A stretch of DNA of 64,000 nucleotides, from assembly GCA_951812775.1 (NCBI GenBank), contig OX638326.1:2553391-2617390 (forward strand). Direction: 5' to 3'. The position numbers and the translations under genes are program-made. The notes beneath the pieces were generated by a model. That model was given only the letters and a program-made list of their open reading frames with translations. It did not search any database and was not told the origin of the DNA. Source of the DNA: an uncultured Alphaproteobacteria bacterium (GTDB taxonomy: Bacteria; Pseudomonadota; Alphaproteobacteria; MPNO01; UBA2964). Of the stretch, positions 1 to 64,000 are shown piece by piece. Numbering within the stretch: the stretch's first letter is position 1; every line of letters begins with the position of its first letter.

Positions 1-841
1 TGACCATGGCGAGCGGTGTTGCCGCCATCATCAGAACCATGACACCCCATCCGATCACCGCACACAGCACCGCCACGACATAGCCCGGCTGCCGCACGAC
101 CTCGCCCAGAGGACGTCCTGAATTTTCAAACTTCTGCTCTTCCTGTTTGGGAAACCCAACCAGGGAGACCATAAAGATCAGAAAAATGGGCAAAAAAGCG
201 AGGACCACAAAGGTACTGGCAAACTGGTATGGCGGATTCTGTCCCGGCTCAACTGTCGCCGTGGCCGCTATCCCCGGACCGCAAATAAATTCAATCGCCT
301 TGGCAAAGGTCTCGTTCCCAAGCCACAGACTCGACACATCATGTGTCCATTTGGAAATCTCAGGACCGACAAAAGCAGCAAGCACACCGCCACCAATAAC
401 GAGCGATATCGCAACACTGTGCCATTTCTCATCGGCGACATCTGCAGCGGCAAACCGGTAGGTTTGGCCAGAAATTGTATAGGCGCCAAAGAAGATGATG
501 GCGACAAGGTAAAGTTCAAATGATCCACGAAAGATAGCTGCGGCGGCAATAATAGCGCCCAAAGATCCCATCATAGCGCCAAAGATAAAGCCGGTGCGGC
601 GGCCGAACCGGCGCATCATCATCGCAAGCGGAATGGAGAACGCCGCTGTTGCTTCCCATTGCAATGCCTGTGGCAATGTCGCCAGAGATTTGTTCGATGC
701 AAGCGCCAGCCCGACCAGAGCCGAAACCGATAGAACAACACCAGTTGAACTGTTGAAAAGCGCCTGACACATCGCCAACAGCGCGACGTTCTTCTTCATA
801 CCGGGCTTGCTGGAGCCGGTCGTTTCTGGGGATTCCGCCAT
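1..841 (-). CDS. MFS transporter, C-terminus beyond window edge
   Basis: A major facilitator superfamily permease that would move a small solute across the inner membrane; the substrate cannot be told. The frame is open without a stop from the ATG at 841 down to base 1, giving about 280 residues. It starts with a short hydrophilic tail rich in Glu, Ser and Lys, then a series of hydrophobic helices. The loop MMRRFGRRTGF after the second helix is the basic cytoplasmic loop typical of MFS proteins. A hydrophilic central loop (FPKQEEQKFENSG) separates the two halves. The SDR gene at 1678 lies upstream on the same strand with a 51-nt gap, so the two may be co-transcribed. The C-terminal third is missing only because the window ends. 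Confidence 0.8.
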   Translation of the reverse strand, partial: MAESPETTGSSKPGMKKNVALLAMCQALFNSSTGVVLSVSALVGLALASNKSLATLPQALQWEATAAFSIPLAMMMRRFGRRTGFIFGAMMGSLGAIIAAAAIFRGSFELYLVAIIFFGAYTISGQTYRFAAADVADEKWHSVAISLVIGGGVLAAFVGPEISKWTHDVSSLWLGNETFAKAIEFICGPGIAATATVEPGQNPPYQFASTFVVLAFLPIFLIFMVSLVGFPKQEEQKFENSGRPLGEVVRQPGYVVAVLCAVIGWGVMVLMMAATPLAMV

Positions 842-892
842 AAAGGTTCCAATAATATGATACGCGGGAGGGCCGGTATCTGCATGGCCATA

Positions 893-1678
893 CTAGTGCA
901 TATACATGCCGCCATCTACGTTAACCGTTTGGCCGGTGATAAAGCCCGCAGCACCGCTCAACAGGAAGATGACTGCGCCAACCAGATCGTCCGGCGTTTG
1001 CGGCCGTTTGAAACATTTGCCTTCGTCCTTGCCGCCAAGATAATTCGATGAAGATGAGGCCATTTGGGTTTCACTCAATGTAAAGCCTGGCGTAATCGCA
1101 TTGACACTGATCTTGTCGTCGCCAACCTCGCGCGCCAACGCTCTAGTCAGTCCGATAACGCCTGCCTTGGAGGTTGTATAATCAAGCCGATTGGGATTGC
1201 CCTCCCAAATACGACCGGAGGAAATATTGACGATACTGCCGCCACCGCGTTTTTGCATATGAGGATAAACAGCGCGACTGCATAGAAAGATGCCTTTCAG
1301 ATTGACCGCCATGACTGAGTCCCAGCGATCGGCTGAAATCTCAAACCAGTCTCCCCGCGGCAAAACACTCATGAGCGACGCGTTATTGACCAGACCATCA
1401 ATGCCGCCAAATTCTGATACCGCCGCTTCCGCCATCGCTTGGGTTGCGGCTTCATCCGTCACATCTGTCGGGACAGAAAGCGCTTGCCCGCCATCATCAC
1501 GAATCTTTGCCGCAACCTCATTGGACTCGTCTGCAGCAATGTCCGCCAGGACAACTTTGGCGCCGCCTTCTGCCAGGCGCTGGCTGTAGACCTTACCAAT
1601 ACCGGTCCCGCCACCGGTTACGATAACAACTTTATCTTTCATGCTATAGGCGGTGTTAGCGTCAAACGCTGTGCTCAT
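893..1678 (-). CDS. SDR-family oxidoreductase
   Basis: A classical short-chain dehydrogenase/reductase of 261 residues, expected to oxidise or reduce an alcohol/carbonyl with NAD(P) in the cytoplasm. The cofactor motif TGGGTGIG is at residues 21-28, NNA at 98-100, the catalytic Ser near 153, and Tyr167 with Lys171 in DYTTSK. The C-terminus ends with the usual GQTVNVDGG segment. I chose the ATG at 1678 because AGGGAG lies just upstream of it; an in-frame start at 1699 has no such site. It precedes the MFS gene on the same strand, which suggests linked uptake and oxidation of one compound. The substrate is unknown. Confidence 0.88.
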   Translation of the reverse strand: MSTAFDANTAYSMKDKVVIVTGGGTGIGKVYSQRLAEGGAKVVLADIAADESNEVAAKIRDDGGQALSVPTDVTDEAATQAMAEAAVSEFGGIDGLVNNASLMSVLPRGDWFEISADRWDSVMAVNLKGIFLCSRAVYPHMQKRGGGSIVNISSGRIWEGNPNRLDYTTSKAGVIGLTRALAREVGDDKISVNAITPGFTLSETQMASSSSNYLGGKDEGKCFKRPQTPDDLVGAVIFLLSGAAGFITGQTVNVDGGMYMH

Positions 1679-1761
1679 CTTTATCTCCCTGGTACACAAA
1701 TCAGATTATGAGCCCGACCTAGCGCGATCGACGCCATCAGGCAATCTTCTGCAGAAAATTT

Positions 1762-2289
1762 TTACTTTTTGCCGCAGGCGCGATTGATGGCTTTATGCGC
1801 CGCCGTAAATCCGGCAAGTGAATATCTATCCGTGGTTACGGTACCGCGTTTCGATGTCCCGGTGATAACCATCGTCGTCCCGGCCCGCATTGCAGCAACA
1901 AGGGAGGCGTCGTCACGCGCATCTCGCGACCACGCCGTTGCGCCATCCGTAAACATCGAAAAAGAATTCTTTTTATCGATTTTAACGCTGACGGCGCTGC
2001 CCTTCTTGTAGCTATACCCTGCCGTAATCGAAACCTCATTGTGCGCACGATCAGCGCGTCGATGCGTGACCTGCAAATAGGTGGGCCCTCGGCGCTTGTA
2101 TTTGCCAGCGGACTTCTTGGGTTCGCCGTGGAGATAACAAATCTTTTTCTTATTCTTGCCTGTAATGTGAACCGACCAGTCTTTAAAGACGTTGGCGGGT
2201 TTCACGCCAGCACTCTTTACAGAGCTGGTCGTCACAACGGTGAATCCGATCAGGAAAACTGCCAATGTCGAGATTGATTTGTTTCGCAC
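1762..2289 (-). CDS. IalB-like periplasmic protein
   Basis: A 175-residue exported protein that resembles the invasion-associated locus B (IalB) family common in alphaproteobacteria. The function of most members is unknown; they are periplasmic or surface proteins. Residues 1-27 form a signal peptide (basic start, then AVFLIGFTVVTT, cleavage near KSA). The mature part has the family features: an early W (FKDW), a CY in KKICYL, a long strand-rich middle, and a late Cys in NRACGKK that could pair with the first. Translation seems to begin at GTG 2289, with AGGGAA about eight bases upstream. The neighbours give no functional hint. Confidence 0.7.
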   Translation of the reverse strand: MRNKSISTLAVFLIGFTVVTTSSVKSAGVKPANVFKDWSVHITGKNKKKICYLHGEPKKSAGKYKRRGPTYLQVTHRRADRAHNEVSITAGYSYKKGSAVSVKIDKKNSFSMFTDGATAWSRDARDDASLVAAMRAGTTMVITGTSKRGTVTTDRYSLAGFTAAHKAINRACGKK

Positions 2290-2313
2290 GGTCTTATTTC
2301 CCTAAAATCGTCT

Positions 2314-2889
2314 CTATAAATTTTTCTGTCCGTCATCAACCGCCGCCAGCTTTTGCCGACGGCGCTCTTTCTTTTTCCACACCGGATCACCAAACGCATG
2401 CTCCGGAACCGGTTCAATCGGCCCGCCCGGAACGACCGGTCTGGAACCAAATCGACCCAACGTTTTCACTCTGTCATACATAACAATAGCGCCAGCAGTT
2501 GCAAGATTCAGCGAAAATTGTGTCGGAATTTTGACAATATGATCACAACATTCCTGAAGCCGGGAAGACAGGCTGCCGCGTTCCATTCCCAACACGTACG
2601 CAGCGTTGCGCGGATGCCGGAAACTCGGCAACTCAATCGCATCATCAGTTAATTCAATACCGACCAAAGCACAGCGATCAGGCAGCCGCATCGACTCGAC
2701 ATTGCCAAAGCTATAAAAAGGGACCTGCCCGGCCATATCCGAAGTATCTGATTTCATAAGGTCGGGGTCGAATTTTGCATCAATGGTAAAGACAAACCCT
2801 GCGCCAAACCCATGTGCTGTCCGAAACAAGTTTCCCGCATTCATCGGCTTCGAAACCCCTTCGACACCGATGCCAAAATATCCGCGCAT
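2314..2889 (-). CDS. TrmH/SpoU-family RNA methyltransferase
   Basis: A SPOUT-class methyltransferase of 191 residues that would 2'-O-methylate tRNA or rRNA with SAM. All three family motifs are visible: NAGNLFRTAHGFGAG near the start, GMERGSLS in the middle, and SLNLATAGAIVMYDR toward the end. The basic, Lys/Arg-rich tail (WKKKERRRQKL) suits RNA binding. I take ATG 2889 as the start: AGAAAGG lies upstream, the protein then begins directly with the fold, and a longer reading to 3090 would run into the divergent methyltransferase at 2963. The exact RNA target cannot be told. Confidence 0.85.
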   Translation of the reverse strand: MRGYFGIGVEGVSKPMNAGNLFRTAHGFGAGFVFTIDAKFDPDLMKSDTSDMAGQVPFYSFGNVESMRLPDRCALVGIELTDDAIELPSFRHPRNAAYVLGMERGSLSSRLQECCDHIVKIPTQFSLNLATAGAIVMYDRVKTLGRFGSRPVVPGGPIEPVPEHAFGDPVWKKKERRRQKLAAVDDGQKNL

Positions 2890-2962
2890 TCTGAACCACC
2901 CTTTCTGTCTATAACTATCGGAATCCAGACCAGCCAGCGCAACCCCTCTCAGGAAAACACTC

Positions 2963-4216
2963 ATGGCGACTTCTGACGGCGCTGAGGCGCTGAGCGAACA
3001 ATACGAAAACTTTCCATACCCACCACGTGACCCTGCGGATGAAACGCAGCGCCTGATTACAGGATCGCCCAGCCAACTGGACGAGCTCAATCATTATGTA
3101 TTTGGAGGTCGGCGGGATTTCTCCAAGCCCTTTCGGGCGCTGGTCGCCGGGGGCGGTACGGGTGACGCCGCCATAATGCTGGCACAGCAACTGGCTGATA
3201 CAGGTGGTCCTGGCGACGTCACCTATCTTGACCTCTCTGCCACATCACGAAGCATTGCAGAGGCCAGGGCAAAAGCACGCAGTCTTAAAAACATTCGATT
3301 TTTATCTGGTTCGCTGCTCGACGTTTCATCGATTGCGCCCGGTCCCTATGATTATATCGATTGCTGTGGCGTCCTCCATCATTTGTCTGATCCCGCCGCA
3401 GGATTGCAGGCATTGCGTGACGTCCTCGCAAACGACGGCGGCATGGGACTTATGGTGTATGCCCCGTACGGCCGCACCGGCGTATATCAAGCCCAGTCCA
3501 TGCTGCGGTCGTTAGGGAAATCCAGCGAAACGCCCGGTGATCGTGTGAAAATAGCGCAAGCCGTTCTTAAAGATCTGCCCCAAACAAACTGGTTGCGACG
3601 CAACCCGCTGGTAGGCGATCACCTTAACGAGGGCGATGCCGGGCTGTATGACCTTTTACTACACAGCCAGGATCGAGCCTATACCGTGCAGGAGGTGAAC
3701 GAGCTCGTTACCGGCGCCGATATGAAAGTCGTGAGTTTTATCGCCCCGTTTGCCTATGATCCCACGCTCCACCTGAGTGATCCAAAAATCACAGAACGGT
3801 TGAATGCCCTCCCCTGGATAGAGCGTTGCGCCTTTGCGGAACAGCTAACCGGCAGCCTGAAAACACATATTTTCTATGCCACGAAAAGTACTCGTAAAGG
3901 GAAATCGGTTGCTGATGCAGCTGAATTGGATCTAGCACCAATCTTGGTTGGACTTGATCCAAAACAGGCAGCTACGGCACTCCGCCAATCGGGTCAACTC
4001 AACGCCGAGTTGGAGGGGCTCAAGCTCTCTTTTCCAGTTTCGAGCGAGGAATGTTCCGTTCTGGAGCTGATGAATGGCAGTCAAACGCGACAAGAGTTGT
4101 TGAATATCCTTACTGTCCTCCGCACGGATATGACGCCGGAAGCTTTTGACACGGCCTATGATCGATTGTTCAGAATTTTAAACGGCCTGAATTTAGCGTT
4201 TCTACGAACGCCCTAA
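2963..4216 (+). CDS. Class I SAM-dependent methyltransferase with extra C-terminal domain
   Basis: A 417-residue protein with a Rossmann methyltransferase domain in its first half. The SAM motif is LVAGGGTGDAA near residue 55, followed by an acidic YLDLS strand and DYIDCCGVLHHL, a typical motif IV region. The last 110 or so residues form a separate domain (SECSVLELMNGSQTRQELL) that looks like a winged-helix-type module seen in some bacterial methyltransferases of unknown substrate. The ATG has AGGAAAA upstream. The gene is divergent from the SpoU methyltransferase with a 73-nt gap that must hold both promoters. Confidence 0.8.
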   Translation: MATSDGAEALSEQYENFPYPPRDPADETQRLITGSPSQLDELNHYVFGGRRDFSKPFRALVAGGGTGDAAIMLAQQLADTGGPGDVTYLDLSATSRSIAEARAKARSLKNIRFLSGSLLDVSSIAPGPYDYIDCCGVLHHLSDPAAGLQALRDVLANDGGMGLMVYAPYGRTGVYQAQSMLRSLGKSSETPGDRVKIAQAVLKDLPQTNWLRRNPLVGDHLNEGDAGLYDLLLHSQDRAYTVQEVNELVTGADMKVVSFIAPFAYDPTLHLSDPKITERLNALPWIERCAFAEQLTGSLKTHIFYATKSTRKGKSVADAAELDLAPILVGLDPKQAATALRQSGQLNAELEGLKLSFPVSSEECSVLELMNGSQTRQELLNILTVLRTDMTPEAFDTAYDRLFRILNGLNLAFLRTP

Positions 4217-4220
4217 AAAG

Positions 4221-7034
4221 TTATTCAGCGGCGGAAGGTCGCTCTACCGCGCGCCAGGCGGGAAAACTTACGATGATCGAAGTCCCCACGCCAACAGTAC
4301 TATCGACGGTCAGCGTGCCGCCATGCCGTTCAACGAGCGATTTTGTCAGCGGCAGCCCAAGGCCAGTCCCTTCATGACGACGGCTGAGAGTACTGTCTAC
4401 CTGCCCGAACGGCATCAAGGCTTGCACAAGATCTTCTTTGGCAATGCCAATACCCGTGTCACGAACGGTCAACACAACATTTTCCGATTGCTCAAAACGT
4501 GCTGAAATTGAAATAGCACCACTGCGCTCCGTAAACTTCACAGCATTGCTTAGAAGATTAATGACAATCTGTTTGATCTTTCTCTCATCGGCGCGGAGAA
4601 GGGGCAGTGTTTCTTCGATCGTCGACTCCAGCTTCAAACCGCCTTCATCGGCACGTGGCGCAACAACGCGCAAACACCGCTCGACACAGAGTTCGAGATT
4701 AACCTCTTCTTCCGACAGATCGAGTTTTCCGGCCTCAATTTTTGACAGATCGAGAATATCGTTGATGACGTCGTGTAAGTGACTGCCACTTTGATAAATA
4801 TCGCTTACATAGTCGTTATATTGTTGATTCCCAAGCGGCCCAAACATCTCTCTCTGCATGAGATCAGAAAAGCCAATGATTGCGTTTAGAGGGGTACGCA
4901 ATTCATGGCTGATATTGGCAAGAAATTCCGTCTTCGTCCGGTTCGCAATGTCCGCTTCTTCCTTGCTTCTGATGAGCACCTCTTCCGCTTCAATCTGTTC
5001 GGTCACGTCACGCATGACGACAATACCGCCGCGCTCTCCTTCCCAGTCAATTGCTGCAGCAGCCACCTCGGCCCAAAACCACGACCCATCAAGGCGGAGG
5101 CGTTTTTGGCGCATGAAGACAGTCCGCGTGCCTTCCCCAACCACAACGCTGCGGCGTTTTTGGACTATTTCATGAAATTTCGGATGCGTAAGATCGAGGG
5201 CTTCTTTGCCCATCAGATCTTCTGGCGCTTCAGCGCCAAACAGATTTAGAGCAGCTTCATTGGACAACACAATATGGCCACCCTTGTGAACATAAACTGC
5301 ATCAGGGAGTAGATTGACGAGAGCGCGATACCTTTCATCACTTTCCCGCAGCCGGTTTTCATTTTCGCGGCGGTTGGTGACGTCTTCGGTCAAGGTGACG
5401 GTAAACCCTTCCTGCGTGCGGTGTTCGGTCACTGAATACCAACGATTTGCACTCCCCTGACACTCATAGGAACCATTGGCCGCCTGATGCCGATATCGGC
5501 GCTGAGCCAACCAATCTTCCGCACTATTTTCTCCAACGCGGCTGCCAATTTCTGCTGCGATGCCACCGATGATCTCCTCAAATGCGACACCCTCCGCAAT
5601 GACAGACGGGTCAGGGTGGTAAGTCATTACCCGGTGATTCCACAAAACCAACCGGTCATCTTTGTCCCAAAGCATAAAGCCGTTGGGCATTGTATCGATT
5701 GCTTGCAATAACCATTGATGTGCCTGGCGCGCACGATCGGCGATCTGATGCTCTTCCGTAACATCCATCACAACACCATCCCAGACGATGGCACCGTCTT
5801 CGCGCCTGTGCGGACGCCCCATCAACCGAAGCCAGACAGCGCCGCCACCCCTTTTGGAGAGTGGTACGTCCATTGTAAGGGGTTCCAGTTTTTCAGCAGA
5901 CTCCCGGATGGAGCGGTAATAGTCGTCGCGAAAATCAGGCAGAATGAGATCGATAAACGGAGAAAGGTCGTCACAAATTTCTTGCGCGGAAATACCCGTA
6001 ATTTCCTCAATATCAGCGCTGGCGTAACTGAAGGATAATTTCCCGTCAGGCTCCATTACACGTTGGAATACCGCACCGGGCATGTTGTCTGTTATCGCGC
6101 TGAAGCATCTTTCAGTCTCAGCGTATGCCTCCTCTGCGCGCTTGCGGGCTGAAATGTCCCGGACCACTCCCAGGAAAGCCGGAACGCCCTCCCATTCGAT
6201 AAAGGTCGCGACAGTTTCGACGTCAACGATAGAGCCATCAAGCCGGATACGCCGTTGCTCGGCCGGGTCCAGTTGGGTTTTGTGTTTGAGAACAGCTTCC
6301 CGTCTGTCTATTTGCAGCTGACGGTCTTCTTCCGGGATAAAGCTTAACGAATCTTTCCCGATAAGCTCATCAGATGAGGATGCACCAAACAAGCGAAGCG
6401 CGGCGGCATTTACAAAAACAACTTTTTCTTCGATGTGAATAATGACAGCGTCAGGAAGAGCTTCAAGAAGCTCGCGATGCAGGTTTTCGCTATACCGTAA
6501 ACGTTCTTCTCGGGCCTTAATCTCTGTCAGATCTGCATAAACGCCAACCACACCGCCTTCGCGGGTACGTTTTTTGGTCTGCCGCTTCCAACGACCAGAG
6601 GGATAGAGAATTTCAGAAACCGACGGCAAATTATTGTGCCGTTCTCGGGCCTTTTCTGCGATTTGTTCTCAAGGCAGGTCTGCACCATCCCACAACCCCG
6701 ACTGAAGTGCCGCATCAACAAGCTCATCGAAAGTTTGTCCTATTTGCAGCCCTTTTGACCCGGAAGCCCAAACATCCTCGACATATCTTTTATTGAAAAT
6801 CTATAACCGATCATCAGCATCAAATAGGGCGAACCCTTCGGACATCGCATCAATGGCTTCCCGCAGTCGCTGTTCCGATTGATTATGCTGCGCTTCAAGG
6901 CGTTTTATTTTTTCTTCCGCGCGCGCCTGTTCTGCCTCAAGAGCGGTGATTTTCGCCCTGAGTTTTTGTTCTTCAGAAACTTTTTTTGGCCACCCATAGG
7001 CTAGGTGATCCCAGAACTCCGAAGGTTTCGGCAT
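4221..7034 (-). pseudogene. Multi-PAS sensor histidine kinase with two in-frame stops
   Basis: A soluble hybrid of several PAS domains and a histidine kinase core, broken near its start. The frame from ATG 7034 encodes a coiled-coil start (EEQKLRAKITALEAEQARAE) and the first half of a PAS domain, then meets TAG at 6801-6803. The same frame continues with sensible PAS sequence (IFNKRYVEDVW), meets TGA at 6669-6671, and then stays open to 4221. The last 802 codons hold four more PAS domains, an H-box with His575 in ISHELRTP, an N-box (NLLSNAVKFT), and G-boxes DTGIGI and GTGLGLP. No membrane segment is seen. The only start before the long part is TTG 6629, which lacks a ribosome site. Other genes here use TGA and TAG as ordinary stops, so recoding is unlikely. 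A pseudogene, or two sequencing errors, are the main options. Confidence 0.8.
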
Positions 7035-7084
7035 TAAGCAAACATTAATGAATGGGGATCGTTAACAACCCGTTAACTAATTGA

Positions 7085-7843
7085 TCAATTCACGCCGACG
7101 GCATCACCTAAAGTGGGTCCGATTTCCATATTGAGCACCAAATCGGCAAATTTATCGAGGTCCGTGGGCTCGCGATTAAGAATCACCAAAGCAGCACCTT
7201 TTTGCGCTGCCGTTTGGGGAAATCCAGCTGCCGGATAAACTTGCAGGGAGGAACCAATTGCAAGGAACAGATCGCACGCCAGCGTTTCTTCCTGCGCCCT
7301 GCGCATGGGACCCTCTAGCATCGGTTGGCCAAATGATATGGTTGCCGCCTTGAGCAGCCCGCCACAGGCATCGCAATCAAGGATCGTTCCATCTCCCAGA
7401 AAGGCCTGCCGAATAGGCTCAAAATCGTGCCGCAACCCGCAGGCCAGGCAAGACGCATAAGTGCTATTGCCATGCAGTTCGACAATCTTTTCTTCAGGTA
7501 TACCTGAAGCCAGATGAAGACCATCGGTGTTTTGCGTAATGACCGCAGACACCTTGCCATCGCGCACGAGTTTTTCGACAGCTCGGTGCCCTCGATTTGG
7601 TTCCGCTCCCTCAAACCCGTAGGAATCGTCAAATTTTCGGCGCCATGACTCGCGTCGTGACTCTTCCGAAGAAATATAATCGTTATAAAGAATAGGGCTG
7701 TACTTCGTCCAAACGCCCCCCGGACTCCGAAAATCGGGTATACCCGATTCCGTACTGATCCCGGCGCCCGTAAATACCACCGCCTGTTCGCTGATATCGA
7801 GCAACCGACGAAACTCCTCAAGCCGCCAATGATCATCCGTCAT
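7085..7843 (-). CDS. NAD-dependent protein deacylase (sirtuin)
   Basis: A 252-residue Sir2-family enzyme that removes acyl groups from lysine side chains using NAD. Visible signatures are GAGIS at 26-30, SGIPDFR at 33-39, QNTDGLH at 104-110, catalytic His124 in ELHG, and four zinc cysteines (132, 135, 157, 160). Like other bacterial sirtuins it has almost no extra tail. It lies 57 nt downstream of acetoacetyl-CoA synthetase on the same strand. Sirtuins of the CobB type are known to reactivate acyl-CoA synthetases by deacetylating the active-site lysine, so this neighbour is a plausible client; that link is inference. Confidence 0.92.
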   Translation of the reverse strand: MTDDHWRLEEFRRLLDISEQAVVFTGAGISTESGIPDFRSPGGVWTKYSPILYNDYISSEESRRESWRRKFDDSYGFEGAEPNRGHRAVEKLVRDGKVSAVITQNTDGLHLASGIPEEKIVELHGNSTYASCLACGLRHDFEPIRQAFLGDGTILDCDACGGLLKAATISFGQPMLEGPMRRAQEETLACDLFLAIGSSLQVYPAAGFPQTAAQKGAALVILNREPTDLDKFADLVLNMEIGPTLGDAVGVN

Positions 7844-7900
7844 GTATGCCCTCCTCTCATCAGAATTGGGAAGTTTATGGAGCGGGCAAATTCAGCGCAA

Positions 7901-9853
7901 CTAACTGCGCAGTTCAATCAGATCGCGGAAATGATCCAAGGCACCGGGATTAGCCAGCGCTTCGGTGTTCCGCACAACCCGACCATGAATAACGTCGCGC
8001 ACAGCGAGTTCCGTGATTTTACCTGATTTTGTTCTGGGTATATCCGGTACCGCTAGAATCTTTGAAGGAACGTGGCGTGGTGTCAGATTCGCTCGAATCT
8101 GAGTTTTCACCTGATCGATCAGCACGTCATCAAGCGAATGTCCATCGCGCAATCGCAGGAACAAAATTATCCGGGCATCCCCTTCCCAATCCTGCCCAAC
8201 AGCGATGGCCTCTTCTACGGCCTCCAACTGTTCGACCTGGCTGTAAATTTCAGCTGTCCCGATCCTGACGCCGCCCGGATTAAGGGTGGCATCGGAGCGG
8301 CCCTGAATAATCATGCCGCCATTTTCGGTCAGCGCGACCCAATCGCCGTGACACCATACGCATGGAAAACGTTCAAAATAGGCTGCCCGGTAACGCTCAT
8401 CTTTCGCGTCATTCCAGAAACCAACTGGCATCGACGGAAAGGGTTTCAAACACACCAGCTCACCCAACTCACCAACAATCGACTGGCCGCCATCGTCGTA
8501 AACAGCAACATCCATCCCAAGACAAACAGCCTGAATTTCGCCTCGCCAAACTGGTCCTATTGGGTTACCGCCAACAAAGCAGCCAACGATATCGGTGCCC
8601 CCCGAGATCGATGAGACACAAATATCGGATTTTATATTCTGATAGATATAGTCAAAACTCTCCGGCACCAGTGGTGATCCCGTCGACATCAACGTCCGAA
8701 TGCTGGACAAGTCGTGGATTTCGCCCGGTATTAAATTGGCATTTTTTGCGGCATCGATGAACTTTGCTGATGTGCCCAAATGCGTCATCTGGGACTTATC
8801 CGCAAATTCAAACAGACTGTTTCCGTCTGGATAAAATGGTGAACCATCATAGAGCAGAAGAGTCGCTTCGGCGGCGAGTCCCGATACCAGCCAGTTCCAC
8901 ATCATCCAGCCAAGTGTGGTGAAATAAAAGACGCGGTCGCCCGGTTTTACATCAGTCTGAAGAAGATGATCTTTTAAATGCTGGATCAGCGTTCCACCAG
9001 CGCCATGCACGATACATTTGGGCACACCGGTGGTGCCCGATGAAAACAGGATGTAGAGCGGGTGATTAAATTCGAACCGCTCGAAGTCGATTTCTACCGC
9101 GTCGTACTCTTCAATAAATTGAGCGAGCCCAACCTTGGCTGACCCTTTCACCGCCACAGGGTTTTCTGTGTCATAAGGGATGATGACCACAGATTGGACC
9201 GTCGGTAATTTCTTACACACTTCATCGATGCGTTCGGTGCAATCAATTGCGCGGCCATTGTAAAAATACTGATCGGCGGCAAAGAGGAGTTTAGGCTCGA
9301 TCTGTCCAAAACGATCAAGAACGCCCTGGGTCCCAAAATCGGGAGAGCAAGAAGACCAAACCGCGCCGAGGTTGGCTGTCGCCAGCATGGCAGCAATCGA
9401 TTCTGGTAGGTTCGGCAGATAACCTGCGACCCGATCACCCGCTTGGATACCGGCTTCCCGCATTGCCTGGGTCAATCGAGAAACAAGATTATAGAGATCT
9501 TCACCGGTCAGGGTCCGCTTAACGCCTGTTTCACCGCGAAAAATCAATGCAGGGATATCACCCCTGTTGCGCAAAAGGTTTTCAGCAAAATTCAGCCGTG
9601 CGTTGGGGAAAAAAACCGCCCCCGGCATTTGGTTAGGATTCCGCAACACAATGTCGTCAGGACGATCACCCAATACACCCGCAAAATCCCACAGGGTTAG
9701 CCAAAAGTTTTCTGATTGATCAACCGACCATTGATGTAGAGCAGCATAATCGGGGCATGAGACACCCCATCGCGCTTCAACAGTAGCGATGAATTTTGTC
9801 AGATTGCTGGCCGCAATTCGTGCAGGATCAGGCTGCCAAAGTTTTTTACTCAA
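7901..9853 (-). CDS. aacS: Acetoacetyl-CoA synthetase
   Basis: An ANL-superfamily ligase of 650 residues, the usual length for acetoacetate-CoA ligase, which joins acetoacetate to CoA with ATP and feeds ketone-body or PHB-derived carbon back into metabolism. The N-terminal domain (LWQPDPARI, FWLTLWDF) is typical of acetoacetate ligases. The AMP-binding loop is SSGTTGVPKCIVHG, the aspartate motif is HGDWVAL, and the C-terminal lysine is in RTKSGKITE, the site regulated by acetylation in related synthetases. The start is TTG 9853 with AAGGAG nine bases before it. The sirtuin gene follows on the same strand. Confidence 0.9.
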   Translation of the reverse strand: MSKKLWQPDPARIAASNLTKFIATVEARWGVSCPDYAALHQWSVDQSENFWLTLWDFAGVLGDRPDDIVLRNPNQMPGAVFFPNARLNFAENLLRNRGDIPALIFRGETGVKRTLTGEDLYNLVSRLTQAMREAGIQAGDRVAGYLPNLPESIAAMLATANLGAVWSSCSPDFGTQGVLDRFGQIEPKLLFAADQYFYNGRAIDCTERIDEVCKKLPTVQSVVIIPYDTENPVAVKGSAKVGLAQFIEEYDAVEIDFERFEFNHPLYILFSSGTTGVPKCIVHGAGGTLIQHLKDHLLQTDVKPGDRVFYFTTLGWMMWNWLVSGLAAEATLLLYDGSPFYPDGNSLFEFADKSQMTHLGTSAKFIDAAKNANLIPGEIHDLSSIRTLMSTGSPLVPESFDYIYQNIKSDICVSSISGGTDIVGCFVGGNPIGPVWRGEIQAVCLGMDVAVYDDGGQSIVGELGELVCLKPFPSMPVGFWNDAKDERYRAAYFERFPCVWCHGDWVALTENGGMIIQGRSDATLNPGGVRIGTAEIYSQVEQLEAVEEAIAVGQDWEGDARIILFLRLRDGHSLDDVLIDQVKTQIRANLTPRHVPSKILAVPDIPRTKSGKITELAVRDVIHGRVVRNTEALANPGALDHFRDLIELRS

Positions 9854-9928
9854 CGTGGTCCACTCCTTTGCAACCTACTAGGCCAACTCGTTCCCGGGGC
9901 GTCAAGTTGGCCGCACCCATTTACAACG

Positions 9929-10315
9929 ATCTCCGTCAAATTGATGACGAGAACCGAACCGCCGGATCGTATCGTCGCGTACACGCTTTTAGTCATGACC
10001 GTCGGTTCGGCAATTCCCGCAATTCTGTACTGGCAAACACCGAACTATGTCCAATTCTTGTGGCTGATTCTGTTGGGCGGATTGGCCACTGCGTTTCAAC
10101 GCTGCGTTGCTCGTGCCTTTGCCGCCGCAGATGCCACAGTGGTTTTACCGTTTGAATTTACGCGTTTGTTGATCGCGGTAATATTTGGATTTTTCATATT
10201 CAATGAAGTGCTCGATGGCTGGACATGGGTAGGCGGTACAGTCATATTTGCCGCCAGCATCTATGTCGTTCGTGCAGAAACCCAACGAAACGCCGAAGCC
10301 AAGGTACTGCCTTAG
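9929..10315 (+). pseudogene. EamA/DMT permease, 5'-truncated remnant
   Basis: The C-terminal half of a drug/metabolite transporter. Residues match the second EamA repeat of the DMT genes in this window: TEPPDRIVAY, a block of hydrophobic helices, ADATVVLPFEFTRLL, and GGTVIFAASIYVVR at the end. A whole family member is about 300 residues, while only about 125 remain. Similarity begins near 9929; upstream there is only 75 nt before the divergent aacS start, with no first repeat. TTG 9941 or ATG 9944 could start translation but neither has a ribosome site. A complete paralog follows 45 nt downstream at 10361. I read it as a deletion remnant. Confidence 0.7.
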
Positions 10316-10360
10316 GTTAGTCATCTATTCTTTAACCCCTATAACGCATAACGGAATACC

Positions 10361-11263
10361 ATGTTTCGCACCTATATAAGCCAGCTGCGAAACAGGTATC
10401 CAAGCGCCGTGGAAGGCGCCACCTGGATGATGCTGAGCGCCGCCACGTGGTCCGTCATGGTCGCAATTGCCCGCGGCCTGAAAGACGACGTCCATCTTTT
10501 CGAAGTCGTCTTTTTCCGCAGTTTATTTGGTTTGTTGTTTCTCGTTCCGTTATTTTGGAGCAAAAACTTTGCCGGCCTGAGAACGAGCCGGTTCGGGATG
10601 CATATGGTTCGGGGACTTTCAGGTGTGGCTTCTCTTTATTTGATGTTTGGTGCCCTGATCTTCATCCCAATGGGCGATGTCGCGGCGATCACCTTTACGC
10701 GACCGTTATTAGCGTCGGTATGCGCCATCATTTTTCTCGGCGAAGCCTCACGCGGTCATAGATGGACAGCTGTGATATTCGGTTTGATCGGCGCTTATAT
10801 AATCGTTCGGCCGGGCATTAGTCCGATTTCCTGGGGTCAAATTCTTGCGCTCGTTTGTGTAATCGCAATGGTCATCAATTCGATGGCGATTAAGTCGTTA
10901 ACCCGAACCGATGCCGCAGATACGATCGTAATGTGGCAGATGTTTGTTTTCACAACTGTATCGCTGGGTCCAGCGCTCTACGTTTGGGTAACACCAACCT
11001 GGGAACAGCTAGGTCTTCTTTTATTGATGGGTTTTGCAGGAACTTTAACGCAAAGAGCAATGACTCGGGCATACCGATCAGCGGACGCGACGATTGTCTT
11101 GCCATTCGAGTATACGCGCCTCCCCTTCGCCGCGTTTATGGGGCTCGTGTTATTTGCAGAGTTTCCCGATATATGGGTATGGATCGGCGGTACCATCATC
11201 TTCGCAGCAACGGTATATATGGCGCATAAAGAGCGGCAGGAGGCGAGCGGGGAATCGAAATAA
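10361..11263 (+). CDS. EamA/DMT-family transporter
   Basis: An inner-membrane permease of 300 residues built from two EamA repeats with about ten helices. It begins with a short amphipathic stretch and then WMMLSAATWSVMVAIARGL. The repeat-typical signatures are GDVAAITFTRPLL at the end of helix 4 of the first repeat and ADATIVLPFEYTRLP in the second. Such proteins exchange or export small metabolites; the substrate cannot be read from sequence. It follows the truncated DMT remnant, and its closest similarity in this window is to that remnant, which suggests an old tandem pair. Confidence 0.87.
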   Translation: MFRTYISQLRNRYPSAVEGATWMMLSAATWSVMVAIARGLKDDVHLFEVVFFRSLFGLLFLVPLFWSKNFAGLRTSRFGMHMVRGLSGVASLYLMFGALIFIPMGDVAAITFTRPLLASVCAIIFLGEASRGHRWTAVIFGLIGAYIIVRPGISPISWGQILALVCVIAMVINSMAIKSLTRTDAADTIVMWQMFVFTTVSLGPALYVWVTPTWEQLGLLLLMGFAGTLTQRAMTRAYRSADATIVLPFEYTRLPFAAFMGLVLFAEFPDIWVWIGGTIIFAATVYMAHKERQEASGESK

Positions 11264-11329
11264 TTTTCCGCGGTAGCGGGAGTTCTGTAGGCGTCTGCGT
11301 CAAAGCAACGAATGAGCTAAAAGACTGGT

Positions 11330-12040
11330 ATGTTAGAATTCACCAATACCGACCTCTGGTCAGCTTATGGCCATACTTTTTACGCCCCGGCTCTGAATGA
11401 AAGCTCGATTGCTCTGGATTTGGGCGCCTCAACGGCATTATTCGGCCACGAGGTCGCGAACGAAATCGGCTGCCGATTTCACGCCGTTGAAGCCTTGCCG
11501 GAAAATTTTGCGAGAATTGAGGAAACCGATCTTCTGAAAAGACACCATTTCGCCATATGTGGCGAAAATAAACCGCAAAACTTTTCAGTCGTGGATGATG
11601 AAGATCGCTGGGGACTCATCCGATCAAGCAACAATACCGATCAAGGTGAAACCATAGATGTCCCCGGCATCACTCTAAAAAGTTTCTTTGACCATATCGG
11701 TGCAGATGTCATTGATCTTGCAAAGATCGATATCGAAAGCGCGGAAATACAGATGTTCAACGCCACCGATGACGAGACATTACTGTCCATCAAACAGATC
11801 TTGATCGAGTTTCATGATTTTATGGACCCCAAACTCATTGAGCCGGTACAACGCATCCTCAAAAGAATGGATAGTCTCGGATTCCAGACCTTCGTGTTTA
11901 CCCGCAATTTTCACGGCGATGTATTGTTCATTAATCCCGCGCATATCAAGATTTCGGGCGCAAAGGTTTTTACATTCAAATATCTCACAAAGAACCTGCG
12001 GGGCCTTCAACGTATCCTCGCGCGCGGCAGCCTGAATTAG
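11330..12040 (+). CDS. FkbM-family methyltransferase
   Basis: A 236-residue SAM-dependent methyltransferase of the FkbM type, which O-methylates sugars or other small hydroxyl compounds. The SAM loop is LDLGASTALFGHEVA near residue 27, followed by FHAVEALPENFARIE, where the acidic residue binds the SAM ribose. Family motifs VPGITLKSFFD and DLAKIDIESAEIQMF, the latter carrying the usual ID-E core, are present near 107-142. There is no signal peptide or membrane segment. It stands between a DMT transporter and a GMC oxidoreductase on the same strand, with gaps of 66 and 68 nt. Its target is unknown. Confidence 0.82.
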   Translation: MLEFTNTDLWSAYGHTFYAPALNESSIALDLGASTALFGHEVANEIGCRFHAVEALPENFARIEETDLLKRHHFAICGENKPQNFSVVDDEDRWGLIRSSNNTDQGETIDVPGITLKSFFDHIGADVIDLAKIDIESAEIQMFNATDDETLLSIKQILIEFHDFMDPKLIEPVQRILKRMDSLGFQTFVFTRNFHGDVLFINPAHIKISGAKVFTFKYLTKNLRGLQRILARGSLN

Positions 12041-12108
12041 CTTCTCAGACGGGTGACTATCCGTCGCGATAGCGTAATACTGATTGGTCCTGAATAGGGG
12101 GATTGGTC

Positions 12109-13737
12109 ATGGCAGAAAATCCGCAGGAATTTGATTTCATCATCGTCGGTGCGGGATCCGCTGGATGCGTTTTGGCAAATCGGTTAAGTGCCGATCCGAA
12201 GAATCGGGTTTTGCTGCTGGAGGCCGGCCCGGCTGATCGAAACCCGCTCATCCATTTACCCGTTGGACCGGCCCGGGTCATCAATGACCCAAAATATGAC
12301 TGGTGTTATGAAACCGAGCCACAGGCGAATCTTGCCGGTCGCAAAATTGCCTGGACCCGTGGCAAAACCCTCGGCGGATCGTCCTCCCTAAACGGTATGG
12401 TTTATATTCGGGGTCATGCCCGCGATTACGACCTCTGGGCACAACGCGGCCTAACCGGCTGGTCCTATGACGATGTCCTGCCCTATTTCAGAAAAGCCGA
12501 ACACAATGAACGGGGCGAGAACGCGTTTCATGGCACAAATGGCCCGTTAAACGTTACCGAAGGTGGCCAGAATCACACGCTGTATGATGCCTTTGTCTCG
12601 GCAGGGGAACAGGCCGGACACAAACCGAATGACGATTTTAATGGTGCCGACCAGGAAGGGGTCGGTCGCTTCCAGTTCACGATCAGAAACGCCCGACGCT
12701 CAAGCACAGCTGTCGCCTATCTGCGGCCCGCGAAATCACGTCGTAACCTCGTCATTGAGACGGACGCCAAAACGCAATGCGTTACTTTTGATGGCACCAA
12801 GGCAACCGGCGTCACCTACAAGCAAAAAAACTACCAAAAATCAGCTATCGCGCATTGTGAAGTTATCCTAGCGGGCGGTGCGATCAATTCGCCACAGTTG
12901 CTGATGCTCTCAGGCATCGGGGACGCCACTGCTTTGAATGAGCATGGCATTAAAACGGTGATCAATCGGCCAGAGGTCGGAAAGAATCTTCAGGATCACC
13001 TCTCCATTCGGGTCATGCATCAGTCAAAAATCAGAACCATTACCGACGAGCTGAGCAAGTTCGAGCGCGGTATAGCTGCCGTCATCCGCGCCGTTCTGTT
13101 GCGCAGCGGCCCGGCCGCAGGATTTCCATTGGCCGGTGGCGCTTTCCTAAAAACTTCTCCTGATCTGGAGATGCCAGATATTCAGATTCATTTCAGCCCC
13201 GGAAATTTGATGTCAATTCATCGAAAGCCATTCGCCAAACCAGCGACAGATCACACGAGACCGGATGCCTTTATGTGCCATGCCTGCCAACTGCGGCCGG
13301 AAAGCCGGGGAGAAATACGGCTACGAAGCAGTGACCCTGAAATGCCACCAGTGATGGAACCAAACTATCTGTCCGCAGAATATGACCGACATGTGATGCG
13401 CTCTGGATTCAAAATTGCACGCGATCTGTTATCTCAGCCAGCCTTTACTCAATACAGCCTCGGCGAAATCTGGCCAGGCCCCGATGTCCAGACTGACGAC
13501 GAAATTGATGACTTCATCGCCAATGCCGCAGGGACGGTATATCACCCGGGCGGTACCTGCCGTATGGGTACCGACGACGAAGCTGTTCTCGATGGAGCGC
13601 TTAAGGTGCGCGGCGCAGAAAGTTTACGGGTCGTTGATGCGTCAATCATGCCGACATTGGTGGGCGGTAATACGAACGCGCCGACGATCATGATTGCAGA
13701 AAAAGCGGCGGATATGATTTTGGCGGATCAGCGATAG
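12109..13737 (+). CDS. GMC-family FAD oxidoreductase (choline/alcohol dehydrogenase-like)
   Basis: A 542-residue flavoprotein that oxidises an alcohol. The FAD-binding start is FIIVGAGSAGCVLANRL at about 10-26, and the second GMC signature is GGSSSLNGMVYIRGH. The PROSITE-type stretch AGGAINSPQLLMLSGIG lies in the middle. Active-site residues are the His in TVYHPGGTCRMG and the Asn in GGNTNAPTIM near the C-terminus. I start at ATG 12109, seven bases after AGGGGG; a TTG at 12103 is less likely. An IS element inserted 34 nt after the stop now separates it from the MFS gene that lies next on the same strand. Substrate unknown; choline is only one option. Confidence 0.87.
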   Translation: MAENPQEFDFIIVGAGSAGCVLANRLSADPKNRVLLLEAGPADRNPLIHLPVGPARVINDPKYDWCYETEPQANLAGRKIAWTRGKTLGGSSSLNGMVYIRGHARDYDLWAQRGLTGWSYDDVLPYFRKAEHNERGENAFHGTNGPLNVTEGGQNHTLYDAFVSAGEQAGHKPNDDFNGADQEGVGRFQFTIRNARRSSTAVAYLRPAKSRRNLVIETDAKTQCVTFDGTKATGVTYKQKNYQKSAIAHCEVILAGGAINSPQLLMLSGIGDATALNEHGIKTVINRPEVGKNLQDHLSIRVMHQSKIRTITDELSKFERGIAAVIRAVLLRSGPAAGFPLAGGAFLKTSPDLEMPDIQIHFSPGNLMSIHRKPFAKPATDHTRPDAFMCHACQLRPESRGEIRLRSSDPEMPPVMEPNYLSAEYDRHVMRSGFKIARDLLSQPAFTQYSLGEIWPGPDVQTDDEIDDFIANAAGTVYHPGGTCRMGTDDEAVLDGALKVRGAESLRVVDASIMPTLVGGNTNAPTIMIAEKAADMILADQR

Positions 13738-13770
13738 GGTGATACGCTGAACGAAACTACTTAACCACTT

Positions 13771-13786
13771 GGGCGCCTCTAAAAAC
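13771..13786 (+). repeat. IS left terminal inverted repeat
   Basis: Outer 16 bases of the IS5-family element on the transposase-start side, GGGCGCCTCTAAAAAC. It pairs with the right end at 15042-15057 with four mismatches. The four bases before it, ACTT, recur after the right end. Confidence 0.8.
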
Positions 13787-13843
13787 CTCGTCATTTTGGC
13801 CATGATCTGCTTCACTTCTCTCATCGGCTTGATGGAGGATGGA

Positions 13844-14923
13844 ATGTCGGATCAGCCCGGTTTTTTCGATCTTGATGAGCGTTACGCGGCACTGTCGGCG
13901 GCGGGTGATCCGTTGCTTCGGCTTGGTGAGTTGGTCGATTTCGAGTTGTTTCGCCGGCCCTTGATCCGGGCGCTACGTCGCTCGGACCGGCGCCAGGGTG
14001 GCCGGCCTCCCTATGACCCCGTTCTGATGTTCAAGATCCTGGTGTTGCAGGCACTATACAATCTCTCGGATGATCAAACCGAGTTCCAGATCCGCGACCG
14101 GCTGTCTTTCATGCGGTTCCTGGGCCTGGGGCTTCACGCCCGGGTGCCGGACGCCAAGACGATCTGGCTGTTCCGTGAGTTGCTGGTGCAGGCCAAGGCG
14201 ATCGAGGCGTTGTTCGATCGCTTCGACGAACACCTGCGCGGCCATGGCTACCTGGCGCTGTCGGGCCAGATCGTCGATGCCACGATCGTCGCGGCGCCCA
14301 GGCAGCGCAACAGCGTTCCGGAGAAGGTGGCGTTGAAGGCCGGCAAGGTGCCAGAGGAGTGGAAGGACAAGCCGGCCAAGCTGGCCCAGAAAGACCGGGA
14401 TGCGCGCTGGACCATGAAGCGTGGCCGAGTGAAGCGTCTGGAGGATGGGCACCCCAAGGGGCCGGAGATCATGGTGCCGGCGTTTGGCTACAAGAACCAC
14501 ATCTCCACGGACCGGCGGCACGGGTTGATCCGCAAGTGGCGCGTCACCGATGCCGCCGCCAATGACGGCCGCCAGCTCGCCGGTCTGATCGATCCGGAGA
14601 ACACGGCGAGCCCGGTCTGGGCGGATACCGCCTATCGGTCCAAGCGTAACGAGAAGATGCTGGCGCGCCAAGGCAAGCGCTCCCAGATCCACTTCCGCAA
14701 GCCGCGCGGCAAGCCGATGCCGGCGACCCTGGCCAAGGCCAACGCGGCGCGCTCGGCGGTACGCTCCGCCGTCGAGCATGTCTTCGCCCATCAGAAAGGC
14801 TTGATGGCGCTCTCGGTTCGGACCATCGGCATCGCCCGGGCCGAGGCCAAGATCGGCATGACCAATCTGGCGTATAACATGCGCCGTTTCCTCTGGCTCC
14901 AGGGGCGAAGTGCGCCCACATGA
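13844..14923 (+). CDS. IS5-family transposase
   Basis: A 359-residue DDE transposase that catalyses cut-and-paste movement of the surrounding element. The N-terminal part (GRPPYDPVLMFKILVLQ, DDQTEFQIRDRLSFMRFLG) is the IS5-type DNA-binding domain. The catalytic residues are Asp in QIVDATIV, Asp in VWADTAYRS, and Glu in SAVEHVFAHQKG; the last includes the Y-R-E spacing of the family. The ATG at 13844 follows GGAGG; an open frame from the element edge would add 25 residues with no domain match. The gene appears intact. A small perfect hairpin, arms 14934-14939 and 14943-14948, lies 10 nt after its stop. Confidence 0.93.
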   Translation: MSDQPGFFDLDERYAALSAAGDPLLRLGELVDFELFRRPLIRALRRSDRRQGGRPPYDPVLMFKILVLQALYNLSDDQTEFQIRDRLSFMRFLGLGLHARVPDAKTIWLFRELLVQAKAIEALFDRFDEHLRGHGYLALSGQIVDATIVAAPRQRNSVPEKVALKAGKVPEEWKDKPAKLAQKDRDARWTMKRGRVKRLEDGHPKGPEIMVPAFGYKNHISTDRRHGLIRKWRVTDAAANDGRQLAGLIDPENTASPVWADTAYRSKRNEKMLARQGKRSQIHFRKPRGKPMPATLAKANAARSAVRSAVEHVFAHQKGLMALSVRTIGIARAEAKIGMTNLAYNMRRFLWLQGRSAPT

Positions 14924-15041
14924 CGCCGGAACGGCCGGTTCGACCGGCTAAACCGATCAAATCGACGCAAAACGGCTCGAAAAAACCGACACTCAGACGC
15001 GCCCACCCGGTCAAATCACGCCGCAAGCGGCCAAACCGAAC

Positions 15042-15057
15042 GTTCTTCGAGGTGTCC
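15042..15057 (-). repeat. IS right terminal inverted repeat
   Basis: Outer 16 bases of the element on the downstream side, read on the minus strand as GGACACCTCGAAGAAC. It mirrors the left end at 13771-13786. The target copy ACTT follows at 15058-15061. Confidence 0.8.
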
Positions 15058-15102
15058 ACTTGGGAGCCAATCAGACTCCAAGACCTCGAAACCGGAACAG
15101 TT

Positions 15103-16380
15103 TTGACCGACCAGACACCGTCTGGACAACCCAGCACACCGCAAGACAAACCAGACACCGCGCCGACCACGGGCATGGCGGCGCTACGCTATCGCGATAT
15201 GCGGCTGCTGATTTTTGGCAAAATCTTCGGCTGGATATCACTCCATATAGTCCTGGTCGCTATCGGGTATCAAGTCTATGACGTTACCGGTGACGTAAAG
15301 AACCTCGCCTATATGGGGTTGGCGACCTTTGCGCCAGCCATCGGATTTGCATTGCTTACCGGCTATGTCGCCGACCTGTTTGACCGCAGGTTGGTCATGG
15401 TGGTGTGCTACGGCGTGATCATGACCCCCTGCATGATGTTTCTATGGTGGTCCCTTGGTGACAAATCGGAAGTCTGGCCGGTCTTTTGCATCCTGATTCT
15501 TTTTGGAACGGGCCGCGCCTTTTATCAGCCTGCCGCGAACTCTCTGGTGCCCAACCTGGTCCCTCCCGCACTGTTTCCCAATGCCGTTGCCTGGCATACC
15601 AGCACCAATAAGGTCGCTCAGATGGCAGGTCCGGCACTCGGCGGCATCGTCTATCTTTTGGGACCGGAAGTTGTCTATGGATCGGCGGCAACTGGTATGG
15701 CAATAGGCGCCTTCTCGACATGGCTGATCCGCACCAAGACATTGCGCGGCGACCGCCAACCTACCAGCTGGAAAATCCTGCTCAGCGGGCTGCTCTATGT
15801 ATATGACAAAAAGATTATCTTTGGTGCGATTACCCTAGATCTCTTTGTCGTCTTGCTTGGCGGCGTAACAGCCCTGCTCCCCGTATTTGCCAAGGATATT
15901 CTTGATGTAGGGGCCGCCGGTGCCGGGCTTATGCGGAGCGCAATTGCTGTCGGGTCGCTGGCGACAGGGCTTGCCCTTACTCAGGTCAACATGACCCATT
16001 CGGTGGGCAAAATACTCTATGTCAGCATTCTTGTGTTCGGGGCTGCGACGATCCTATTTGGGCTCTCTACGGTATTTTGGCTTTCAATGGTGGCGATAAT
16101 CATTGTCGGAATCGGCGACATGATCAGCGTCTATATTCGGGTGACTCTGGTTCAGATCGCTACACCTGACGAAATGCGAGGCCGCGTTAGTGCCGTCAAC
16201 TCAGTGTTCACTGGCGCTTCAAATGAAATTGGCGAGTTTCGAGTCGGCATGATGGCCGCCGCAATCGGCGCGGTACCGGCTGTTCTGTTCGGCGGTATTG
16301 GCTGCTTTGTCGTTGCCGCAATTTGCTGGGCGGCCTTCCCTGAACTCCGCAAAGTCCAAAGAATGGATCGCGAGCTTTAA
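15103..16380 (+). CDS. MFS transporter (MFS_3 type), IS inserted just upstream
   Basis: A permease of 401-425 residues with 10-12 predicted helices, similar in style to the MFS_3 group of exporters. Helix starts such as MRLLIFGKIFGWISLHIVL are followed by the basic loop DLFDRRLVM and, in the second half, RVTLVQIATPDEMRGRVSA, a typical family motif. The frame is open back into the IS, but the sequence before the insertion offers no in-frame start between a TGA and the target site, so the real start is TTG 15103 or ATG 15175; neither has a strong ribosome site. The IS has cut it off from the upstream GMC gene. Whether an IS promoter now drives it is unknown. Confidence 0.75.
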   Translation: MTDQTPSGQPSTPQDKPDTAPTTGMAALRYRDMRLLIFGKIFGWISLHIVLVAIGYQVYDVTGDVKNLAYMGLATFAPAIGFALLTGYVADLFDRRLVMVVCYGVIMTPCMMFLWWSLGDKSEVWPVFCILILFGTGRAFYQPAANSLVPNLVPPALFPNAVAWHTSTNKVAQMAGPALGGIVYLLGPEVVYGSAATGMAIGAFSTWLIRTKTLRGDRQPTSWKILLSGLLYVYDKKIIFGAITLDLFVVLLGGVTALLPVFAKDILDVGAAGAGLMRSAIAVGSLATGLALTQVNMTHSVGKILYVSILVFGAATILFGLSTVFWLSMVAIIIVGIGDMISVYIRVTLVQIATPDEMRGRVSAVNSVFTGASNEIGEFRVGMMAAAIGAVPAVLFGGIGCFVVAAICWAAFPELRKVQRMDREL

Positions 16381-16788
16381 TCAGTCTTCATCGCCACACT
16401 GAATGGTTTCATATTCCGCCGGAATCGTCATTTCCATCAGCAAATAGTCCTCCGAATAATTCAGGACATTATGTTTGATACAAGGTGGCTGGACCCAGCA
16501 ATCACCCTCTTCAAAATGCTGCTCACCGTGGCCCTCAAAATAAACCGTGGAACTGCCTTTCAGACAATAAACCATCTGGAATTCAAGATCATGATAGTGC
16601 AGGCCACTGCCGCCTTCGGGACATGGCGCGGTCGTTTTGATCATATGCACATGCACCTTGCCCTCGGTTATATCGGCTATCCCAAAATCCCGATATTCCC
16701 GGTAAGTCCGCAATCCCCCACTGACAAAGGGATTCTCCTTCGCTTTGTTGACGAGAAACTCCGATTTGATTTTTTCCGATCCAGACAT
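16381..16788 (-). CDS. Cupin-domain protein
   Basis: A single-cupin protein of 135 residues. The metal-site residues of motif 1 are visible in GLHYHDLEFQMVYCLKG (two His and a Glu) and motif 2 in GDCWVQPPCIKHN, ending in a His. Small cupins of this sort bind a metal and act as dioxygenases, isomerases or sensors; no function can be assigned. It ends head-to-head with the MFS gene stop at 16380 and lies 63 nt upstream of nothing else on its strand; the TauD gene downstream ends at 16852. Its position beside three dioxygenases suggests it belongs to the same degradative set. Confidence 0.8.
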   Translation of the reverse strand: MSGSEKIKSEFLVNKAKENPFVSGGLRTYREYRDFGIADITEGKVHVHMIKTTAPCPEGGSGLHYHDLEFQMVYCLKGSSTVYFEGHGEQHFEEGDCWVQPPCIKHNVLNYSEDYLLMEMTIPAEYETIQCGDED

Positions 16789-16851
16789 ACTGACTTCCTA
16801 TTCTCTAACTAAAAAGAAGGGCGGCCCGGTAAAAATTATTTCCGTCAGGGC

Positions 16852-17706
16852 TCAATTCAAAGACCCGTACCCCTTGAGCGTCAGACGTCGCATCAGACGC
16901 GGCTCGTCACGCGGGAAGTCTTTGCGCATATGGATGGAGGCATAATTGTCCCACATCACCATGTCGCCGAGTTTCCATTCATGCTCAAACACGACCGAAG
17001 GATCTTCTGAAATATCGAACAGCTGCTCGAGAATTTCCTCATTTTCGTCGGGCGCTAACCCTTCGATACGGGCTGACATCAGGCGGCTGATATAGAGCGC
17101 TTTTCGACCCGTTGCCGGGTGGGTCACAAAAATCGGCTGCTCATATTGCAACATGCCGGAAATATCGGTGTTGTAGATATCGATCCGTTCGCGGCGCTTG
17201 TAGTCATGAATTTGAAGAACCTTGCGGCCGTCGAGCTTTTGTTTCAGTTCCTCCGGCACATTGTCATAGGCTTTATACATATTGGAGAAACACGTATTAC
17301 CGCCCCAGCTCGGCAGCGTAATCGAATAAAGCAGCGTCGCCTTATGAGGGTTTTCGTAATAGCTGGTGTCATGGTGAAACCACATCTCACCGTCGCCAAA
17401 CGCACCAATTGGCTCACCGGTTTTTTCATCCTTGATATTGGTGACAAACATAAACGGCGTATCGTAACTCCCACCAGGCGTAGACCCGTTAGGAGAACGC
17501 TGGCGTTCACCAAGACCACCAAAAGTATTCGCGAAGGCCATCTGTTCGTCTTCAGTTATGTCCTGATCCCGAAAGACAACTACGACATGCTCATGAAAGG
17601 CATTTTCAATTTCTTTCATGGTCGTATCATCAATTGGTTCGCGTAAATCGACACCTTTGATCTCGGCGCCACAAGCGCCGGAAAGCGGTTCAACAGTTAT
17701 AGACAT
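16852..17706 (-). CDS. TauD/TfdA-family 2-oxoglutarate dioxygenase (copy 1)
   Basis: A 284-residue Fe(II)/2-oxoglutarate oxygenase that hydroxylates a small acid and may cleave it. The iron ligands are His111 and Asp113 in WFHHDTS and the distal His259 in SIHMRKDF; the 2-oxoglutarate arginine is in LMRRLTLKG near 275. The middle LLYSITLPSWGGNTCFSNM is a family hallmark. The ATG at 17706 follows AGAGGG; a much longer open frame to 18111 would overlap the divergent copy 2 and is rejected. It is closer in sequence to copy 3 than to copy 2. The substrate is unknown; taurine, 2,4-D-like acids or phosphonates are all possible for the family. Confidence 0.87.
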   Translation of the reverse strand: MSITVEPLSGACGAEIKGVDLREPIDDTTMKEIENAFHEHVVVVFRDQDITEDEQMAFANTFGGLGERQRSPNGSTPGGSYDTPFMFVTNIKDEKTGEPIGAFGDGEMWFHHDTSYYENPHKATLLYSITLPSWGGNTCFSNMYKAYDNVPEELKQKLDGRKVLQIHDYKRRERIDIYNTDISGMLQYEQPIFVTHPATGRKALYISRLMSARIEGLAPDENEEILEQLFDISEDPSVVFEHEWKLGDMVMWDNYASIHMRKDFPRDEPRLMRRLTLKGYGSLN

Positions 17707-17805
17707 GACGGAAGCCCTCTTTAGCGATATTTTATGGCGGGAAAATATCACGGTTATAGCAGGATGTGAAATCATCTGCGAAATCGAAATGACAGGTTCG
17801 AAGCG

Positions 17806-18654
17806 ATGAAAATTCAGAAACTCTCCGGAACATTCGGTGCCGAAGTCGCGGATATCGACCTCAAAGAACAGCTCTCTGAGGATGACCTTGAAGTACTTAA
17901 GCAAGCCTTTGTCGATCATCAGGTTCTGATTTTTCATGATCAGCAAATCGAACCGCACCATCAACTGGCTTTCAGCAAGCATTTCGGCCCGGTCCAGAAA
18001 CTCTATGCCGAAGAACATCGCATTCCGGATTGCCCTGAGGTCGTGGTCCTCACCAATGAAATGAGCGACGGGAAGCCGGTCGGTGTCGTCGCTGCGGGCG
18101 ATTACTGGCATTCGGACTTATCCCCCAACAAAACACCCGGACTCGCGACATTTTTATATGCGCGGAAATTGCCAAGCGAGGGCGGCGATACAGAATTTGC
18201 CGATATGCATGCCGCCTATGATGCGCTGCCCAATGAAACCAAAAAGCAGATCGAAAATCTCCGCGGTCTTCACGCGATCAGCAAGCTCAAGAATCCACGT
18301 GTCGAAGTTACGCGGCCGGGCGGCACTGAATATTATAAAAAACAGAATAGTATTCCCGACCAAGCACATCCGATGGTCAGAACTCATCCGGTAACGGGGC
18401 GCAAATCTCTATACGTCTCTTTGCGGTTCACCATCGGCATAGAAGGTATGGACGACGCCAAGGCGCAACCATTGCTTGATGAATTATTCGACCAGCAGGT
18501 GAAATCTGAATTTATCTACCGACATAAATGGCAAATCGACGATCTCGTTATGTGGGACAATCGCAGCGTTAATCACCGCGCCAGCGGCGGATATGACATC
18601 GGCGATATTCGCCGCATCCACCGAACTTCAACGCTTGGCGACGAGCCCTTTTAG
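17806..18654 (+). CDS. TauD/TfdA-family 2-oxoglutarate dioxygenase (copy 2)
   Basis: A 282-residue member of the same oxygenase fold. Iron ligands are His102 and Asp104 in YWHSDLS and His257 in SVNHRASGG; an Arg-rich end (DIRRIHRTST) supplies the 2-oxoglutarate arginine. It begins directly with the fold, MKIQKLSGTFGAEVADIDL. Unlike copies 1 and 3 it lacks the FGDGEMW segment before the HxD pair, so it probably acts on a different substrate. It is divergent from copy 1 with a 99-nt shared promoter region and ends 111 nt before the convergent stop of copy 3, with a strong hairpin in that gap. Confidence 0.87.
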   Translation: MKIQKLSGTFGAEVADIDLKEQLSEDDLEVLKQAFVDHQVLIFHDQQIEPHHQLAFSKHFGPVQKLYAEEHRIPDCPEVVVLTNEMSDGKPVGVVAAGDYWHSDLSPNKTPGLATFLYARKLPSEGGDTEFADMHAAYDALPNETKKQIENLRGLHAISKLKNPRVEVTRPGGTEYYKKQNSIPDQAHPMVRTHPVTGRKSLYVSLRFTIGIEGMDDAKAQPLLDELFDQQVKSEFIYRHKWQIDDLVMWDNRSVNHRASGGYDIGDIRRIHRTSTLGDEPF

Positions 18655-18671
18655 AATATTGACGAAACCAA

Positions 18672-18734
18672 CCGTCGCCCCCTCCCGGCCACCCATTGCA
18701 AGTATCCTGTGGGTGGCCGGGAAGGGGGCGACGG
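18672..18734. terminator. Long hairpin between convergent dioxygenase genes
   Basis: Arms at 18672-18695 and 18710-18734 are complementary over 24 bases with a single extra base in the right arm, separated by a 14-base loop. The stem is very GC-rich (CCGTCGCCCCC on the left arm). It sits between two genes that end toward each other, where a bidirectional terminator is expected, but neither side carries a clear T-run. A repeated palindromic element is the alternative. Confidence 0.55.
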
Positions 18735-18765
18735 CTAGCAAAATAACGCCTAAGCGGTAATTTTC

Positions 18766-19644
18766 CTAAAAAGAAAGCGGTCCATCGCCGCCAATGGTGC
18801 AACGGCGCAGAAGTCGGCGTTGGTCCCGTGGGAAGTCCGTCCGCATATGAATGGAGGCGTGGTTGTCCCACATCAGCAAATCGCCAATCTGCCATTCATG
18901 TTCGTAAAATATTTCTTCTTGTTCGGTGATCTCAAATAGCTGATCCAGGATGTCGTCACTCTCGGCGCGCTCCAACCCTTCTATCTGTGCAGACATAAGC
19001 CGGTTCACATAGAGAGCCCGTTTCCTGGTTTTCGAATGGGTGAGGATAATTGGCTGCCAGCAATGGCGCAGGTCCTCAACGACGATGTTGTCGAGATCAA
19101 GCCGCTCGCGGCGTTTGTGGTCGTGAATCTGAAGTACCCGCCGGCCGTCAATTTTTTCCAGTATCGCCGGCGGCACATTCTCCAGCCCGGCATACATACT
19201 ATTCATTCTTGTATTGCCGCCCTCGTTCGGAAGCTCAACCGAATAGAGGAAGGTCGCCCGGTTGGGGATTTCGTAATAGCAGCTATCGGCGTGGAACCAC
19301 ATTTCGCCATCGCCGTATGACCCTTCCTTACCGCCGATTTCCTCCGGAATGTTCGTCACAAGCATGACATGGCCGTTGGTCGCGTCCTTGCCAGCGCGAA
19401 TGTCCTTGGGCGCATTGCGGCGAATACCCAGCGGGCCAAAATTGCTGGCGAAGTCCAACTGCTGTTGTTTGCCAAGGTTTTGATCGCGAAATACCAGCGC
19501 GACATACTGGTTAAACGCTTCGTTGAGGACTTCTACAGTCGTCGCATCCTGCGGCTGGCTAATATCGATACCCGAAATTTCTGCGCCAACATGCGCGGTC
19601 AGCGGCGTAATCGTCAGGGCACCTGTCGTGGATACAGTATCCAT
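18766..19644 (-). CDS. TauD/TfdA-family 2-oxoglutarate dioxygenase (copy 3)
   Basis: A 292-residue Fe(II)/2-oxoglutarate dioxygenase. Iron ligands are His118 and Asp120 in WFHADSCYYE and His266 in SIHMRTDF, and the co-substrate arginine lies in RLLRRCTIGG. The sequence FLYSVELPNEGGNTR and the end VMWDNHASIH-type block parallel copy 1, so copies 1 and 3 are probably a duplicated pair. The ATG at 19644 sits six bases after GGAG; a TTG at 19656 would add four residues. An SDR gene starts divergently at 19800. The conserved residues suggest a working enzyme. Confidence 0.87.
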   Translation of the reverse strand: MDTVSTTGALTITPLTAHVGAEISGIDISQPQDATTVEVLNEAFNQYVALVFRDQNLGKQQQLDFASNFGPLGIRRNAPKDIRAGKDATNGHVMLVTNIPEEIGGKEGSYGDGEMWFHADSCYYEIPNRATFLYSVELPNEGGNTRMNSMYAGLENVPPAILEKIDGRRVLQIHDHKRRERLDLDNIVVEDLRHCWQPIILTHSKTRKRALYVNRLMSAQIEGLERAESDDILDQLFEITEQEEIFYEHEWQIGDLLMWDNHASIHMRTDFPRDQRRLLRRCTIGGDGPLSF

Positions 19645-19682
19645 TTTCCACTCCAATAAAACGTCAGCGGGAAGGAAACTTC

Positions 19683-19716
19683 ATATCACGGCCAGAAAGA
19701 TATCACGGCCAGAAAG
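19683..19716. repeat. 17-bp perfect tandem duplication
   Basis: The unit ATATCACGGCCAGAAAG occurs twice back to back (19683-19699 and 19700-19716) in the gap between the divergent dioxygenase copy 3 and the SDR gene. The role is unknown; slippage or a doubled regulatory site are both possible. Confidence 0.85.
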
Positions 19717-19799
19717 TGACCGCAAAGTTTTGCGCATGCCGCGGAAATCAGAGATGCTTTCAGAAACCTCACGGCAAATTTTCTCGGGGAGAGCGTAAA

Positions 19800-20588
19800 A
19801 TGACAATCGATGTAAGGGTCACAGCGAAATATGAGAGCTTGAAGGGTCGGGTAATTATAATAACCGGCGGCGGACAGGGCATCGGACGGGGTTATGCGCA
19901 TCATTTTGCGGCGCAAGGCGCTATCCCGATTATAGCTGAACTCAACGGCGAAAATGGCGAAGCCGTCCAGCGTGAGGTCGAGGCAACCGGTGCCACCGCT
20001 CTGGCAATTCAAACAGATGTCGCCTCGATGGAGTCGGTCACCGCCATGACGGACGAAGTCCTAAAGCAGTTTGGCAGAATTGATGTGCTGATTAACAATG
20101 CGGCGGTGTTTTCGCGCATCACCATGGCGCCGTTTTGGGAGCTGCCGCTCAATGAATGGCAAAGTGCTATGGATGTAAATATCAATGGAAGTTACTTTTG
20201 TGCCCGCGCGGTTGTTCCGGCTATGCGAGAAGCCAAATGGGGCCGTATCGTCAATGTCACCTCTGGCACGGTCCAGCTCGGCTCAGCCAACTACCTACAT
20301 TACATCACTTCAAAATCGGCGATGATTGGCATGACACGTTCAATGGCGCGGGAACTTGGACCAGACAATATTACCGTCAATACGTTCTGGCCCGGCATCA
20401 CAAAAACGGAAGTAGACCGACCCTCCGCCACGGACGAGGTGTTCGAGATGTTCGCCCAGCGACAATGTCTGCCACGCATGACAACCATCGAAGACCTCGC
20501 CAAACCGATGCTGTTTCTTTGTTCAGAAGAAGCCGCCTATATGACCGGTCAGATTTTTGAACCCGATGGCGGTCTGAGCTTTAACTGA
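19800..20588 (+). CDS. SDR-family oxidoreductase
   Basis: A 262-residue short-chain dehydrogenase. TGGGQGIG at 22-29 binds NAD(P), NNA is at 99-101, Ser155 and Tyr168/Lys172 (HYITSK) form the active site, and the C-terminus ends GQIFEPDGGLSFN. The ATG at 19800 follows GGGGAGAG; a longer in-frame reading to 19716 runs into the tandem repeat and adds no domain. It is divergent from dioxygenase copy 3 and converges on the molybdenum hydroxylase operon. It is similar in style to the SDRs at 893 and 45239 but too different to be a recent copy. Substrate unknown. Confidence 0.87.
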   Translation: MTIDVRVTAKYESLKGRVIIITGGGQGIGRGYAHHFAAQGAIPIIAELNGENGEAVQREVEATGATALAIQTDVASMESVTAMTDEVLKQFGRIDVLINNAAVFSRITMAPFWELPLNEWQSAMDVNINGSYFCARAVVPAMREAKWGRIVNVTSGTVQLGSANYLHYITSKSAMIGMTRSMARELGPDNITVNTFWPGITKTEVDRPSATDEVFEMFAQRQCLPRMTTIEDLAKPMLFLCSEEAAYMTGQIFEPDGGLSFN

Positions 20589-20594
20589 TCACGC

Positions 20595-22964
20595 CTATTC
20601 CGCCGCCACGGCACCACTCTCGAGAATGTTCAGGATATCCTCGGCACGTACAGGCGTATTGTTTAACTCAGCGCCAAAAGGTTTGAGCGCATCGCACACG
20701 GCATTGGCGATTACCACCGGTGGCGCAATTGCGCCGCCCTCGCCCAGTCCTTTGAACCCAAATGCATTGCGCGGTGAAGGTGTTTCACTGTGGATGACAT
20801 TGATTGGCGGCACGTCGGAGGCGGTAGGCAAGAGGTAATCCATAAAGCTGCCGGTCATGAGCTGACCATGTTCGTCATAGGAGGGTTCCTCGAAAAGACC
20901 ACCGCCGATGCCCTGCACCAGACCGCCTTTCACCTGGCCATCCGCAATAGCCGGGTTGATTAAGGTCCCGGCATCATGAACCTCAACATAATTCTCAATC
21001 TGTACTGCACCGGTCTCGGCATCAATCTCAACAATCGCGGCGGTGGCCGCATAGGCCCATGTCACGGTCGGCGGTTCATAATAGGCCGTACCTTCCAGCC
21101 CGGCTTCGATACCCTCGGGCCGTTGATGTATCCAGCCCGGCAAAGCGGCACGCGCGACCTCTTTCAGAGTCATCGACATATCCGGCACGCCTTTAACGCC
21201 CACTGAACCATCCCGCAATTCCAGATCAGCTTCGGAGGTCTCTAGAACATTGGCAGCGATGGCGAAGACTTTTTCCTTCACCTTATCACTCGATTCCTGA
21301 ATAGCGCCTGATCCCGTCACCGCACTCCTACTGGCAATCGTTCCATAGCCCATGGTCACATGAGAGGTGTCGGCTACTGTCACAACGACATCATCAATAT
21401 CAACGCCCCAAATGTCTGCAGCTACCTGGGCAAAAGCGGTCTCGTGCCCCTGCCCCTGAGGACAAGCGCCAGTAGCGACCATCACCTTGCCAGAGGAATC
21501 AATTTTGACCGTGGCCCCCTCAAATGGCCCAATACCTGTACCTTCGACATAGCAGCCGAGACCAAGTCCAAGATAGCGACCCTCGGCCAGGGCGGCCTTC
21601 TGACGTTCGCGAAAGGCTTCGAGTCCGCCGATTCCGTCGAGGGCTTTGCGCAATGCTTCGGGATAATCGCCACTATCATATTCAATCATGACACCATCGC
21701 GGTATGGCAGCCCCACCGCATAAGGCATCTGTTCAGGTTGGATCATATTGCGGAACCGCACCTCCGCAGGATCAAGTCCGAGTTCATTCGCGATGAGATC
21801 TATCGAGCGCTCCATTGCCAGGGCGACTTCCGGTCGTCCAGCACCACGATAGGGCGCGTTAGGAGTTCGATTGGTCATCATAACCTTACAATCCGCCTCA
21901 TAATGCGGAATGTCATAAGGGCCCATAAAATGCGCGATGGAGTTGCCAGCAATCGCTGCCCCGACCGGCGAATAGGCACCGGAATCAACCAGGAAGTAGT
22001 TCTTTACAACACTGATTTTGCCATCATCGTCAAAACCCACTTCAATATCGAAAAGATTGTCACGCGAATGGGCCGCGTTAAGCAAATGCTCATGCCGATC
22101 TTCCAGCCACTTGACGGGACGATCTAACCGTTTGGCAAGGTAGGCGACCAATATGTCTTCCGGGTAAACATGTCCCTTGCCGCCAAAACCACCGCCCACA
22201 TCCGGGGCAACCACGCGAACGCGTTCTTCAGCCATATCGAGGGCGTTCGCAACTTCGCGGCGCACCCAATGAACGACCTGCGTTGATGACCACACCGTAA
22301 TGCTGTCGGTTCTGGAATCATATTCGGCAACCACGCCACGGCATTCCATTGGCATCGCGGCATAGCGATGATGAAAATAACGCCGCTTTAAACGGCGCGG
22401 GGCGGCCTCGAGCGCCGCCTCGCCATCGCCCTTTCTTGCATGCAGCGTCGCAGCAATATTGCCTGGCAAGTGATCGTGGACGAGCGACTCGGCGTCGAGG
22501 GCCGCTTCGGCATTGGCAATCGGCGGCAAAGTCTCGAAATCGCCATCGATGAGTTCAGCCGCATCCTCGGCAATATAACGGTCGCGCGCCACAACCAGTG
22601 CATAGGGCTCGCCGACATACCGCACCTTGTCATATGGCACGAGGGTTTGATCGGGAATTTCAATGCGTGGGTCCATGCCATCGCGCCAGGTCTTTGGCGC
22701 GGTAACCTGCATACCGCTGATCGGAGGCAGCACGTCCTTGAGATCATCACCATTCAAGGCAAGCTCAACACCGTCGACCGCACGTGCCGCGTTGAGATTA
22801 ACGCCGTTGATAATGGCATGTGGCAATTGACTGCGAACGATGGCGACATGGACCATGCCGTCCAACTTCATATCACCGACAAAAGTTCCCGCCCCTCTGA
22901 CAAGTCGGTTGTCTTCGCGACGAACGACTGAACGGCCAATATAAGACGGCATGGTATCAGCCAT
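20595..22964 (-). CDS. Xanthine/CO dehydrogenase-like molybdopterin subunit (large)
   Basis: The 789-residue catalytic subunit of a molybdenum hydroxylase; it binds the molybdopterin-cytosine dinucleotide and hydroxylates a carbon. It starts YIGRSVVRREDNRLVRGAG, a family hallmark. The loop PYRGAGRPE matches the form II (aldehyde/xanthine-like) type and not the AYxCSFR loop of true CO dehydrogenase. GLGEGGAIAPP holds the base Glu. The ATG at 22964 has GGGAGG upstream and overlaps the iron-sulfur gene by eight bases; an open frame to 23075 is not needed. It closes the three-gene operon M-S-L. The substrate is unknown; a small aldehyde or N-heterocycle fits the family. Confidence 0.88.
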   Translation of the reverse strand: MADTMPSYIGRSVVRREDNRLVRGAGTFVGDMKLDGMVHVAIVRSQLPHAIINGVNLNAARAVDGVELALNGDDLKDVLPPISGMQVTAPKTWRDGMDPRIEIPDQTLVPYDKVRYVGEPYALVVARDRYIAEDAAELIDGDFETLPPIANAEAALDAESLVHDHLPGNIAATLHARKGDGEAALEAAPRRLKRRYFHHRYAAMPMECRGVVAEYDSRTDSITVWSSTQVVHWVRREVANALDMAEERVRVVAPDVGGGFGGKGHVYPEDILVAYLAKRLDRPVKWLEDRHEHLLNAAHSRDNLFDIEVGFDDDGKISVVKNYFLVDSGAYSPVGAAIAGNSIAHFMGPYDIPHYEADCKVMMTNRTPNAPYRGAGRPEVALAMERSIDLIANELGLDPAEVRFRNMIQPEQMPYAVGLPYRDGVMIEYDSGDYPEALRKALDGIGGLEAFRERQKAALAEGRYLGLGLGCYVEGTGIGPFEGATVKIDSSGKVMVATGACPQGQGHETAFAQVAADIWGVDIDDVVVTVADTSHVTMGYGTIASRSAVTGSGAIQESSDKVKEKVFAIAANVLETSEADLELRDGSVGVKGVPDMSMTLKEVARAALPGWIHQRPEGIEAGLEGTAYYEPPTVTWAYAATAAIVEIDAETGAVQIENYVEVHDAGTLINPAIADGQVKGGLVQGIGGGLFEEPSYDEHGQLMTGSFMDYLLPTASDVPPINVIHSETPSPRNAFGFKGLGEGGAIAPPVVIANAVCDALKPFGAELNNTPVRAEDILNILESGAVAAE

Positions 22965-23463
22965 TATTGTCCTCCCGCGAAACGGGTTTGCCATGAACCT
23001 GCTCAGCATAGGCAGTGACGGCTTTGATAATGCCCTCATAACCCGTGCAACGGCATAAAGCGGCCGACATCCCAACCTTAATATCTTCCTCGCTGAGGGA
23101 GTCGTTACTCTCGACCAGATCTATCGCCGTCATCAACATGCCGGGCGTGCAATAGCCACACTGCAACGCGCGATGTTCGGAGAACAGTTTTTGCAACGGA
23201 TGCAATTCTTCGCCGTTGGCCAAACCCTCAACCGTTTTTAGGTCGGCGCCCTCCGCCTGAACCGCAAACATCAGACAGGATCGGGCTGCCTGCCCATCGA
23301 CAATTACGGTGCAGGCGCCGCAGACCCCATGCTCGCACCCGACATGTGTACCGGTTTTGCCAAGAACATCGCGCAGAAAATCCGCCAACAGCATTCTAGG
23401 TGCCGCTTCACCCGACAAAACTTCGCCATTAATCGTGAGCGAAATGGTGCGAGACGTCGTCAT
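22957..23463 (-). CDS. (2Fe-2S) subunit of molybdenum hydroxylase
   Basis: A 168-residue small subunit with two [2Fe-2S] clusters that carry electrons from the molybdenum site to FAD. The plant-type cluster cysteines are in HVGCEHGVCGACTV plus the Cys of ARSC, and the second cluster uses LQCGYCTPGM and LCRCTGYEGI. The N-terminus, TISLTINGEVLSGEA, is the usual start of the family. It overlaps the FAD subunit upstream by four bases (ATGA) and the large subunit downstream by eight, so the three are translated together. No signal peptide; cytoplasmic. Confidence 0.93.
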   Translation of the reverse strand: MTTSRTISLTINGEVLSGEAAPRMLLADFLRDVLGKTGTHVGCEHGVCGACTVIVDGQAARSCLMFAVQAEGADLKTVEGLANGEELHPLQKLFSEHRALQCGYCTPGMLMTAIDLVESNDSLSEEDIKVGMSAALCRCTGYEGIIKAVTAYAEQVHGKPVSREDNNG

Positions 23464-24332
23464 GCCGAAACTCCAGCGCGCTGCACAACTTTTTGCAAAG
23501 CACGCTTCGTCATCACGCCAACAAGCCGTCGGCGATAATCGGCACTGGCATGTAAATCCGCCATTGGATCAACAGCGGCCGCTGCCGCAGCTGACGCTCC
23601 TTTGATCGCCTCAACACCTGCGCCATCGCGCAGGACAATTTCCTCTGCCGCCGACAATCGTGAAGCAGTCGATCCGGCACCACACACCGCAAGACGCACA
23701 TCTGTGGGTTTGCCCGCGGAAAAAGTAATCTGTGCGGCAACCCCGGCGAGCGCAAAGTCGCCATGGCGCCGGGCAATTTCAACAAATGCGGAACTGCTCT
23801 GTCCCGGCGATTTGGGAACAATAATTTTCGTCAGCAACTCGTCAGGCTTAAGCGCTGTTGTCAGCACATCCTCAAAGAAGTCCGCCGCCTTGATCCGGCG
23901 CTCACCGCGTTCGCTTTGTGCAATGAGTTCAAACTCCAGCGCCAGCGCAACAGCGGGATACTCTGCAGCCGGATCGGCATTGGACAGGCTGCCGCCTATT
24001 GTGCCACGGCTGCGAATGGGTAAATGGGCGATCTGTGTTGTTGCTTCCTGCAGCAACGGTGCCTGCGATGCAATCAGTTCGCTTTCTTCTATCGCGCGTT
24101 CGCGAGTCATGACACCGATGGCGATATGGTCGGGCCTTTCTTCTATAAAAGAGAGCTTGGCGATCCTGTTCAAATCAATCAGGACTTCCGGGCGGCTAAG
24201 ACGAAAATTCAGAAGTGGCACCAGGCTTTGACCCCCAGCCAGCGGCCGAGCCGCTTCGCCATGCGCCGACAGCAATGCCAACGCTTCAGCAATAGTCGTC
24301 GGGGTGAGGATGTCTAACGGTGGCGGCTTCAC
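23460..24332 (-). CDS. FAD-binding subunit of molybdenum hydroxylase
   Basis: The 290-residue medium subunit (CoxM/xanthine dehydrogenase FAD domain). FAD motifs are AGGQSLVPLLNFRLSRPEV near 32-50 and TIGGSLSNADPAAEYPAV near 107-124. It passes electrons from the iron-sulfur subunit to an acceptor. It is the first gene of the M-S-L operon, with the small subunit overlapping its stop by four bases. The 181-nt gap to the divergent DMT gene at 24514 probably holds the operon promoter. The protein starts KPPPLDILTPTTIAEALALL, which matches the usual N-terminus. Confidence 0.9.
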   Translation of the reverse strand: MKPPPLDILTPTTIAEALALLSAHGEAARPLAGGQSLVPLLNFRLSRPEVLIDLNRIAKLSFIEERPDHIAIGVMTRERAIEESELIASQAPLLQEATTQIAHLPIRSRGTIGGSLSNADPAAEYPAVALALEFELIAQSERGERRIKAADFFEDVLTTALKPDELLTKIIVPKSPGQSSSAFVEIARRHGDFALAGVAAQITFSAGKPTDVRLAVCGAGSTASRLSAAEEIVLRDGAGVEAIKGASAAAAAAVDPMADLHASADYRRRLVGVMTKRALQKVVQRAGVSA

Positions 24333-24513
24333 AAAATTCGTTCCCAGTGTCGGACCCAGCGCGTCATCAAAACCCTATCCCGATAGGGAGTCAAACTCGC
24401 CATAGCTCGGCACCCCCTGTTTTAACGTCTGATTCAGTTGTATCCGCAATCATTATCAGGCATTAGGTGAGTTCGCGTCGCGAAAGGACGCTATCAGGAG
24501 CCCCGTAAACATC

Positions 24514-25425
24514 GTGACATCCCCTTCAAGAACCAGCCGATTGACCGGTGCCTGGCTCAAAATGCCCGGAAATATCAGGGGAATCCTGTGGCTGAGTATC
24601 GGCGCGTTTCTGTTTTCCGTCACCGACGTGATCGTTAAACAGCTTGGCCGGAAATTCGATCCAACAGAGCTCGCATTATTCCGTTATGGCATCGGCATGA
24701 TCATGCTAACGCCTGTTTTCATGCGGATGGGACTGGAAGAACTCAAGACCAAATGCATTGGGACCCATATTCTCAGAATGTCGCTCGCCATGGTTGCGCA
24801 GCTTGGGATTTTCATTACCGTAATCAACATGCCGCTCGCCGACGCAACTGCCATCTTTTTCTCGAAACCGCTATTTACAACGGTGGTCGCGGTCATTGTC
24901 GTCTCGGAGGTCGTCAGTGGCCGTCGATGGATGGCGACAATTGTCGGATTTATCGGCGTTGTCATCATGATCCAGCCAGGCGCAGATACGATCAATCCAA
25001 TCGCTTTGATCGGGGTGGGATCTGCGTTGGCCTTTGCGACTGCAAATGTCCTGATACGCGTTATGTCCGATACCGAACCGCCGAACCGCATTCTGTTCTA
25101 TTACCATATTGGCGGCATCCTGGTGTTCACTGGACCCGCCATCTGGTTCTGGACCATGCCCGTGGGAATTGAATGGCTTCTTTTGATTTCAATCGCCGTC
25201 CTCACGACACTCGGCATGACCTGTTTTGTTCGGGCCTTTTCCGTCGGGGAAGCGAACGCGGTCGGACCAATCGAATACATTCGTCTTATATATGCCGCCC
25301 TCTTTGGCTATTTTCTGTTTAGCGAAATCCCGTCCATTTGGACCGGTGTAGGTGCCACACTGATTGTCGCCAGTGCGATTTATATTGCGCGTGATGAGGC
25401 CCGCAAGGCAGCGGCGGCGTCATGA
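24514..25425 (+). CDS. EamA/DMT-family transporter (first of overlapping pair)
   Basis: A 303-residue ten-helix permease. The two repeats begin GILWLSIGAFLFSVTDVIVK and VGSALAFATANVLIRVM. The helix-end signatures ADATAIFFSKPLF and VGEANAVGPIEYIRLIY mark each repeat. Translation appears to start at GTG 24514, 13 bases after CAGGAG; a start inside, before GNIRGILW, is possible. Its last bases overlap the next DMT gene as ATGA, and the two proteins are clearly paralogous, so they may form a heterodimer or act on related substrates. It is divergent from the molybdenum hydroxylase operon. Confidence 0.88.
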   Translation: MTSPSRTSRLTGAWLKMPGNIRGILWLSIGAFLFSVTDVIVKQLGRKFDPTELALFRYGIGMIMLTPVFMRMGLEELKTKCIGTHILRMSLAMVAQLGIFITVINMPLADATAIFFSKPLFTTVVAVIVVSEVVSGRRWMATIVGFIGVVIMIQPGADTINPIALIGVGSALAFATANVLIRVMSDTEPPNRILFYYHIGGILVFTGPAIWFWTMPVGIEWLLLISIAVLTTLGMTCFVRAFSVGEANAVGPIEYIRLIYAALFGYFLFSEIPSIWTGVGATLIVASAIYIARDEARKAAAAS

Positions 25426-26330
25426 CAGAAAATCAAACTGGCACAAACAAATTCCAGAATTGGTGGGCTGGTCTCTCCGGTAATCTTCGCGGCATATTGT
25501 GGCTCACCATGGGGACACTCGCTTTCGCGCTGAATGACGTCCTCGTTAAACTGCTGGGTAAAAAGTTTGGGCCGATGGAACTAGCGTTTTGCCGCTATTC
25601 AATCGGCATTCTTATCCTGTCGCCGCTCTTTTTTCGGATGGGTATTTCAGGTCTCAAAACCAAGCGACTTGGCATTCATATGGTACGCCTTGTTATTGCC
25701 TGCATCGCGCAGGTAGGCGGTTTCTATTCCGTTATCCATCTCTATCTCGCAGATGCCACCGCCATCGCCTTTTCGCGTCCATTGTTCACAACAATTATCG
25801 CCGTCCTGCTCTTATCGGAGCTGGTATCGGCGCGTCGCTGGGCCGCAACATTTGTCGGATTCATTGGAGTGCTGATCATGGTGCGACCGGGGCATGCCGG
25901 ATTTGATCCAGTCACGCTGATCGCCCTCATCAGCGCCTGCACTTTTGCTATCGCAAACGTCATTATCCGGATGATGGCGTCAACCGAGCCCCCCAATCGC
26001 ATCCTGTTTTACTACCATGCGGGCGGCGCCATCATCTTCCTGATCCCGACGATCATTCTGTGGCAGACCCCGGTAGGGATCGAATGGCTTCTTCTTGCCG
26101 GAATCGGCGTCATGACGACCATTGGCATGACGGGTTTTATTCGCGCCTTCTCGGTCGGCGAAGCAAATGCCGTGGGGCCGATGGAATATATCCGACTGAT
26201 CTATGCCGGCCTTCTGGGCTATTCGATCTTTGGCGAAGTCCCAGACTATTGGACTTTCGCCAGCGCCCTGATCATCATTGTTGCGACGGTTTATATCGCG
26301 CGGGATGAAGCAAAAGGACCGCGCAGCTAA
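25422..26330 (+). CDS. EamA/DMT-family transporter (second of overlapping pair)
   Basis: A 302-residue paralog of the preceding gene, sharing long stretches such as GNLRGILWL, STEPPNRILFYYH and VGEANAVGPMEYIRLIYAG. The two EamA repeats are complete, with the signature ADATAIAFSRPLF in the first. The start codon shares four bases with the upstream stop, which implies translational coupling. Recent tandem duplication is the simple explanation. It converges with the DMT gene at 26351, 20 nt away. Confidence 0.88.
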   Translation: MTENQTGTNKFQNWWAGLSGNLRGILWLTMGTLAFALNDVLVKLLGKKFGPMELAFCRYSIGILILSPLFFRMGISGLKTKRLGIHMVRLVIACIAQVGGFYSVIHLYLADATAIAFSRPLFTTIIAVLLLSELVSARRWAATFVGFIGVLIMVRPGHAGFDPVTLIALISACTFAIANVIIRMMASTEPPNRILFYYHAGGAIIFLIPTIILWQTPVGIEWLLLAGIGVMTTIGMTGFIRAFSVGEANAVGPMEYIRLIYAGLLGYSIFGEVPDYWTFASALIIIVATVYIARDEAKGPRS

Positions 26331-26350
26331 CAACCACGTCTGCTTTTTTC

Positions 26351-27274
26351 CTATACTGTAGGCGTTGGTTTGGCGGCTTCAACAGCCTTCAATGCAGCTT
26401 CACGCCGGGCGATATAGTAGCTACTGCCAAAGATCACTGCCGCACCGATACCTGTCCAAAGATCAGGGTTCTCCGCAAAAAACACGAAGCCGAGACAAAC
26501 GGTAAATGGGAGTTTGAGGAAGTTGAACGGCATCACAACCGATGCCTCACCGACCGCAAGCGCGCGAATGATGCCCTGGCGGGCCAGAGCGCTAAATATG
26601 CCCATAGAGAGAATCCAGACCAGATGCTCGGCACGCACCTCGTTCCAGAACCAGATCGCCGGACCAATACCGAGAGCGGTCATCAGCAAAAAGTCATAAT
26701 AAACGATTTTGTTTGAGCTATCGACCTTAGCCAATTTCTTGGTCGACACATTTATCAGGGCGTACGCACAGCTCGTGCCAATGACACCAAGGGCGCCCCA
26801 GCTAAGCTCCTGAAAACCCGGGCGGATAATAACCATCGCCCCCAAAAATCCGATGATAAGGGCCGCCCATCGTCGCGGCCCCGCGCCTTCTCCTAATATC
26901 AGCGCCACGAACAGCACCGTGAAAAGGGGAGAGGTAAACATGAGGCCGGTCACGTCCTGCAATGGCAGTGTTGCGAGCGCAAATACCAGCAAAAGCATTC
27001 CGCCGTAATTCAACGAAGACCGGACAGCATAGTATCCAAAATGGTCTGTCTTGAGAATACCAAAACCGGTTTTGAGCAGCCACGGCGCCATCAGAATTAC
27101 GCCACACAGAGATCGGAAAAAGACCAGCTGAAAAATCGTAAAATCTGTCGAGAGATGACGCACGATGGCGTAGGTCGCGGCATAATTAAACGTCGCGAAA
27201 ATCATCCAGGAAATTCCCCGGGCTGAGCTGGGAAGCGCTTCAAAGAGGCTAACGGCACGCGATAATTGCGACAT
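26351..27274 (-). CDS. EamA/DMT-family transporter
   Basis: A 307-residue ten-helix permease. The first repeat begins ARGISWMIFATFNYAATYAIV and its closing signature is DVTGLMFTSPLF; the second shows GEASVVMPFNFLKLPFT. It differs clearly from the overlapping pair just upstream, so it is not part of the recent duplication. The uracil-DNA glycosylase gene lies just upstream on the same strand at 27279, only four bases apart, so the two are probably one transcript although no functional link is obvious. Confidence 0.87.
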   Translation of the reverse strand: MSQLSRAVSLFEALPSSARGISWMIFATFNYAATYAIVRHLSTDFTIFQLVFFRSLCGVILMAPWLLKTGFGILKTDHFGYYAVRSSLNYGGMLLLVFALATLPLQDVTGLMFTSPLFTVLFVALILGEGAGPRRWAALIIGFLGAMVIIRPGFQELSWGALGVIGTSCAYALINVSTKKLAKVDSSNKIVYYDFLLMTALGIGPAIWFWNEVRAEHLVWILSMGIFSALARQGIIRALAVGEASVVMPFNFLKLPFTVCLGFVFFAENPDLWTGIGAAVIFGSSYYIARREAALKAVEAAKPTPTV

Positions 27275-27278
27275 TCCG

Positions 27279-27875
27279 TTATCCCTTTTTCAACAGATCG
27301 TGGACGCGGCGACGCAGTTCGGGAATAACGTCTTCTTCAAACCACGGATTCTTTTTTTGCCAAATACCTGTCCGCCAGCTTGGATGCGGCGTCGAAAGAA
27401 ATGCCGGCAGATAGTCGGAGAAACATCTGACGGTTTCGGTCATCGTCTTCTTACCCTGTTTTCCGAGATAGTATTTCTGGGCGTATTGGCCGACCAGCAA
27501 GGTAAGCTCCACCGAGTCCAGACCGTCTCGCAGTTTTTCATGCCAAAGCGGTGCGCATTCAGGCCGCGGAGGAAAATCACCCCCTTTGGGATTCGTTCCC
27601 GGAAAACAGAACCCCATCGGCACGATGGCAATTTGTCCCTCGTCATAAAATGTTTCTTTATCGAGATCGAGCCAGTCCCGCAGCCGATTGCCGCTCGCGT
27701 CATCCCATGGCACGCCGGAGGCATGTACTTTGGTTCCTGGTGCCTGGCCAATTATCATAATGCGCGCTGTCTGTTTGGCTTTGACGACGGGTCGTGGCCC
27801 CGCGGGCAGATGCGCTGCGCAATGGGTGCAGGCCCGAATTTCGGTTAGAAGTTTTGAAAAGGCGCGCTTATTCAT
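27279..27875 (-). CDS. Uracil-DNA glycosylase family protein
   Basis: A 198-residue member of the uracil-DNA glycosylase superfamily, which removes uracil or a similar damaged base. The active loop IIGQAPGTKVHASGVPWDD lies near 40-58 and the downstream SGNRLRDWLDL is typical. The second motif, STPHPSWRTG near 160, carries the His of the HPS-type loop. There is an N-terminal CTHC pair, but the four-cysteine pattern of the [4Fe-4S] families 4 and 5 is incomplete. It fits the short uracil-DNA glycosylase-like proteins common in proteobacteria; the exact base specificity is not clear. Cytoplasmic. Confidence 0.8.
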   Translation of the reverse strand: MNKRAFSKLLTEIRACTHCAAHLPAGPRPVVKAKQTARIMIIGQAPGTKVHASGVPWDDASGNRLRDWLDLDKETFYDEGQIAIVPMGFCFPGTNPKGGDFPPRPECAPLWHEKLRDGLDSVELTLLVGQYAQKYYLGKQGKKTMTETVRCFSDYLPAFLSTPHPSWRTGIWQKKNPWFEEDVIPELRRRVHDLLKKG

Positions 27876-27956
27876 TCTGTAAAAGGTCCGATGGAATCCG
27901 GGCTCGTTCGAAAGATCAGACGACAGTATGATCGTCTGGGAAGGGGGCTGTCGAGT

Positions 27957-28457
27957 ATGACTGCGAAGAAAGACCAGATTAGTGTTTTATTTGTGTGCAC
28001 CGGAAATATTTGTCGGTCTCCCACAGCGGAGGGAATATTCCGCCAATTGGTTGAAGATGCCGGCCTCACTCATAAGGTAAGGGTCGATTCCGCCGGCATG
28101 ATCGCTTTTCATACAGGTGAGAGCCCTGATCCACGGTCGCAAGAGGCTGCCCAGAACAGAGGCATTGATCTCAGCGATATCCGCGCCAGACAAATCAACA
28201 ATCGGGACTATCATGAATTTGATAATTTGATCGCACTCGACCGATCACATCTGGATCAAATGCTGGATCAAGCGCCAGAAAACAGTGCGGCACAGATTAG
28301 ATTGCTGATGGAATTTGCGCCAAATCTGGATTTAGAAGATGTTCCTGACCCCTATTACGGAGGGTCGGATGGCTTTGAAAAAGTCCTCGATATGATTATG
28401 AGCGCAAGTAGGGGGTTGCTGCTGAAACTGCGCGAGGAATTAGACATTCCTTCATGA
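27957..28457 (+). CDS. Low-molecular-weight protein tyrosine phosphatase
   Basis: A 166-residue phosphatase with the P-loop CTGNICRSP near residue 15 (the C-x5-R-S active site) and the catalytic acid in DVPDPYYGG near 130. It would hydrolyse phosphotyrosine or, in some bacterial relatives, sugar phosphates attached to proteins. I chose ATG 27957, preceded by GGAAGGGGG; an ATG at 27891 would add 22 basic residues. Its stop overlaps the ATGA of the next gene, a broken fructosamine kinase. This pairing is known in other bacteria, where the phosphatase is thought to make the kinase's substrate. Confidence 0.87.
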   Translation: MTAKKDQISVLFVCTGNICRSPTAEGIFRQLVEDAGLTHKVRVDSAGMIAFHTGESPDPRSQEAAQNRGIDLSDIRARQINNRDYHEFDNLIALDRSHLDQMLDQAPENSAAQIRLLMEFAPNLDLEDVPDPYYGGSDGFEKVLDMIMSASRGLLLKLREELDIPS

Positions 28458-29246
28458 CCAAGCAACTCAAAAATCAAATTGCTGATGCTATTGGCAAGAT
28501 TCCAGCATCGCTGCAGGAACTTCATGGCGGAAATGTTGCGCATGTCTATTTGGCGGAGATGGAAACCGGCGACCCTTTGGTTATTAAGACAGCCGGCACC
28601 GGTTCCGACGGTGCACTTTGCCGACAAGAATCTGCTAATCATCGATTGGATCGATAGCGGTGATCCGATCGATGATCGTGCCGAACACGCTGCCGCTCGA
28701 CATCTGTCCGCGCTCCACAACATTACCCGACCGAAATTCGGCTTTGAGTGCGACACGCTGATCGGCCCCCTCGCCCAACCCAACCCGGAAATGACAAGCT
28801 GGTTTGAATTCTTTCGCGACAATCGATTGCTGTATATGGCGCGACAGGCCGTCAAAGAAGACCGACTCCCGATTGAAACGATGGGACGGATTGAAAAGCT
28901 CGCTGGCCGTCTCGATCAATGGATAGAAGAACCCGCCGCGCCATCATTGCTGCATGGCGATATGTGGGGCGGCAACCTATTGGTCAAAGACGGACGCGTA
29001 ACGGGATTTATCGATCCCGCGATTTATTTTGGTGACGCGGAAATGGACCTTGCCTTCGCGACGCTGTTCGGCACGTTTCGCGAGCCGTTCTTTGAGACCT
29101 ACGAAAATATAACTCCGCTCCGAGACGGATTCTGGGAGGTCCGCCGGGATCTCTATAATCTTTACCCGCTTCTGGTCCATCTACGTCTGTTCGGTGGTGA
29201 TTATTTGAGGTCGGTAGAATCCGTGCTCAACCGATTTGGCGTTTAA
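28454..29246 (+). pseudogene. Fructosamine kinase family, frameshifted by internal deletion
   Basis: A broken kinase that in intact form phosphorylates protein-bound ribulosamines or fructosamines as the first step of deglycation. The first frame, from ATG 28454, reads the N-lobe (GGNVAHVYLAE, then LVIKTAG with the ATP lysine). The remainder, including LLIIDWIDSGDP, SLLHGDMWGGNLL (catalytic Asp), and FIDPAIYFGDAEMDL (metal site), is in another frame from about 28600 on. Family members have about 25-30 more residues between VIKT and PVPTV, so a deletion of roughly 80 bases changed the frame. The translated half without the N-lobe should be inactive. The overlap with the phosphatase suggests former coupling. 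Confidence 0.8.
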
Positions 29247-29707
29247 GCGACGGCGTAGTCCAGCGGCAATGCTGTCGTATATTTGATCTCTTCCATCGCA
29301 AAGCTGGAGCTCACATCCGTCAGGTCGACATGTTCGATTAACCGCTTATAGAACTCGTCATAAGAGGCAATATCGGGCACGACCACTCGGAGCAGATAAT
29401 CGACATCACCACTCATCCGGTAAAACTCAACAACTTCGGGAAATGAAGAAACGGCCTTGGAGAATTTCTCAAACCAGGTGGCGCTATGCTGATTCGTTCT
29501 GATGGATACAAACGCCGTGACACGGACGTTCAAGGATTCCGCATCAAGCAACGCAACCCGCCCGCGAATGATGCCCGCCTGTTCTAGACGCTGAATTCGG
29601 TTCCAGCAGGGGGACGTCGACAAGCCTACCTGTTTTGCCACCTCACTGACTGAGAGCGTTGCATCAACCTGTAAACAGTCGAGAATCTTGATATCAATTG
29701 AGTCCAT
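29243..29707 (-). CDS. Lrp/AsnC-family transcriptional regulator
   Basis: A 154-residue feast/famine regulator. Residues 1-55 form the helix-turn-helix (DIKILDCLQVDATLSVSEVA then VGLSTSPCWNRIQRLEQAG), and the rest is the ligand-sensing RAM domain (DVDYLLRVVVPDIASYDEFY). Such proteins bind AT-rich DNA as dimers or octamers and respond to amino acids. The ATG at 29707 follows GAGGG; a start at 29764 would add a poor basic leader. It is divergent from the sulfite reductase cluster, so control of cysteine-making genes is a reasonable guess. Its 3' end overlaps the broken kinase by four bases on the other strand. Confidence 0.9.
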   Translation of the reverse strand: MDSIDIKILDCLQVDATLSVSEVAKQVGLSTSPCWNRIQRLEQAGIIRGRVALLDAESLNVRVTAFVSIRTNQHSATWFEKFSKAVSSFPEVVEFYRMSGDVDYLLRVVVPDIASYDEFYKRLIEHVDLTDVSSSFAMEEIKYTTALPLDYAVA

Positions 29708-29889
29708 ATCCACACCCTCATATACAAATTTTTTCTTATATATCTGAAAATTCAAAAATTTCATATCGAATTCTGATGTTTTTGGTGAACGTATAGAAAT
29801 TTATTTCGATAAATAGCGATTCCGTTCTTGCTAACGGATAAATACAGACCTAATTGACGATTCATCTGTGATACCGCGTCGGAAAAATT
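29708..29889. promoter_or_regulatory. AT-rich divergent promoter region of Lrp-type regulator and cysG
   Basis: A 182-base gap far richer in A and T than its surroundings. It contains AAATTTTT (near 29726) with its complement AAAAATTT (near 29753), and TATCGAA (near 29764) with a distant TTTCGATA (near 29806). Lrp-type regulators bind AT-rich DNA of this kind, so the gap may carry the regulator's own sites. I could not place a convincing pair of -35 and -10 boxes. Confidence 0.45.
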
Positions 29890-31296
29890 ATGCGCTACCT
29901 ACCAATGTTCCGAAGAATACGCCGTCAATCCTGCCTGGTCATCGGCGGCGGCGATGTCGCTGCAAGAAAGGTAGCAATGTTGCTACGTGCCGGAGCAGAC
30001 ATCACTGTCATAGCGCCAAAGGCTTCACCGACAATTCACGACTTAAAAAAGGTTGGAAAAATCTCTCTACATCTAAGGCGGTTCGAGACAACAGACATTT
30101 CAAATCAGGCTATAATTATTTCTGCTACGGGCGTCCGCGAAATCGATGAAATGGTAGCTGCGACAGCCGCGAAAGCCTCCATCCCGATCAATGTTGTCGA
30201 TAACCCTGACATATCAGATTTCATTTTTCCGGCTGTTGTTGACCGGGACCCTATGATCGTGGCCGTCTCAACCGGTGGTGCGGCGCCGGTGCTCGCGCGT
30301 GAGATACGATCAGCAATCGAGGTGCTTCTCCCATCCAGCCTCGGTAACTTGATTCGCAACGCAGAAAAACTCCGCACCACCGTAAGAAGTCATCTAGCTT
30401 CTGTCCGTGAACGCCAACGTTTCTGGGCACGATATTTTCGCGGTTGGCGAACTGCGACGCTCACCGGCAACAAAAATATCCTGAACCAGAACAAGCAGAA
30501 CTTCCTTAAAAGCGTCTTCACCGAACAAGACGGTCATGTCGCCATCGTCGGGGCAGGGCCAGGTGATGCTGATCTCCTAACCTTGCGTGCCCTGCAACAT
30601 TTACAGGATGCCGACGTGATTATTCATGATCGGCTGATTGGCCCCAATATTCTCGATTACGCCCGCAGGGATGCTGAGCAGATTAATATCGGAAAGGCTT
30701 TTGGCAAGCACAGCCATAACCAGAACGAAATCAATATCTTACTGGCACATCATGCTTCACTCGGAAAGCATGTCGTTCGGTTAAAAGGAGGCGATCCCTT
30801 TGTATTTGGTCGTGGCGGTGAGGAACCGGAATTTTTGCAAGCGCAGGGTATTTCGGTAGAAGTTATTCCGGGTATCACCGCATCACTTGGTTGCGCTGCC
30901 AGCGCGGGTATCCCTCTCACCCATCGTAACGCAACACAGTCTGTTACTCTCCTGACCGGCACCTCGACGAACGAGCTGGCCACACATAACTGGCACGCCC
31001 TCGTTGCAACCGGCGCAACCCTCGCTGTCTATATGGGGCTTGGTACCGCAAACCAACTTAGCAACGCGTTAATAAAGGCTGGCATGCACGGCGATACACC
31101 TGTCGCAGTCATCGAAAACGGAACACTTGCCACCGAGCGTATTGTGGTCGGGCAGCTTGCAGAGCTTGAAAGACTTTTGGCGGAAAATGCAATCCGGTCT
31201 CCGGCAATGCTGATGATTGGAGACGTCGTAGATCAATACCAGATCTCAGATTCGAAACGGCGCAAGGAACAGCAGCTTCTCGCGGCAGCGTCATGA
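29890..31296 (+). CDS. cysG: Siroheme synthase
   Basis: A 468-residue fused enzyme making siroheme for sulfite reductase. Residues 1-200 are the precorrin-2 dehydrogenase/ferrochelatase (LVIGGGDVAARKVAMLLRAG, an NAD loop near 20). Residues 215-460 are the uroporphyrinogen-III methyltransferase: VGAGPGDADLLTLRAL, HDRLIGP, and RLKGGDPFVFGRGGEE. All three activities of the family appear intact. Lys/Arg in the N-terminal domain follow the usual pattern. It begins a rightward cluster that continues with DUF2849, sulfite reductase, DUF934 and cysteine synthase; its last four bases overlap the next start. Confidence 0.93.
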   Translation: MRYLPMFRRIRRQSCLVIGGGDVAARKVAMLLRAGADITVIAPKASPTIHDLKKVGKISLHLRRFETTDISNQAIIISATGVREIDEMVAATAAKASIPINVVDNPDISDFIFPAVVDRDPMIVAVSTGGAAPVLAREIRSAIEVLLPSSLGNLIRNAEKLRTTVRSHLASVRERQRFWARYFRGWRTATLTGNKNILNQNKQNFLKSVFTEQDGHVAIVGAGPGDADLLTLRALQHLQDADVIIHDRLIGPNILDYARRDAEQINIGKAFGKHSHNQNEINILLAHHASLGKHVVRLKGGDPFVFGRGGEEPEFLQAQGISVEVIPGITASLGCAASAGIPLTHRNATQSVTLLTGTSTNELATHNWHALVATGATLAVYMGLGTANQLSNALIKAGMHGDTPVAVIENGTLATERIVVGQLAELERLLAENAIRSPAMLMIGDVVDQYQISDSKRRKEQQLLAAAS

Positions 31297-31601
31297 GCAA
31301 AAAGAATAAGCAAAAATTTGAAACCCGCGTCATGACCGCGAACATGCTTGTCGGCGGTAATGTTGTTTATCTGGTTGCGAGTGGTAATTGGGACGAAGAC
31401 ATTGCCGGCGCACGTCTTATCGAAAATGACGACGAGCTGAGGAGACTAAACAACGTCGCACAGGAAGCCCTTGTGAAAGGCATCATCGTCGGCCCGTATA
31501 CCATCCCTATCGCAATCGGCTCCCCTGGTCCGAATCCCCTCAGCAAACGCGAACAAATCCGTGCGAATGGTCCAACCGTGCCAGCGGGTTTTTCAAAATA
31601 G
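31293..31601 (+). CDS. DUF2849 protein of sulfite reductase cluster
   Basis: A 102-residue protein of the DUF2849 family, found in alphaproteobacteria almost always between cysG and the sulfite reductase gene. It has a central hydrophobic strand pattern (MLVGGNVVYLVASGNWDED) and a Lys/Asn-rich start. No catalytic motif is recognised; a role in sulfite reductase assembly or electron supply is inferred from the constant neighbourhood only. It overlaps cysG by four bases and precedes the sulfite reductase start by 10 nt. Confidence 0.85.
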   Translation: MSKKNKQKFETRVMTANMLVGGNVVYLVASGNWDEDIAGARLIENDDELRRLNNVAQEALVKGIIVGPYTIPIAIGSPGPNPLSKREQIRANGPTVPAGFSK

Positions 31602-31611
31602 GTTAAGTCCG

Positions 31612-33273
31612 ATGTATAGATATGATGAGTTTGACCATACCATTGTCCGTGAGCGCGTCGATCAATTCCGTGATCAGGTCGCCCGGCGACTGTCAGGCGA
31701 ACTGACGGAAGAGGAGTTTCGCCCACTCCGACTGATGAACGGTCTTTATCTGCAGCTCCACGCCTATATGCTGCGCGTTGCAATCCCATACGGTACGTTA
31801 TCGTCAAAACAGATGCGTATGCTGGCCCATATTGCGCGCCGTTATGATCGCGGCTACGGCCATTTTACGACACGCCAGAATATTCAGTATAACTGGCCAA
31901 ATCTGGAAGATGTCCCCGATCTGCTCGCCGACATGGCATCAGTCGAAATGCACGCTATCCAGACCAGCGGCAACTGCATCCGCAATGTCACAGCCGATCC
32001 CTACGCCGGCGTTGCAACTGATGAGCTTGAGGACTCTCGCATCTACGCGGAAATAATCCGCCAGTGGTCGACACTGCATCCCGAATTCTCCTTCCTGCCC
32101 CGTAAATTCAAAATTGCGGTTTCGGGAGCACCGATCGACCGGGCCGCCGTCAGGTTTCATGATATCGGGCTGCAGATGCGCCAGAATACCCGGGGTGAGT
32201 TGGGGTTTGGAGTTCTGGTTGGGGGCGGCCAGGGCAGAACACCGGTTATCGCCCAAACGATAAAGGACTTTTTGCCCAAACAGGATTTGCTGTCCTATCT
32301 TGAGGCCATTCTGCGCGTCTACAACATGCTCGGCCGGCGCGACAATATCTACAAGGCGCGCATCAAATTTCTCGTCAATGAGATAGGACGCGACAAGTTT
32401 GCAGCACTCGTTGAAGAAGAATGGGAACGCATTCGCGGCGGAGCGCTCGACCTGCACAGGGATGAGATCAACCGTATTCGTGCCTATTTTAGGCCAGCTC
32501 TCTATGAGCTGATTACCGAACAAGAGTCGGCTTATGACACCGCACGGCGTTCGGATCGCGAATTTGATCGCTGGTGCGCGAGCAATATCTTGCCCCATAA
32601 ACAACCGGGGTACGGCATCGTCAATATTTCATTGAAACCCGTCGGCAAAGCTCCGGGGGACGCCACTGCAGATCAGATGGACGTTATCGCTGAACTTGCA
32701 GAGCTCTATAGCTTTGATGAGCTCCGGGTAACCCATAAACAGAATGTCGTCCTCGGACATGTCCGGCTGGCTGATTTACATTCCGTCTGGCAACAGCTTG
32801 ATGCCGCTATGCTCGCGACTGCCAATATTGGTCTGGCCAGTGACATCATCGCCTGCCCCGGACTCGATTATTGCAATCTCGCGAATGCGCGCTCCATTCC
32901 AGTGGCGCAAAAAATCAATGAACGATTTTCCGACCCGGAACAACTGGCGCGAATCGGCCAAATTCGGATCAACATTTCCGGCTGCATCAACGCCTGCGGC
33001 CATCATCATGTCGGCGATATTGGCATTCTCGGTGTCGACCGCCGAGGCGAAGAATATTACCAGATCACCCTCGGCGGTGACCCAGCGGACAATGCAGCGA
33101 TTGGCGAAAGTATCGGACCGTCTTTTTCCTATGACGAGATCGTCGATGCGGTTGAAACTGTCATCTCCACTTTCGAAGGCGTCCGCGAAACAGGCAAGAC
33201 ATTTGCAAACACATGGCGGCGCGTTGGTGCCACCCCTTTTAAGGAGAATCTCTATGGCCCTACTCGTAAGTAA
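31612..33273 (+). CDS. cysI: Nitrite/sulfite reductase (siroheme- and 4Fe-4S-dependent)
   Basis: A 553-residue reductase that takes sulfite to sulfide with six electrons. It has two ferredoxin-like halves. The siroheme-[4Fe-4S] cysteines are in CPGLDYC (near 420) and GCINACGHHH (near 460). RRYDRGYGHFTTRQNIQYNW is a substrate/siroheme stretch seen in the family. The context with siroheme synthase, DUF2849, DUF934 and cysteine synthase marks it as assimilatory sulfite reductase and not nitrite reductase. The ATG at 31612 begins the domain directly; an open frame to 31561 overlaps the preceding gene. The DUF934 start lies inside its last 20 bases. Confidence 0.9.
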   Translation: MYRYDEFDHTIVRERVDQFRDQVARRLSGELTEEEFRPLRLMNGLYLQLHAYMLRVAIPYGTLSSKQMRMLAHIARRYDRGYGHFTTRQNIQYNWPNLEDVPDLLADMASVEMHAIQTSGNCIRNVTADPYAGVATDELEDSRIYAEIIRQWSTLHPEFSFLPRKFKIAVSGAPIDRAAVRFHDIGLQMRQNTRGELGFGVLVGGGQGRTPVIAQTIKDFLPKQDLLSYLEAILRVYNMLGRRDNIYKARIKFLVNEIGRDKFAALVEEEWERIRGGALDLHRDEINRIRAYFRPALYELITEQESAYDTARRSDREFDRWCASNILPHKQPGYGIVNISLKPVGKAPGDATADQMDVIAELAELYSFDELRVTHKQNVVLGHVRLADLHSVWQQLDAAMLATANIGLASDIIACPGLDYCNLANARSIPVAQKINERFSDPEQLARIGQIRINISGCINACGHHHVGDIGILGVDRRGEEYYQITLGGDPADNAAIGESIGPSFSYDEIVDAVETVISTFEGVRETGKTFANTWRRVGATPFKENLYGPTRK

Positions 33274-33775
33274 CCGGCTTATCGACGAGAGCTGGCACCA
33301 TCTTGATGACAAAGCTGACAGCACCGGAACTGACAAAAACATTGTTTCCGTTGAGCAATGGCTGCGGGATCGCGACACTTTGATCGCTCGCAGCGACAAA
33401 CTTGGGATTATCCTGATGTCCGACCAACCACCCGGATTGATCGAAGCGGACATAAAGCGCTTCGACGTTATCTGCCTCGATTTTCCGAAATTTACCGATG
33501 GCCGGGCCTATTCATATGCCCGGCTCTTGAGAGACAAATATGGCTTTACTGGAGAGTTGCGCGCCGTCGGAAATGTCTTACGCGACCAACTTGCCTTTAT
33601 GAAGCGCTGTGGGATTGATACCTTTGAGGTTTCAGATGGTGTTGATGCCAGAGACTGGTCCACCGCATTTAGCGAAATCTCTGTTCGCTATCAAGAGGCC
33701 AATGACAATGCCAATGTTGCGCGACAAAACAACAGTACCTCCGATGAGGAGATTGCTGGCAATTGGTCATATTGA
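33254..33775 (+). CDS. DUF934 protein of sulfite reductase cluster
   Basis: A 173-residue protein of the DUF934 family, again found beside assimilatory sulfite reductases. Key stretches are LGIILMSDQPPGLIEAD near 55-70 and the conserved FPKFTDGRAYSYARLLRD-type block and YGFTGELRAVGNVLRDQL. Its function is unproved; it may help sulfite reductase receive electrons. The ATG at 33254 has a perfect AAGGAG and overlaps the reductase by 20 bases. It ends two bases before the cysteine synthase start. A stretch of the same frame is open far upstream, but only as a shadow of the reductase. Confidence 0.88.
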   Translation: MALLVSNRLIDESWHHLDDKADSTGTDKNIVSVEQWLRDRDTLIARSDKLGIILMSDQPPGLIEADIKRFDVICLDFPKFTDGRAYSYARLLRDKYGFTGELRAVGNVLRDQLAFMKRCGIDTFEVSDGVDARDWSTAFSEISVRYQEANDNANVARQNNSTSDEEIAGNWSY

Positions 33776-33776
33776 C

Positions 33777-34799
33777 ATGGGTCAAGCAAAACCGAATAAA
33801 ACCATCCGAGATGGGTTTTCAGACTCAATTGGGAACACCCCACTCATACGCCTAAATGCCCTGTCGGAACAAACAGGATGCGAAATACTCGGCAAGGCCG
33901 AGTTTCTAAATCCCGGTGGTTCGGTCAAAGATCGTGCTGCCCTCTATATTATTAAGGATGCTGAAGAACGCGAAACCCTACAACCGGGCGGCGTGGTCGT
34001 CGAAGGGACAGCAGGGAATACCGGTATCGGCCTGGCGTTAGTCGGCAATGCCCGCGGATATCGAACCGTCATTGTAATGCCTGAGACCCAGAGTCAGGAA
34101 AAGAAAGACATGCTGCGTCTCGCTGGGGCAGAACTCAAACTGGTCCCAGCCAAACCCTATCGTGACTCTGAAAACTACGTTCATGTTTCCGGGCGGCTTG
34201 CCAAGGAGTTGGCCAAGACGGAGATTAACGGCGCACTTTGGGCCAACCAGTGGGATAATACAGCAAATGCGCGCGCGCATTATGAAACCACGGGGCCTGA
34301 AATCTGGGAGCAAACCGGTGGTCGCCTTGATGGTTTCACTTGCGCTATCGGGACGGGCGGTACCATTGCCGGACTCAGTACATTTCTGAAGGATCATAAT
34401 AAGAACATTACCGTCGCGGCTGCGGACCCCGAAGGGGCGGCCATGTACAGCTTTTTCAAAACCGGTGAATTAACCTCAGAAGGCGGATCGATCACCGAAG
34501 GGATTGGTCAGGGGCGTATCACGGGAAATGTCGCCGAAGCCAGAGTCGATGACGCCTGTCGTATTCCTGATTCCGAAGCGCTGCCCATCCTGTTCGATCT
34601 GATCAGGCAGGAAGGTCTGTGCCACGGTGGCTCAACTGGCATCAATGTTGCCGCGGCCGTCCGCATGGCCAAAGAGATGGGGCCTGGTCATACCATCGTC
34701 ACCATCCTGTGTGATGGTGGGCAACGCTATCAATCAAAGCTATACAATCCGGATTTTCTTAGTGAAAAGAACCTGCCAGTACCGAGCTGGCTGGTCTGA
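33777..34799 (+). CDS. cysK: Cysteine synthase A family
   Basis: A 340-residue PLP enzyme that joins O-acetylserine and sulfide to give cysteine. The PLP lysine is in NPGGSVKDRAAL near 45, the phosphate-binding loop is GTAGNTGIGLA, and TCAIGTGGTIAG and LCHGGSTGINVAA are family marks. The ATG at 33777 is just one base after the DUF934 stop, so translation may be coupled; no strong ribosome site is seen. The enzyme completes a sulfite-to-cysteine block. Like many CysK relatives it could also be a CysM-type enzyme, but the loop sequences favour CysK. Confidence 0.88.
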   Translation: MGQAKPNKTIRDGFSDSIGNTPLIRLNALSEQTGCEILGKAEFLNPGGSVKDRAALYIIKDAEERETLQPGGVVVEGTAGNTGIGLALVGNARGYRTVIVMPETQSQEKKDMLRLAGAELKLVPAKPYRDSENYVHVSGRLAKELAKTEINGALWANQWDNTANARAHYETTGPEIWEQTGGRLDGFTCAIGTGGTIAGLSTFLKDHNKNITVAAADPEGAAMYSFFKTGELTSEGGSITEGIGQGRITGNVAEARVDDACRIPDSEALPILFDLIRQEGLCHGGSTGINVAAAVRMAKEMGPGHTIVTILCDGGQRYQSKLYNPDFLSEKNLPVPSWLV

Positions 34800-34800
34800 T

Positions 34801-35733
34801 CTAAAGATCGATCAAATCAAAAACCGCCCGACCGAGTTGGGTTTCAGGGTTGTCGAGATCGAATATTAAATCAAAGTGATTACGCCCGGCGGCTTCAAAT
34901 AAATCGCACGACCACCCTTTGGACTGCCATGCTTCAGCATATTCGGCACTTTGGCGTTTAAATTCAGAAGTCTCTGATTCGCTATAAGAGATCACCATGG
35001 GGCACCCGGTTTCTGGTAGATGGTGTAAAGGGCTGTTCCGCCTCACCGATCCGTTATCCAGTTTCATCCACTCATTGATGTTTGAATGACGGATGGGCTC
35101 CAGATCATACAATCCGCTCAGCGGCACCGCTCCCTTAACGAGATCCCCGGGCAGTCCTAGAGTCTCCTGCCACGCCCCTGCCACCAGCGCCCCGGTTAGG
35201 TGGCCGCCCGCAGACGACCCGCACACATATATATATTATTCGGATCGCCACCAAACGTCGTCGCATTCCTATAGGTCCATGCCAGCGCCCGTCGGCATTG
35301 ATCGACAATAAGATCTAAAGACGCTGCTGGTGCGAGAGAATAGTTTACGGTGACGAGTGAAACACACTGGTCGGCAGGCGAAGCCGCGGACCTTCCCGAC
35401 TGGTGCGAGAGAATAGTTTACGGTGACGAGTGAAACCCCATTGGCCACCATCCCCGGTGCCATTGACGCGGACTCCTTTTGGCTGAGCAGACGCCAATAG
35501 CCACCATGTATATATATAAAGACCGGCGAGTTTCGCCCGGCAGGAAAGATATCGACGACCTCATCAGAGTGTTCGCCATACGACACGTCCTCGCGACAGT
35601 CCAACGTCTCACGAGCCTGTGCGCTGCGAGCAACATATTGAGCGATCAGCCCATCAAAATCGTCAACGGTCGCCCGCGCATTGTATTCAAGATCCAGCGT
35701 CTCCTGATCCATCCCCCGATAAATAGCGGTCAT
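34801..35733 (-). pseudogene. Alpha/beta hydrolase (arylformamidase-like), split by two indels
   Basis: A broken esterase/formamidase-type hydrolase. From ATG 35733 the first part reads IYIHGGYWR, the oxyanion-hole motif typical of kynurenine formamidase relatives, and stays normal to NYSLAP. A 73-base insertion with a 37-base duplication at 35327-35436 shifts the frame, and translation ends at TAG 35269. The rest is in the original frame from about 35226: CGSSAGGH holds the nucleophile Ser and GRNHFDLIFD the catalytic His. A (AT)5 run at 35227-35236 seems two bases longer than expected; 73 plus 2 is 75, which explains why the frame returns. The start overlaps thpR upstream by four bases. Confidence 0.8.
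35327..35436. repeat. 37-bp direct duplication with 36-bp spacer inside hydrolase gene
   Basis: The 37-base segment at 35327-35363 recurs exactly at 35400-35436, with 36 unrelated bases between. It begins CTGGTGCGAGAGAATAG. Together copy and spacer add 73 bases relative to an uninterrupted hydrolase frame. Confidence 0.9.
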
Positions 35734-36281
35734 GCAGTGACCTCATCGTTCAACGGAAATTCTTGCAGCGGTGTATATATCGCGCCGGTGTGAGCCCGGT
35801 AACTCTCAAAAAGCGTAAAATGATCAAGCGTAAAAGGGGTCGCCTGAAAATAGCTGTTCCCTTCGAGCCAATTGCGGACATAGGCAGGCGGCGCCTGTTT
35901 TAACCGTGCCAACGTTATATGCGGCGAGAAGTTTCGGCCATCGGGGGCGACACCATGACGGGTCAGAACTGTTTCAATACGTTGCTGTAACAGATCGAGC
36001 GCCGGGCTGTTCTGTATTCCGGCCCATAGCGATCTTATTTTATTGCGCGATTCAAAATGTCCGACACCTGATAATGTGAGATCGAAGCGCCCCAACTGTA
36101 CCGAGGATAAAGCTGCCATGATGTAACCGACCTCTGGTTCTTCGATCTCACCTATAAAACGCAAGGTGAGATGCAGATTTTCTTCCTGAACCCAGCGGGC
36201 TTCACGGACACCATTGCACAACGTACCCAGCCGTTGGCGCAGATCGTCAGGAAGAGAGAGGGCGACAAACAGACGTATCAC
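35730..36281 (-). CDS. thpR: RNA 2',3'-cyclic phosphodiesterase
   Basis: A 183-residue 2H phosphoesterase that opens 2',3'-cyclic phosphates of RNA. The two HxTx motifs are HLTLRFIG near 42 and HITLARLK near 126, giving the paired catalytic histidines. The start MIRLFVALSLP is the family's first strand. It overlaps the FIST gene upstream and the hydrolase downstream by four bases each (ATGA), so the three genes form a tightly coupled leftward set. The function is well supported by motifs; the biological RNA target is not known. Confidence 0.93.
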   Translation of the reverse strand: MIRLFVALSLPDDLRQRLGTLCNGVREARWVQEENLHLTLRFIGEIEEPEVGYIMAALSSVQLGRFDLTLSGVGHFESRNKIRSLWAGIQNSPALDLLQQRIETVLTRHGVAPDGRNFSPHITLARLKQAPPAYVRNWLEGNSYFQATPFTLDHFTLFESYRAHTGAIYTPLQEFPLNDEVTA

Positions 36282-37417
36282 AGGATTAACGACAAGACGC
36301 CTGTATACCCATAGAGCCGGTTGTTTGAAATTTCGCCATTGGCGAAGAAACCAATCAGCGGCACATCTTCACCAAGTATTTTGGCGATTGTCTTCAGCTC
36401 CACCGACCCCGGGCCGAACAGATTCGGACCACGCGCAATACAGGAAAAATAAAAGGCCGCTCTCGGCGTCCCATCGGCCCGCTTTTTTACGTCAGCGACC
36501 ATCCGTTTAAGATCGGCATTGGCCGTCGCTCCATCGCGGCGTACAAACATGACCTGATCGTCGGCACCAACCCGTTCAGCGATTGATACCCAACCTTTTT
36601 CAGGATAGATGCCTAACAGGTTGCGCACGAGATAATCCGCCGTATCCGACCCGGTTCTTGGAATAGCGGCATGGACATAACCATTAATCTTGCTCAGGTC
36701 ACGCGCCAACAATTCACCGATATCCTCCTTGAACACTTCAAAGGCAGGCTTCCCGTCAAGCGCAAGAACGATATTATCTCGGCCTCTGGTTACAGAATGT
36801 GCCGGACCAATTGGTGAACAGCCTTGCGTTAATCCAGTAACTGCGCCCAGCGCACCGGCAAGTAAAATGCCTGAGACACCCCCATCTGTAACCTCACCAG
36901 CAATTTGATCCTGAGCACCGCGTGACGCCGTCATACCGCCAACCAGAAAGCAATGTGTCTGACCTTCAATGCGCGAAAATATTTTTTCCAGTTCGGGCAC
37001 GCGTGGGTCGGCATGGACAATCCCTAAAACCGGATTATGCGTGCGCGACCAGTCCAGAACCTCTTTCGGCAGATCACGATCATCGGGCCCGATTGTTGGC
37101 AAAATACAGAAGCTGTCCTGTGGCACGGTGCCAACCATTATGGCCATCGCTGGCATATCGAAAAACTCTGTAGCGGAAACACAAACCCCGAAACCGATCG
37201 TTCCCCCCCAATCATGGATGCGGGTCGCTTCCTTCAACCGTTTGAGGATGAGATGCAGATTCTCATCCAGTAAATCGGAAACATAAACAAAACCGAGATT
37301 CCCACCTTTAGCGGCTTTCCCAAGACTAAGGAGGCAGGCCTCGGTCAGCTCTTGCCAATCGCCACCGCTGGCATGGGCAAGAGAAAAAGCATCCGACTGA
37401 ATATCCTGGGTGTTCAC
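36278..37417 (-). CDS. FIST-domain signal protein
   Basis: A 379-residue protein with the FIST N-terminal and C-terminal domains, thought to sense small ligands such as amino acids. Landmarks are GVCVSATEFFDMPAMAIM near 95, HCFLVGGMTASRGAQDQ near 155, GCSPIGPAHSVTRG near 205, and the end AAFYFSCIARGPNLFG-type block with IGFFANGEISN. It has no output domain, so it may act as a stand-alone sensor or partner. It overlaps the arylesterase upstream and thpR downstream by four bases each. There is no sign of a kinase or cyclase nearby. Confidence 0.85.
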   Translation of the reverse strand: MNTQDIQSDAFSLAHASGGDWQELTEACLLSLGKAAKGGNLGFVYVSDLLDENLHLILKRLKEATRIHDWGGTIGFGVCVSATEFFDMPAMAIMVGTVPQDSFCILPTIGPDDRDLPKEVLDWSRTHNPVLGIVHADPRVPELEKIFSRIEGQTHCFLVGGMTASRGAQDQIAGEVTDGGVSGILLAGALGAVTGLTQGCSPIGPAHSVTRGRDNIVLALDGKPAFEVFKEDIGELLARDLSKINGYVHAAIPRTGSDTADYLVRNLLGIYPEKGWVSIAERVGADDQVMFVRRDGATANADLKRMVADVKKRADGTPRAAFYFSCIARGPNLFGPGSVELKTIAKILGEDVPLIGFFANGEISNNRLYGYTGVLSLIL

Positions 37418-38112
37418 TTTTCCAGGGTCCCCGTTTTCTTGTTTTCTTTTAACAAGCGGACAACGAACGGCATGATGCGGTCAACTATCACTGCGACGCC
37501 CGCCGGGTTGGGATGAATCCCATCTCGTTGATTGAGTTTCGGGATTGCCGCAACGTCTTCGAGGAAAAACGGATAAAGCAGGACATTGTGCTTTTGGGCG
37601 AGATCGGGAAAAACCCGATTAAAACGTTTTCCATAGGCTGGCCCTATATTTGGCGGCGCCCGCATGCCTGTCAGCAACACGCCGATACCTGCCGCCTTCA
37701 GCCTGGAAATAATATCATCAAGATTTTCCCGCATAGCACCGGGGTCGAGACCACGCAGCCCGTCATTTGCGCCAAGTTCAATAATGGTAAAATGCGGTTT
37801 ATCCGCCAGTGCCCAACTCAACCGCGCACGCCCACCAGCGCTGGTATCACCGGAAACACCCCCATTTAAAACCTTTACGTCATGACCGGCAGCACGCAGC
37901 TTAACCTCCAACCGCGCCGGAAATGCCTGGTCTGCCGGTAATCCATAACCGGCGGTTAGACTGTCACCAAGGACCAGTATCCTTGTTGTTGACGCCGCAT
38001 TAGCCCCTTCAGGCCCGGACATAAAAAACAGTGAAATGAACAGAACAACTGTTATGGGCTTGAAATATTTTAGCAACACGGCATATCTCTTTGATACAAA
38101 GCGACTATTCAT
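37414..38112 (-). CDS. Arylesterase / lysophospholipase (SGNH, TesA-like)
   Basis: A 232-residue secreted GDSL hydrolase. Residues 1-39 are a signal peptide (VVLFISLFF, cleavage near GANAA). SGNH blocks are GDSLTAGYG (Ser51), NGGVSGD, GANDGLRG and DGIHPNPAG near the end, with the catalytic His. It acts in the periplasm on lipid or aryl esters. It is divergent from an ABC ATPase and permease of the YbbA/YbbP type at 38163, the same arrangement as tesA-ybbA-ybbP in enterobacteria. The ATG at 38112 was chosen because the frame above it would crowd the ABC promoter. Its stop overlaps the FIST start. Confidence 0.88.
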   Translation of the reverse strand: MNSRFVSKRYAVLLKYFKPITVVLFISLFFMSGPEGANAASTTRILVLGDSLTAGYGLPADQAFPARLEVKLRAAGHDVKVLNGGVSGDTSAGGRARLSWALADKPHFTIIELGANDGLRGLDPGAMRENLDDIISRLKAAGIGVLLTGMRAPPNIGPAYGKRFNRVFPDLAQKHNVLLYPFFLEDVAAIPKLNQRDGIHPNPAGVAVIVDRIMPFVVRLLKENKKTGTLEK

Positions 38113-38162
38113 AGTTTCATTCCGGCACATATACATGACATTAGGCAACAATATGGGTTCCC

Positions 38163-38834
38163 ATGATCCAGCTTGAAAACATACACCTTAAGCTGGAGGG
38201 TCCAGCGGACGCGGTCAATATCCTGCGTGGTATAGATTTGTCGGTGGATGATGGAGAGACCGTCAGTATTATCGGCCCATCAGGATCTGGAAAAACGACG
38301 ATGTTGATGGTTATCGCCGGGTTGGAAACAGCCAGCTCCGGAAAGGTCCACATCGACAATGTCGATCTAAACACCCTCGATGAAGATGGCCTCGCGGTAT
38401 TTCGCCGCGACACGATGGGAATTGTCTTTCAGAATTTTCATCTCGTCCCAACGATGTCGGCGCTTGAGAATGTCGCCATACCGTTCGAATTTGCCGGACG
38501 CCGTGACGCGTTTGAACAGGCTCGGGAAGGCCTCGAAGCGGTCGGGCTTGGCCATCGTATAGATCATTATCCCGGTCAACTTTCCGGCGGGGAACAACAA
38601 CGCGTCGCCCTGGCCCGGGCTTTCGCCGCCAAACCGAAATTGCTTCTCGCCGACGAACCAACGGGCAATCTCGACCAGGAAACCAGCGACGCGGTGATCG
38701 ATTTACTTTTTTCCCTCACCGAAAAATACAAGACAACGCTCCTGCTTATTACCCACGATGCGGTTATTGGAAAAAGATGTGGTCGCGAAGTGCGCATTGC
38801 TGATGGGCAGGTTGTGACCGGAGCAGCGCCGTGA
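38163..38834 (+). CDS. ABC transporter ATP-binding protein (YbbA/LolD-like)
   Basis: A 223-residue ATPase of the LolD/MacB/YbbA type. Walker A is GPSGSGKTTM near 39, the signature LSGGEQQRVALARAF near 140, Walker B LLLADEPTGNLDQ near 163, and the His switch LLITHD near 198. It pairs with the FtsX-like permease that starts inside its stop (GTGA overlap). Such pairs move lipids or lipoproteins or drive periplasmic work; in the YbbA/YbbP case the substrate is not known. The gene begins a rightward pair divergent from the arylesterase. Confidence 0.9.
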   Translation: MIQLENIHLKLEGPADAVNILRGIDLSVDDGETVSIIGPSGSGKTTMLMVIAGLETASSGKVHIDNVDLNTLDEDGLAVFRRDTMGIVFQNFHLVPTMSALENVAIPFEFAGRRDAFEQAREGLEAVGLGHRIDHYPGQLSGGEQQRVALARAFAAKPKLLLADEPTGNLDQETSDAVIDLLFSLTEKYKTTLLLITHDAVIGKRCGREVRIADGQVVTGAAP

Positions 38835-41356
38835 CGCTAACCCTGCCTATTCGTCTCGCCCTCCGCGATTTGCGAGGCGGGATAAGCAGCTTTAAGATTT
38901 TTCTCGGCTGCCTTGTCCTCGGTGTCACCGCGATTGCCGGAATTGGTTCTATATCGTCTTCAATCGTCGCCGGACTCGCCGCTGATGGAAGGGTCTTACT
39001 GGGCGGCGATGTTGCGCTGCGGCTTGCACATCGCCCGGCAACACCGGCGCAATTGAAATGGCTCAATGAACGGGCGGATGTCACCCGCGTCACCTCTATG
39101 CGATCGATGGCGAACCGATATGACCGAAAATCCCGGATGTTGGTCAATCTCAAATCTGTGGATGGTCTGTATCCGCTGTTCAGCAGCCTTAAGCTTGATC
39201 GAGCGGTGGTCCTCAAGGAAGCATTGGCCTATCGAGACAACGCCTGGGGTGCTGTTGTCGAACCGCGTGTTCTGGAACGGCTCGGCCTCGAAATTGGCGA
39301 TATGGTCACGGTCGGTTCAGCCAGTTTTCGGCTAAATGCCGTTATCCAGTCAGAACCGGACCGCGTGGGCGGCATTCGGTCCATTACCCGGGGTCCCCGG
39401 TTTACGGTCGATGCCAAAAGCCTGTCGGCAACGGGTCTGGTACAGCCGGGGACGCAGATATCTTACGAATATCGACTCCGGTTGCCGACAAACACACCAC
39501 TTACTGAGTTCAGAAATGACCTGACCACCAAGTTTCCCGAAGCAGGGTGGCGCATCCGGGATCGGACAACTGCCGCGCCCAGCGCCGAACGTTTCATCAA
39601 CCGAACGGCGCAATTCCTCACACTGGTCGGGCTGACGGCATTGCTGATCGGTGGTGTCGGCGCAGGAAATGCCGTGCGCGGTTATCTCAACGGAAAAACC
39701 ACAATCATTGCCACGCTCAAATGTATCGGCGCCGAACGGCGGCTGATTTTTCGTATCTGGTTAACAGAAATCGCTTTCATGACGGGGGCAGCTATTCTAC
39801 TGGGTCTCCTGATTGGTGCCGCACTCCCGGTTGCGGTCTCCGCTGCCCTGGCTGAACTTTTGCCGGTCCCCCTGAAAATTGGCTTTTATCCTGAACCCTT
39901 ATTGCTGGCGACCTGTTACGGCGTTCTGGTATCGGCAGCATTTTCACTATGGCCACTGGCCCGAGCCTGCGCTATTGCGCCGGGCAGCCTGTTTCGCGAC
40001 CTGGTGGTGCCAGCAAACAGCAAGGTGAGCTGGCAGACCGGTCTCCTCGTCATGCTGTGCGTTGGCGCCCTTGCTGCTTTGGCCATTATCACCGCCCATG
40101 ACCAGAGAATTGCCACCGGGTTTGTGGTCGGTTCAGCCATCGCCTTTGCCTTATTTTACGGTGCCGGCAAACTGATGATGAAGCTGGCTGCCTTATGCGG
40201 CGGCATTAAATCCACGCGAGTACGATTGGCCCTCGCCAATCTTCATAGACCGGGCAGCCAAACCGCAAATGTCGTTCTTTCGATGGGACTCGGCCTGACC
40301 GTTCTGGTGGCCGTTGTTGTCGTACAAAGCAATCTCGCGCGGCAAATCACCGAGACCATGCCAAGCAAAGCACCAGGGTTTTACTTTGTTGATATTCAAC
40401 CAAATCAGATCGACAAGTTTGAACAGACCGTGCGGCGCGCCGGCACGATTAAGAACATCAACCGGGTACCGATGCTGCGCGGGCGCGTAACCCACGTCAA
40501 AGGTATTCCTGCCTCCCAGGTCAAGGCAGCACCAAGTGCCGCCTGGGTCTTGCGCAATGATCGTGGCCTCACCTGGTCGACCACCCCGCCAGAAGGCGCC
40601 AAAATTCGCGAAGGTGTGTGGTGGCCCCACAACTATAGCGGCCCGCCACTGGTTTCATTTGATGCAGGTGCCGCCGCGGGAATGGGGCTGACTATTGGCG
40701 ACACAATTACCGTGAATGTTCTGGGTCGACCGATCACGGCGAAGATAGCCAATCTGCGGGCTGTCGACTGGCGCACACTCCGCGTGAATTTCGTCATGGT
40801 GTTTTCACCGGGGGTCATACAGCACGCCCCGCAAACCCATATTGCTGCCATCCGCCTTGATCCGAAATACGAAAATGCGGTGGAGAATGCAGTGGCCGCC
40901 AACTTCGCCAATATTAGCGTTGTCAGGGTGCGGGACGTCTTAAAAGCCGTCAGCGAGTTGATGGATAAGATCGCTGCTGCCGTCCAAATGACTGCCGGGA
41001 TCACTATCCTCGCAGGGACATTGGTCCTTGCCGGGGCTGTTGCCGCGGGACATCAACGGCGAATATACGATTCTGTGGTCCTTAAAGTTCTCGGAGCCAA
41101 AAGGCGCGATATTCTTGCAACGCTGCTTCTGGAATACGGTTTGCTGGCACTTTCAACTGCGTTGATCGCAACGGCATTGGGAACTTTCGCGGGTTGGGCG
41201 GTGTTAAAGCATGTTATGCGCGCCGAATGGCTTCCGGTCACTGGCTCGGTGGCAACAACCGCAATCGGCGCGACTATTTTCATGATTGGCATCGCCCTTT
41301 TGGGCACCTGGCGCTCTTTAGGGCAAAAACCCGCGCCCTTGCTCCGAAATGAGTAA
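38831..41356 (+). CDS. ABC transporter permease, FtsX-like (YbbP)
   Basis: An 841-residue permease with a MacB-like periplasmic domain after the first helix (LGCLVLGVTAIAGIGSISSS, residues ~25-44) and clusters of helices near 265-420 and at the C-terminus, as in YbbP. The last helices, LGTFAGWAVLKHV and IGATIFMIGIALL, belong to the FtsX domain. It partners with the ATPase just before it. The size matches YbbP (about 800 residues) and exceeds typical LolC/E. Intact and co-translated, with a four-base overlap. Confidence 0.88.
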   Translation: MTLTLPIRLALRDLRGGISSFKIFLGCLVLGVTAIAGIGSISSSIVAGLAADGRVLLGGDVALRLAHRPATPAQLKWLNERADVTRVTSMRSMANRYDRKSRMLVNLKSVDGLYPLFSSLKLDRAVVLKEALAYRDNAWGAVVEPRVLERLGLEIGDMVTVGSASFRLNAVIQSEPDRVGGIRSITRGPRFTVDAKSLSATGLVQPGTQISYEYRLRLPTNTPLTEFRNDLTTKFPEAGWRIRDRTTAAPSAERFINRTAQFLTLVGLTALLIGGVGAGNAVRGYLNGKTTIIATLKCIGAERRLIFRIWLTEIAFMTGAAILLGLLIGAALPVAVSAALAELLPVPLKIGFYPEPLLLATCYGVLVSAAFSLWPLARACAIAPGSLFRDLVVPANSKVSWQTGLLVMLCVGALAALAIITAHDQRIATGFVVGSAIAFALFYGAGKLMMKLAALCGGIKSTRVRLALANLHRPGSQTANVVLSMGLGLTVLVAVVVVQSNLARQITETMPSKAPGFYFVDIQPNQIDKFEQTVRRAGTIKNINRVPMLRGRVTHVKGIPASQVKAAPSAAWVLRNDRGLTWSTTPPEGAKIREGVWWPHNYSGPPLVSFDAGAAAGMGLTIGDTITVNVLGRPITAKIANLRAVDWRTLRVNFVMVFSPGVIQHAPQTHIAAIRLDPKYENAVENAVAANFANISVVRVRDVLKAVSELMDKIAAAVQMTAGITILAGTLVLAGAVAAGHQRRIYDSVVLKVLGAKRRDILATLLLEYGLLALSTALIATALGTFAGWAVLKHVMRAEWLPVTGSVATTAIGATIFMIGIALLGTWRSLGQKPAPLLRNE

Positions 41357-41399
41357 GGTTAACAGCAGGTTAATATTGCAGGACGCCTTACGGTAAGTC

Positions 41400-41428
41400 T
41401 TGATTTCTGGCTATCAATCACCATACTT
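41400..41428 (+). promoter_or_regulatory. Candidate sigma70-type promoter of YccA-like gene
   Basis: TTGATT at 41400-41405 and ATACTT at 41423-41428 are separated by 17 bases and stand 38 bases before the YccA-like start. The match to the consensus is moderate, so this is only a candidate. Confidence 0.35.
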
Positions 41429-41466
41429 ACAGCGATTGTATTTCCGCCATTTATATGAGGATTGAT

Positions 41467-42225
41467 ATGGAATTCGGAACTGAACGCAAGGCAGTATTTA
41501 CCGGTACCGCCGTTGACCAGGCAGCATATGATGAGGGTCTTCGCGCCTATATGTTGCGGGTCTACAACTACATGGCTTCGGGCCTGGCCCTGACGGGCAT
41601 TATTGCGCTGGTTATCGCGCAAATGTCGGTCAATGTGAATGATGCCGGGCAGATTACGAGCCTGACACAACTCGGCAACACGCTCTTCAACACACCGTTG
41701 AAGTGGGTGGTTATGCTGGCCCCGTTGGGACTGGTATTTTTCCTGAGCGCCAAACTGCACTCAATGTCGTTTTCCGCAGCGCAAACCACTTTCTGGATTT
41801 ATGCCGGATTGATGGGTGTCTCAATGGCAACCATATTCATGGCTTTCACCGGACAAAGTATCGCCCGTGTGTTCTTCATTTCAGCAGGTACTTTTGCTGC
41901 GATGAGCCTTTATGGCTACACGACGAAGAAGGATCTTTCCAAGTTTGGGTCATTCCTGATCATGGGATTGATCGGCATCATCGTGGCCTCGCTGGTGAAC
42001 ATCTTCCTGCAAAGCTCCGCTCTGCATTTCGCCATTTCGGTGATCGGCGTGCTGGTGTTTGTTGGGTTGACCGCTTACGACACACAGAACATCAAGAACG
42101 AATATGATGAGTATCATGACGAAGAAACCAGCGGCAAACTCGCCATTTCCGGCGCGTTGCGGCTGTATCTCGATTTCATCAACCTATTCATCATGTTGCT
42201 GCAACTGTTTGGTGATCGTCGCTAA
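41467..42225 (+). CDS. Bax inhibitor-1/YccA family membrane protein
   Basis: A 252-residue seven-helix inner-membrane protein of the BI-1/YccA family. Bacterial YccA modulates the FtsH protease; human BI-1 is a pH-dependent calcium leak channel. The helices run from about residue 30 to the end, with the family block GLTAYDTQNIKNEYDEY near 205-221 and LRLYLDFINLFIMLLQL at the C-terminus. I chose ATG 41467, seven bases after GAGG; an ATG at 41455 would add four residues. A strong rho-independent terminator follows it by 25 bases. It is a single-gene unit. Confidence 0.92.
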   Translation: MEFGTERKAVFTGTAVDQAAYDEGLRAYMLRVYNYMASGLALTGIIALVIAQMSVNVNDAGQITSLTQLGNTLFNTPLKWVVMLAPLGLVFFLSAKLHSMSFSAAQTTFWIYAGLMGVSMATIFMAFTGQSIARVFFISAGTFAAMSLYGYTTKKDLSKFGSFLIMGLIGIIVASLVNIFLQSSALHFAISVIGVLVFVGLTAYDTQNIKNEYDEYHDEETSGKLAISGALRLYLDFINLFIMLLQLFGDRR

Positions 42226-42250
42226 CGCCAACAACATTTAAAGAAATCAA

Positions 42251-42280
42251 ACCGGGTATCTTAGGGTACCCGGTTTTTTC
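42251..42280 (+). terminator. Rho-independent terminator after YccA-like gene
   Basis: Arms ACCGGGTA (42251-42258) and TACCCGGT (42267-42274) are perfectly complementary around an eight-base loop and are followed by a run of six T. It ends the YccA-like transcript and lies only 19 bases from the end of the convergent phnN remnant. Confidence 0.9.
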
Positions 42281-42298
42281 TTGTCCACAATTTGGGGA

Positions 42299-42836
42299 TT
42301 AGGCTTTCGCCAGGTTTTCCAACATCCCAGCTAGTCGTCCGACACCGGTCTCAATATCTTTGGTATTGAGCAAATGATTGACCGCGATTCCGTCCGGTAA
42401 CATGACCGTTCGGGCCAGCCGTTCTTCAAGGTTATCTATGTCGCCTCGGGCATTGAGTCGGTACTCGAGCACCGGTGGGGGCGCCGTCACCTGAATGACA
42501 CAGGCCGGTCTGAAATGCGCGACGGCCTCTCCCACCACAGCCCGCCACGACGTGGTGCCCGGCATTAAGAAAATCATTGTAAGAGGCAGGTATGCCGTAA
42601 TCCGTATCATAAACCCGCCAGGTAAGCATGAAAGCTTTCGCCTTCTCGCGTTTGGCAAATTCTGCCGATGACACCGATTCATGCGCTTCGCGATCAGACT
42701 CTGCCTTACGTGTGATCACCCGCCCGGCAAAGACGTAACTCTCCTTATCAGAAAGCGCTAATTCAGCACCGCGGATCAGACTATCCTTACCAGCCCCGCT
42801 GGGGCCGACGATCAGAAAGAAAGTACCGCGCGCCAC
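42299..42836 (-). pseudogene. phnN: PhnN-like ribose 1,5-bisphosphate phosphokinase, frameshifted
   Basis: A P-loop kinase remnant resembling PhnN, which makes PRPP from ribose 1,5-bisphosphate in phosphonate breakdown. The first part, from GTG 42836, has Walker A GPSGAGKDS, then RVITRKAE and YDTDYGIPASYNDFLNAG. Around 42545 the sequence changes frame: VVGEAVAHFRPACVIQVTAPP and LNARGDIDNLEERLART continue in the other frame. The total span, 538 bases, is not a multiple of three, and family members run to about 185 residues, so a deletion of about 11 bases fits. No other phn gene is present. It follows the Rieske oxygenase by nine bases on the same strand. Confidence 0.75.
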
Positions 42837-42845
42837 GGCAGCCCA

Positions 42846-43901
42846 CTAGGCAGTTGCGCGGATAGTAGATCTGTTGGATTCTTCTTCCAGGATTCGGTCA
42901 ATTACCCGCCGTGCCTGAATGCCACCGGCATCCTGATTGAAATCAATCTGGTCGGGCAATTCATCACCAAAGGCTTCGAGATTGCCCTGCTGGGAACCAA
43001 TGACGGCGAGGTCTTCCAGAAATGCAGTATGGACCTGGCGGAAGACAAGCTCGGTAACCGTCGGATCATCGATCTGGAAGTTATGGGCCTGCGCCCAGAA
43101 ATAATGCGTCGTGGTATCTGTCTCAGGTGTAATCGCGTTCAGGTTTCGCATCGAAACACCATGTGAACGATCACCATCGAACGCACCTGTGCCTGCACGG
43201 GCACCGCCAACATCAAGGCGGACAAAAGCCGGCGGCGTAAATTCAATTATCTGCCAGCGATCTATATGTTCCTCAGGCGTAAATCCACCTGCCTTTTGGA
43301 GAAATGGCGGGGCTGGACTATCGGGAATTTCCCGCGTCACACGGATCAGATCGCCGTCGCGCTCAGTCTTGATAGGGTTAGAGGCTATGGCATCCGTTCC
43401 CAGCGTCGTTGGATGCACGAACTGCAAATGCGTAAGGTCTAGCAGGTTATCCGTCAAAAGCTGGTAATTGCCCGGCAAATCAAGCTTTTCGCCCTTGGCC
43501 CGCCAGTCGGGGTCATCGAGCCAGTGAAAATCTTCGATGTCATCAGGGTTAGCGAGTTTGGGATCGCCCATCCAAATCCAGATCCAGTGATATTTCTCAA
43601 AAACCGGATAGCTATGTACCTTGGCTTCCGGCGGAATTGTTGTCTGGCTCGGGATATGGATACAGGTGCCGGAGGGATCATAGGTCAGCCCATGATACAG
43701 ACATTCAACATTGTCCCCCTTCAACACACCGTCTGACAGCGGCATATGCCGGTGACAACAGCGATCTTCCAGAGCGACCGGCGTACCATCCGTTCGGCGA
43801 TAAAAGACAATGGGCTCATTGCAGATGGTACGGCGAAGAAGCTCCTGGCGACGGATCTCCGTATCCCAGGCGGCGACATACCAAAAATTGCGCGGAAACA
43901 T
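42846..43901 (-). CDS. Rieske non-heme iron oxygenase (VanA-like)
   Basis: A 351-residue aromatic-ring or O-demethylating oxygenase, large subunit. The Rieske ligands are in DRCCHRHMPLSDG near 47 and ECLYHGLTYD near 65. The mononuclear iron site is DNLLDLTHLQFVH near 155 (the D-H-H arrangement). Length and spacing suit the vanillate O-demethylase VanA type more than ring dioxygenases, which are longer. No reductase gene is adjacent, so electrons must come from elsewhere. The broken PhnN gene is nine bases downstream. Substrate unknown. Confidence 0.85.
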   Translation of the reverse strand: MFPRNFWYVAAWDTEIRRQELLRRTICNEPIVFYRRTDGTPVALEDRCCHRHMPLSDGVLKGDNVECLYHGLTYDPSGTCIHIPSQTTIPPEAKVHSYPVFEKYHWIWIWMGDPKLANPDDIEDFHWLDDPDWRAKGEKLDLPGNYQLLTDNLLDLTHLQFVHPTTLGTDAIASNPIKTERDGDLIRVTREIPDSPAPPFLQKAGGFTPEEHIDRWQIIEFTPPAFVRLDVGGARAGTGAFDGDRSHGVSMRNLNAITPETDTTTHYFWAQAHNFQIDDPTVTELVFRQVHTAFLEDLAVIGSQQGNLEAFGDELPDQIDFNQDAGGIQARRVIDRILEEESNRSTIRATA

Positions 43902-44008
43902 GCTTCTCTCCTTTTTATCGGACCAACTAGCCTCAACCTAGCTTTTGGCGATTTTAGGCCTGCCCCTCGTAAAATCAACCGACTCCACAACCAGCCGCCT
44001 TCATATCT

Positions 44009-45085
44009 TCAAGAAATATCCATAACCCGAACGAGAACCCGCCGCGCCACTGAGTTCCGCATCACAGTCAAATCAACGTTCCTTCCGATGCCAACCTTGC
44101 GCAGCTCGGTGGCAAACTCAGCCAGAGTCTTCACCGGCACACTGTTTACCTCGGTAATGACGTCACTGATCCGTCGACCATTAATCACCCCCATCAGTCC
44201 TGCCTTTGCGGCAGAGGTTCCGGGGAGAACATCGGCAATAATCAATCCATTCACGCCCAGCCGCGCGGCGACCTCCTCCGGCAATACAGTGATTCCGATG
44301 CCCGGACGCGGCACCCAACCATTCTTAATCAATTGCGGCACAATTCGGTTAACAACATCGACAGGCACAGCAAATCCGATACCGGCAGACGATCCTGACC
44401 CGGAAATGATCGCGGTATTGACGCCGATAAGACGCCCCGCAGAATCAACCAACGGCCCTCCCGAATTACCGGGGTTAATCGCCGCATCTGTCTGAATGAC
44501 GCCATCAACTTCGCGGTTGTCAGATGTCGGCAGACGCCTGTTCAAAGCACTAATTATGCCCGAGGTTAAAGTCCGACTTAGACCAAACGGGTTGCCAATA
44601 GCGAAAACGGATTGCCCAACCTTCAGCGAAGCAGAATCGCCGAGGGGGATTGGGTCGCGGCCCGATCTTGTGCCGGTCAGACGAATAACCGCGAGATCAT
44701 AATCCGGCGTCGAACCGACGAACTTTGCTTCGACCACTTCGCCGTTTTCCAGGCGCACAGCGATTTCACTTGCACCTGCGATAACGTGATGGTTGGTCAC
44801 GACATGTCCCGCATGGTCCCAGATAAAACCCGAGCCCGCGCCACTGCCATCACTTTGTTGACCAGAGGAAGATCCTCCTTGGGTAAAAATGTAGACGACC
44901 GATGGTGCCGTTGCCTCGAACAGCTTGACCGTACTGGTCTCCAAGTCGGTCAGTGATCCACGCGGCGTAACGGCACGAGGCTCATCACCGGTAAGCAGAA
45001 CATCGCGGATAAATTCATCGGCGACGAAAACCGTTGCCACAAGTAAAAACCAGATAATGGCATAGCGGGTAAATTTATTTTTCAT
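44009..45085 (-). CDS. DegS-like S1C serine protease with PDZ domain
   Basis: A 358-residue envelope protease with an uncleaved membrane anchor (YAIIWFLLVATVFVADEFI, residues 8-26). The catalytic triad is His in VTNHHVIAG, Asp in DYDLAVIRL, and Ser in NPGNSGGPLV. A single PDZ domain follows (GIGITVLPEEVAARLGVNGL to about residue 345). One PDZ and a membrane anchor match DegS or related stress sensors rather than DegP. The start is ATG 45085, with TTG 45091 also possible. Its neighbours do not include a sigma-E or RseA gene. Confidence 0.88.
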   Translation of the reverse strand: MKNKFTRYAIIWFLLVATVFVADEFIRDVLLTGDEPRAVTPRGSLTDLETSTVKLFEATAPSVVYIFTQGGSSSGQQSDGSGAGSGFIWDHAGHVVTNHHVIAGASEIAVRLENGEVVEAKFVGSTPDYDLAVIRLTGTRSGRDPIPLGDSASLKVGQSVFAIGNPFGLSRTLTSGIISALNRRLPTSDNREVDGVIQTDAAINPGNSGGPLVDSAGRLIGVNTAIISGSGSSAGIGFAVPVDVVNRIVPQLIKNGWVPRPGIGITVLPEEVAARLGVNGLIIADVLPGTSAAKAGLMGVINGRRISDVITEVNSVPVKTLAEFATELRKVGIGRNVDLTVMRNSVARRVLVRVMDIS

Positions 45086-45129
45086 GATCAAACTCGATAC
45101 AAATCATACCGAAAAAATAACGCAGACAT

Positions 45130-45157
45130 TCCATAGAAGACACTCCATAGAAGACAC
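45130..45157. repeat. 14-bp perfect tandem duplication
   Basis: TCCATAGAAGACAC occurs twice in a row (45130-45143 and 45144-45157) and begins a third time (TCC) before diverging. It is in the 153-base gap between the divergent DegS-like and SDR genes, upstream of the SDR. Confidence 0.85.
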
Positions 45158-45238
45158 TCCGAAGATTTGTGTGCCTCTTGACGGGGTCTTGTGTGGTTCC
45201 AACAATGACCGCAACAAATTCAAACAGGGAGAATTCCA

Positions 45239-45997
45239 ATGGGACAGCTCGACGGCAAAACAGTTATTGTCACCAGCGCAGCACAGGGAATTGGTGCCGC
45301 TTATGCCCGCGGCCTCGCCGAAGAAGGTGCGAACGTTGTTGTGAATGACGTTATGGATCCAGCCCCGCTAGTTGAAGAGATCACCGGCAAAGGTGGAGCT
45401 GCAACCGGCATCATTGCCGATGTCACAGACGATTCCCAGATCGGCGACATGGTCAGCCAGACCATGGAACAATTTGGGCGCATAGACGCGCTCATCAACA
45501 ACGCAGCCCTTTTTGGCAAGCTGGCCCGGCGACGGTTTGAAGAAATTGACATTGACGAATTTGATGCCGTCATGCGGGTCAATATCCGTGGTGTATGGCA
45601 GGTTTCCCGCGCCGTCGTTCCTATCATGCGCCAACAGGAATACGGCAAGATCGTGAACATCGCCTCCGGCACTGTGTTCAAGGGAACACCAATGCAACTG
45701 CATTACGTGACCTCAAAAGGTGCAATCATCGCATTGAGCCGAGCCATGGCCCGGGAAGTTGGCGAAGACAATATATGCATCAACGCCATCGCCCCTGGCC
45801 TGACCCAAAGCGAAGCGGTGATGAATGAAGGTCAATTCTCGCAAGAGCACTTCGACGCCAACATCGGCGGCCGCTGTATTAAACGACCCGAAGAACCGGA
45901 AGACCTGATTGGGACGGCTGTCTTTTTACTATCAGAGGATTCCGATTTTATTACCGGCCAGGTTCTATGCGTCGATGGTGGCTCGGTAACGCACTAA
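45239..45997 (+). CDS. SDR-family oxidoreductase
   Basis: A 252-residue short-chain dehydrogenase. The cofactor loop is TSAAQGIG (12-19), in which the first Gly of the usual TGxxxGxG is replaced by Ser. NNA is at 87-89, catalytic Ser143, Tyr156 and Lys160 in HYVTSKG, and the end is GQVLCVDGG. Residues near the end resemble the SDR at 893 (EPEDLIGTAVFLLS versus TPDDLVGAVIFLLS), so these may be distant paralogs. Upstream is the 14-bp tandem repeat. Downstream are two AEC carriers on the other strand. Substrate unknown. Confidence 0.87.
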   Translation: MGQLDGKTVIVTSAAQGIGAAYARGLAEEGANVVVNDVMDPAPLVEEITGKGGAATGIIADVTDDSQIGDMVSQTMEQFGRIDALINNAALFGKLARRRFEEIDIDEFDAVMRVNIRGVWQVSRAVVPIMRQQEYGKIVNIASGTVFKGTPMQLHYVTSKGAIIALSRAMAREVGEDNICINAIAPGLTQSEAVMNEGQFSQEHFDANIGGRCIKRPEEPEDLIGTAVFLLSEDSDFITGQVLCVDGGSVTH

Positions 45998-46000
45998 CGT

Positions 46001-46882
46001 TTAAAGCAGATACAGCAATAGCAGCGGCAATGTGATGACTGACATCGCCGTCGAGATCAGTACCATGCTGGCGACCTCTTCCGGCTCGCGTTTGTAAATC
46101 ACGGCAAAAAGATAGTTGGAGACAGCAACCGGCATACTGCTTTGCAGAATGACGATGGCGCGGACCATGCCTTCGAGTTCAAAATACTCGGCGACACCAA
46201 ACCCGATGGCAAAACCGATCGCCAGCCGGAACAGGCCAAGCCCGATCCCACGCGGCAGAGACGACACTTTAAACCGGCCCAGCGAGCAGCCAAGCGCGAT
46301 CAGCTGCAGCGGGAATGCCATACCGCCAAGCAGTTTTGTCGAGTCATACATCCATTTTGGTAGAGAAATTTCCCAGGAAACCATGCCAACAGCGATCACC
46401 GCGGCCCACAGGGCAGGTTCCTGCAGCAATTTTTTAAGATCAGCACGTCCCGACGCAATCGCGGCCTCAATGGCAAAAGTACCAACGGCCCCCAGCGTGA
46501 AATAAACGAGTGCCAATGCCAGCCCTTTTTCTCCAAAGGCGAAGAGGCAAACCGGCAGGCCCATACTACCGACCAGCGGAAATATCATTGATGGCAGATA
46601 GGCGGGAAAAGAGAGACGAAAAATTCGCAGGACAATCGTCGCGATAGCAGCCGTTAGCAGATAAATCACTGTAGCCGCGAGGGCGATTTCGGTGATCACC
46701 GAAATTTCCAGCCGGACTTTGCTAAAGGTCGCGATGATCAGACAGGGAACCGCGATTTTATAGACCAGTGTTGAAACGAGATCAGAGTCAAATTCCCGAC
46801 CCAAACGTGTCCACAGAAGACCTAAACCGGCGCAAAAGAAAACCGGAAGGACGATAGCGGCGAGCTCTGCAACAATGTTCAT
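46001..46882 (-). CDS. AEC-family transporter (second of pair)
   Basis: A 293-residue auxin-efflux-carrier type permease with about ten helices in two halves (LAAIVLPVFFCAGLGLLW at the start, VASMVLISTAMSVITLPLLLL at the end). The middle PSMIFPLVGSMGLPVCLFAFG with its Gly/Pro crossing motif is typical of AEC members. They export or import small organic acids or other solutes. It lies three bases after its paralog at 46886 on the same strand and shares its layout, so the two arose by duplication and are co-transcribed. Confidence 0.87.
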   Translation of the reverse strand: MNIVAELAAIVLPVFFCAGLGLLWTRLGREFDSDLVSTLVYKIAVPCLIIATFSKVRLEISVITEIALAATVIYLLTAAIATIVLRIFRLSFPAYLPSMIFPLVGSMGLPVCLFAFGEKGLALALVYFTLGAVGTFAIEAAIASGRADLKKLLQEPALWAAVIAVGMVSWEISLPKWMYDSTKLLGGMAFPLQLIALGCSLGRFKVSSLPRGIGLGLFRLAIGFAIGFGVAEYFELEGMVRAIVILQSSMPVAVSNYLFAVIYKREPEEVASMVLISTAMSVITLPLLLLYLL

Positions 46883-46885
46883 GCG

Positions 46886-47773
46886 CTACCCCGTCAACAC
46901 AAAGAGCATAAGCAATGGCAATGTGGCCAGCGACATAAAGGTCGAAACGACAACAACGCCGGCCACGCCGCTCGCCTGTCGCTCAAACCGGGCAGCGAGA
47001 ATATAGTTCATCACGGCAGGCGGCATCGTACATTGAAGAATTAAGACGCCACGTGCTGCCCCTTCCAGCCCAAATAGCCATGCGAGCAAAACGCCAAGTC
47101 CAAATCCAACCAACAATCGAACGAGGCCTAACCAAACGCTTACTTTAAAATCTCTGACTTCCAGCCGGGACAGAGAAACACCAAGCGCAATGAGCATAAG
47201 CGGAATGGACATGCCACCAATGATGTGTGCCGTGTTAGCAACCCATCCTGGTGGCTGCAGGTTCAACACCATAAAAATTATGGCTGTTGCAATGACCCAA
47301 ACCAGTGGTGTCTTTAGAGTGGACGCAAGAGACCACTTTCCAGATGCAAAGGCGAAGCCGATGGTAGCATTGGCCGTCGACATGATCACAAAAACACTGA
47401 TGCCGAGCGCCAATCCGGTATCACCGAAGGCGAATAAACAGAGCGGCAGACCCATATTGCCATTATTTGGAAAAGATATTGCCGGCAAAAACGCGCCGAC
47501 TTCTAACTTGAACATCCTTAAAATAAAGGCGCCAATCGCCAGATTGAGGACAAGCACCAGCGTAAAAATACCGATCATCTCGCCAAACTCACCCAAAGAA
47601 ATTTCGAGCTTCGTGAGCGTGGAAAATATTAATGCTGGTACGCCAAAATTAAGCGTGAGCATCCCGACGATAGTCGTATCAAATGGCTTGCCGGAACGTC
47701 CCCACAGATAGCCAATTCCCGCAATCACAAAGAGCGGGGCAATGATGCTGGCGATTTGAAATACGAGATCCAC
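46886..47773 (-). CDS. AEC-family transporter (first of pair)
   Basis: A 295-residue AEC permease, paralogous to the next gene. Its family crossing motif is SFPNNGNMGLPLCLFAFGDTG near 103-122, and the C-terminal half ends VVSTFMSLATLPLLMLFVL. About ten helices are expected. The organic acid or ion it carries cannot be identified. The protein starts MDLVFQIASIIAPLFVIAGIG, typical for this family. A retropepsin-like gene is divergent, 140 nt away. Confidence 0.87.
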   Translation of the reverse strand: MDLVFQIASIIAPLFVIAGIGYLWGRSGKPFDTTIVGMLTLNFGVPALIFSTLTKLEISLGEFGEMIGIFTLVLVLNLAIGAFILRMFKLEVGAFLPAISFPNNGNMGLPLCLFAFGDTGLALGISVFVIMSTANATIGFAFASGKWSLASTLKTPLVWVIATAIIFMVLNLQPPGWVANTAHIIGGMSIPLMLIALGVSLSRLEVRDFKVSVWLGLVRLLVGFGLGVLLAWLFGLEGAARGVLILQCTMPPAVMNYILAARFERQASGVAGVVVVSTFMSLATLPLLMLFVLTG

Positions 47774-47913
47774 GTCTTAAATACAGTACAGGTGAAATAC
47801 AAAACGCCGACAAGCCGTCGGCGCAGCGATAGTTTAGCAGAGTTGCCATGGCGCTAACACCAGTGCTTACATCACGTGCTATAAGGTTACGCAACGTAAG
47901 GAGTTTTCAAGTA

Positions 47914-48612
47914 ATGGGCAAAACTGGCTGGCTGATACTCGGTCTCTGTGTAACCGGCCTGATCGCGTTGATTCTTTGGTTGTCGGGAGAAAGACCTGGG
48001 GCGCTCGATCATCGTGACGATCAAATTCACCTGGTCGCCCTGCTCATGGTTCTGGTCTTTGTCGGGTCTGGATTCATGTACCGGTTGGGCAGTACGCCCG
48101 GCCGGGTGTGGCTAAAATACGGTGCCATCTGGATCGGTCTCGGTGTTCTACTGGTTGCGGGATACAGCTTGCGTGAAGATTTCAGCAATCTCGGATCACG
48201 GATGACAGCTGAGTTGATGCCAGGACGCGCTGTCGAAATAGCGCCCGGCACGGTCGTAATTCGGGCTGGCTCGGATGGTCACTTTCATCTTCGCGCGGTC
48301 GTTGATGGTACCAAGATTCCCTTTCTGGTCGATACCGGCGCAACCTCCATTGTGTTGAGCCCAGAGGCTGCCCAACGCATTGGACTCGATCTAACAAAGC
48401 TGTCCTTCACGCTCAAAACCAGAACAGCCAATGGTATTGGACGCGCTGCCCCCATCCGGTTGCGGGAAATTCGCATCGGGCCAATTTCTGTTCGCAATAT
48501 TCCAGCACTGGTCAATCAGGCCCCGATGAGTGAATCTCTCCTGGGCGTCAATTTTCTAAGTAGATTAAAACGCTATGCCGTTTCAGGCGAGACACTCACG
48601 CTTGTGCGCTAG
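47914..48612 (+). CDS. Retropepsin-like aspartic protease (TIGR02281-type)
   Basis: A 232-residue membrane-bound protein with three N-terminal hydrophobic helices (about 5-25, 40-60 and 70-92) and a C-terminal single-chain retropepsin fold. The active loop LVDTGATSIVLS near 145 has the D-T/S-G core, and the flap region includes TANGIGRAAPIRL. Like other bacterial members it would dimerise to form one active site and work in the periplasm; substrates are unknown. The start is ATG 47914, ten bases after AAGGAG. Confidence 0.82.
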   Translation: MGKTGWLILGLCVTGLIALILWLSGERPGALDHRDDQIHLVALLMVLVFVGSGFMYRLGSTPGRVWLKYGAIWIGLGVLLVAGYSLREDFSNLGSRMTAELMPGRAVEIAPGTVVIRAGSDGHFHLRAVVDGTKIPFLVDTGATSIVLSPEAAQRIGLDLTKLSFTLKTRTANGIGRAAPIRLREIRIGPISVRNIPALVNQAPMSESLLGVNFLSRLKRYAVSGETLTLVR

Positions 48613-48632
48613 CAATCCATCGAAAGGCAAAT

Positions 48633-49214
48633 ATGGTAAAGCTCGACAAGATATACACCCGAGGCGGGGACAAGGGTGAGACATCGCTTGGGGATGGCAC
48701 GCGACTGTCCAAAACATCCACGCGGATCAATGCGATTGGCGATGTCGACGAAGCCAATAGCTTTATCGGACTGGCCCGTACCTGTCTGGCAGAAGATCAT
48801 TCTCTATTTAAAATTCTTTCCCGTATTCAAAACGATCTGTTTGATCTTGGTGCCGATCTCTCGTCACCCGGCGATGACGCGGCAGATGGAAAATTAAGAA
48901 TTCAGGAAAATCAGGTTAGACGGCTGGAATCCGAGATTGACGGGTTAAACGATGCGCTCTCGCCCCTGACATCGTTTATTCTGCCAAGCGGTTCCGAGGC
49001 AGCATCGCGAATTCATCTGGCCCGCGCGAGCGCAAGACGGGCAGAACGTTCCGCGACTGCCCTGGCAGAGGGCGAGCCTGTAAATCGTTTCGCGTTGCAA
49101 TATCTCAACCGATTGTCGGATTTACTTTTCGTTGCCGCGCGCAATCAAAATGATGGCGGAAATTCTGACGTGCTTTGGGTGCCCGGCCTCACCTCCGAGA
49201 CGGAAAGCGATTAG
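48633..49214 (+). CDS. Cob(I)alamin adenosyltransferase, PduO type
   Basis: A 193-residue ATP:cob(I)alamin adenosyltransferase. The ATP-binding start IYTRGGDKGETSL, RINAIGDVDEANSFIG near 31, and the C-terminal RRAERSATAL and NRLSDLLFVAARNQN (cobalamin-side helix) are characteristic. It makes adenosylcobalamin, the cofactor of methylmalonyl-CoA mutase or ribonucleotide reductase class II. No cobalamin biosynthesis or mutase gene is next to it. It follows the retropepsin gene by 20 bases and likely shares a transcript. Confidence 0.92.
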   Translation: MVKLDKIYTRGGDKGETSLGDGTRLSKTSTRINAIGDVDEANSFIGLARTCLAEDHSLFKILSRIQNDLFDLGADLSSPGDDAADGKLRIQENQVRRLESEIDGLNDALSPLTSFILPSGSEAASRIHLARASARRAERSATALAEGEPVNRFALQYLNRLSDLLFVAARNQNDGGNSDVLWVPGLTSETESD

Positions 49215-49223
49215 CGGGAAGTC

Positions 49224-49952
49224 TTATTTACGCGACGATAAAACGACAGACAGTAAATTGCCTGCGAGATCGTTGGCCGTGGGGTAGTCCGCTTTCTTGG
49301 CACCTTTAAGATAGGCTTTGCAGGTCACCACCGATGCCCGCTCATAACCCGCAAGCTTCTCGAGCAAACCTTCTACCGCAGCATCCAAGTCAGCAAGGGG
49401 CGCGATTTCGCTAACCAGCCCAATCGAAACGGCGCGGTTCACATCAATCGTGTCGGTCGAATACACCATGCCTAAAAGGGATTTGGGCGGAATACGATCC
49501 AAATGCGCCAGCATTGCCAATGTCGGCGGCAGGTTGGCCCGCATTTCAGGCATTGCAAAACGCGCATTGTCTGCCGCGATCGACACGTCAGAGATCGCTG
49601 TGATGCCGCAACCCAGCCCATTGGCCAGCCCCTGAACACCAGTAATCACCGGCACTTCTGCATCGCGAATTGCGGAATAAACACCGAGGATCGGTTCGAT
49701 CAAAGCCTCCCGCATTTCCAAAGCTGTCGTCGGTTTGCCTTCGGGCGCGCCGTCTGGATCGCGGCCTTTGCAGAAGTCATCGCCCGCACCCCGGACAACC
49801 ATTGCATTGATCGCGGGATCGGCCCCGGCAGCGCGGATATCCTCGGCGATTTCGACCAACATCGACAAGGTCAAAAGATTGCCTTTTTCGGGTCGTTCAA
49901 AGGTCAACCATGCGATGGCGCCGTCATGGGTTACTGAATATCCGTCACTCAT
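49224..49952 (-). CDS. Enoyl-CoA hydratase/isomerase family protein
   Basis: A 242-residue crotonase-fold enzyme. It has the oxyanion-hole loops VRGAGDDFCKGRD (near 48) and GLANGLGCGITAISDVSIA (near 105) and the ending DRIPPKSLLGMVYSTD that is often seen. The catalytic Glu pair of true hydratases is not obvious; MPEMRANLPPT may supply one, so an isomerase or hydrolase role is as likely. It is the last gene of a leftward six-gene run starting at UbiD, 24 nt after the CoA transferase, which suggests it acts on a CoA thioester made in that pathway. Confidence 0.83.
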   Translation of the reverse strand: MSDGYSVTHDGAIAWLTFERPEKGNLLTLSMLVEIAEDIRAAGADPAINAMVVRGAGDDFCKGRDPDGAPEGKPTTALEMREALIEPILGVYSAIRDAEVPVITGVQGLANGLGCGITAISDVSIAADNARFAMPEMRANLPPTLAMLAHLDRIPPKSLLGMVYSTDTIDVNRAVSIGLVSEIAPLADLDAAVEGLLEKLAGYERASVVTCKAYLKGAKKADYPTANDLAGNLLSVVLSSRK

Positions 49953-49976
49953 TCTTTGCTCCGCTTCCTATGTCTT

Positions 49977-51221
49977 CTATTTCGCGTTTTTGTCGCCGGG
50001 CTCAAGGATGATGCCGTCGGCATGGTACTTGTCCAATTCCGCTTCGCTCAGGCCAAGCACCTCGCCAAACACTTTTCGGCTGTGCTCTCCAAGTTTTGGC
50101 GGATAGTGGTGCGGTGCTTTTTCCTCGCCCATAAAATTGATCGGGTTCCCCGCCACCCGCGCGCGCCGATCATCACCACCATCAAGATCGAGTACCATTT
50201 GACGGTGGAGAACCTGTTCGTCGGACAGCGCATCTGCCAACGTATTCACCTCACCAACAGGCACTCCGGCCTCTAACAGGGACGGGACCCATTCTTTCGC
50301 TTCTTTCGCAGCAAATGCCTGTTCGAGAAGAGGCCAAAGCTGCTCGCGGTTTTGGTGGCGGTGTTCGTTGGTCAGGAAACGGTCATCCTCCGTCAATCCC
50401 TGAAGCCCCAACACATCGCATAGGCCTTGCCACATACGTTCTGTATTGGCACAGATCACCAGCTCGGTATCATTTGCACTGGCGAAGGAACGATATGTCG
50501 GGATAGACTCATGGCCGCGTCCCTGCCGTCCCGGTACTTCATCAGAATGTAGATAATACGCCGCCTGATAGGTCAACAACGCAACCTGGCAATCGAGCAT
50601 GGATATATCGACAAACTTGCCCTTCCCGGTCCGGCGCCGTTCTTCCAACGCTGCCAGGGACCCAATCGCGGCATACATACCGGCGGTCAGGTCACCGATA
50701 GGCATGCCGGCGCGGACCGCGGACCGCCCTACCTCGCCGGTAAGACTCATCCCGCCCGACATCGCCTGCACGATCATGTCATAGGCAGGCCGTTCGCGAT
50801 AAGGGCCGGTTTGGCCAAAGCCACTGATCGATGCCCAGATAAGACCTGCGTTTCGGGAAGAAAGGTCATCATAGGTCAGCCCCAGCCGTTCGAGAACGCC
50901 GGGCCGAAAATTCTCCATCACGATATCGCATTTCTCAGCGAGCCGTTTCACCAGCGCCAGACCTTCGGGCGCTTTCATATCAATGGCAACAGCTTCCTTG
51001 TTGCGATTGATCGACAGGTAATAGCAGCTATCGTCGCCAACAAAATGAGGCGGCAAGGTCCGCGACCAGTCACCAGCCGGTGCTTCCAGCTTGATCACCT
51101 GCGCACCGAGGTCAGCAAATATCTGTGTGCTAAACGGGCCGGCCAAAAACTGTGTCAAATCCAGCACTTTTATGCCGTTCAGCGGGCCGGGCCGCAGCCC
51201 TTCTTGAGTATTCTCAGTCAT
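49977..51221 (-). CDS. CaiB/BaiF-family CoA transferase
   Basis: A 414-residue class III CoA transferase that moves CoA between carboxylic acids. The N-terminal GIKVLDLTQFLAGPFSTQIFADLGAQVIKLE block and the catalytic Asp in PAYDMIVQAMSGGMSLTGE near 155 are typical. DLTAGMYAAIGSLAALEER is another family block. Members act on formyl-CoA, carnitine, mesaconyl-CoA and others, so specificity cannot be stated. It sits between the molybdopterin subunit (8 nt upstream) and the enoyl-CoA hydratase (24 nt downstream), so it may activate or release an acid in their pathway. Confidence 0.9.
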   Translation of the reverse strand: MTENTQEGLRPGPLNGIKVLDLTQFLAGPFSTQIFADLGAQVIKLEAPAGDWSRTLPPHFVGDDSCYYLSINRNKEAVAIDMKAPEGLALVKRLAEKCDIVMENFRPGVLERLGLTYDDLSSRNAGLIWASISGFGQTGPYRERPAYDMIVQAMSGGMSLTGEVGRSAVRAGMPIGDLTAGMYAAIGSLAALEERRRTGKGKFVDISMLDCQVALLTYQAAYYLHSDEVPGRQGRGHESIPTYRSFASANDTELVICANTERMWQGLCDVLGLQGLTEDDRFLTNEHRHQNREQLWPLLEQAFAAKEAKEWVPSLLEAGVPVGEVNTLADALSDEQVLHRQMVLDLDGGDDRRARVAGNPINFMGEEKAPHHYPPKLGEHSRKVFGEVLGLSEAELDKYHADGIILEPGDKNAK

Positions 51222-51229
51222 TCTCTTGA

Positions 51230-53575
51230 TTATTCTGCTGCTTGCGGAGATTGCGCGGCGCGTACCACATCAACAATCCGCGATGGCGATACGGGGACAT
51301 TCATCAAATCCGCCCCGAATGGTTTCAGCGCATTCTCGACCGCCGCTATGATCGACGCTGCCGCGGGTATCGTGCCGCCCTCGCCAGCGCCCTTCACACC
51401 GAGTGGATTCAGCGGTGAAGGCGATTCCACATGAATGGTTTTCGCATCCGGAACCTCGCCTGCGCCCGGAATAAGATATTCCGCAAAATTTGTCGTCAGC
51501 GGATTGGCATCGTCGTCAAAAAACTGTTCTTCGAAGAGGGCATTACCAATCCCATGCGCCAAACCACCCTGGACCTGGCCGTCAACAATCATGGGATTGA
51601 TCAGACTTCCAGAGTCATGCGCAATAACGTAGCGCAAAATATCCACATGGCCGGTTTCGATATCGACTTCGACCTCGGCGATATGCGTCCCGTTGCAATA
51701 GGCGGATTGCGAGGGTGAGAAGTAATGTGTCGCCTCCAGCCCTGGCTCAAATCCTGGCGGCATGGCAAATCCGGGGGAACCCGCGACAGCATAGGCAATT
51801 TCGCCAAGCGTGCGGCTCATCTCGGGCACACCCCGAACAAATGCCTTGCCATCTTCGAGCTCAATATCTTCTTCGGCAGCCTCCAGCAAATAGGCGGCTA
51901 TTTTGATCGCCTTCTCTCGAACATCCAATGCTGCCATGTGAACCGAAGGTCCAGCATTGGCGGCAATGCGGCTGGCGAACGTGCCAACGCCATGCGCGAT
52001 TTTAGTTGTATCGGCGAGATGGACTTCGACATCGGCAATATCGACACCAAATTTTTCGGCACAAAGCTGCGCCATTGTCGTGCGGTGTCCTTGCCCCTGC
52101 GGTGCCGCGCCGGTCATCAGAAAAATCTTGCCGGACGGCGCTACCCGGACCGTTGCTCCTTCAAAGGGGCCGAGCCCGGTACCCTCGACATAATTGCCGA
52201 TCCCGATGCCAATATAGCGGCCTTCGGCGAGCGCCGTCTTTTGGCGTTCGGCAAACCCGGCATAGTCTATTTTCTCCAACGCCTCGGACTGACAACGCGG
52301 ATAGTCGCCACTGTCATAGATCACGGGTTTACCGTCCCGGAAGACCAGACCGACCTTATAGGGCATTTCCTCAGCCGGAATGAGATTGCGCGCCCGAAGT
52401 TCAGCGGGGTCGATACCGATCTTTTCAGCCGCCTTATCCATCAACCGTTCCATGGCAAACACGGCCTGGGGACGACCCGCGCCACGCACTGGCGTCACCT
52501 GAACCTTATTGGTAAGCGCGACGATGGTTTCCAGCTTAAAGCTCGGCAATACATACGGACCGGGTACTGTCGTCGATGCGATCAACGGCGTCACGATCCC
52601 CCAGGGGAGATAGGCCCCGGTGTCATGGATCATGGTTCCACGAATGCCGAGCAGTTTACCCTCCCCGTCGAAGGCAGCTTCCATATCCCAATATTGATCA
52701 CGCTCCTGACTCGCCGACAGGAAATGCTCACGCCGGTCCTCAATCCATTTAAGGGGACGATCTAGCTTGCGGGCAAGAAACGGGATAACGGCTTCTTCGG
52801 CATAGAACATCGCCTTTGGTCCGAAACCACCGCCAACATCGGGGGCAATCACATCGATTTCATTTTCGTTCCAGTCGAGAACCCCGATGATATTGCGTTT
52901 GACCTGATGCGGCGCCTGGGTCGCGGACCACAACATGGTCCGGCCTTCATCATGATCATGCAGCGCAAGCGCGCCGCGCCCTTCAAGCGAATGGCCACCG
53001 CCACGATGATGGCGAATTGACACAGAAACGGAATGGGCCGCGCTGGCAAAAGCCGCGTCCGCATCGCCATATTCATTGACGAAACGCGCCGAGACATTAT
53101 CGACCGCACCGGTATGGCTGAGCAACGCGCCAGGTTGCACAGCGTCATGGGCGTCGGAGGCCGCTGGTAAAATTTCCCAATCAATCTCAACCATAGCCGC
53201 AGCATCTTCTGCGAGATACCGCGTATCTGCGACCACACAAGCGACCGGCTCACCAGCAAAATGAACCTCATCTTTCGCCAGCAGATAGGGCATCATCGGC
53301 TGCGTTATTGCCGGGTTGGGCAGCAAAAGCAGCAGCTTGTTTTCCTGAACATCCTTTGGGAAATCAGCGAGCGTAAATACGCCGTGAACACCCTCCATCG
53401 CCTCTGCCGCTGACGCATCGATTTTGGAGAACCGCGCATGGGGGTGCGGGCTGCGGATAAAGACGGCATGCCACGCACCTTCCACGCGAATATCATCCGT
53501 ATACTGGCCTTTGCCGGTCAGCAGATCAGGATCTTCCAACCGCTTTACCGCAGCACCAAACAGCTTTGCTCCCAT
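51230..53575 (-). CDS. Orphan xanthine dehydrogenase-like molybdopterin subunit
   Basis: A 781-residue molybdenum hydroxylase large subunit, similar in layout to the one at 20595. Landmarks are VKRLEDPDLLTGKGQYTDDI at the start, the loop TPVRGAGRPQAVFAMERLMD (a form II-like R-G-A-G-R loop with TP in place of PY), and GVKGAGEGGTIPAA with the active-site Glu. No (2Fe-2S) or FAD subunit is found nearby, although the family normally needs both, so it either uses the subunits at 22957-24332 or another set. It is the fourth gene of the UbiD operon and overlaps no neighbour. Substrate unknown. Confidence 0.87.
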   Translation of the reverse strand: MGAKLFGAAVKRLEDPDLLTGKGQYTDDIRVEGAWHAVFIRSPHPHARFSKIDASAAEAMEGVHGVFTLADFPKDVQENKLLLLLPNPAITQPMMPYLLAKDEVHFAGEPVACVVADTRYLAEDAAAMVEIDWEILPAASDAHDAVQPGALLSHTGAVDNVSARFVNEYGDADAAFASAAHSVSVSIRHHRGGGHSLEGRGALALHDHDEGRTMLWSATQAPHQVKRNIIGVLDWNENEIDVIAPDVGGGFGPKAMFYAEEAVIPFLARKLDRPLKWIEDRREHFLSASQERDQYWDMEAAFDGEGKLLGIRGTMIHDTGAYLPWGIVTPLIASTTVPGPYVLPSFKLETIVALTNKVQVTPVRGAGRPQAVFAMERLMDKAAEKIGIDPAELRARNLIPAEEMPYKVGLVFRDGKPVIYDSGDYPRCQSEALEKIDYAGFAERQKTALAEGRYIGIGIGNYVEGTGLGPFEGATVRVAPSGKIFLMTGAAPQGQGHRTTMAQLCAEKFGVDIADVEVHLADTTKIAHGVGTFASRIAANAGPSVHMAALDVREKAIKIAAYLLEAAEEDIELEDGKAFVRGVPEMSRTLGEIAYAVAGSPGFAMPPGFEPGLEATHYFSPSQSAYCNGTHIAEVEVDIETGHVDILRYVIAHDSGSLINPMIVDGQVQGGLAHGIGNALFEEQFFDDDANPLTTNFAEYLIPGAGEVPDAKTIHVESPSPLNPLGVKGAGEGGTIPAAASIIAAVENALKPFGADLMNVPVSPSRIVDVVRAAQSPQAAE

Positions 53576-53596
53576 GAGATGTTCTTTCTATAGCCT

Positions 53597-54736
53597 TTAG
53601 CGTGCGAAGAGGTGGATCGAACAAACGCCATGGTCAAATCCAGAAACACCACCCCCAGTGCAATGGGTTAGACCGACCTTCGCGCCTTCAACCTGGCGTT
53701 GGCCACACTGCCCACGGAGCTGGCGGACGATCTCAACAATCTGCGCAACGCCGGTCGACCCGATCGGGTGTCCCTTGGACAACAACCCACCACTAGGATT
53801 GACCGGAATTTTACCACCAACGGATGTTTCCCCATCTGCGAGAAGTTTCGCCGCATCCCCCTTGGCGCAAAACCCAAGCGCTTCGTAATAAAGCAGTTCG
53901 GCAATCGCGAAGGCGTCGTGGACTTCCGCCAAATCAACGTCTTCAGGTCCGATCCCGGCCTCTTCATAAAGTTCCTTGGCGCCCCGCAGGGTTATTTCGG
54001 GCGAGGTCATATCACGATAGCCGGTCATGTATTTCCCGGAATTGATTTCCGAGCCAATGACGCGAATCGGCGATGCCGAATATTGTTTGGCTTTTTCTGC
54101 TGAACAAATCACCACGGCGGCCGCACCATCTCCTGACGGGCAACAATGGAACAACTTCAGCGGGTCAGCCACCGGGCGCGAGGCAAGAACCTCTTCACGT
54201 GTTACCTCTTTTCGAAATTGCGCATCTTCATTCCAGACGCCATGTTTGCGCGCCTTGACCGACACATCAGCGATATCATTTTCGGTCAACCCATATTCAT
54301 GCATGTAGCGTCGTGCCCGCATCGCGTAAAGCGCTGGCATGACAAGGCCATGCGACACTTCCCAGTCCTCTTTCTCTAGAGGTAATGTCCCGCCGCCAAA
54401 CTTGGTCAGTTTCTCAACGCCGATCACCAGTACCGCGTCATAGACACCCGCAGCCACCGTAATCCAGGCTTCCCGAAAAGCCGTTGAGCTGGAAGAGCAG
54501 GCATTCTCAATATTGATAATCGGCAGGCCGGTAATACCGAGTTTTTTCAGAATACGCTGGCCGGCCATCATGCCGCCAAGCGCCGTCCCGCAATAGGTTG
54601 CTTCGATATCGGTCTTTTTTATACCGGCATCTTCAACTGCCTGTTTCACCGCCGGCCAGGCAATATCGGCGAGAGTCTTTTCCTGATACTTGCCAAACGG
54701 CACCATCCCGGCACCGACGATTGCAACATCCCGCAT
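53597..54736 (-). CDS. Thiolase-family acetyl-CoA acetyltransferase (SCP-x-like)
   Basis: A 379-residue thiolase-fold enzyme of the SCP-x/acetyl-CoA acetyltransferase-like type, which needs a paired OB-fold protein in several bacteria. The nucleophilic Cys80 is in NIENACSSSST and the base His in GHPIGSTG near the end. It cleaves or condenses acyl-CoA thioesters. Its ATG 54736 overlaps the OB-fold gene stop (TGATG), so the two are translated together, which fits the usual heteromeric complex. The long ACxxS loop and the short length fit the SCP-x type. Confidence 0.87.
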   Translation of the reverse strand: MRDVAIVGAGMVPFGKYQEKTLADIAWPAVKQAVEDAGIKKTDIEATYCGTALGGMMAGQRILKKLGITGLPIINIENACSSSSTAFREAWITVAAGVYDAVLVIGVEKLTKFGGGTLPLEKEDWEVSHGLVMPALYAMRARRYMHEYGLTENDIADVSVKARKHGVWNEDAQFRKEVTREEVLASRPVADPLKLFHCCPSGDGAAAVVICSAEKAKQYSASPIRVIGSEINSGKYMTGYRDMTSPEITLRGAKELYEEAGIGPEDVDLAEVHDAFAIAELLYYEALGFCAKGDAAKLLADGETSVGGKIPVNPSGGLLSKGHPIGSTGVAQIVEIVRQLRGQCGQRQVEGAKVGLTHCTGGGVSGFDHGVCSIHLFAR

Positions 54737-55161
54737 CAACTGTTTCCCTTTTGCACAGGGGTAAAAGCATAGCTCTCAAACGGCGCGCCGGACTCCTCCG
54801 TTCCAAGGGCCGCTATACGCGCAACGACCGGCATTTCCATTTCCAAACTGTCCGGATCGACATCAACGATATGGGCAAACACACGGACTTCCTCCGGCAG
54901 GTCAACATAAGCGGCAATGAAAGGAAGATTCCAGCCTTTAGGTGCAGCGTGAACAACGGACCAGGAATAAAGCTTTCCTTCAGCGCTCAACTTGATTGGC
55001 GCCAAATTCTCCGACATGCATTCTGGACACACAGCGGTCGGTGGAAACACATTCTTGTTGCAGTCACCACATTCCGAACCAACCAGCCGAACCGTGCCGT
55101 CGCTATCGGTGGTTACCGCATCACCGGCGAGGTTTAAGGCTTCCTGTAATTCTTGGCTCAT
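54736..55161 (-). CDS. Zn-ribbon/OB-fold partner of thiolase (DUF35-type)
   Basis: A 141-residue protein with an N-terminal zinc ribbon (SECGDCNKNVFPPTAVCPEC, near 27-46) and an OB-fold that follows (KLYSWSVVHAAPKGW, VDLPEEVRVFAHIVDVD). DUF35 proteins partner with SCP-x-type thiolases and help them handle large acyl-CoA substrates such as steroid or aromatic side chains. It sits just before the thiolase, with overlapping stop and start. Cytoplasmic; no catalytic residue is expected. Confidence 0.88.
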   Translation of the reverse strand: MSQELQEALNLAGDAVTTDSDGTVRLVGSECGDCNKNVFPPTAVCPECMSENLAPIKLSAEGKLYSWSVVHAAPKGWNLPFIAAYVDLPEEVRVFAHIVDVDPDSLEMEMPVVARIAALGTEESGAPFESYAFTPVQKGNS

Positions 55162-55182
55162 AACCCTTCTCTATTCATTTTC

Positions 55183-56823
55183 TTATGTACGGGGAACATC
55201 GCGGATTGAGGTGTTTGGTGCAACATCATTTCGCCGCAACTGGGCGCTGCGACGGCCATTTTCCATATAGCGCCCGTCAACCGCCCGCTGCGCCATCTCT
55301 TCCCATTCTTCAGACCAATCCCCAAGCGAATAACCGTGCCAAGGGCTCTCTGGCTTTAGCGGTGGCAGATCAAGGCTCTCCCACAAATCCTTGGCGCCCT
55401 CCATAAACTCTTTCGTCGGCAAGGCAATTGGCGGCATATCCGATTTGAGTGTCGCATTGATGAGCATGGTTCCGTCGAAACCATCGCCCCGTTCCAACGC
55501 CGGACCATGCCCACGATCACGATATTTCAGGATCTCAACGTCCAGGGCCGGATTGGCGCGATAGGCTAAAGCCCAAAACACGGCATCCCCCTGTTCAGGA
55601 TCAATATCCTCGTTGACCGCAATCACATACTTGCCGCAGGCAGAATCAAAACTGGCCGTGCCATAAAGCGCCCGCCAGATTTCAGTCGTTGGGACCCCAC
55701 GTTCAAAAACCAGAAACGCCAACCGCCGGATATTGGTCAGCGGCTCATGCAAGGAGACATGTTTTAGACCCTTGATACCAAGATGATCGGTCAGATGGTT
55801 GAGGAATTTCGGTTCCATCGCGACCCGCTTGATGACGCTCGATTCCGATGGCGTTACCTGCGAAATAATTGACGCCATGATGGCGTCCTTTCGGCGGGTG
55901 ATCGCGGTAACCTCAAAAACAAAGTTAAATTCTTCGAGATTAATATGGCCGTGACTCTCACCGAAGGGCGCTTCCGGCTCCAGCATTTCAGTATCCAGCA
56001 ACCCCTCGATGATGATGTCCGCATCCGCAGGGACCATCAGGTCAACCGTCTTTGCCTTAACAACGCGAATAGGCGCACCGGCGAGCGCACCGGCAACGGC
56101 GATCTCATCAACGCCTTCGCGAATTTTCTGTGGACTGACATAGGCAAGTGCCGGTGGACATCCCACCATGATCGCCATCGGCATTTTTCCACCGCGTGCC
56201 TTATACTTGTCCCAATGGGCGTGACCTCCCTGACGAAGATTGGCAAACATCTTCAAACCGATGCGGTCAGACGCTTTTATGCCACCGCGATAAGTCCCCA
56301 TATTCTGCACGCCGGTATCCGGGTCACGTGAGATACAGCTTGTTGCAGTCAAATAGGGCGCGACATCAAAACCGGGCGTTGAGATTGGCACCGGCAAAGC
56401 ATCAAGTCCCTTACCCTCACCATCAAGATCAGAACCGGTTAAAACGACTTCCTGGCAGGGCGCATCCTGAATCTCAACCGGCATTACCGGCGCCGCGAGG
56501 GCCTGCTTCCAATGTGCCCCGATCTCAGAAACCGGCACCCCCATGCCGATGCCATAGATTTCGGGTGTCGTCGCCATGGCACCAACGACCAGCGGAATGT
56601 CGTATTTGTTGCCGCGACTGTCAGTGACATTGTTGAAAAGGAAGGCTTTGCGCTGTGATTCAGGAATACCACCGCGAAATTGCCAGCGGACCAGCGGTTT
56701 TAGCTCGGTATCTTTATTGACCAGCGCATCAATCTCGTAGAGCAACCCGGCTTCTCTAAGCGTTTCGATATGGTCATGCAGATCGGGATATCCTCTGCCG
56801 CCATAGTTTTTGTTGTTAGCCAT
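55183..56823 (-). CDS. UbiD-family decarboxylase
   Basis: A 546-residue prenylated-flavin decarboxylase that reversibly removes CO2 from aromatic or unsaturated acids. The flavin- and metal-binding region is TSCISRDPDTGVQNMGTYRG near 162-181, and the catalytic Glu is in EPEAPFGESHGH near 284. The N-terminal start YPDLHDHIETLREAGLL is common in the family. The enzyme needs prenyl-FMN made by UbiX, which is not in this window. It heads the six-gene leftward operon with OB-fold, thiolase, molybdopterin, CoA transferase and hydratase genes. An acid that is carboxylated or decarboxylated early in a CoA pathway is the likely theme. Confidence 0.9.
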   Translation of the reverse strand: MANNKNYGGRGYPDLHDHIETLREAGLLYEIDALVNKDTELKPLVRWQFRGGIPESQRKAFLFNNVTDSRGNKYDIPLVVGAMATTPEIYGIGMGVPVSEIGAHWKQALAAPVMPVEIQDAPCQEVVLTGSDLDGEGKGLDALPVPISTPGFDVAPYLTATSCISRDPDTGVQNMGTYRGGIKASDRIGLKMFANLRQGGHAHWDKYKARGGKMPMAIMVGCPPALAYVSPQKIREGVDEIAVAGALAGAPIRVVKAKTVDLMVPADADIIIEGLLDTEMLEPEAPFGESHGHINLEEFNFVFEVTAITRRKDAIMASIISQVTPSESSVIKRVAMEPKFLNHLTDHLGIKGLKHVSLHEPLTNIRRLAFLVFERGVPTTEIWRALYGTASFDSACGKYVIAVNEDIDPEQGDAVFWALAYRANPALDVEILKYRDRGHGPALERGDGFDGTMLINATLKSDMPPIALPTKEFMEGAKDLWESLDLPPLKPESPWHGYSLGDWSEEWEEMAQRAVDGRYMENGRRSAQLRRNDVAPNTSIRDVPRT

Positions 56824-56961
56824 TTCTTCCTCAGGTAATCTTGATCAATCCTATAGTGCGCCTCGCGACCACCGGCAATCAATCACAAAGTAAATTTTTG
56901 TTTGTCGCAAAAATGCCTGCTTCATTATTAAATTCTTTGTTCTCTTTTTTAGTTGTTTACC

Positions 56962-56998
56962 GATTCGGTTTATGGTATTAGGTAAAGGGATTCGGTTT
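56962..56998 (+). repeat. Direct 10-bp repeat before Panacea-like gene
   Basis: GATTCGGTTT occurs at 56962-56971 and again at 56989-56998, 27 bases apart start to start, just before the first codons of the gene. An operator for self-regulation is possible; chance is not excluded for ten bases. Confidence 0.4.
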
Positions 56999-57464
56999 GC
57001 AAAAAAGTATTCATATGCCCGAGAATTTGTCGGCGAGAACTAAGCTCGTTCTCAGCGCTTTAGCATCAAGTAACGGTGCAGAATTTGCTCCCGTTCAAGT
57101 TCAAAAGTTATTTTTCTTGTTGGATGAGAACATCTCCGCCTCAATTGGCGGAAAACAGTTTGAATTTACGCCATATGATTATGGTCCTTTCGATCAAAAC
57201 GTATACCGTGAGTTAGAGCATCTTGAAAAACTAGGTTTTGTAAAAATTGAAAATCCAGATATGGCGTCTGGCCTTCGTAGATACTCCGTAAGCGCTGAAG
57301 GACAGAAGGCTGGAACCAAGCTTTTAAAAACCTTTCCGAAAGAAACCCAAGATTACATGTCAACAATTTCCGAATGGATTTGTGGACTATCATTTAGCCA
57401 ACTAGTTGGTTCGATTTACAAAGCCTATCCTAATATGCGCGTTAACAGTGTTTTTAACGACTAA
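56997..57464 (+). CDS. Panacea/YwgA-like protein, possible antitoxin or regulator
   Basis: A 155-residue protein of uncertain family. The pattern VQKLFFLLDENI, then FEFTPYDYGPFDQNVYRELEHLEKLGFV and LRRYSVSAEG, resembles the winged-helix-like Panacea (SocA/DUF4065) and YwgA-type proteins, several of which are antitoxins. It is not an exact match. Translation may start at TTG 56997 after AAAGGGA, or at ATG 57015 which lacks a good site. It faces a proteasome-like hydrolase gene that ends four bases into its stop region. The region is AT-rich (26 G/C in 57001-57060), unlike most of the window, which suggests a transferred pair. Confidence 0.5.
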   Translation: MQKSIHMPENLSARTKLVLSALASSNGAEFAPVQVQKLFFLLDENISASIGGKQFEFTPYDYGPFDQNVYRELEHLEKLGFVKIENPDMASGLRRYSVSAEGQKAGTKLLKTFPKETQDYMSTISEWICGLSFSQLVGSIYKAYPNMRVNSVFND

Positions 57465-58246
57465 GACTTTGGTGCTTTCGGCACATCACTTGCTTCGATT
57501 TTTCCTTCAAGTTGATCCTTGAAGGATGAGAAATATGCAGTTACTTCCTGAACCATATTTTCGTGTTCAGCCAACTCACTTTCTGATAGTAACTTTGCCT
57601 CAAACTGCCCCTTGTTTCTGCGTAAAACAGCTATTCGCTCTGGCCCCTTAATCCCTCCAGGATTCACCTCACAAGCATGCCGTAGAGCCCACAACGCAGT
57701 GAAGATTCCGCCCTGTAATTTTGGTGGACCGTCTCCCCAGAAAATTTCCCTAAATAGGGCAAGAAACGGGTCTGTAATTGCCTGCCCACTTCCGGCAGAT
57801 GCAAACCACAAATCATCTAGCTGCTTAATTTCAGGCTGAAAACCGACTGATCCGGGCAACTCACAAAGAGCTGTGGAGTTTTCGGCTGGATAAGCAACAA
57901 ATGCAGACATCGCTATATGAGCCAAATTTGCTATATGAGCCAAATTTTGCGGTATCATAGTTTTTGCGAATTCATTTACGCCTTCGCTCGACAGCAAGCT
58001 AGCAATTTCTAAGGCATTCTTATCTTTGAATTGTTTTTCTTTATAGAGTCGTGTCACTACATCGCAGTATCGTTGAGCATGACTAACATAGCCGGCGCAG
58101 GCAACAATTACGCGATCACCAACTATTTTAATCTTTTTCGCTGTGTTTTGTTCTATGGTTCGAATCTGACCGTCATCAAAAGTGGCGGAACTATCCGCAC
58201 CTATGACAACACCATCCCGACACTGAATTGCAACCAACGAGGTCAT
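57461..58246 (-). CDS. Stand-alone proteasome-type Ntn hydrolase
   Basis: A 261-residue protein that resembles 20S proteasome beta subunits. After removal of Met the chain starts Thr1-Ser-Leu, then CRDGVVIGAD puts Asp at position 17, and KK at 36-37 follows the NTA block, close to Lys33 of the proteasome. This Thr/Asp/Lys set is the Ntn active site. I therefore take ATG 58246 over 58261, because only that start gives an N-terminal Thr. No pore alpha subunit, HslU or ARC/Mpa ATPase gene is nearby. A six-residue repeat, NLAHIA twice, comes from an 18-bp tandem duplication at 57912-57947. Known stand-alone Ntn proteases exist; the substrate is unknown. Confidence 0.65.
   Translation of the reverse strand: MTSLVAIQCRDGVVIGADSSATFDDGQIRTIEQNTAKKIKIVGDRVIVACAGYVSHAQRYCDVVTRLYKEKQFKDKNALEIASLLSSEGVNEFAKTMIPQNLAHIANLAHIAMSAFVAYPAENSTALCELPGSVGFQPEIKQLDDLWFASAGSGQAITDPFLALFREIFWGDGPPKLQGGIFTALWALRHACEVNPGGIKGPERIAVLRRNKGQFEAKLLSESELAEHENMVQEVTAYFSSFKDQLEGKIEASDVPKAPKS
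57912..57947. repeat. 18-bp in-frame tandem duplication inside the Ntn hydrolase gene
   Basis: GCTATATGAGCCAAATTT at 57912-57929 is repeated exactly at 57930-57947. In the protein it gives NLAHIA twice in a row near residue 105. It keeps the frame. Confidence 0.9.
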
Positions 58247-58359
58247 TTCGCAAAAGACCAATCATTCAAAAAAATTCCAGTCTTTAGCTCATAACACGAT
58301 TCAAAAGAATCACGCGCAAAAAATCGATTTATTTTTTGGAATTACAACTAATAAATTCA

Positions 58360-59268
58360 TTATTTGCTTGTTTCGGTCGCTGCCTTCTTATTCACCCGTT
58401 CACGGTAGGAAATGATGGTGGTCGCCAGGACAATCGTAACCGCGCCAGCCCAGGTCCAGATATCGGGAATTTCAGAAAACGCTACATAGCCAAATATCGT
58501 CGCCCAAATCATACGAGTAAACACGATAGGCTCAGCAAAACTCAAATCGGCAATCGCATAGGCTTTGGCCGTAAACAAGTGTCCAAGGCTGCCAAGGGCG
58601 CCGATCGCTACCAGACCCAATAATTGCTCAAATGTCGGCCACTGCCAGTAGAACAGGGCGACAACGAGGGTAATGGGTGTCATCAGAAACTGGACATAGG
58701 CAGCGATGGTTGCCGGGTCCTCTGTCCTGGTCAGGCTCTTGGCAAAAAGTTTGGAAATCGCCGCCAATGCGGTCGCGGCAATCGCCAGGAGCGCACCGAT
58801 ATTTACCGCTTCAAATCCGGGACGAATGACCATTAATGCCCCGATTGCGCCCAGGATCAGCGCCGTCCAGCGCCAGATTCTGACCCTTTCCCCAAAAGCC
58901 ACCATGGCGCCCAGCGTTACAAATAAGGGACCGGTAAGATTTAGCGCCGTGGCATCTGCAAGCGGGATAAGCGACAGAGCCATAAACCAGCACAGCATCG
59001 ACATCGAGTTAATGCAGGCGCGAATGCTGTGAAACCCCAGACGTTTTGTCATGAACATCTTGGCACCGCCCTGCATTAACAAAGGCACCAGCACCAGGAA
59101 GCCAAACAGGTTGCGATAAAAGGCGATGACGAAAGGATGCAGATCGAACGAAACCAGCCGAACCGTGCCATGCATGAACGCAAATAATGCCCCGGCAAGC
59201 ACCATAAAAGCTGTCGCCATTACAGCGGGCGACGCAATTGCGGATGAATCTCCGGCGGGAGCGGCCAT
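58360..59268 (-). CDS. EamA/DMT-family transporter
   Basis: A 302-residue ten-helix permease. Repeat one starts TAFMVLAGALFAFMHGTVRLV and its signature is ADATALNLTGPLFV; repeat two shows IADLSFAEPIVFTRMIWA and TWAGAVTIVLATTII. The protein starts with a short Ala/Ser leader. It is upstream of nothing on its strand within 100 bases and is divergent from the internally deleted OYE gene at 59429. The gap of about 100 bases from the Ntn hydrolase start shows no clear promoter. Confidence 0.88.
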   Translation of the reverse strand: MAAPAGDSSAIASPAVMATAFMVLAGALFAFMHGTVRLVSFDLHPFVIAFYRNLFGFLVLVPLLMQGGAKMFMTKRLGFHSIRACINSMSMLCWFMALSLIPLADATALNLTGPLFVTLGAMVAFGERVRIWRWTALILGAIGALMVIRPGFEAVNIGALLAIAATALAAISKLFAKSLTRTEDPATIAAYVQFLMTPITLVVALFYWQWPTFEQLLGLVAIGALGSLGHLFTAKAYAIADLSFAEPIVFTRMIWATIFGYVAFSEIPDIWTWAGAVTIVLATTIISYRERVNKKAATETSK

Positions 59269-59428
59269 TAAATCTTTCCTGGGTCATTCTCGCGCGCAAT
59301 AACAGGTAAGCGCGATGTTAGGACGTTTCGCCAAGTCTACTCCGCCCGCTCCAAGGGCACCAGCGTACCCTTGCCGCGATATCAAACCCGTGTAAGCTCG
59401 CCAGCAACCTGCTTCACTGGAGATACGA

Positions 59429-60196
59429 ATGTCAGACGCGCCAAATTCCGAAACACCACCAATGTTTACGCCGTTCACGTTGCGTGACTTAACCGTGAGT
59501 AACCGCGTGGTGATGTCACCAATGTGCATGTATTTCGCCGACGACCTCGATGGCACACCCACTGACTTTCATGTTGTTCATCTTTGTAGCCGCGCTATGG
59601 GGGGCGCCGGGTTGGTCATGACCGAGATGACACAGGTTTCCCGCGAAGGCCGTATCTCACCTGGCGATGCCGATATGTATGACGACAAACATGTCGACGG
59701 TTGGAAGCGTGTTGTTGATTTCGTCCACACGCGCACTGATGCGTATGGCGGTTCCCTGGAAAACAGGATGAATTTGCCTTTGGAGGTGTTTCGCGCGGTG
59801 CGCGCTGTCTGGCCGGAGGAGAAACCTATTTCGGCTCGCATTTCTGCGATCGACTGGAATGATGACGGCAATCAGATCGAAGACGGAGTTGAGATCGCAA
59901 AAATGTTCAAAGCCGCTGGTCTCGATATCATTGATGTCTCCAGTGGCAATGTCACGAGCGAGCGCCGTCCGGTCACACCGGGTCTGTTCCAAACACCCTT
60001 TAGCGAACAGATCCGCCGCGAAGCTGACATGCCAACAATGACAGTCGGCAACCTCGCGGTCGCCGAACAGATCAACGGTGTGATTGAAGAGGGCCGTGCC
60101 GATCTGTGCTGTGTTGGGAAGGGTCATTTGTTTGATCCATACTTCGTCCGCCATGCAGCCCGCGAATTGGGCTATGACCTGAAGTGGCCGAACTAG
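59429..60196 (+). CDS. OYE-family NADH:flavin oxidoreductase, internally deleted
   Basis: A shortened member of the Old Yellow Enzyme family, 255 residues compared with 368 for its paralog at 60249. The N-terminal part (PPMFTPFTLRD, VVMSPMCMYFADD, HVVHLCSRAMGGAGL) aligns with the paralog, then VVDFVHT jumps directly to RTDAYGGSLENRM. About 102 codons are missing in frame, which takes away the GLQLGHAG and FHCAHGYLMSS substrate/flavin stretches. The rest of the flavin domain (MTVGNL, CVGKGHLFDPYFV) remains. It also lacks the last 12 residues. The ATG follows GGAG. It can be translated, but is probably not an active oxidoreductase. The intact copy lies 52 nt downstream. Confidence 0.75.
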   Translation: MSDAPNSETPPMFTPFTLRDLTVSNRVVMSPMCMYFADDLDGTPTDFHVVHLCSRAMGGAGLVMTEMTQVSREGRISPGDADMYDDKHVDGWKRVVDFVHTRTDAYGGSLENRMNLPLEVFRAVRAVWPEEKPISARISAIDWNDDGNQIEDGVEIAKMFKAAGLDIIDVSSGNVTSERRPVTPGLFQTPFSEQIRREADMPTMTVGNLAVAEQINGVIEEGRADLCCVGKGHLFDPYFVRHAARELGYDLKWPN

Positions 60197-60248
60197 TATC
60201 CGGCGGCAGGTGTCTTCAATCCCAACCCTGAAATCATGAGATAATCGC

Positions 60249-61355
60249 ATGGCGACAAATCCCGTGCCCGAGACCGATATTCCCCCAATGTTTACGCCGT
60301 TTCGCCTGCGCGAAATGGAGATGATAAATCGCGTCGTTATGTCACCGCTTTGCATGTACTCCGCAGAAGATGGCGTTGTTGGTGATTGGCATGTTGTTCA
60401 CCTTGGCAGCCGCGCGATTGGCGGTGCCGGACTGATTTTCGCGGAAATGACAGCGGTTCACCCAGATGGACGGATATCGATCCGTGATGCCGGCATTTGG
60501 GATAACAAACATACCGAGCCCTGGAAGCGAGTGGTCAATTTTGCCCATGAGAATACCGACGCAAAGATCGGCTTGCAGCTCGGACATGCCGGGCGCAAAG
60601 GTGATACCGGACTGAGTTGGCAACGTGGCACTGATGCGCAGATGGAATATGGTTTCGATATTGTCGCACCAACCGCCCTTCCGATATCCGAGCGCGCTCG
60701 TACCCCGCGCATAATTACCGATGAAGAAATCGAAACGCTACCGGGCCTTTATAAACGCGCGACCGAGCGCGCTGAAGAAGCGGAGTTCGACGTTCTAAAT
60801 TTTCACTGTGCGCATGGCTATTTAATGTCGAGTTTCATTTCACCGCTCAGCAATCACCGCAATGATGAATATGGTGGCCCGCTGGAAAACCGGATGCGGC
60901 TGCCGCTCGAAGTGTTTGCTGAGGTTCGAAAGGCCTGGCCCGATCACAAGCCCATCGTCGTCCGGATTTCAGCCGTGGACTGGGAGGAAGGCGGCCATGA
61001 AATCGAAGACGCCGTTGAGATCGCCAAAATGTTTCAGGCTGCGGGGGCCGACGCCATGGATGTTTCCAGCGGTATGGTCACCAATAAACGGCCCCCCGAC
61101 ACGTCCTTATTCCAGGTGCCCTTTGCTGAACGCATCCGTGCCGAAACCGGAATGGCGACCATGGCCGTCGGCAATATCGAAACTGGTGAGCAGATGAACG
61201 ACATCATCAGCAATGACAGGGCAGACTTCTGTGTTGTGGGACGGGGCCACATGTATGACCCTTATCTGACACGCCACATCGCGCGGGAGATTGGATACGA
61301 CTATCCCTGGCCAAACGAGTATGGCCGTGGCGGCGGCTTTCGTTCCAATCTTTAG
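60249..61355 (+). CDS. OYE-family NADH:flavin oxidoreductase
   Basis: A 368-residue FMN enzyme of the Old Yellow Enzyme type that reduces activated C=C bonds. Landmarks are VVMSPLCMYSAEDG (flavin loop) at the start, KIGLQLGHAGRKG near 100, the active-site pair in NFHCAHGYLMSSFISP near 180, HRNDEYGGPLENRM, and the phosphate-binding VGNIETGEQM and CVVGRGHMYDP. Both catalytic histidines and the flavin sites are present. It shares most of its sequence with the deleted copy upstream, so it looks like the working partner of a tandem duplication. Its stop overlaps the next gene on the other strand by four bases. Confidence 0.9.
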   Translation: MATNPVPETDIPPMFTPFRLREMEMINRVVMSPLCMYSAEDGVVGDWHVVHLGSRAIGGAGLIFAEMTAVHPDGRISIRDAGIWDNKHTEPWKRVVNFAHENTDAKIGLQLGHAGRKGDTGLSWQRGTDAQMEYGFDIVAPTALPISERARTPRIITDEEIETLPGLYKRATERAEEAEFDVLNFHCAHGYLMSSFISPLSNHRNDEYGGPLENRMRLPLEVFAEVRKAWPDHKPIVVRISAVDWEEGGHEIEDAVEIAKMFQAAGADAMDVSSGMVTNKRPPDTSLFQVPFAERIRAETGMATMAVGNIETGEQMNDIISNDRADFCVVGRGHMYDPYLTRHIAREIGYDYPWPNEYGRGGGFRSNL

Positions 61356-62242
61356 TCGCTAGTGTCTTCCGACGCCTGTTTGGTTTCGCGCCACCAGATA
61401 TAGAGCCCGCTGGCGATGACGACGGCGGTACCGCCAATTGTCATCATGTCCGGGAACTGCCCGAAAAAGATAAACCCGAATAATGTTGCCCAAATGATCT
61501 GGGTATAGAGGAAGGGTGAGAGGCGGGATGCTGGCGCAATTTCGAGCCCCCGAATCAAGAGATAGTGGCCAATGCCATACATACCGCCGAGACCCATCAT
61601 CAGAATCCACTCAAATGGTGTCGGCGTAATCCAGACAAGCGGTACAAAGAATGAGGTCACGCTGACCCCAAATACAGAGGTCCAAAACAGGCTCGTTTGG
61701 GTACTGTCTGTACGCGACGCAATTCGGGTGAGGATCTGATAGATCGCATAGGCAATGGCCGAACCGAAGGGGAGCAACGTCGCCCAATGTGTGGCGACAC
61801 CGCCGGGGCGTATAATGATCATCGCCCCAATAAATCCAACAAAAATCGCCGCCCACCGGCGCCAGCCGACCCGTTCTTTCAGAATAGGAATCGAAAAGGC
61901 TGTGATCATAATCGGTGCAATAAACAGAATAGCCACCGCATCGGCGAGCGGCAGATAGCGTAACGCAAAAAAGAACAGGCAGGTTGCAAACAGCATCAGG
62001 GCTGAGCGTGAAATATGCAGCCAGGGCCGGGAGGTTTTGGCGAGCCGAAATATGCCAGAGCGGAAGAAAAGAACGAATGTTACCAGCGCATGGAATACGT
62101 AACGCGCCCAGACGACCTGGGTGATTTCATATTTTGCCGCGAGTGTTTTAACGATGGCTTCGCCCCCGGCAAACAGCGCGAGGCCGATCATCATTAAGAC
62201 AATTCCGAGGCGAATATTCTGGGGACGATCAAACTGAGCCAT
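61352..62242 (-). CDS. EamA/DMT-family transporter
   Basis: A 296-residue ten-helix permease. The first repeat has LPLADAVAILFIAPIMITAF and the second IRGLEIAPASRLSPFLYTQII, which together mark an EamA protein. I chose ATG 62242; TTG 62263 would add seven residues. The final residues (WWRETKQASEDTSD) are acidic. The gene converges with the intact OYE gene, overlapping it by four bases, and its 5' side faces the small YLDPGTGS gene across a 229-nt gap. It is one of six complete DMT genes here. Confidence 0.88.
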   Translation of the reverse strand: MAQFDRPQNIRLGIVLMMIGLALFAGGEAIVKTLAAKYEITQVVWARYVFHALVTFVLFFRSGIFRLAKTSRPWLHISRSALMLFATCLFFFALRYLPLADAVAILFIAPIMITAFSIPILKERVGWRRWAAIFVGFIGAMIIIRPGGVATHWATLLPFGSAIAYAIYQILTRIASRTDSTQTSLFWTSVFGVSVTSFFVPLVWITPTPFEWILMMGLGGMYGIGHYLLIRGLEIAPASRLSPFLYTQIIWATLFGFIFFGQFPDMMTIGGTAVVIASGLYIWWRETKQASEDTSD

Positions 62243-62371
62243 GAGAGGACTAAAACCGGGCAAGTTGCAATGCGCAGAAACATCACGCCGCGCGGTGCCA
62301 TGGTTTTAAAGACCCACTACACTTCCGGCAAGTCCGGCATGGGCCCGACAATCATATAGCTGTTACAAGGT

Positions 62372-62400
62372 TTGATTTAGTTCAGGCTTAATAATACTCT
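62372..62400 (+). promoter_or_regulatory. Candidate promoter of the YLDPGTGS/methyltransferase pair
   Basis: TTGATT at 62372-62377 and TACTCT at 62395-62400 are 17 bases apart, 71 bases before the YLDPGTGS start. The match is weak to moderate; no operator or hairpin is visible in the remaining gap from 62243 to 62471. Confidence 0.3.
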
Positions 62401-62471
62401 CACCGTGAGTTTCCGGTCGGGCTTTGAAGATCAACTTTCGCTGGTCGCACTGGAATGTTTTGGAGTGGTTT

Positions 62472-62696
62472 ATGAAGAGCTTCGTCGATTTGAGTATTGT
62501 TCTCGTGGCGATTACCCTGATTTCGATACGTCCAGCTTATGCTTACCTTGATCCTGGAACAGGTAGTCTGATAATTCAGGGTATAATTGGCACGATCGCC
62601 GCTGCTGGCTTTTTCTTTCGTTCCTATCTACATAAATTTTGGACGATGATTCGCGGGAAATCGACTGATGAAGATGCTACCGATCCAAAAGATTGA
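62472..62696 (+). CDS. Small YLDPGTGS membrane protein
   Basis: A 74-residue protein with two hydrophobic segments. The first is residues 6-18 (LSIVLVAITLISI), followed by a processing-like ISIRPAYA before YLDPGTGSLIIQG, and the second is IIGTIAAAGFFFRS. A basic, acidic tail (RGKSTDEDATDPKD) ends the chain. Small proteins with the YLDPGTGS segment recur in many bacteria, often beside surface-polysaccharide or methyltransferase genes; the function is unknown. ATG 62472 follows GGAG by six bases. It precedes the methyltransferase by 25 bases on the same strand. Confidence 0.65.
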   Translation: MKSFVDLSIVLVAITLISIRPAYAYLDPGTGSLIIQGIIGTIAAAGFFFRSYLHKFWTMIRGKSTDEDATDPKD

Positions 62697-62721
62697 AACC
62701 CAATATTAGAAACGAATAATT

Positions 62722-64000
62722 ATGACGCGTGACCCCGCTTCGTTTCGCGATCCCTCAGGACAAATCCATCATGTGAACGGCAAAGTGTTCCGCTCTGTCC
62801 AGCCCGTTGCTGTCCCTGACTATGAGTTCGTCCGCGATAGCGGCGCGCTGGCCCCTTTGATCGAAAATGGATCGATCATCAGTGGTGAAGAAGTCAATGT
62901 AAGCGTTCTAGGGCCCGATGCCCCCAGCGACGGCTATGTTCTCGAACACCCCGTAATTGATTTTTGGTCTTATCCTTACGAATGGTCTTTTAGCGCCCTC
63001 AAAGCGGCCGCTCTTTTACATTTGGATATCCAGATTGCACTTCTAAAACACAACATCGCTTTGTCAGATGCGACTCCCTACAATATCCAGTTTATTGGTA
63101 GCAAGCCGGTGTTTGTCGACTTTCTGTCTTTCCGACGCTATCGGGAGAACGAACATTGGGATGCTCACCGACAGTTCTGCGAACAGTTCCTGAATCCTTT
63201 GCTCTTGCAGGCCAGCTTTGGCATTCCCTTTCAGCAATGGTATCGCGGCCAGCCGGAAGGGATTACATGCGGTGACCTCGCTAAACTGGTTAAGTGGCGG
63301 CATCACCTATCCTTGCGCATGCTGGGCCATGTCATTCTCCCGGGCCGCGTCGCAGCCTCGAATTCGAACAAAGCTCTCAAATCTGCTTTAGAAGCAAAGG
63401 CACGCGGCCTACCCCCTTCACGCTATACTGCTTTGCTAAACCAATTGCGGACCTGGGTCGCCGGGTTAACGCCAAAAGACATCCGAGACACGACATGGCA
63501 CGACTACGCAACAGACAATAGTTACGCCGACCCGGAAGCGGCCCGAAAACGGGCCTTTGTGTCTGACTTCGCAAATGAAACGTCGCCATCGCTATTAATT
63601 GATCTCGGCTGTAACACCGGGGAGTATTCGCAAGCCGTCCTCGAAGCGGGTGCGCAATCTGTTATTGGGCTCGATGCGGATCACGGTGCTCTGGAGCAAG
63701 CTTTTTCCCGAGCAAAGGCCAAGAACTTGTCGTTTTTGCCACTGTTTCAGGATTCCGCCAACCCAAGTCCGGGGCAGGGCTGGAATCACAATGAACGAAA
63801 GAGCCTTGCAGCAAGGGGTCAAAACGTAAACGCCGTTATTGCACTGGCTTTTGAACATCACCTCGCTATCGGCAGGAATGTTCCTTTGCCTGCGGTCGTC
63901 AACTGGATTGTCTCCCTAGCGCCACAGGGTGTGATCGAATTTGTCCGAAAAGACGACCCAACGATCCAGAAAATGCTGACATTGCGCGATGATATCTTCA
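62722..64000 (+). CDS. SAM-dependent methyltransferase (NoeA-like), runs past window edge
   Basis: At least 426 residues of a methyltransferase related to nodulation protein NoeA and similar class I enzymes. The first 300 residues form an alpha-helical domain (LHLDIQIALLKHNIALSDATP, PVFVDFLSFRRYREN). The SAM motif is LLIDLGCNTGEYSQAVLEAGA near 293, followed by VIGLDADHGALEQAF. NoeA-type enzymes act on sugar or lipid-linked surface molecules. With the YLDPGTGS gene it hints at a surface-polysaccharide locus continuing to the right. The gene has no stop in the window. The ATG at 62722 lies 25 nt after the small gene. Confidence 0.8.
   Translation, partial: MTRDPASFRDPSGQIHHVNGKVFRSVQPVAVPDYEFVRDSGALAPLIENGSIISGEEVNVSVLGPDAPSDGYVLEHPVIDFWSYPYEWSFSALKAAALLHLDIQIALLKHNIALSDATPYNIQFIGSKPVFVDFLSFRRYRENEHWDAHRQFCEQFLNPLLLQASFGIPFQQWYRGQPEGITCGDLAKLVKWRHHLSLRMLGHVILPGRVAASNSNKALKSALEAKARGLPPSRYTALLNQLRTWVAGLTPKDIRDTTWHDYATDNSYADPEAARKRAFVSDFANETSPSLLIDLGCNTGEYSQAVLEAGAQSVIGLDADHGALEQAFSRAKAKNLSFLPLFQDSANPSPGQGWNHNERKSLAARGQNVNAVIALAFEHHLAIGRNVPLPAVVNWIVSLAPQGVIEFVRKDDPTIQKMLTLRDDIF

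What the first reader, a model, noticed from the sequence alone, without database searches (positions are those of the whole stretch)
56997..58246. AT-rich pair: Panacea/YwgA-like protein facing a stand-alone proteasome-type Ntn hydrolase
The two genes end toward each other in a stretch that is visibly AT-rich (21 G/C in 58021-58080, against 41 in a like sample of the IS). The hydrolase keeps the Thr1, Asp17 and nearby Lys pattern of proteasome beta subunits but has no alpha subunit or ATPase neighbour, and its partner resembles antitoxin-type winged-helix proteins. Such a pair could be a protease-based defence or control module. The active-site reading is seen in sequence; the pairing and function are inference.
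Basis: partly seen in the sequence, partly recalled or inferred. Interest (0 to 1): 0.65.

Follow-up and report, generated by a model that had tools for sequence, protein, structure and literature searches.

The report
Mobile two-gene cassette with proteasome-like protease
Two small genes, one encoding a proteasome-type protease and one a protein shaped like the part of a known antitoxin that blocks its toxin, travel together as a rare mobile unit through bacteria and phages, which suggests an undescribed protease-based toxin-antitoxin or defence module.

Summary
A 261-residue proteasome beta-type Ntn hydrolase (57461-58246, -) faces a 149-residue winged-helix protein (57015-57464, +) and their stop codons overlap. 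The pairing is real and strongly conserved. All 18 family members found by a hydrolase-only scan of genome contigs, and 4 of 4 in viral contigs, have the winged-helix gene directly 5' on the same strand, often overlapping the hydrolase start. The window's convergent layout is the exception. Thr1, Asp17, Lys33 and Gly47 are invariant in 24 of 24 intact pairs, and translation starts at the codon before Thr1. The predicted hydrolase matches 20S subunits (Z about 22). The partner's best fold match is the toxin-binding C-terminal domain of antitoxin DarG (Z 10.9 over 140 residues); Panacea is a weaker sequence match. The cassette is the most AT-rich stretch of the window. It sits between two genes that are directly adjacent in seven congeners, and relatives lie in prophages, beside integrases, or near type I restriction genes. 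Most likely this is a toxin-antitoxin-type or defence module with a proteasome-type protease effector. Toxicity, neutralisation and protease activity were not tested. A published survey of proteasome homologs reported no informative gene context, and I found no description of this pair.

The parts
57015..57464 (+). winged-helix protein, 149 aa, DarG-C-terminal-domain/Panacea-like; candidate neutraliser or adaptor (TTG at 56997 is an alternative, less likely start)
57461..58246 (-). proteasome beta-type Ntn hydrolase, 261 aa; start codon directly precedes Thr1; Asp17, Lys33 and Gly47 conserved; candidate effector protease
56890..58335 (.). approximate extent of the inserted AT-rich cassette (GC 0.41) between the UbiD-type and EamA genes; ends not mapped to the base
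57912..57947 (-). perfect 18-bp tandem duplication in frame inside the hydrolase gene (NLAHIA twice)
55183..56823 (-). flanking UbiD-type decarboxylase gene (name by sequence reading); its congeneric copies lie 63-103 bp from the EamA gene
58360..59268 (-). flanking EamA-type transporter gene (name by sequence reading)

Best explanation
The pair is a mobile, self-contained toxin-antitoxin-type module that probably serves phage defence or inter-element competition. The effector is a proteasome beta-type threonine peptidase made without a propeptide: removal of Met exposes Thr1. The first gene of the usual operon, a DarG-C-terminal-domain/Panacea-like winged-helix protein, binds the hydrolase and keeps it inactive, by covering the active-site cleft or blocking assembly. 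It is co-translated ahead of the hydrolase, so the inhibitor appears first. Loss or displacement of the inhibitor, for example during phage infection, would release proteolysis. Shown computationally: the strict pairing and gene order, the intact catalytic residues, the fold, the antitoxin-like fold of the partner, and mobility. Inferred: binding, inhibition, toxicity, trigger and substrate.
For: Hydrolase-only scan: 18 of 18 family members in genome contigs (L008-L024, L040) and 4 of 4 in viral contigs carry the winged-helix gene directly 5' on the same strand. No archaeal proteasome-beta locus from the same scan does at E <= 1e-3. Geometry: -3 (ATGA-type overlap) in 9 pairs, 0 in 2, +4 to +8 in 8, +16 in 1. 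Seven more pairs came from a winged-helix-first viral scan. Thr1, Asp17, Lys33 and Gly47 are invariant in 24 of 24 pairs, and the two proteins' distances correlate (r 0.73; 0 of 2000 permutations). Hydrolase model: pLDDT 86.7, Z 21-22 to 20S subunits, with model residue 2 on beta Thr1. Partner model: pLDDT 94.5; best match 7yk3 (DarG in the DarTG complex), Z 10.9 over 140 residues, next 9.3 over 89; PADLOC DarG 4e-7. DarG's C-terminal domain is reported to occlude the DarT active site (PMC11481870). Broken hydrolase with intact partner: L019, L023, L060, L063-065; no reverse case seen. Mobility: seven congeners have the flanking genes adjacent without the cassette; integrases, phage portal and terminase genes, and type I specificity genes lie nearby elsewhere.
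Against: No toxicity, neutralisation or binding data. In the window the genes are convergent, so translational coupling is absent here. The same winged-helix family also occurs without the hydrolase: fused to DUF488 (L056), alone (L055, L075), or duplicated (L071), so it is not specific to this enzyme. The hydrolase could need ring assembly for activity (as 20S beta does), which makes a simple free toxin less straightforward. Two accessory 20S positions near the active site (Asp166, Ser169) are not conserved. No PADLOC defence model convincingly matches the hydrolase. Neighbourhoods are mixed, many of them plain housekeeping. The broken-gene asymmetry is small in number and partly biased by the search (L060 and L063-065 were found by their winged-helix gene).
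Confidence: 0.5

Rival explanations
1. The winged-helix protein is a substrate adaptor or activator: it recruits specific targets (phage proteins, repressors) to the peptidase, giving an ATPase-free minimal targeted-proteolysis machine, as SocA delivers SocB to ClpXP.
For: SocA, a Panacea antitoxin, is a proteolytic adaptor for ClpXP (PMC8832971). Strict 1:1 pairing with a peptidase and no unfoldase. The partner carries a strongly conserved short C-terminal tail, YPxxxxNS[VI]F, of the kind that activators use to dock on peptidase rings (from general knowledge).
Against: The tail motif is also kept in family members without the hydrolase (L055, L071, L075, L076), so it is not a hydrolase-docking signature. 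The closest solved relative, DarG, works as an inhibitor. PanA proteins tested neutralised without ClpXP or Lon.
Confidence: 0.2
2. The winged-helix protein is mainly a transcriptional autoregulator, and the hydrolase does a non-toxic job for the mobile element or prophage, such as processing a phage or host protein.
For: Many winged-helix matches in the PDB are MarR/RosR-type DNA-binding regulators. Several copies lie near phage terminase, portal and head genes.
Against: The full-length best match is an antitoxin domain, while regulators align over only about 90 residues. The fixed gene order with stop-start overlap fits stoichiometric partners. Copies also occur outside phage structural regions (L014, L017, L022 and the window).
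Confidence: 0.15
3. The hydrolase is not a protease but a specific amidase or ligase like archaeal connectase, with the winged-helix protein carrying the target.
For: Proteasome-like homologs include the monomeric protein ligase connectase (PMC8665760). Asp166 and Ser169 positions of 20S beta are not conserved.
Against: The model has the first helix pair (54-69, 78-96), which connectase lacks (H1-H2), plus a long C-terminal helix. The best profile and fold matches are 20S subunits.
Confidence: 0.05
4. The window copy is an inverted relic with no present function, whatever the family does.
For: It is the only convergent copy; it has an 18-bp tandem duplication inside the hydrolase; congeners lack it.
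Against: Both frames are open and all catalytic residues are intact.
Confidence: 0.1

Closest known systems
20S proteasome beta subunit (peptidase family T1; PDB 1PMA, 1J2Q)
   Same: alpha-beta-beta-alpha Ntn fold, Thr1, Asp17, Lys33 and Gly47; Z about 21-22
   Different: No alpha subunit or ATPase gene beside it, no propeptide, long C-terminal helix plus proline-rich tail, only about 11-21% identity, Asp166 and Ser169 not conserved
Proteasome-like homologs of Fuchs et al. 2021 (WPH, Anbu, BPH, AAH and others; PMC8665760)
   Same: Stand-alone bacterial and phage beta-like subunits without propeptide or AAA+ partner; a C-terminal H5 helix is described for Anbu and coiled-coil contacts are predicted for WPH
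   Different: That survey reported no informative genomic context; here a winged-helix partner is strictly linked. Which of the 22 clusters, if any, this belongs to could not be checked
DarG C-terminal domain (DarTG toxin-antitoxin system; PDB 7YK3)
   Same: Best full-length fold match of the partner (Z 10.9, 140 residues) and detectable sequence relation
   Different: No macrodomain; paired with a peptidase instead of the ADP-ribosyltransferase DarT
Panacea antitoxins (SocA, PanA; PF13274)
   Same: Small winged-helix-like protein encoded with varied partners; weak profile matches in 13 of 23 members
   Different: Has GPF where Panacea has its GPV signature; the window protein itself does not hit PF13274; I found no proteasome-type partner in the main texts of the two Panacea papers searched
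HslV (HslUV)
   Same: Same Ntn family
   Different: Far below the HslV cut-off (16.8 of 157.75 bits); no HslU next to it; the host has a separate HslV-sized match

Membership tests
Proteasome-like (Ntn, T1) superfamily | N-terminal Thr nucleophile with Asp17, Lys33 and the Gly47 oxyanion hole | tested here: met
   Invariant in 24 of 24 intact pairs; PF00227 over its cut-off
Proteasome-like (Ntn, T1) superfamily | 20S-beta-type fold | tested here: met
   Z 21-22, Thr1 on beta Thr1
20S core particle | Encoded with an alpha subunit and AAA+ unfoldase | tested here: not met
   No such neighbour in the window; the genome's only other PF00227 match is a second locus with a 187-aa frame, HslV-sized
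HslV | Scores over the HslV equivalog cut-off and is linked to HslU | tested here: not met
   16.8 bits against cut-off 157.75; no HslU beside it
Fuchs 2021 named proteasome homologs (WPH and others) | Membership of one of 22 sequence clusters | not testable with these tools
   Cluster sequences and supplement were not available
Panacea (SocA_Panacea, PF13274) | Profile match over the curated cut-off | tested here: inconclusive
   13 of 23 members match weakly, best E 1.4e-4; the window protein does not
Panacea (SocA_Panacea, PF13274) | GPV signature motif | tested here: not met
   GPF in almost all members; GPV named as signature in PMC8832971
DarG C-terminal-domain-like fold | Full-length fold similarity to DarG chain of 7YK3 | tested here: met
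   Foldseek E 9.6e-5 and VIA Z 10.9 over 140 residues
Type II toxin-antitoxin module | Two small co-directional, overlapping or abutting genes, antitoxin usually first | tested here: met
   True of relatives, geometry -3 to +16 nt; the window copy itself is convergent
Type II toxin-antitoxin module | Toxin inhibits growth and antitoxin neutralises by direct binding | not testable with these tools
   Needs expression and binding assays
Anti-phage defence system | Protects against phage | not testable with these tools
   Only context: some copies near type I specificity genes or in prophages

The most novel reading that the evidence does not exclude
A previously undescribed mobile toxin-antitoxin or defence family whose effector is a stand-alone proteasome-type threonine protease, held in check by a DarG-C-terminal-domain-like inhibitor. 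It would be the first function suggested by gene context for a bacterial proteasome-like homolog outside HslV and the 20S proteasome.
Probability: 0.45. Interest if true: 0.8.

Novelty: new variant of a known kind. Interest (0 to 1): 0.64.

Why it matters
The published survey of 22 new proteasome-like families found no genomic context that hinted at function (PMC8665760). A strictly linked partner with an antitoxin-like fold gives one such lineage a concrete, testable function and would put a proteasome-type protease among toxin or defence effectors. It would also extend the partner swapping known for Panacea antitoxins to a protease.

Tried and rejected
Single-sequence scans of genome and viral contigs and tblastn against plasmids and phages found no hydrolase relatives; only alignment-based scans did. 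Canonical proteasome or HslV was rejected on score and context. The C-terminal NS[VI]F tail as a hydrolase-specific docking tag was rejected because partners without the hydrolase keep it. A conserved third gene was not found: neighbours differ from locus to locus. A PADLOC scan of ten neighbours gave nothing. A target-site duplication was looked for: a 9-bp direct repeat TTCATTATT flanks the cassette (56921, 58356), but a repeat of this length is not unlikely by chance in AT-rich DNA. Promoter scans did not exceed shuffled sequence and the terminator-like sites were within noise. The match of L004 was set aside as Anbu-type, judged by eye from its neighbours. MAG taxonomy of some loci (for example L022, labelled Paceibacterota but carrying sdh genes) is not relied on.

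Full report
What is there. The window (an alphaproteobacterial genome, single 4.15-Mb contig, G000; the class is inferred from its class-mates G144 and G617, whose loci coincide with named records L008 and L017) holds, at 57015-57464 (+), a 149-residue winged-helix protein and, at 57461-58246 (-), a 261-residue proteasome-type Ntn hydrolase; the stop codons overlap. The count of 21 G/C in 58021-58080 is exact, and the cassette (about 56890-58335, GC 0.413) is the most AT-rich stretch of its length in the window. Pfam gives Proteasome for residues 2-84 (6.7e-10). The hydrolase is single copy; a separate PF00227 match, HslV by its length, lies elsewhere in the genome.

The cassette is inserted. 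In seven of the eight congeners held, the flanking UbiD-type and EamA genes are adjacent, 63-103 bp apart, with no cassette. A profile of the hydrolase family finds it in only 2 of 337 genomes of the class, the window's among them; the single-sequence search found 2 of 385. A clean insertion of a two-gene, 1.45-kb, low-GC segment is what a mobile cassette leaves. The exact ends were not resolved, and the flanking 9-bp repeat is weak evidence.

The pairing is conserved. The closest homolog in the class sample (36% identity) had the same small gene directly upstream, as did the next, beside an integrase. A scan of genome contigs with the hydrolase alone then gave 17 clear members plus one divergent one (L040), and a scan of viral contigs four. 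Every one has the winged-helix gene directly 5' on the same strand (in L024 it is cut by the contig end). Of 20 measurable junctions, 9 overlap as ATGA-type starts, 2 abut, 8 are 4-8 nt apart and one is 16 nt. The archaeal proteasome-beta loci brought in by the same scan have no such gene. Searching viral contigs with the winged-helix profile added seven further pairs. Hosts by record title include Alphaproteobacteria, Chloroflexota and Solirubrobacteraceae. The distances within the two families correlate (r 0.73, none of 2000 permutations reached it), although shared ancestry contributes to this. The window is the one copy in which the hydrolase is turned around.

The enzyme. In all 24 intact pairs compared, Thr1, Asp17, Lys33 and Gly47 are invariant, Ser129 is kept in 22, and Asp166 and Ser169 vary. 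The start codon (ATG or GTG) directly precedes Thr1, so there is no propeptide; removal of Met would expose the nucleophile (Met removal is general knowledge). The AlphaFold2 model (pLDDT 86.7) matches 20S subunits at Z 21-22, with model residue 2 on beta Thr1, and a profile search ranks 20S beta subunits first. A 29-residue C-terminal helix (222-250) and a proline-rich tail are added. Whether it forms a ring is unknown.

The partner. The model is confident (pLDDT 94.5). Its best fold match is the DarG chain of the M. tuberculosis DarTG complex, 7YK3 (Z 10.9 over 140 residues); other winged-helix proteins align over about 90 residues. Profile matches agree: PADLOC DarG 4e-7 and NCBIfam DarG 6.7e-4, both in the C-terminal part, and PADLOC's candidate PDC-M19A 2.8e-12. 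Weak SocA_Panacea matches occur in 13 of 23 members, but the GPV signature of Panacea is GPF here. DarG's C-terminal domain is reported to block the DarT active site (PMC11481870). The family also swaps partners: one member is fused to DUF488 (L056) and others stand without the hydrolase (L055, L071, L075).

Context. Relatives lie in prophage or phage contigs near terminase, portal and head genes, beside integrases (L014, L017), near type I specificity genes (L013, L049), near a true Panacea gene (L010), or inserted singly into housekeeping regions, such as next to the succinate dehydrogenase flavoprotein gene (L022). No third gene is conserved. Four independent loci keep the winged-helix gene while the hydrolase is broken (L019, L023, L060, and the near-identical set L063-065), and no reverse case was seen. 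This fits a harmful hydrolase but rests on few cases, some of them found through the winged-helix gene, and assembly errors are possible.

Reading. I commit to a toxin-antitoxin-type or defence module in which the winged-helix protein restrains a proteasome-type protease (confidence 0.5). Pairing, order, catalytic residues, folds and mobility are shown by computation; inhibition, toxicity, trigger and substrates are inferred. The main rival is an adaptor role, for which SocA is the precedent. In the library of papers available I found no description of the pair, and the 2021 survey of proteasome homologs states that no informative context was found. That library lacks most subscription papers and all bioRxiv preprints, so novelty is provisional.

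Noticed in passing
57912-57947: Perfect 18-bp tandem duplication (GCTATATGAGCCAAATTT) in frame inside the hydrolase gene, not seen in the aligned relatives.
   Followed up: partly
L056:1465-2376; L055: The same winged-helix family fused to DUF488 (L056), and a near relative (L055) with no hydrolase beside it but a possibly DUF488-like gene upstream (by eye; Pfam gave no match); PADLOC's PDC-M19A may be such a fusion.
   Followed up: partly
L022:4771-9576: The pair sits between the succinate dehydrogenase flavoprotein gene and what reads as the iron-sulfur subunit gene, inside an apparent sdh operon; the MAG label Paceibacterota looks doubtful for this contig.
   Followed up: partly
L010:9663-10289: A true Panacea-domain gene (PF13274, 1.8e-17) about 1 kb downstream of a hydrolase pair.
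   Followed up: no
L071:4980-6211: Two winged-helix relatives in a row in a viral contig, without a hydrolase.
   Followed up: no
   Followed up: no
window, whole genome: Very large expansions of the EamA transporter and UbiD-type families: at least 30 matches each in the host genome.
   Followed up: no
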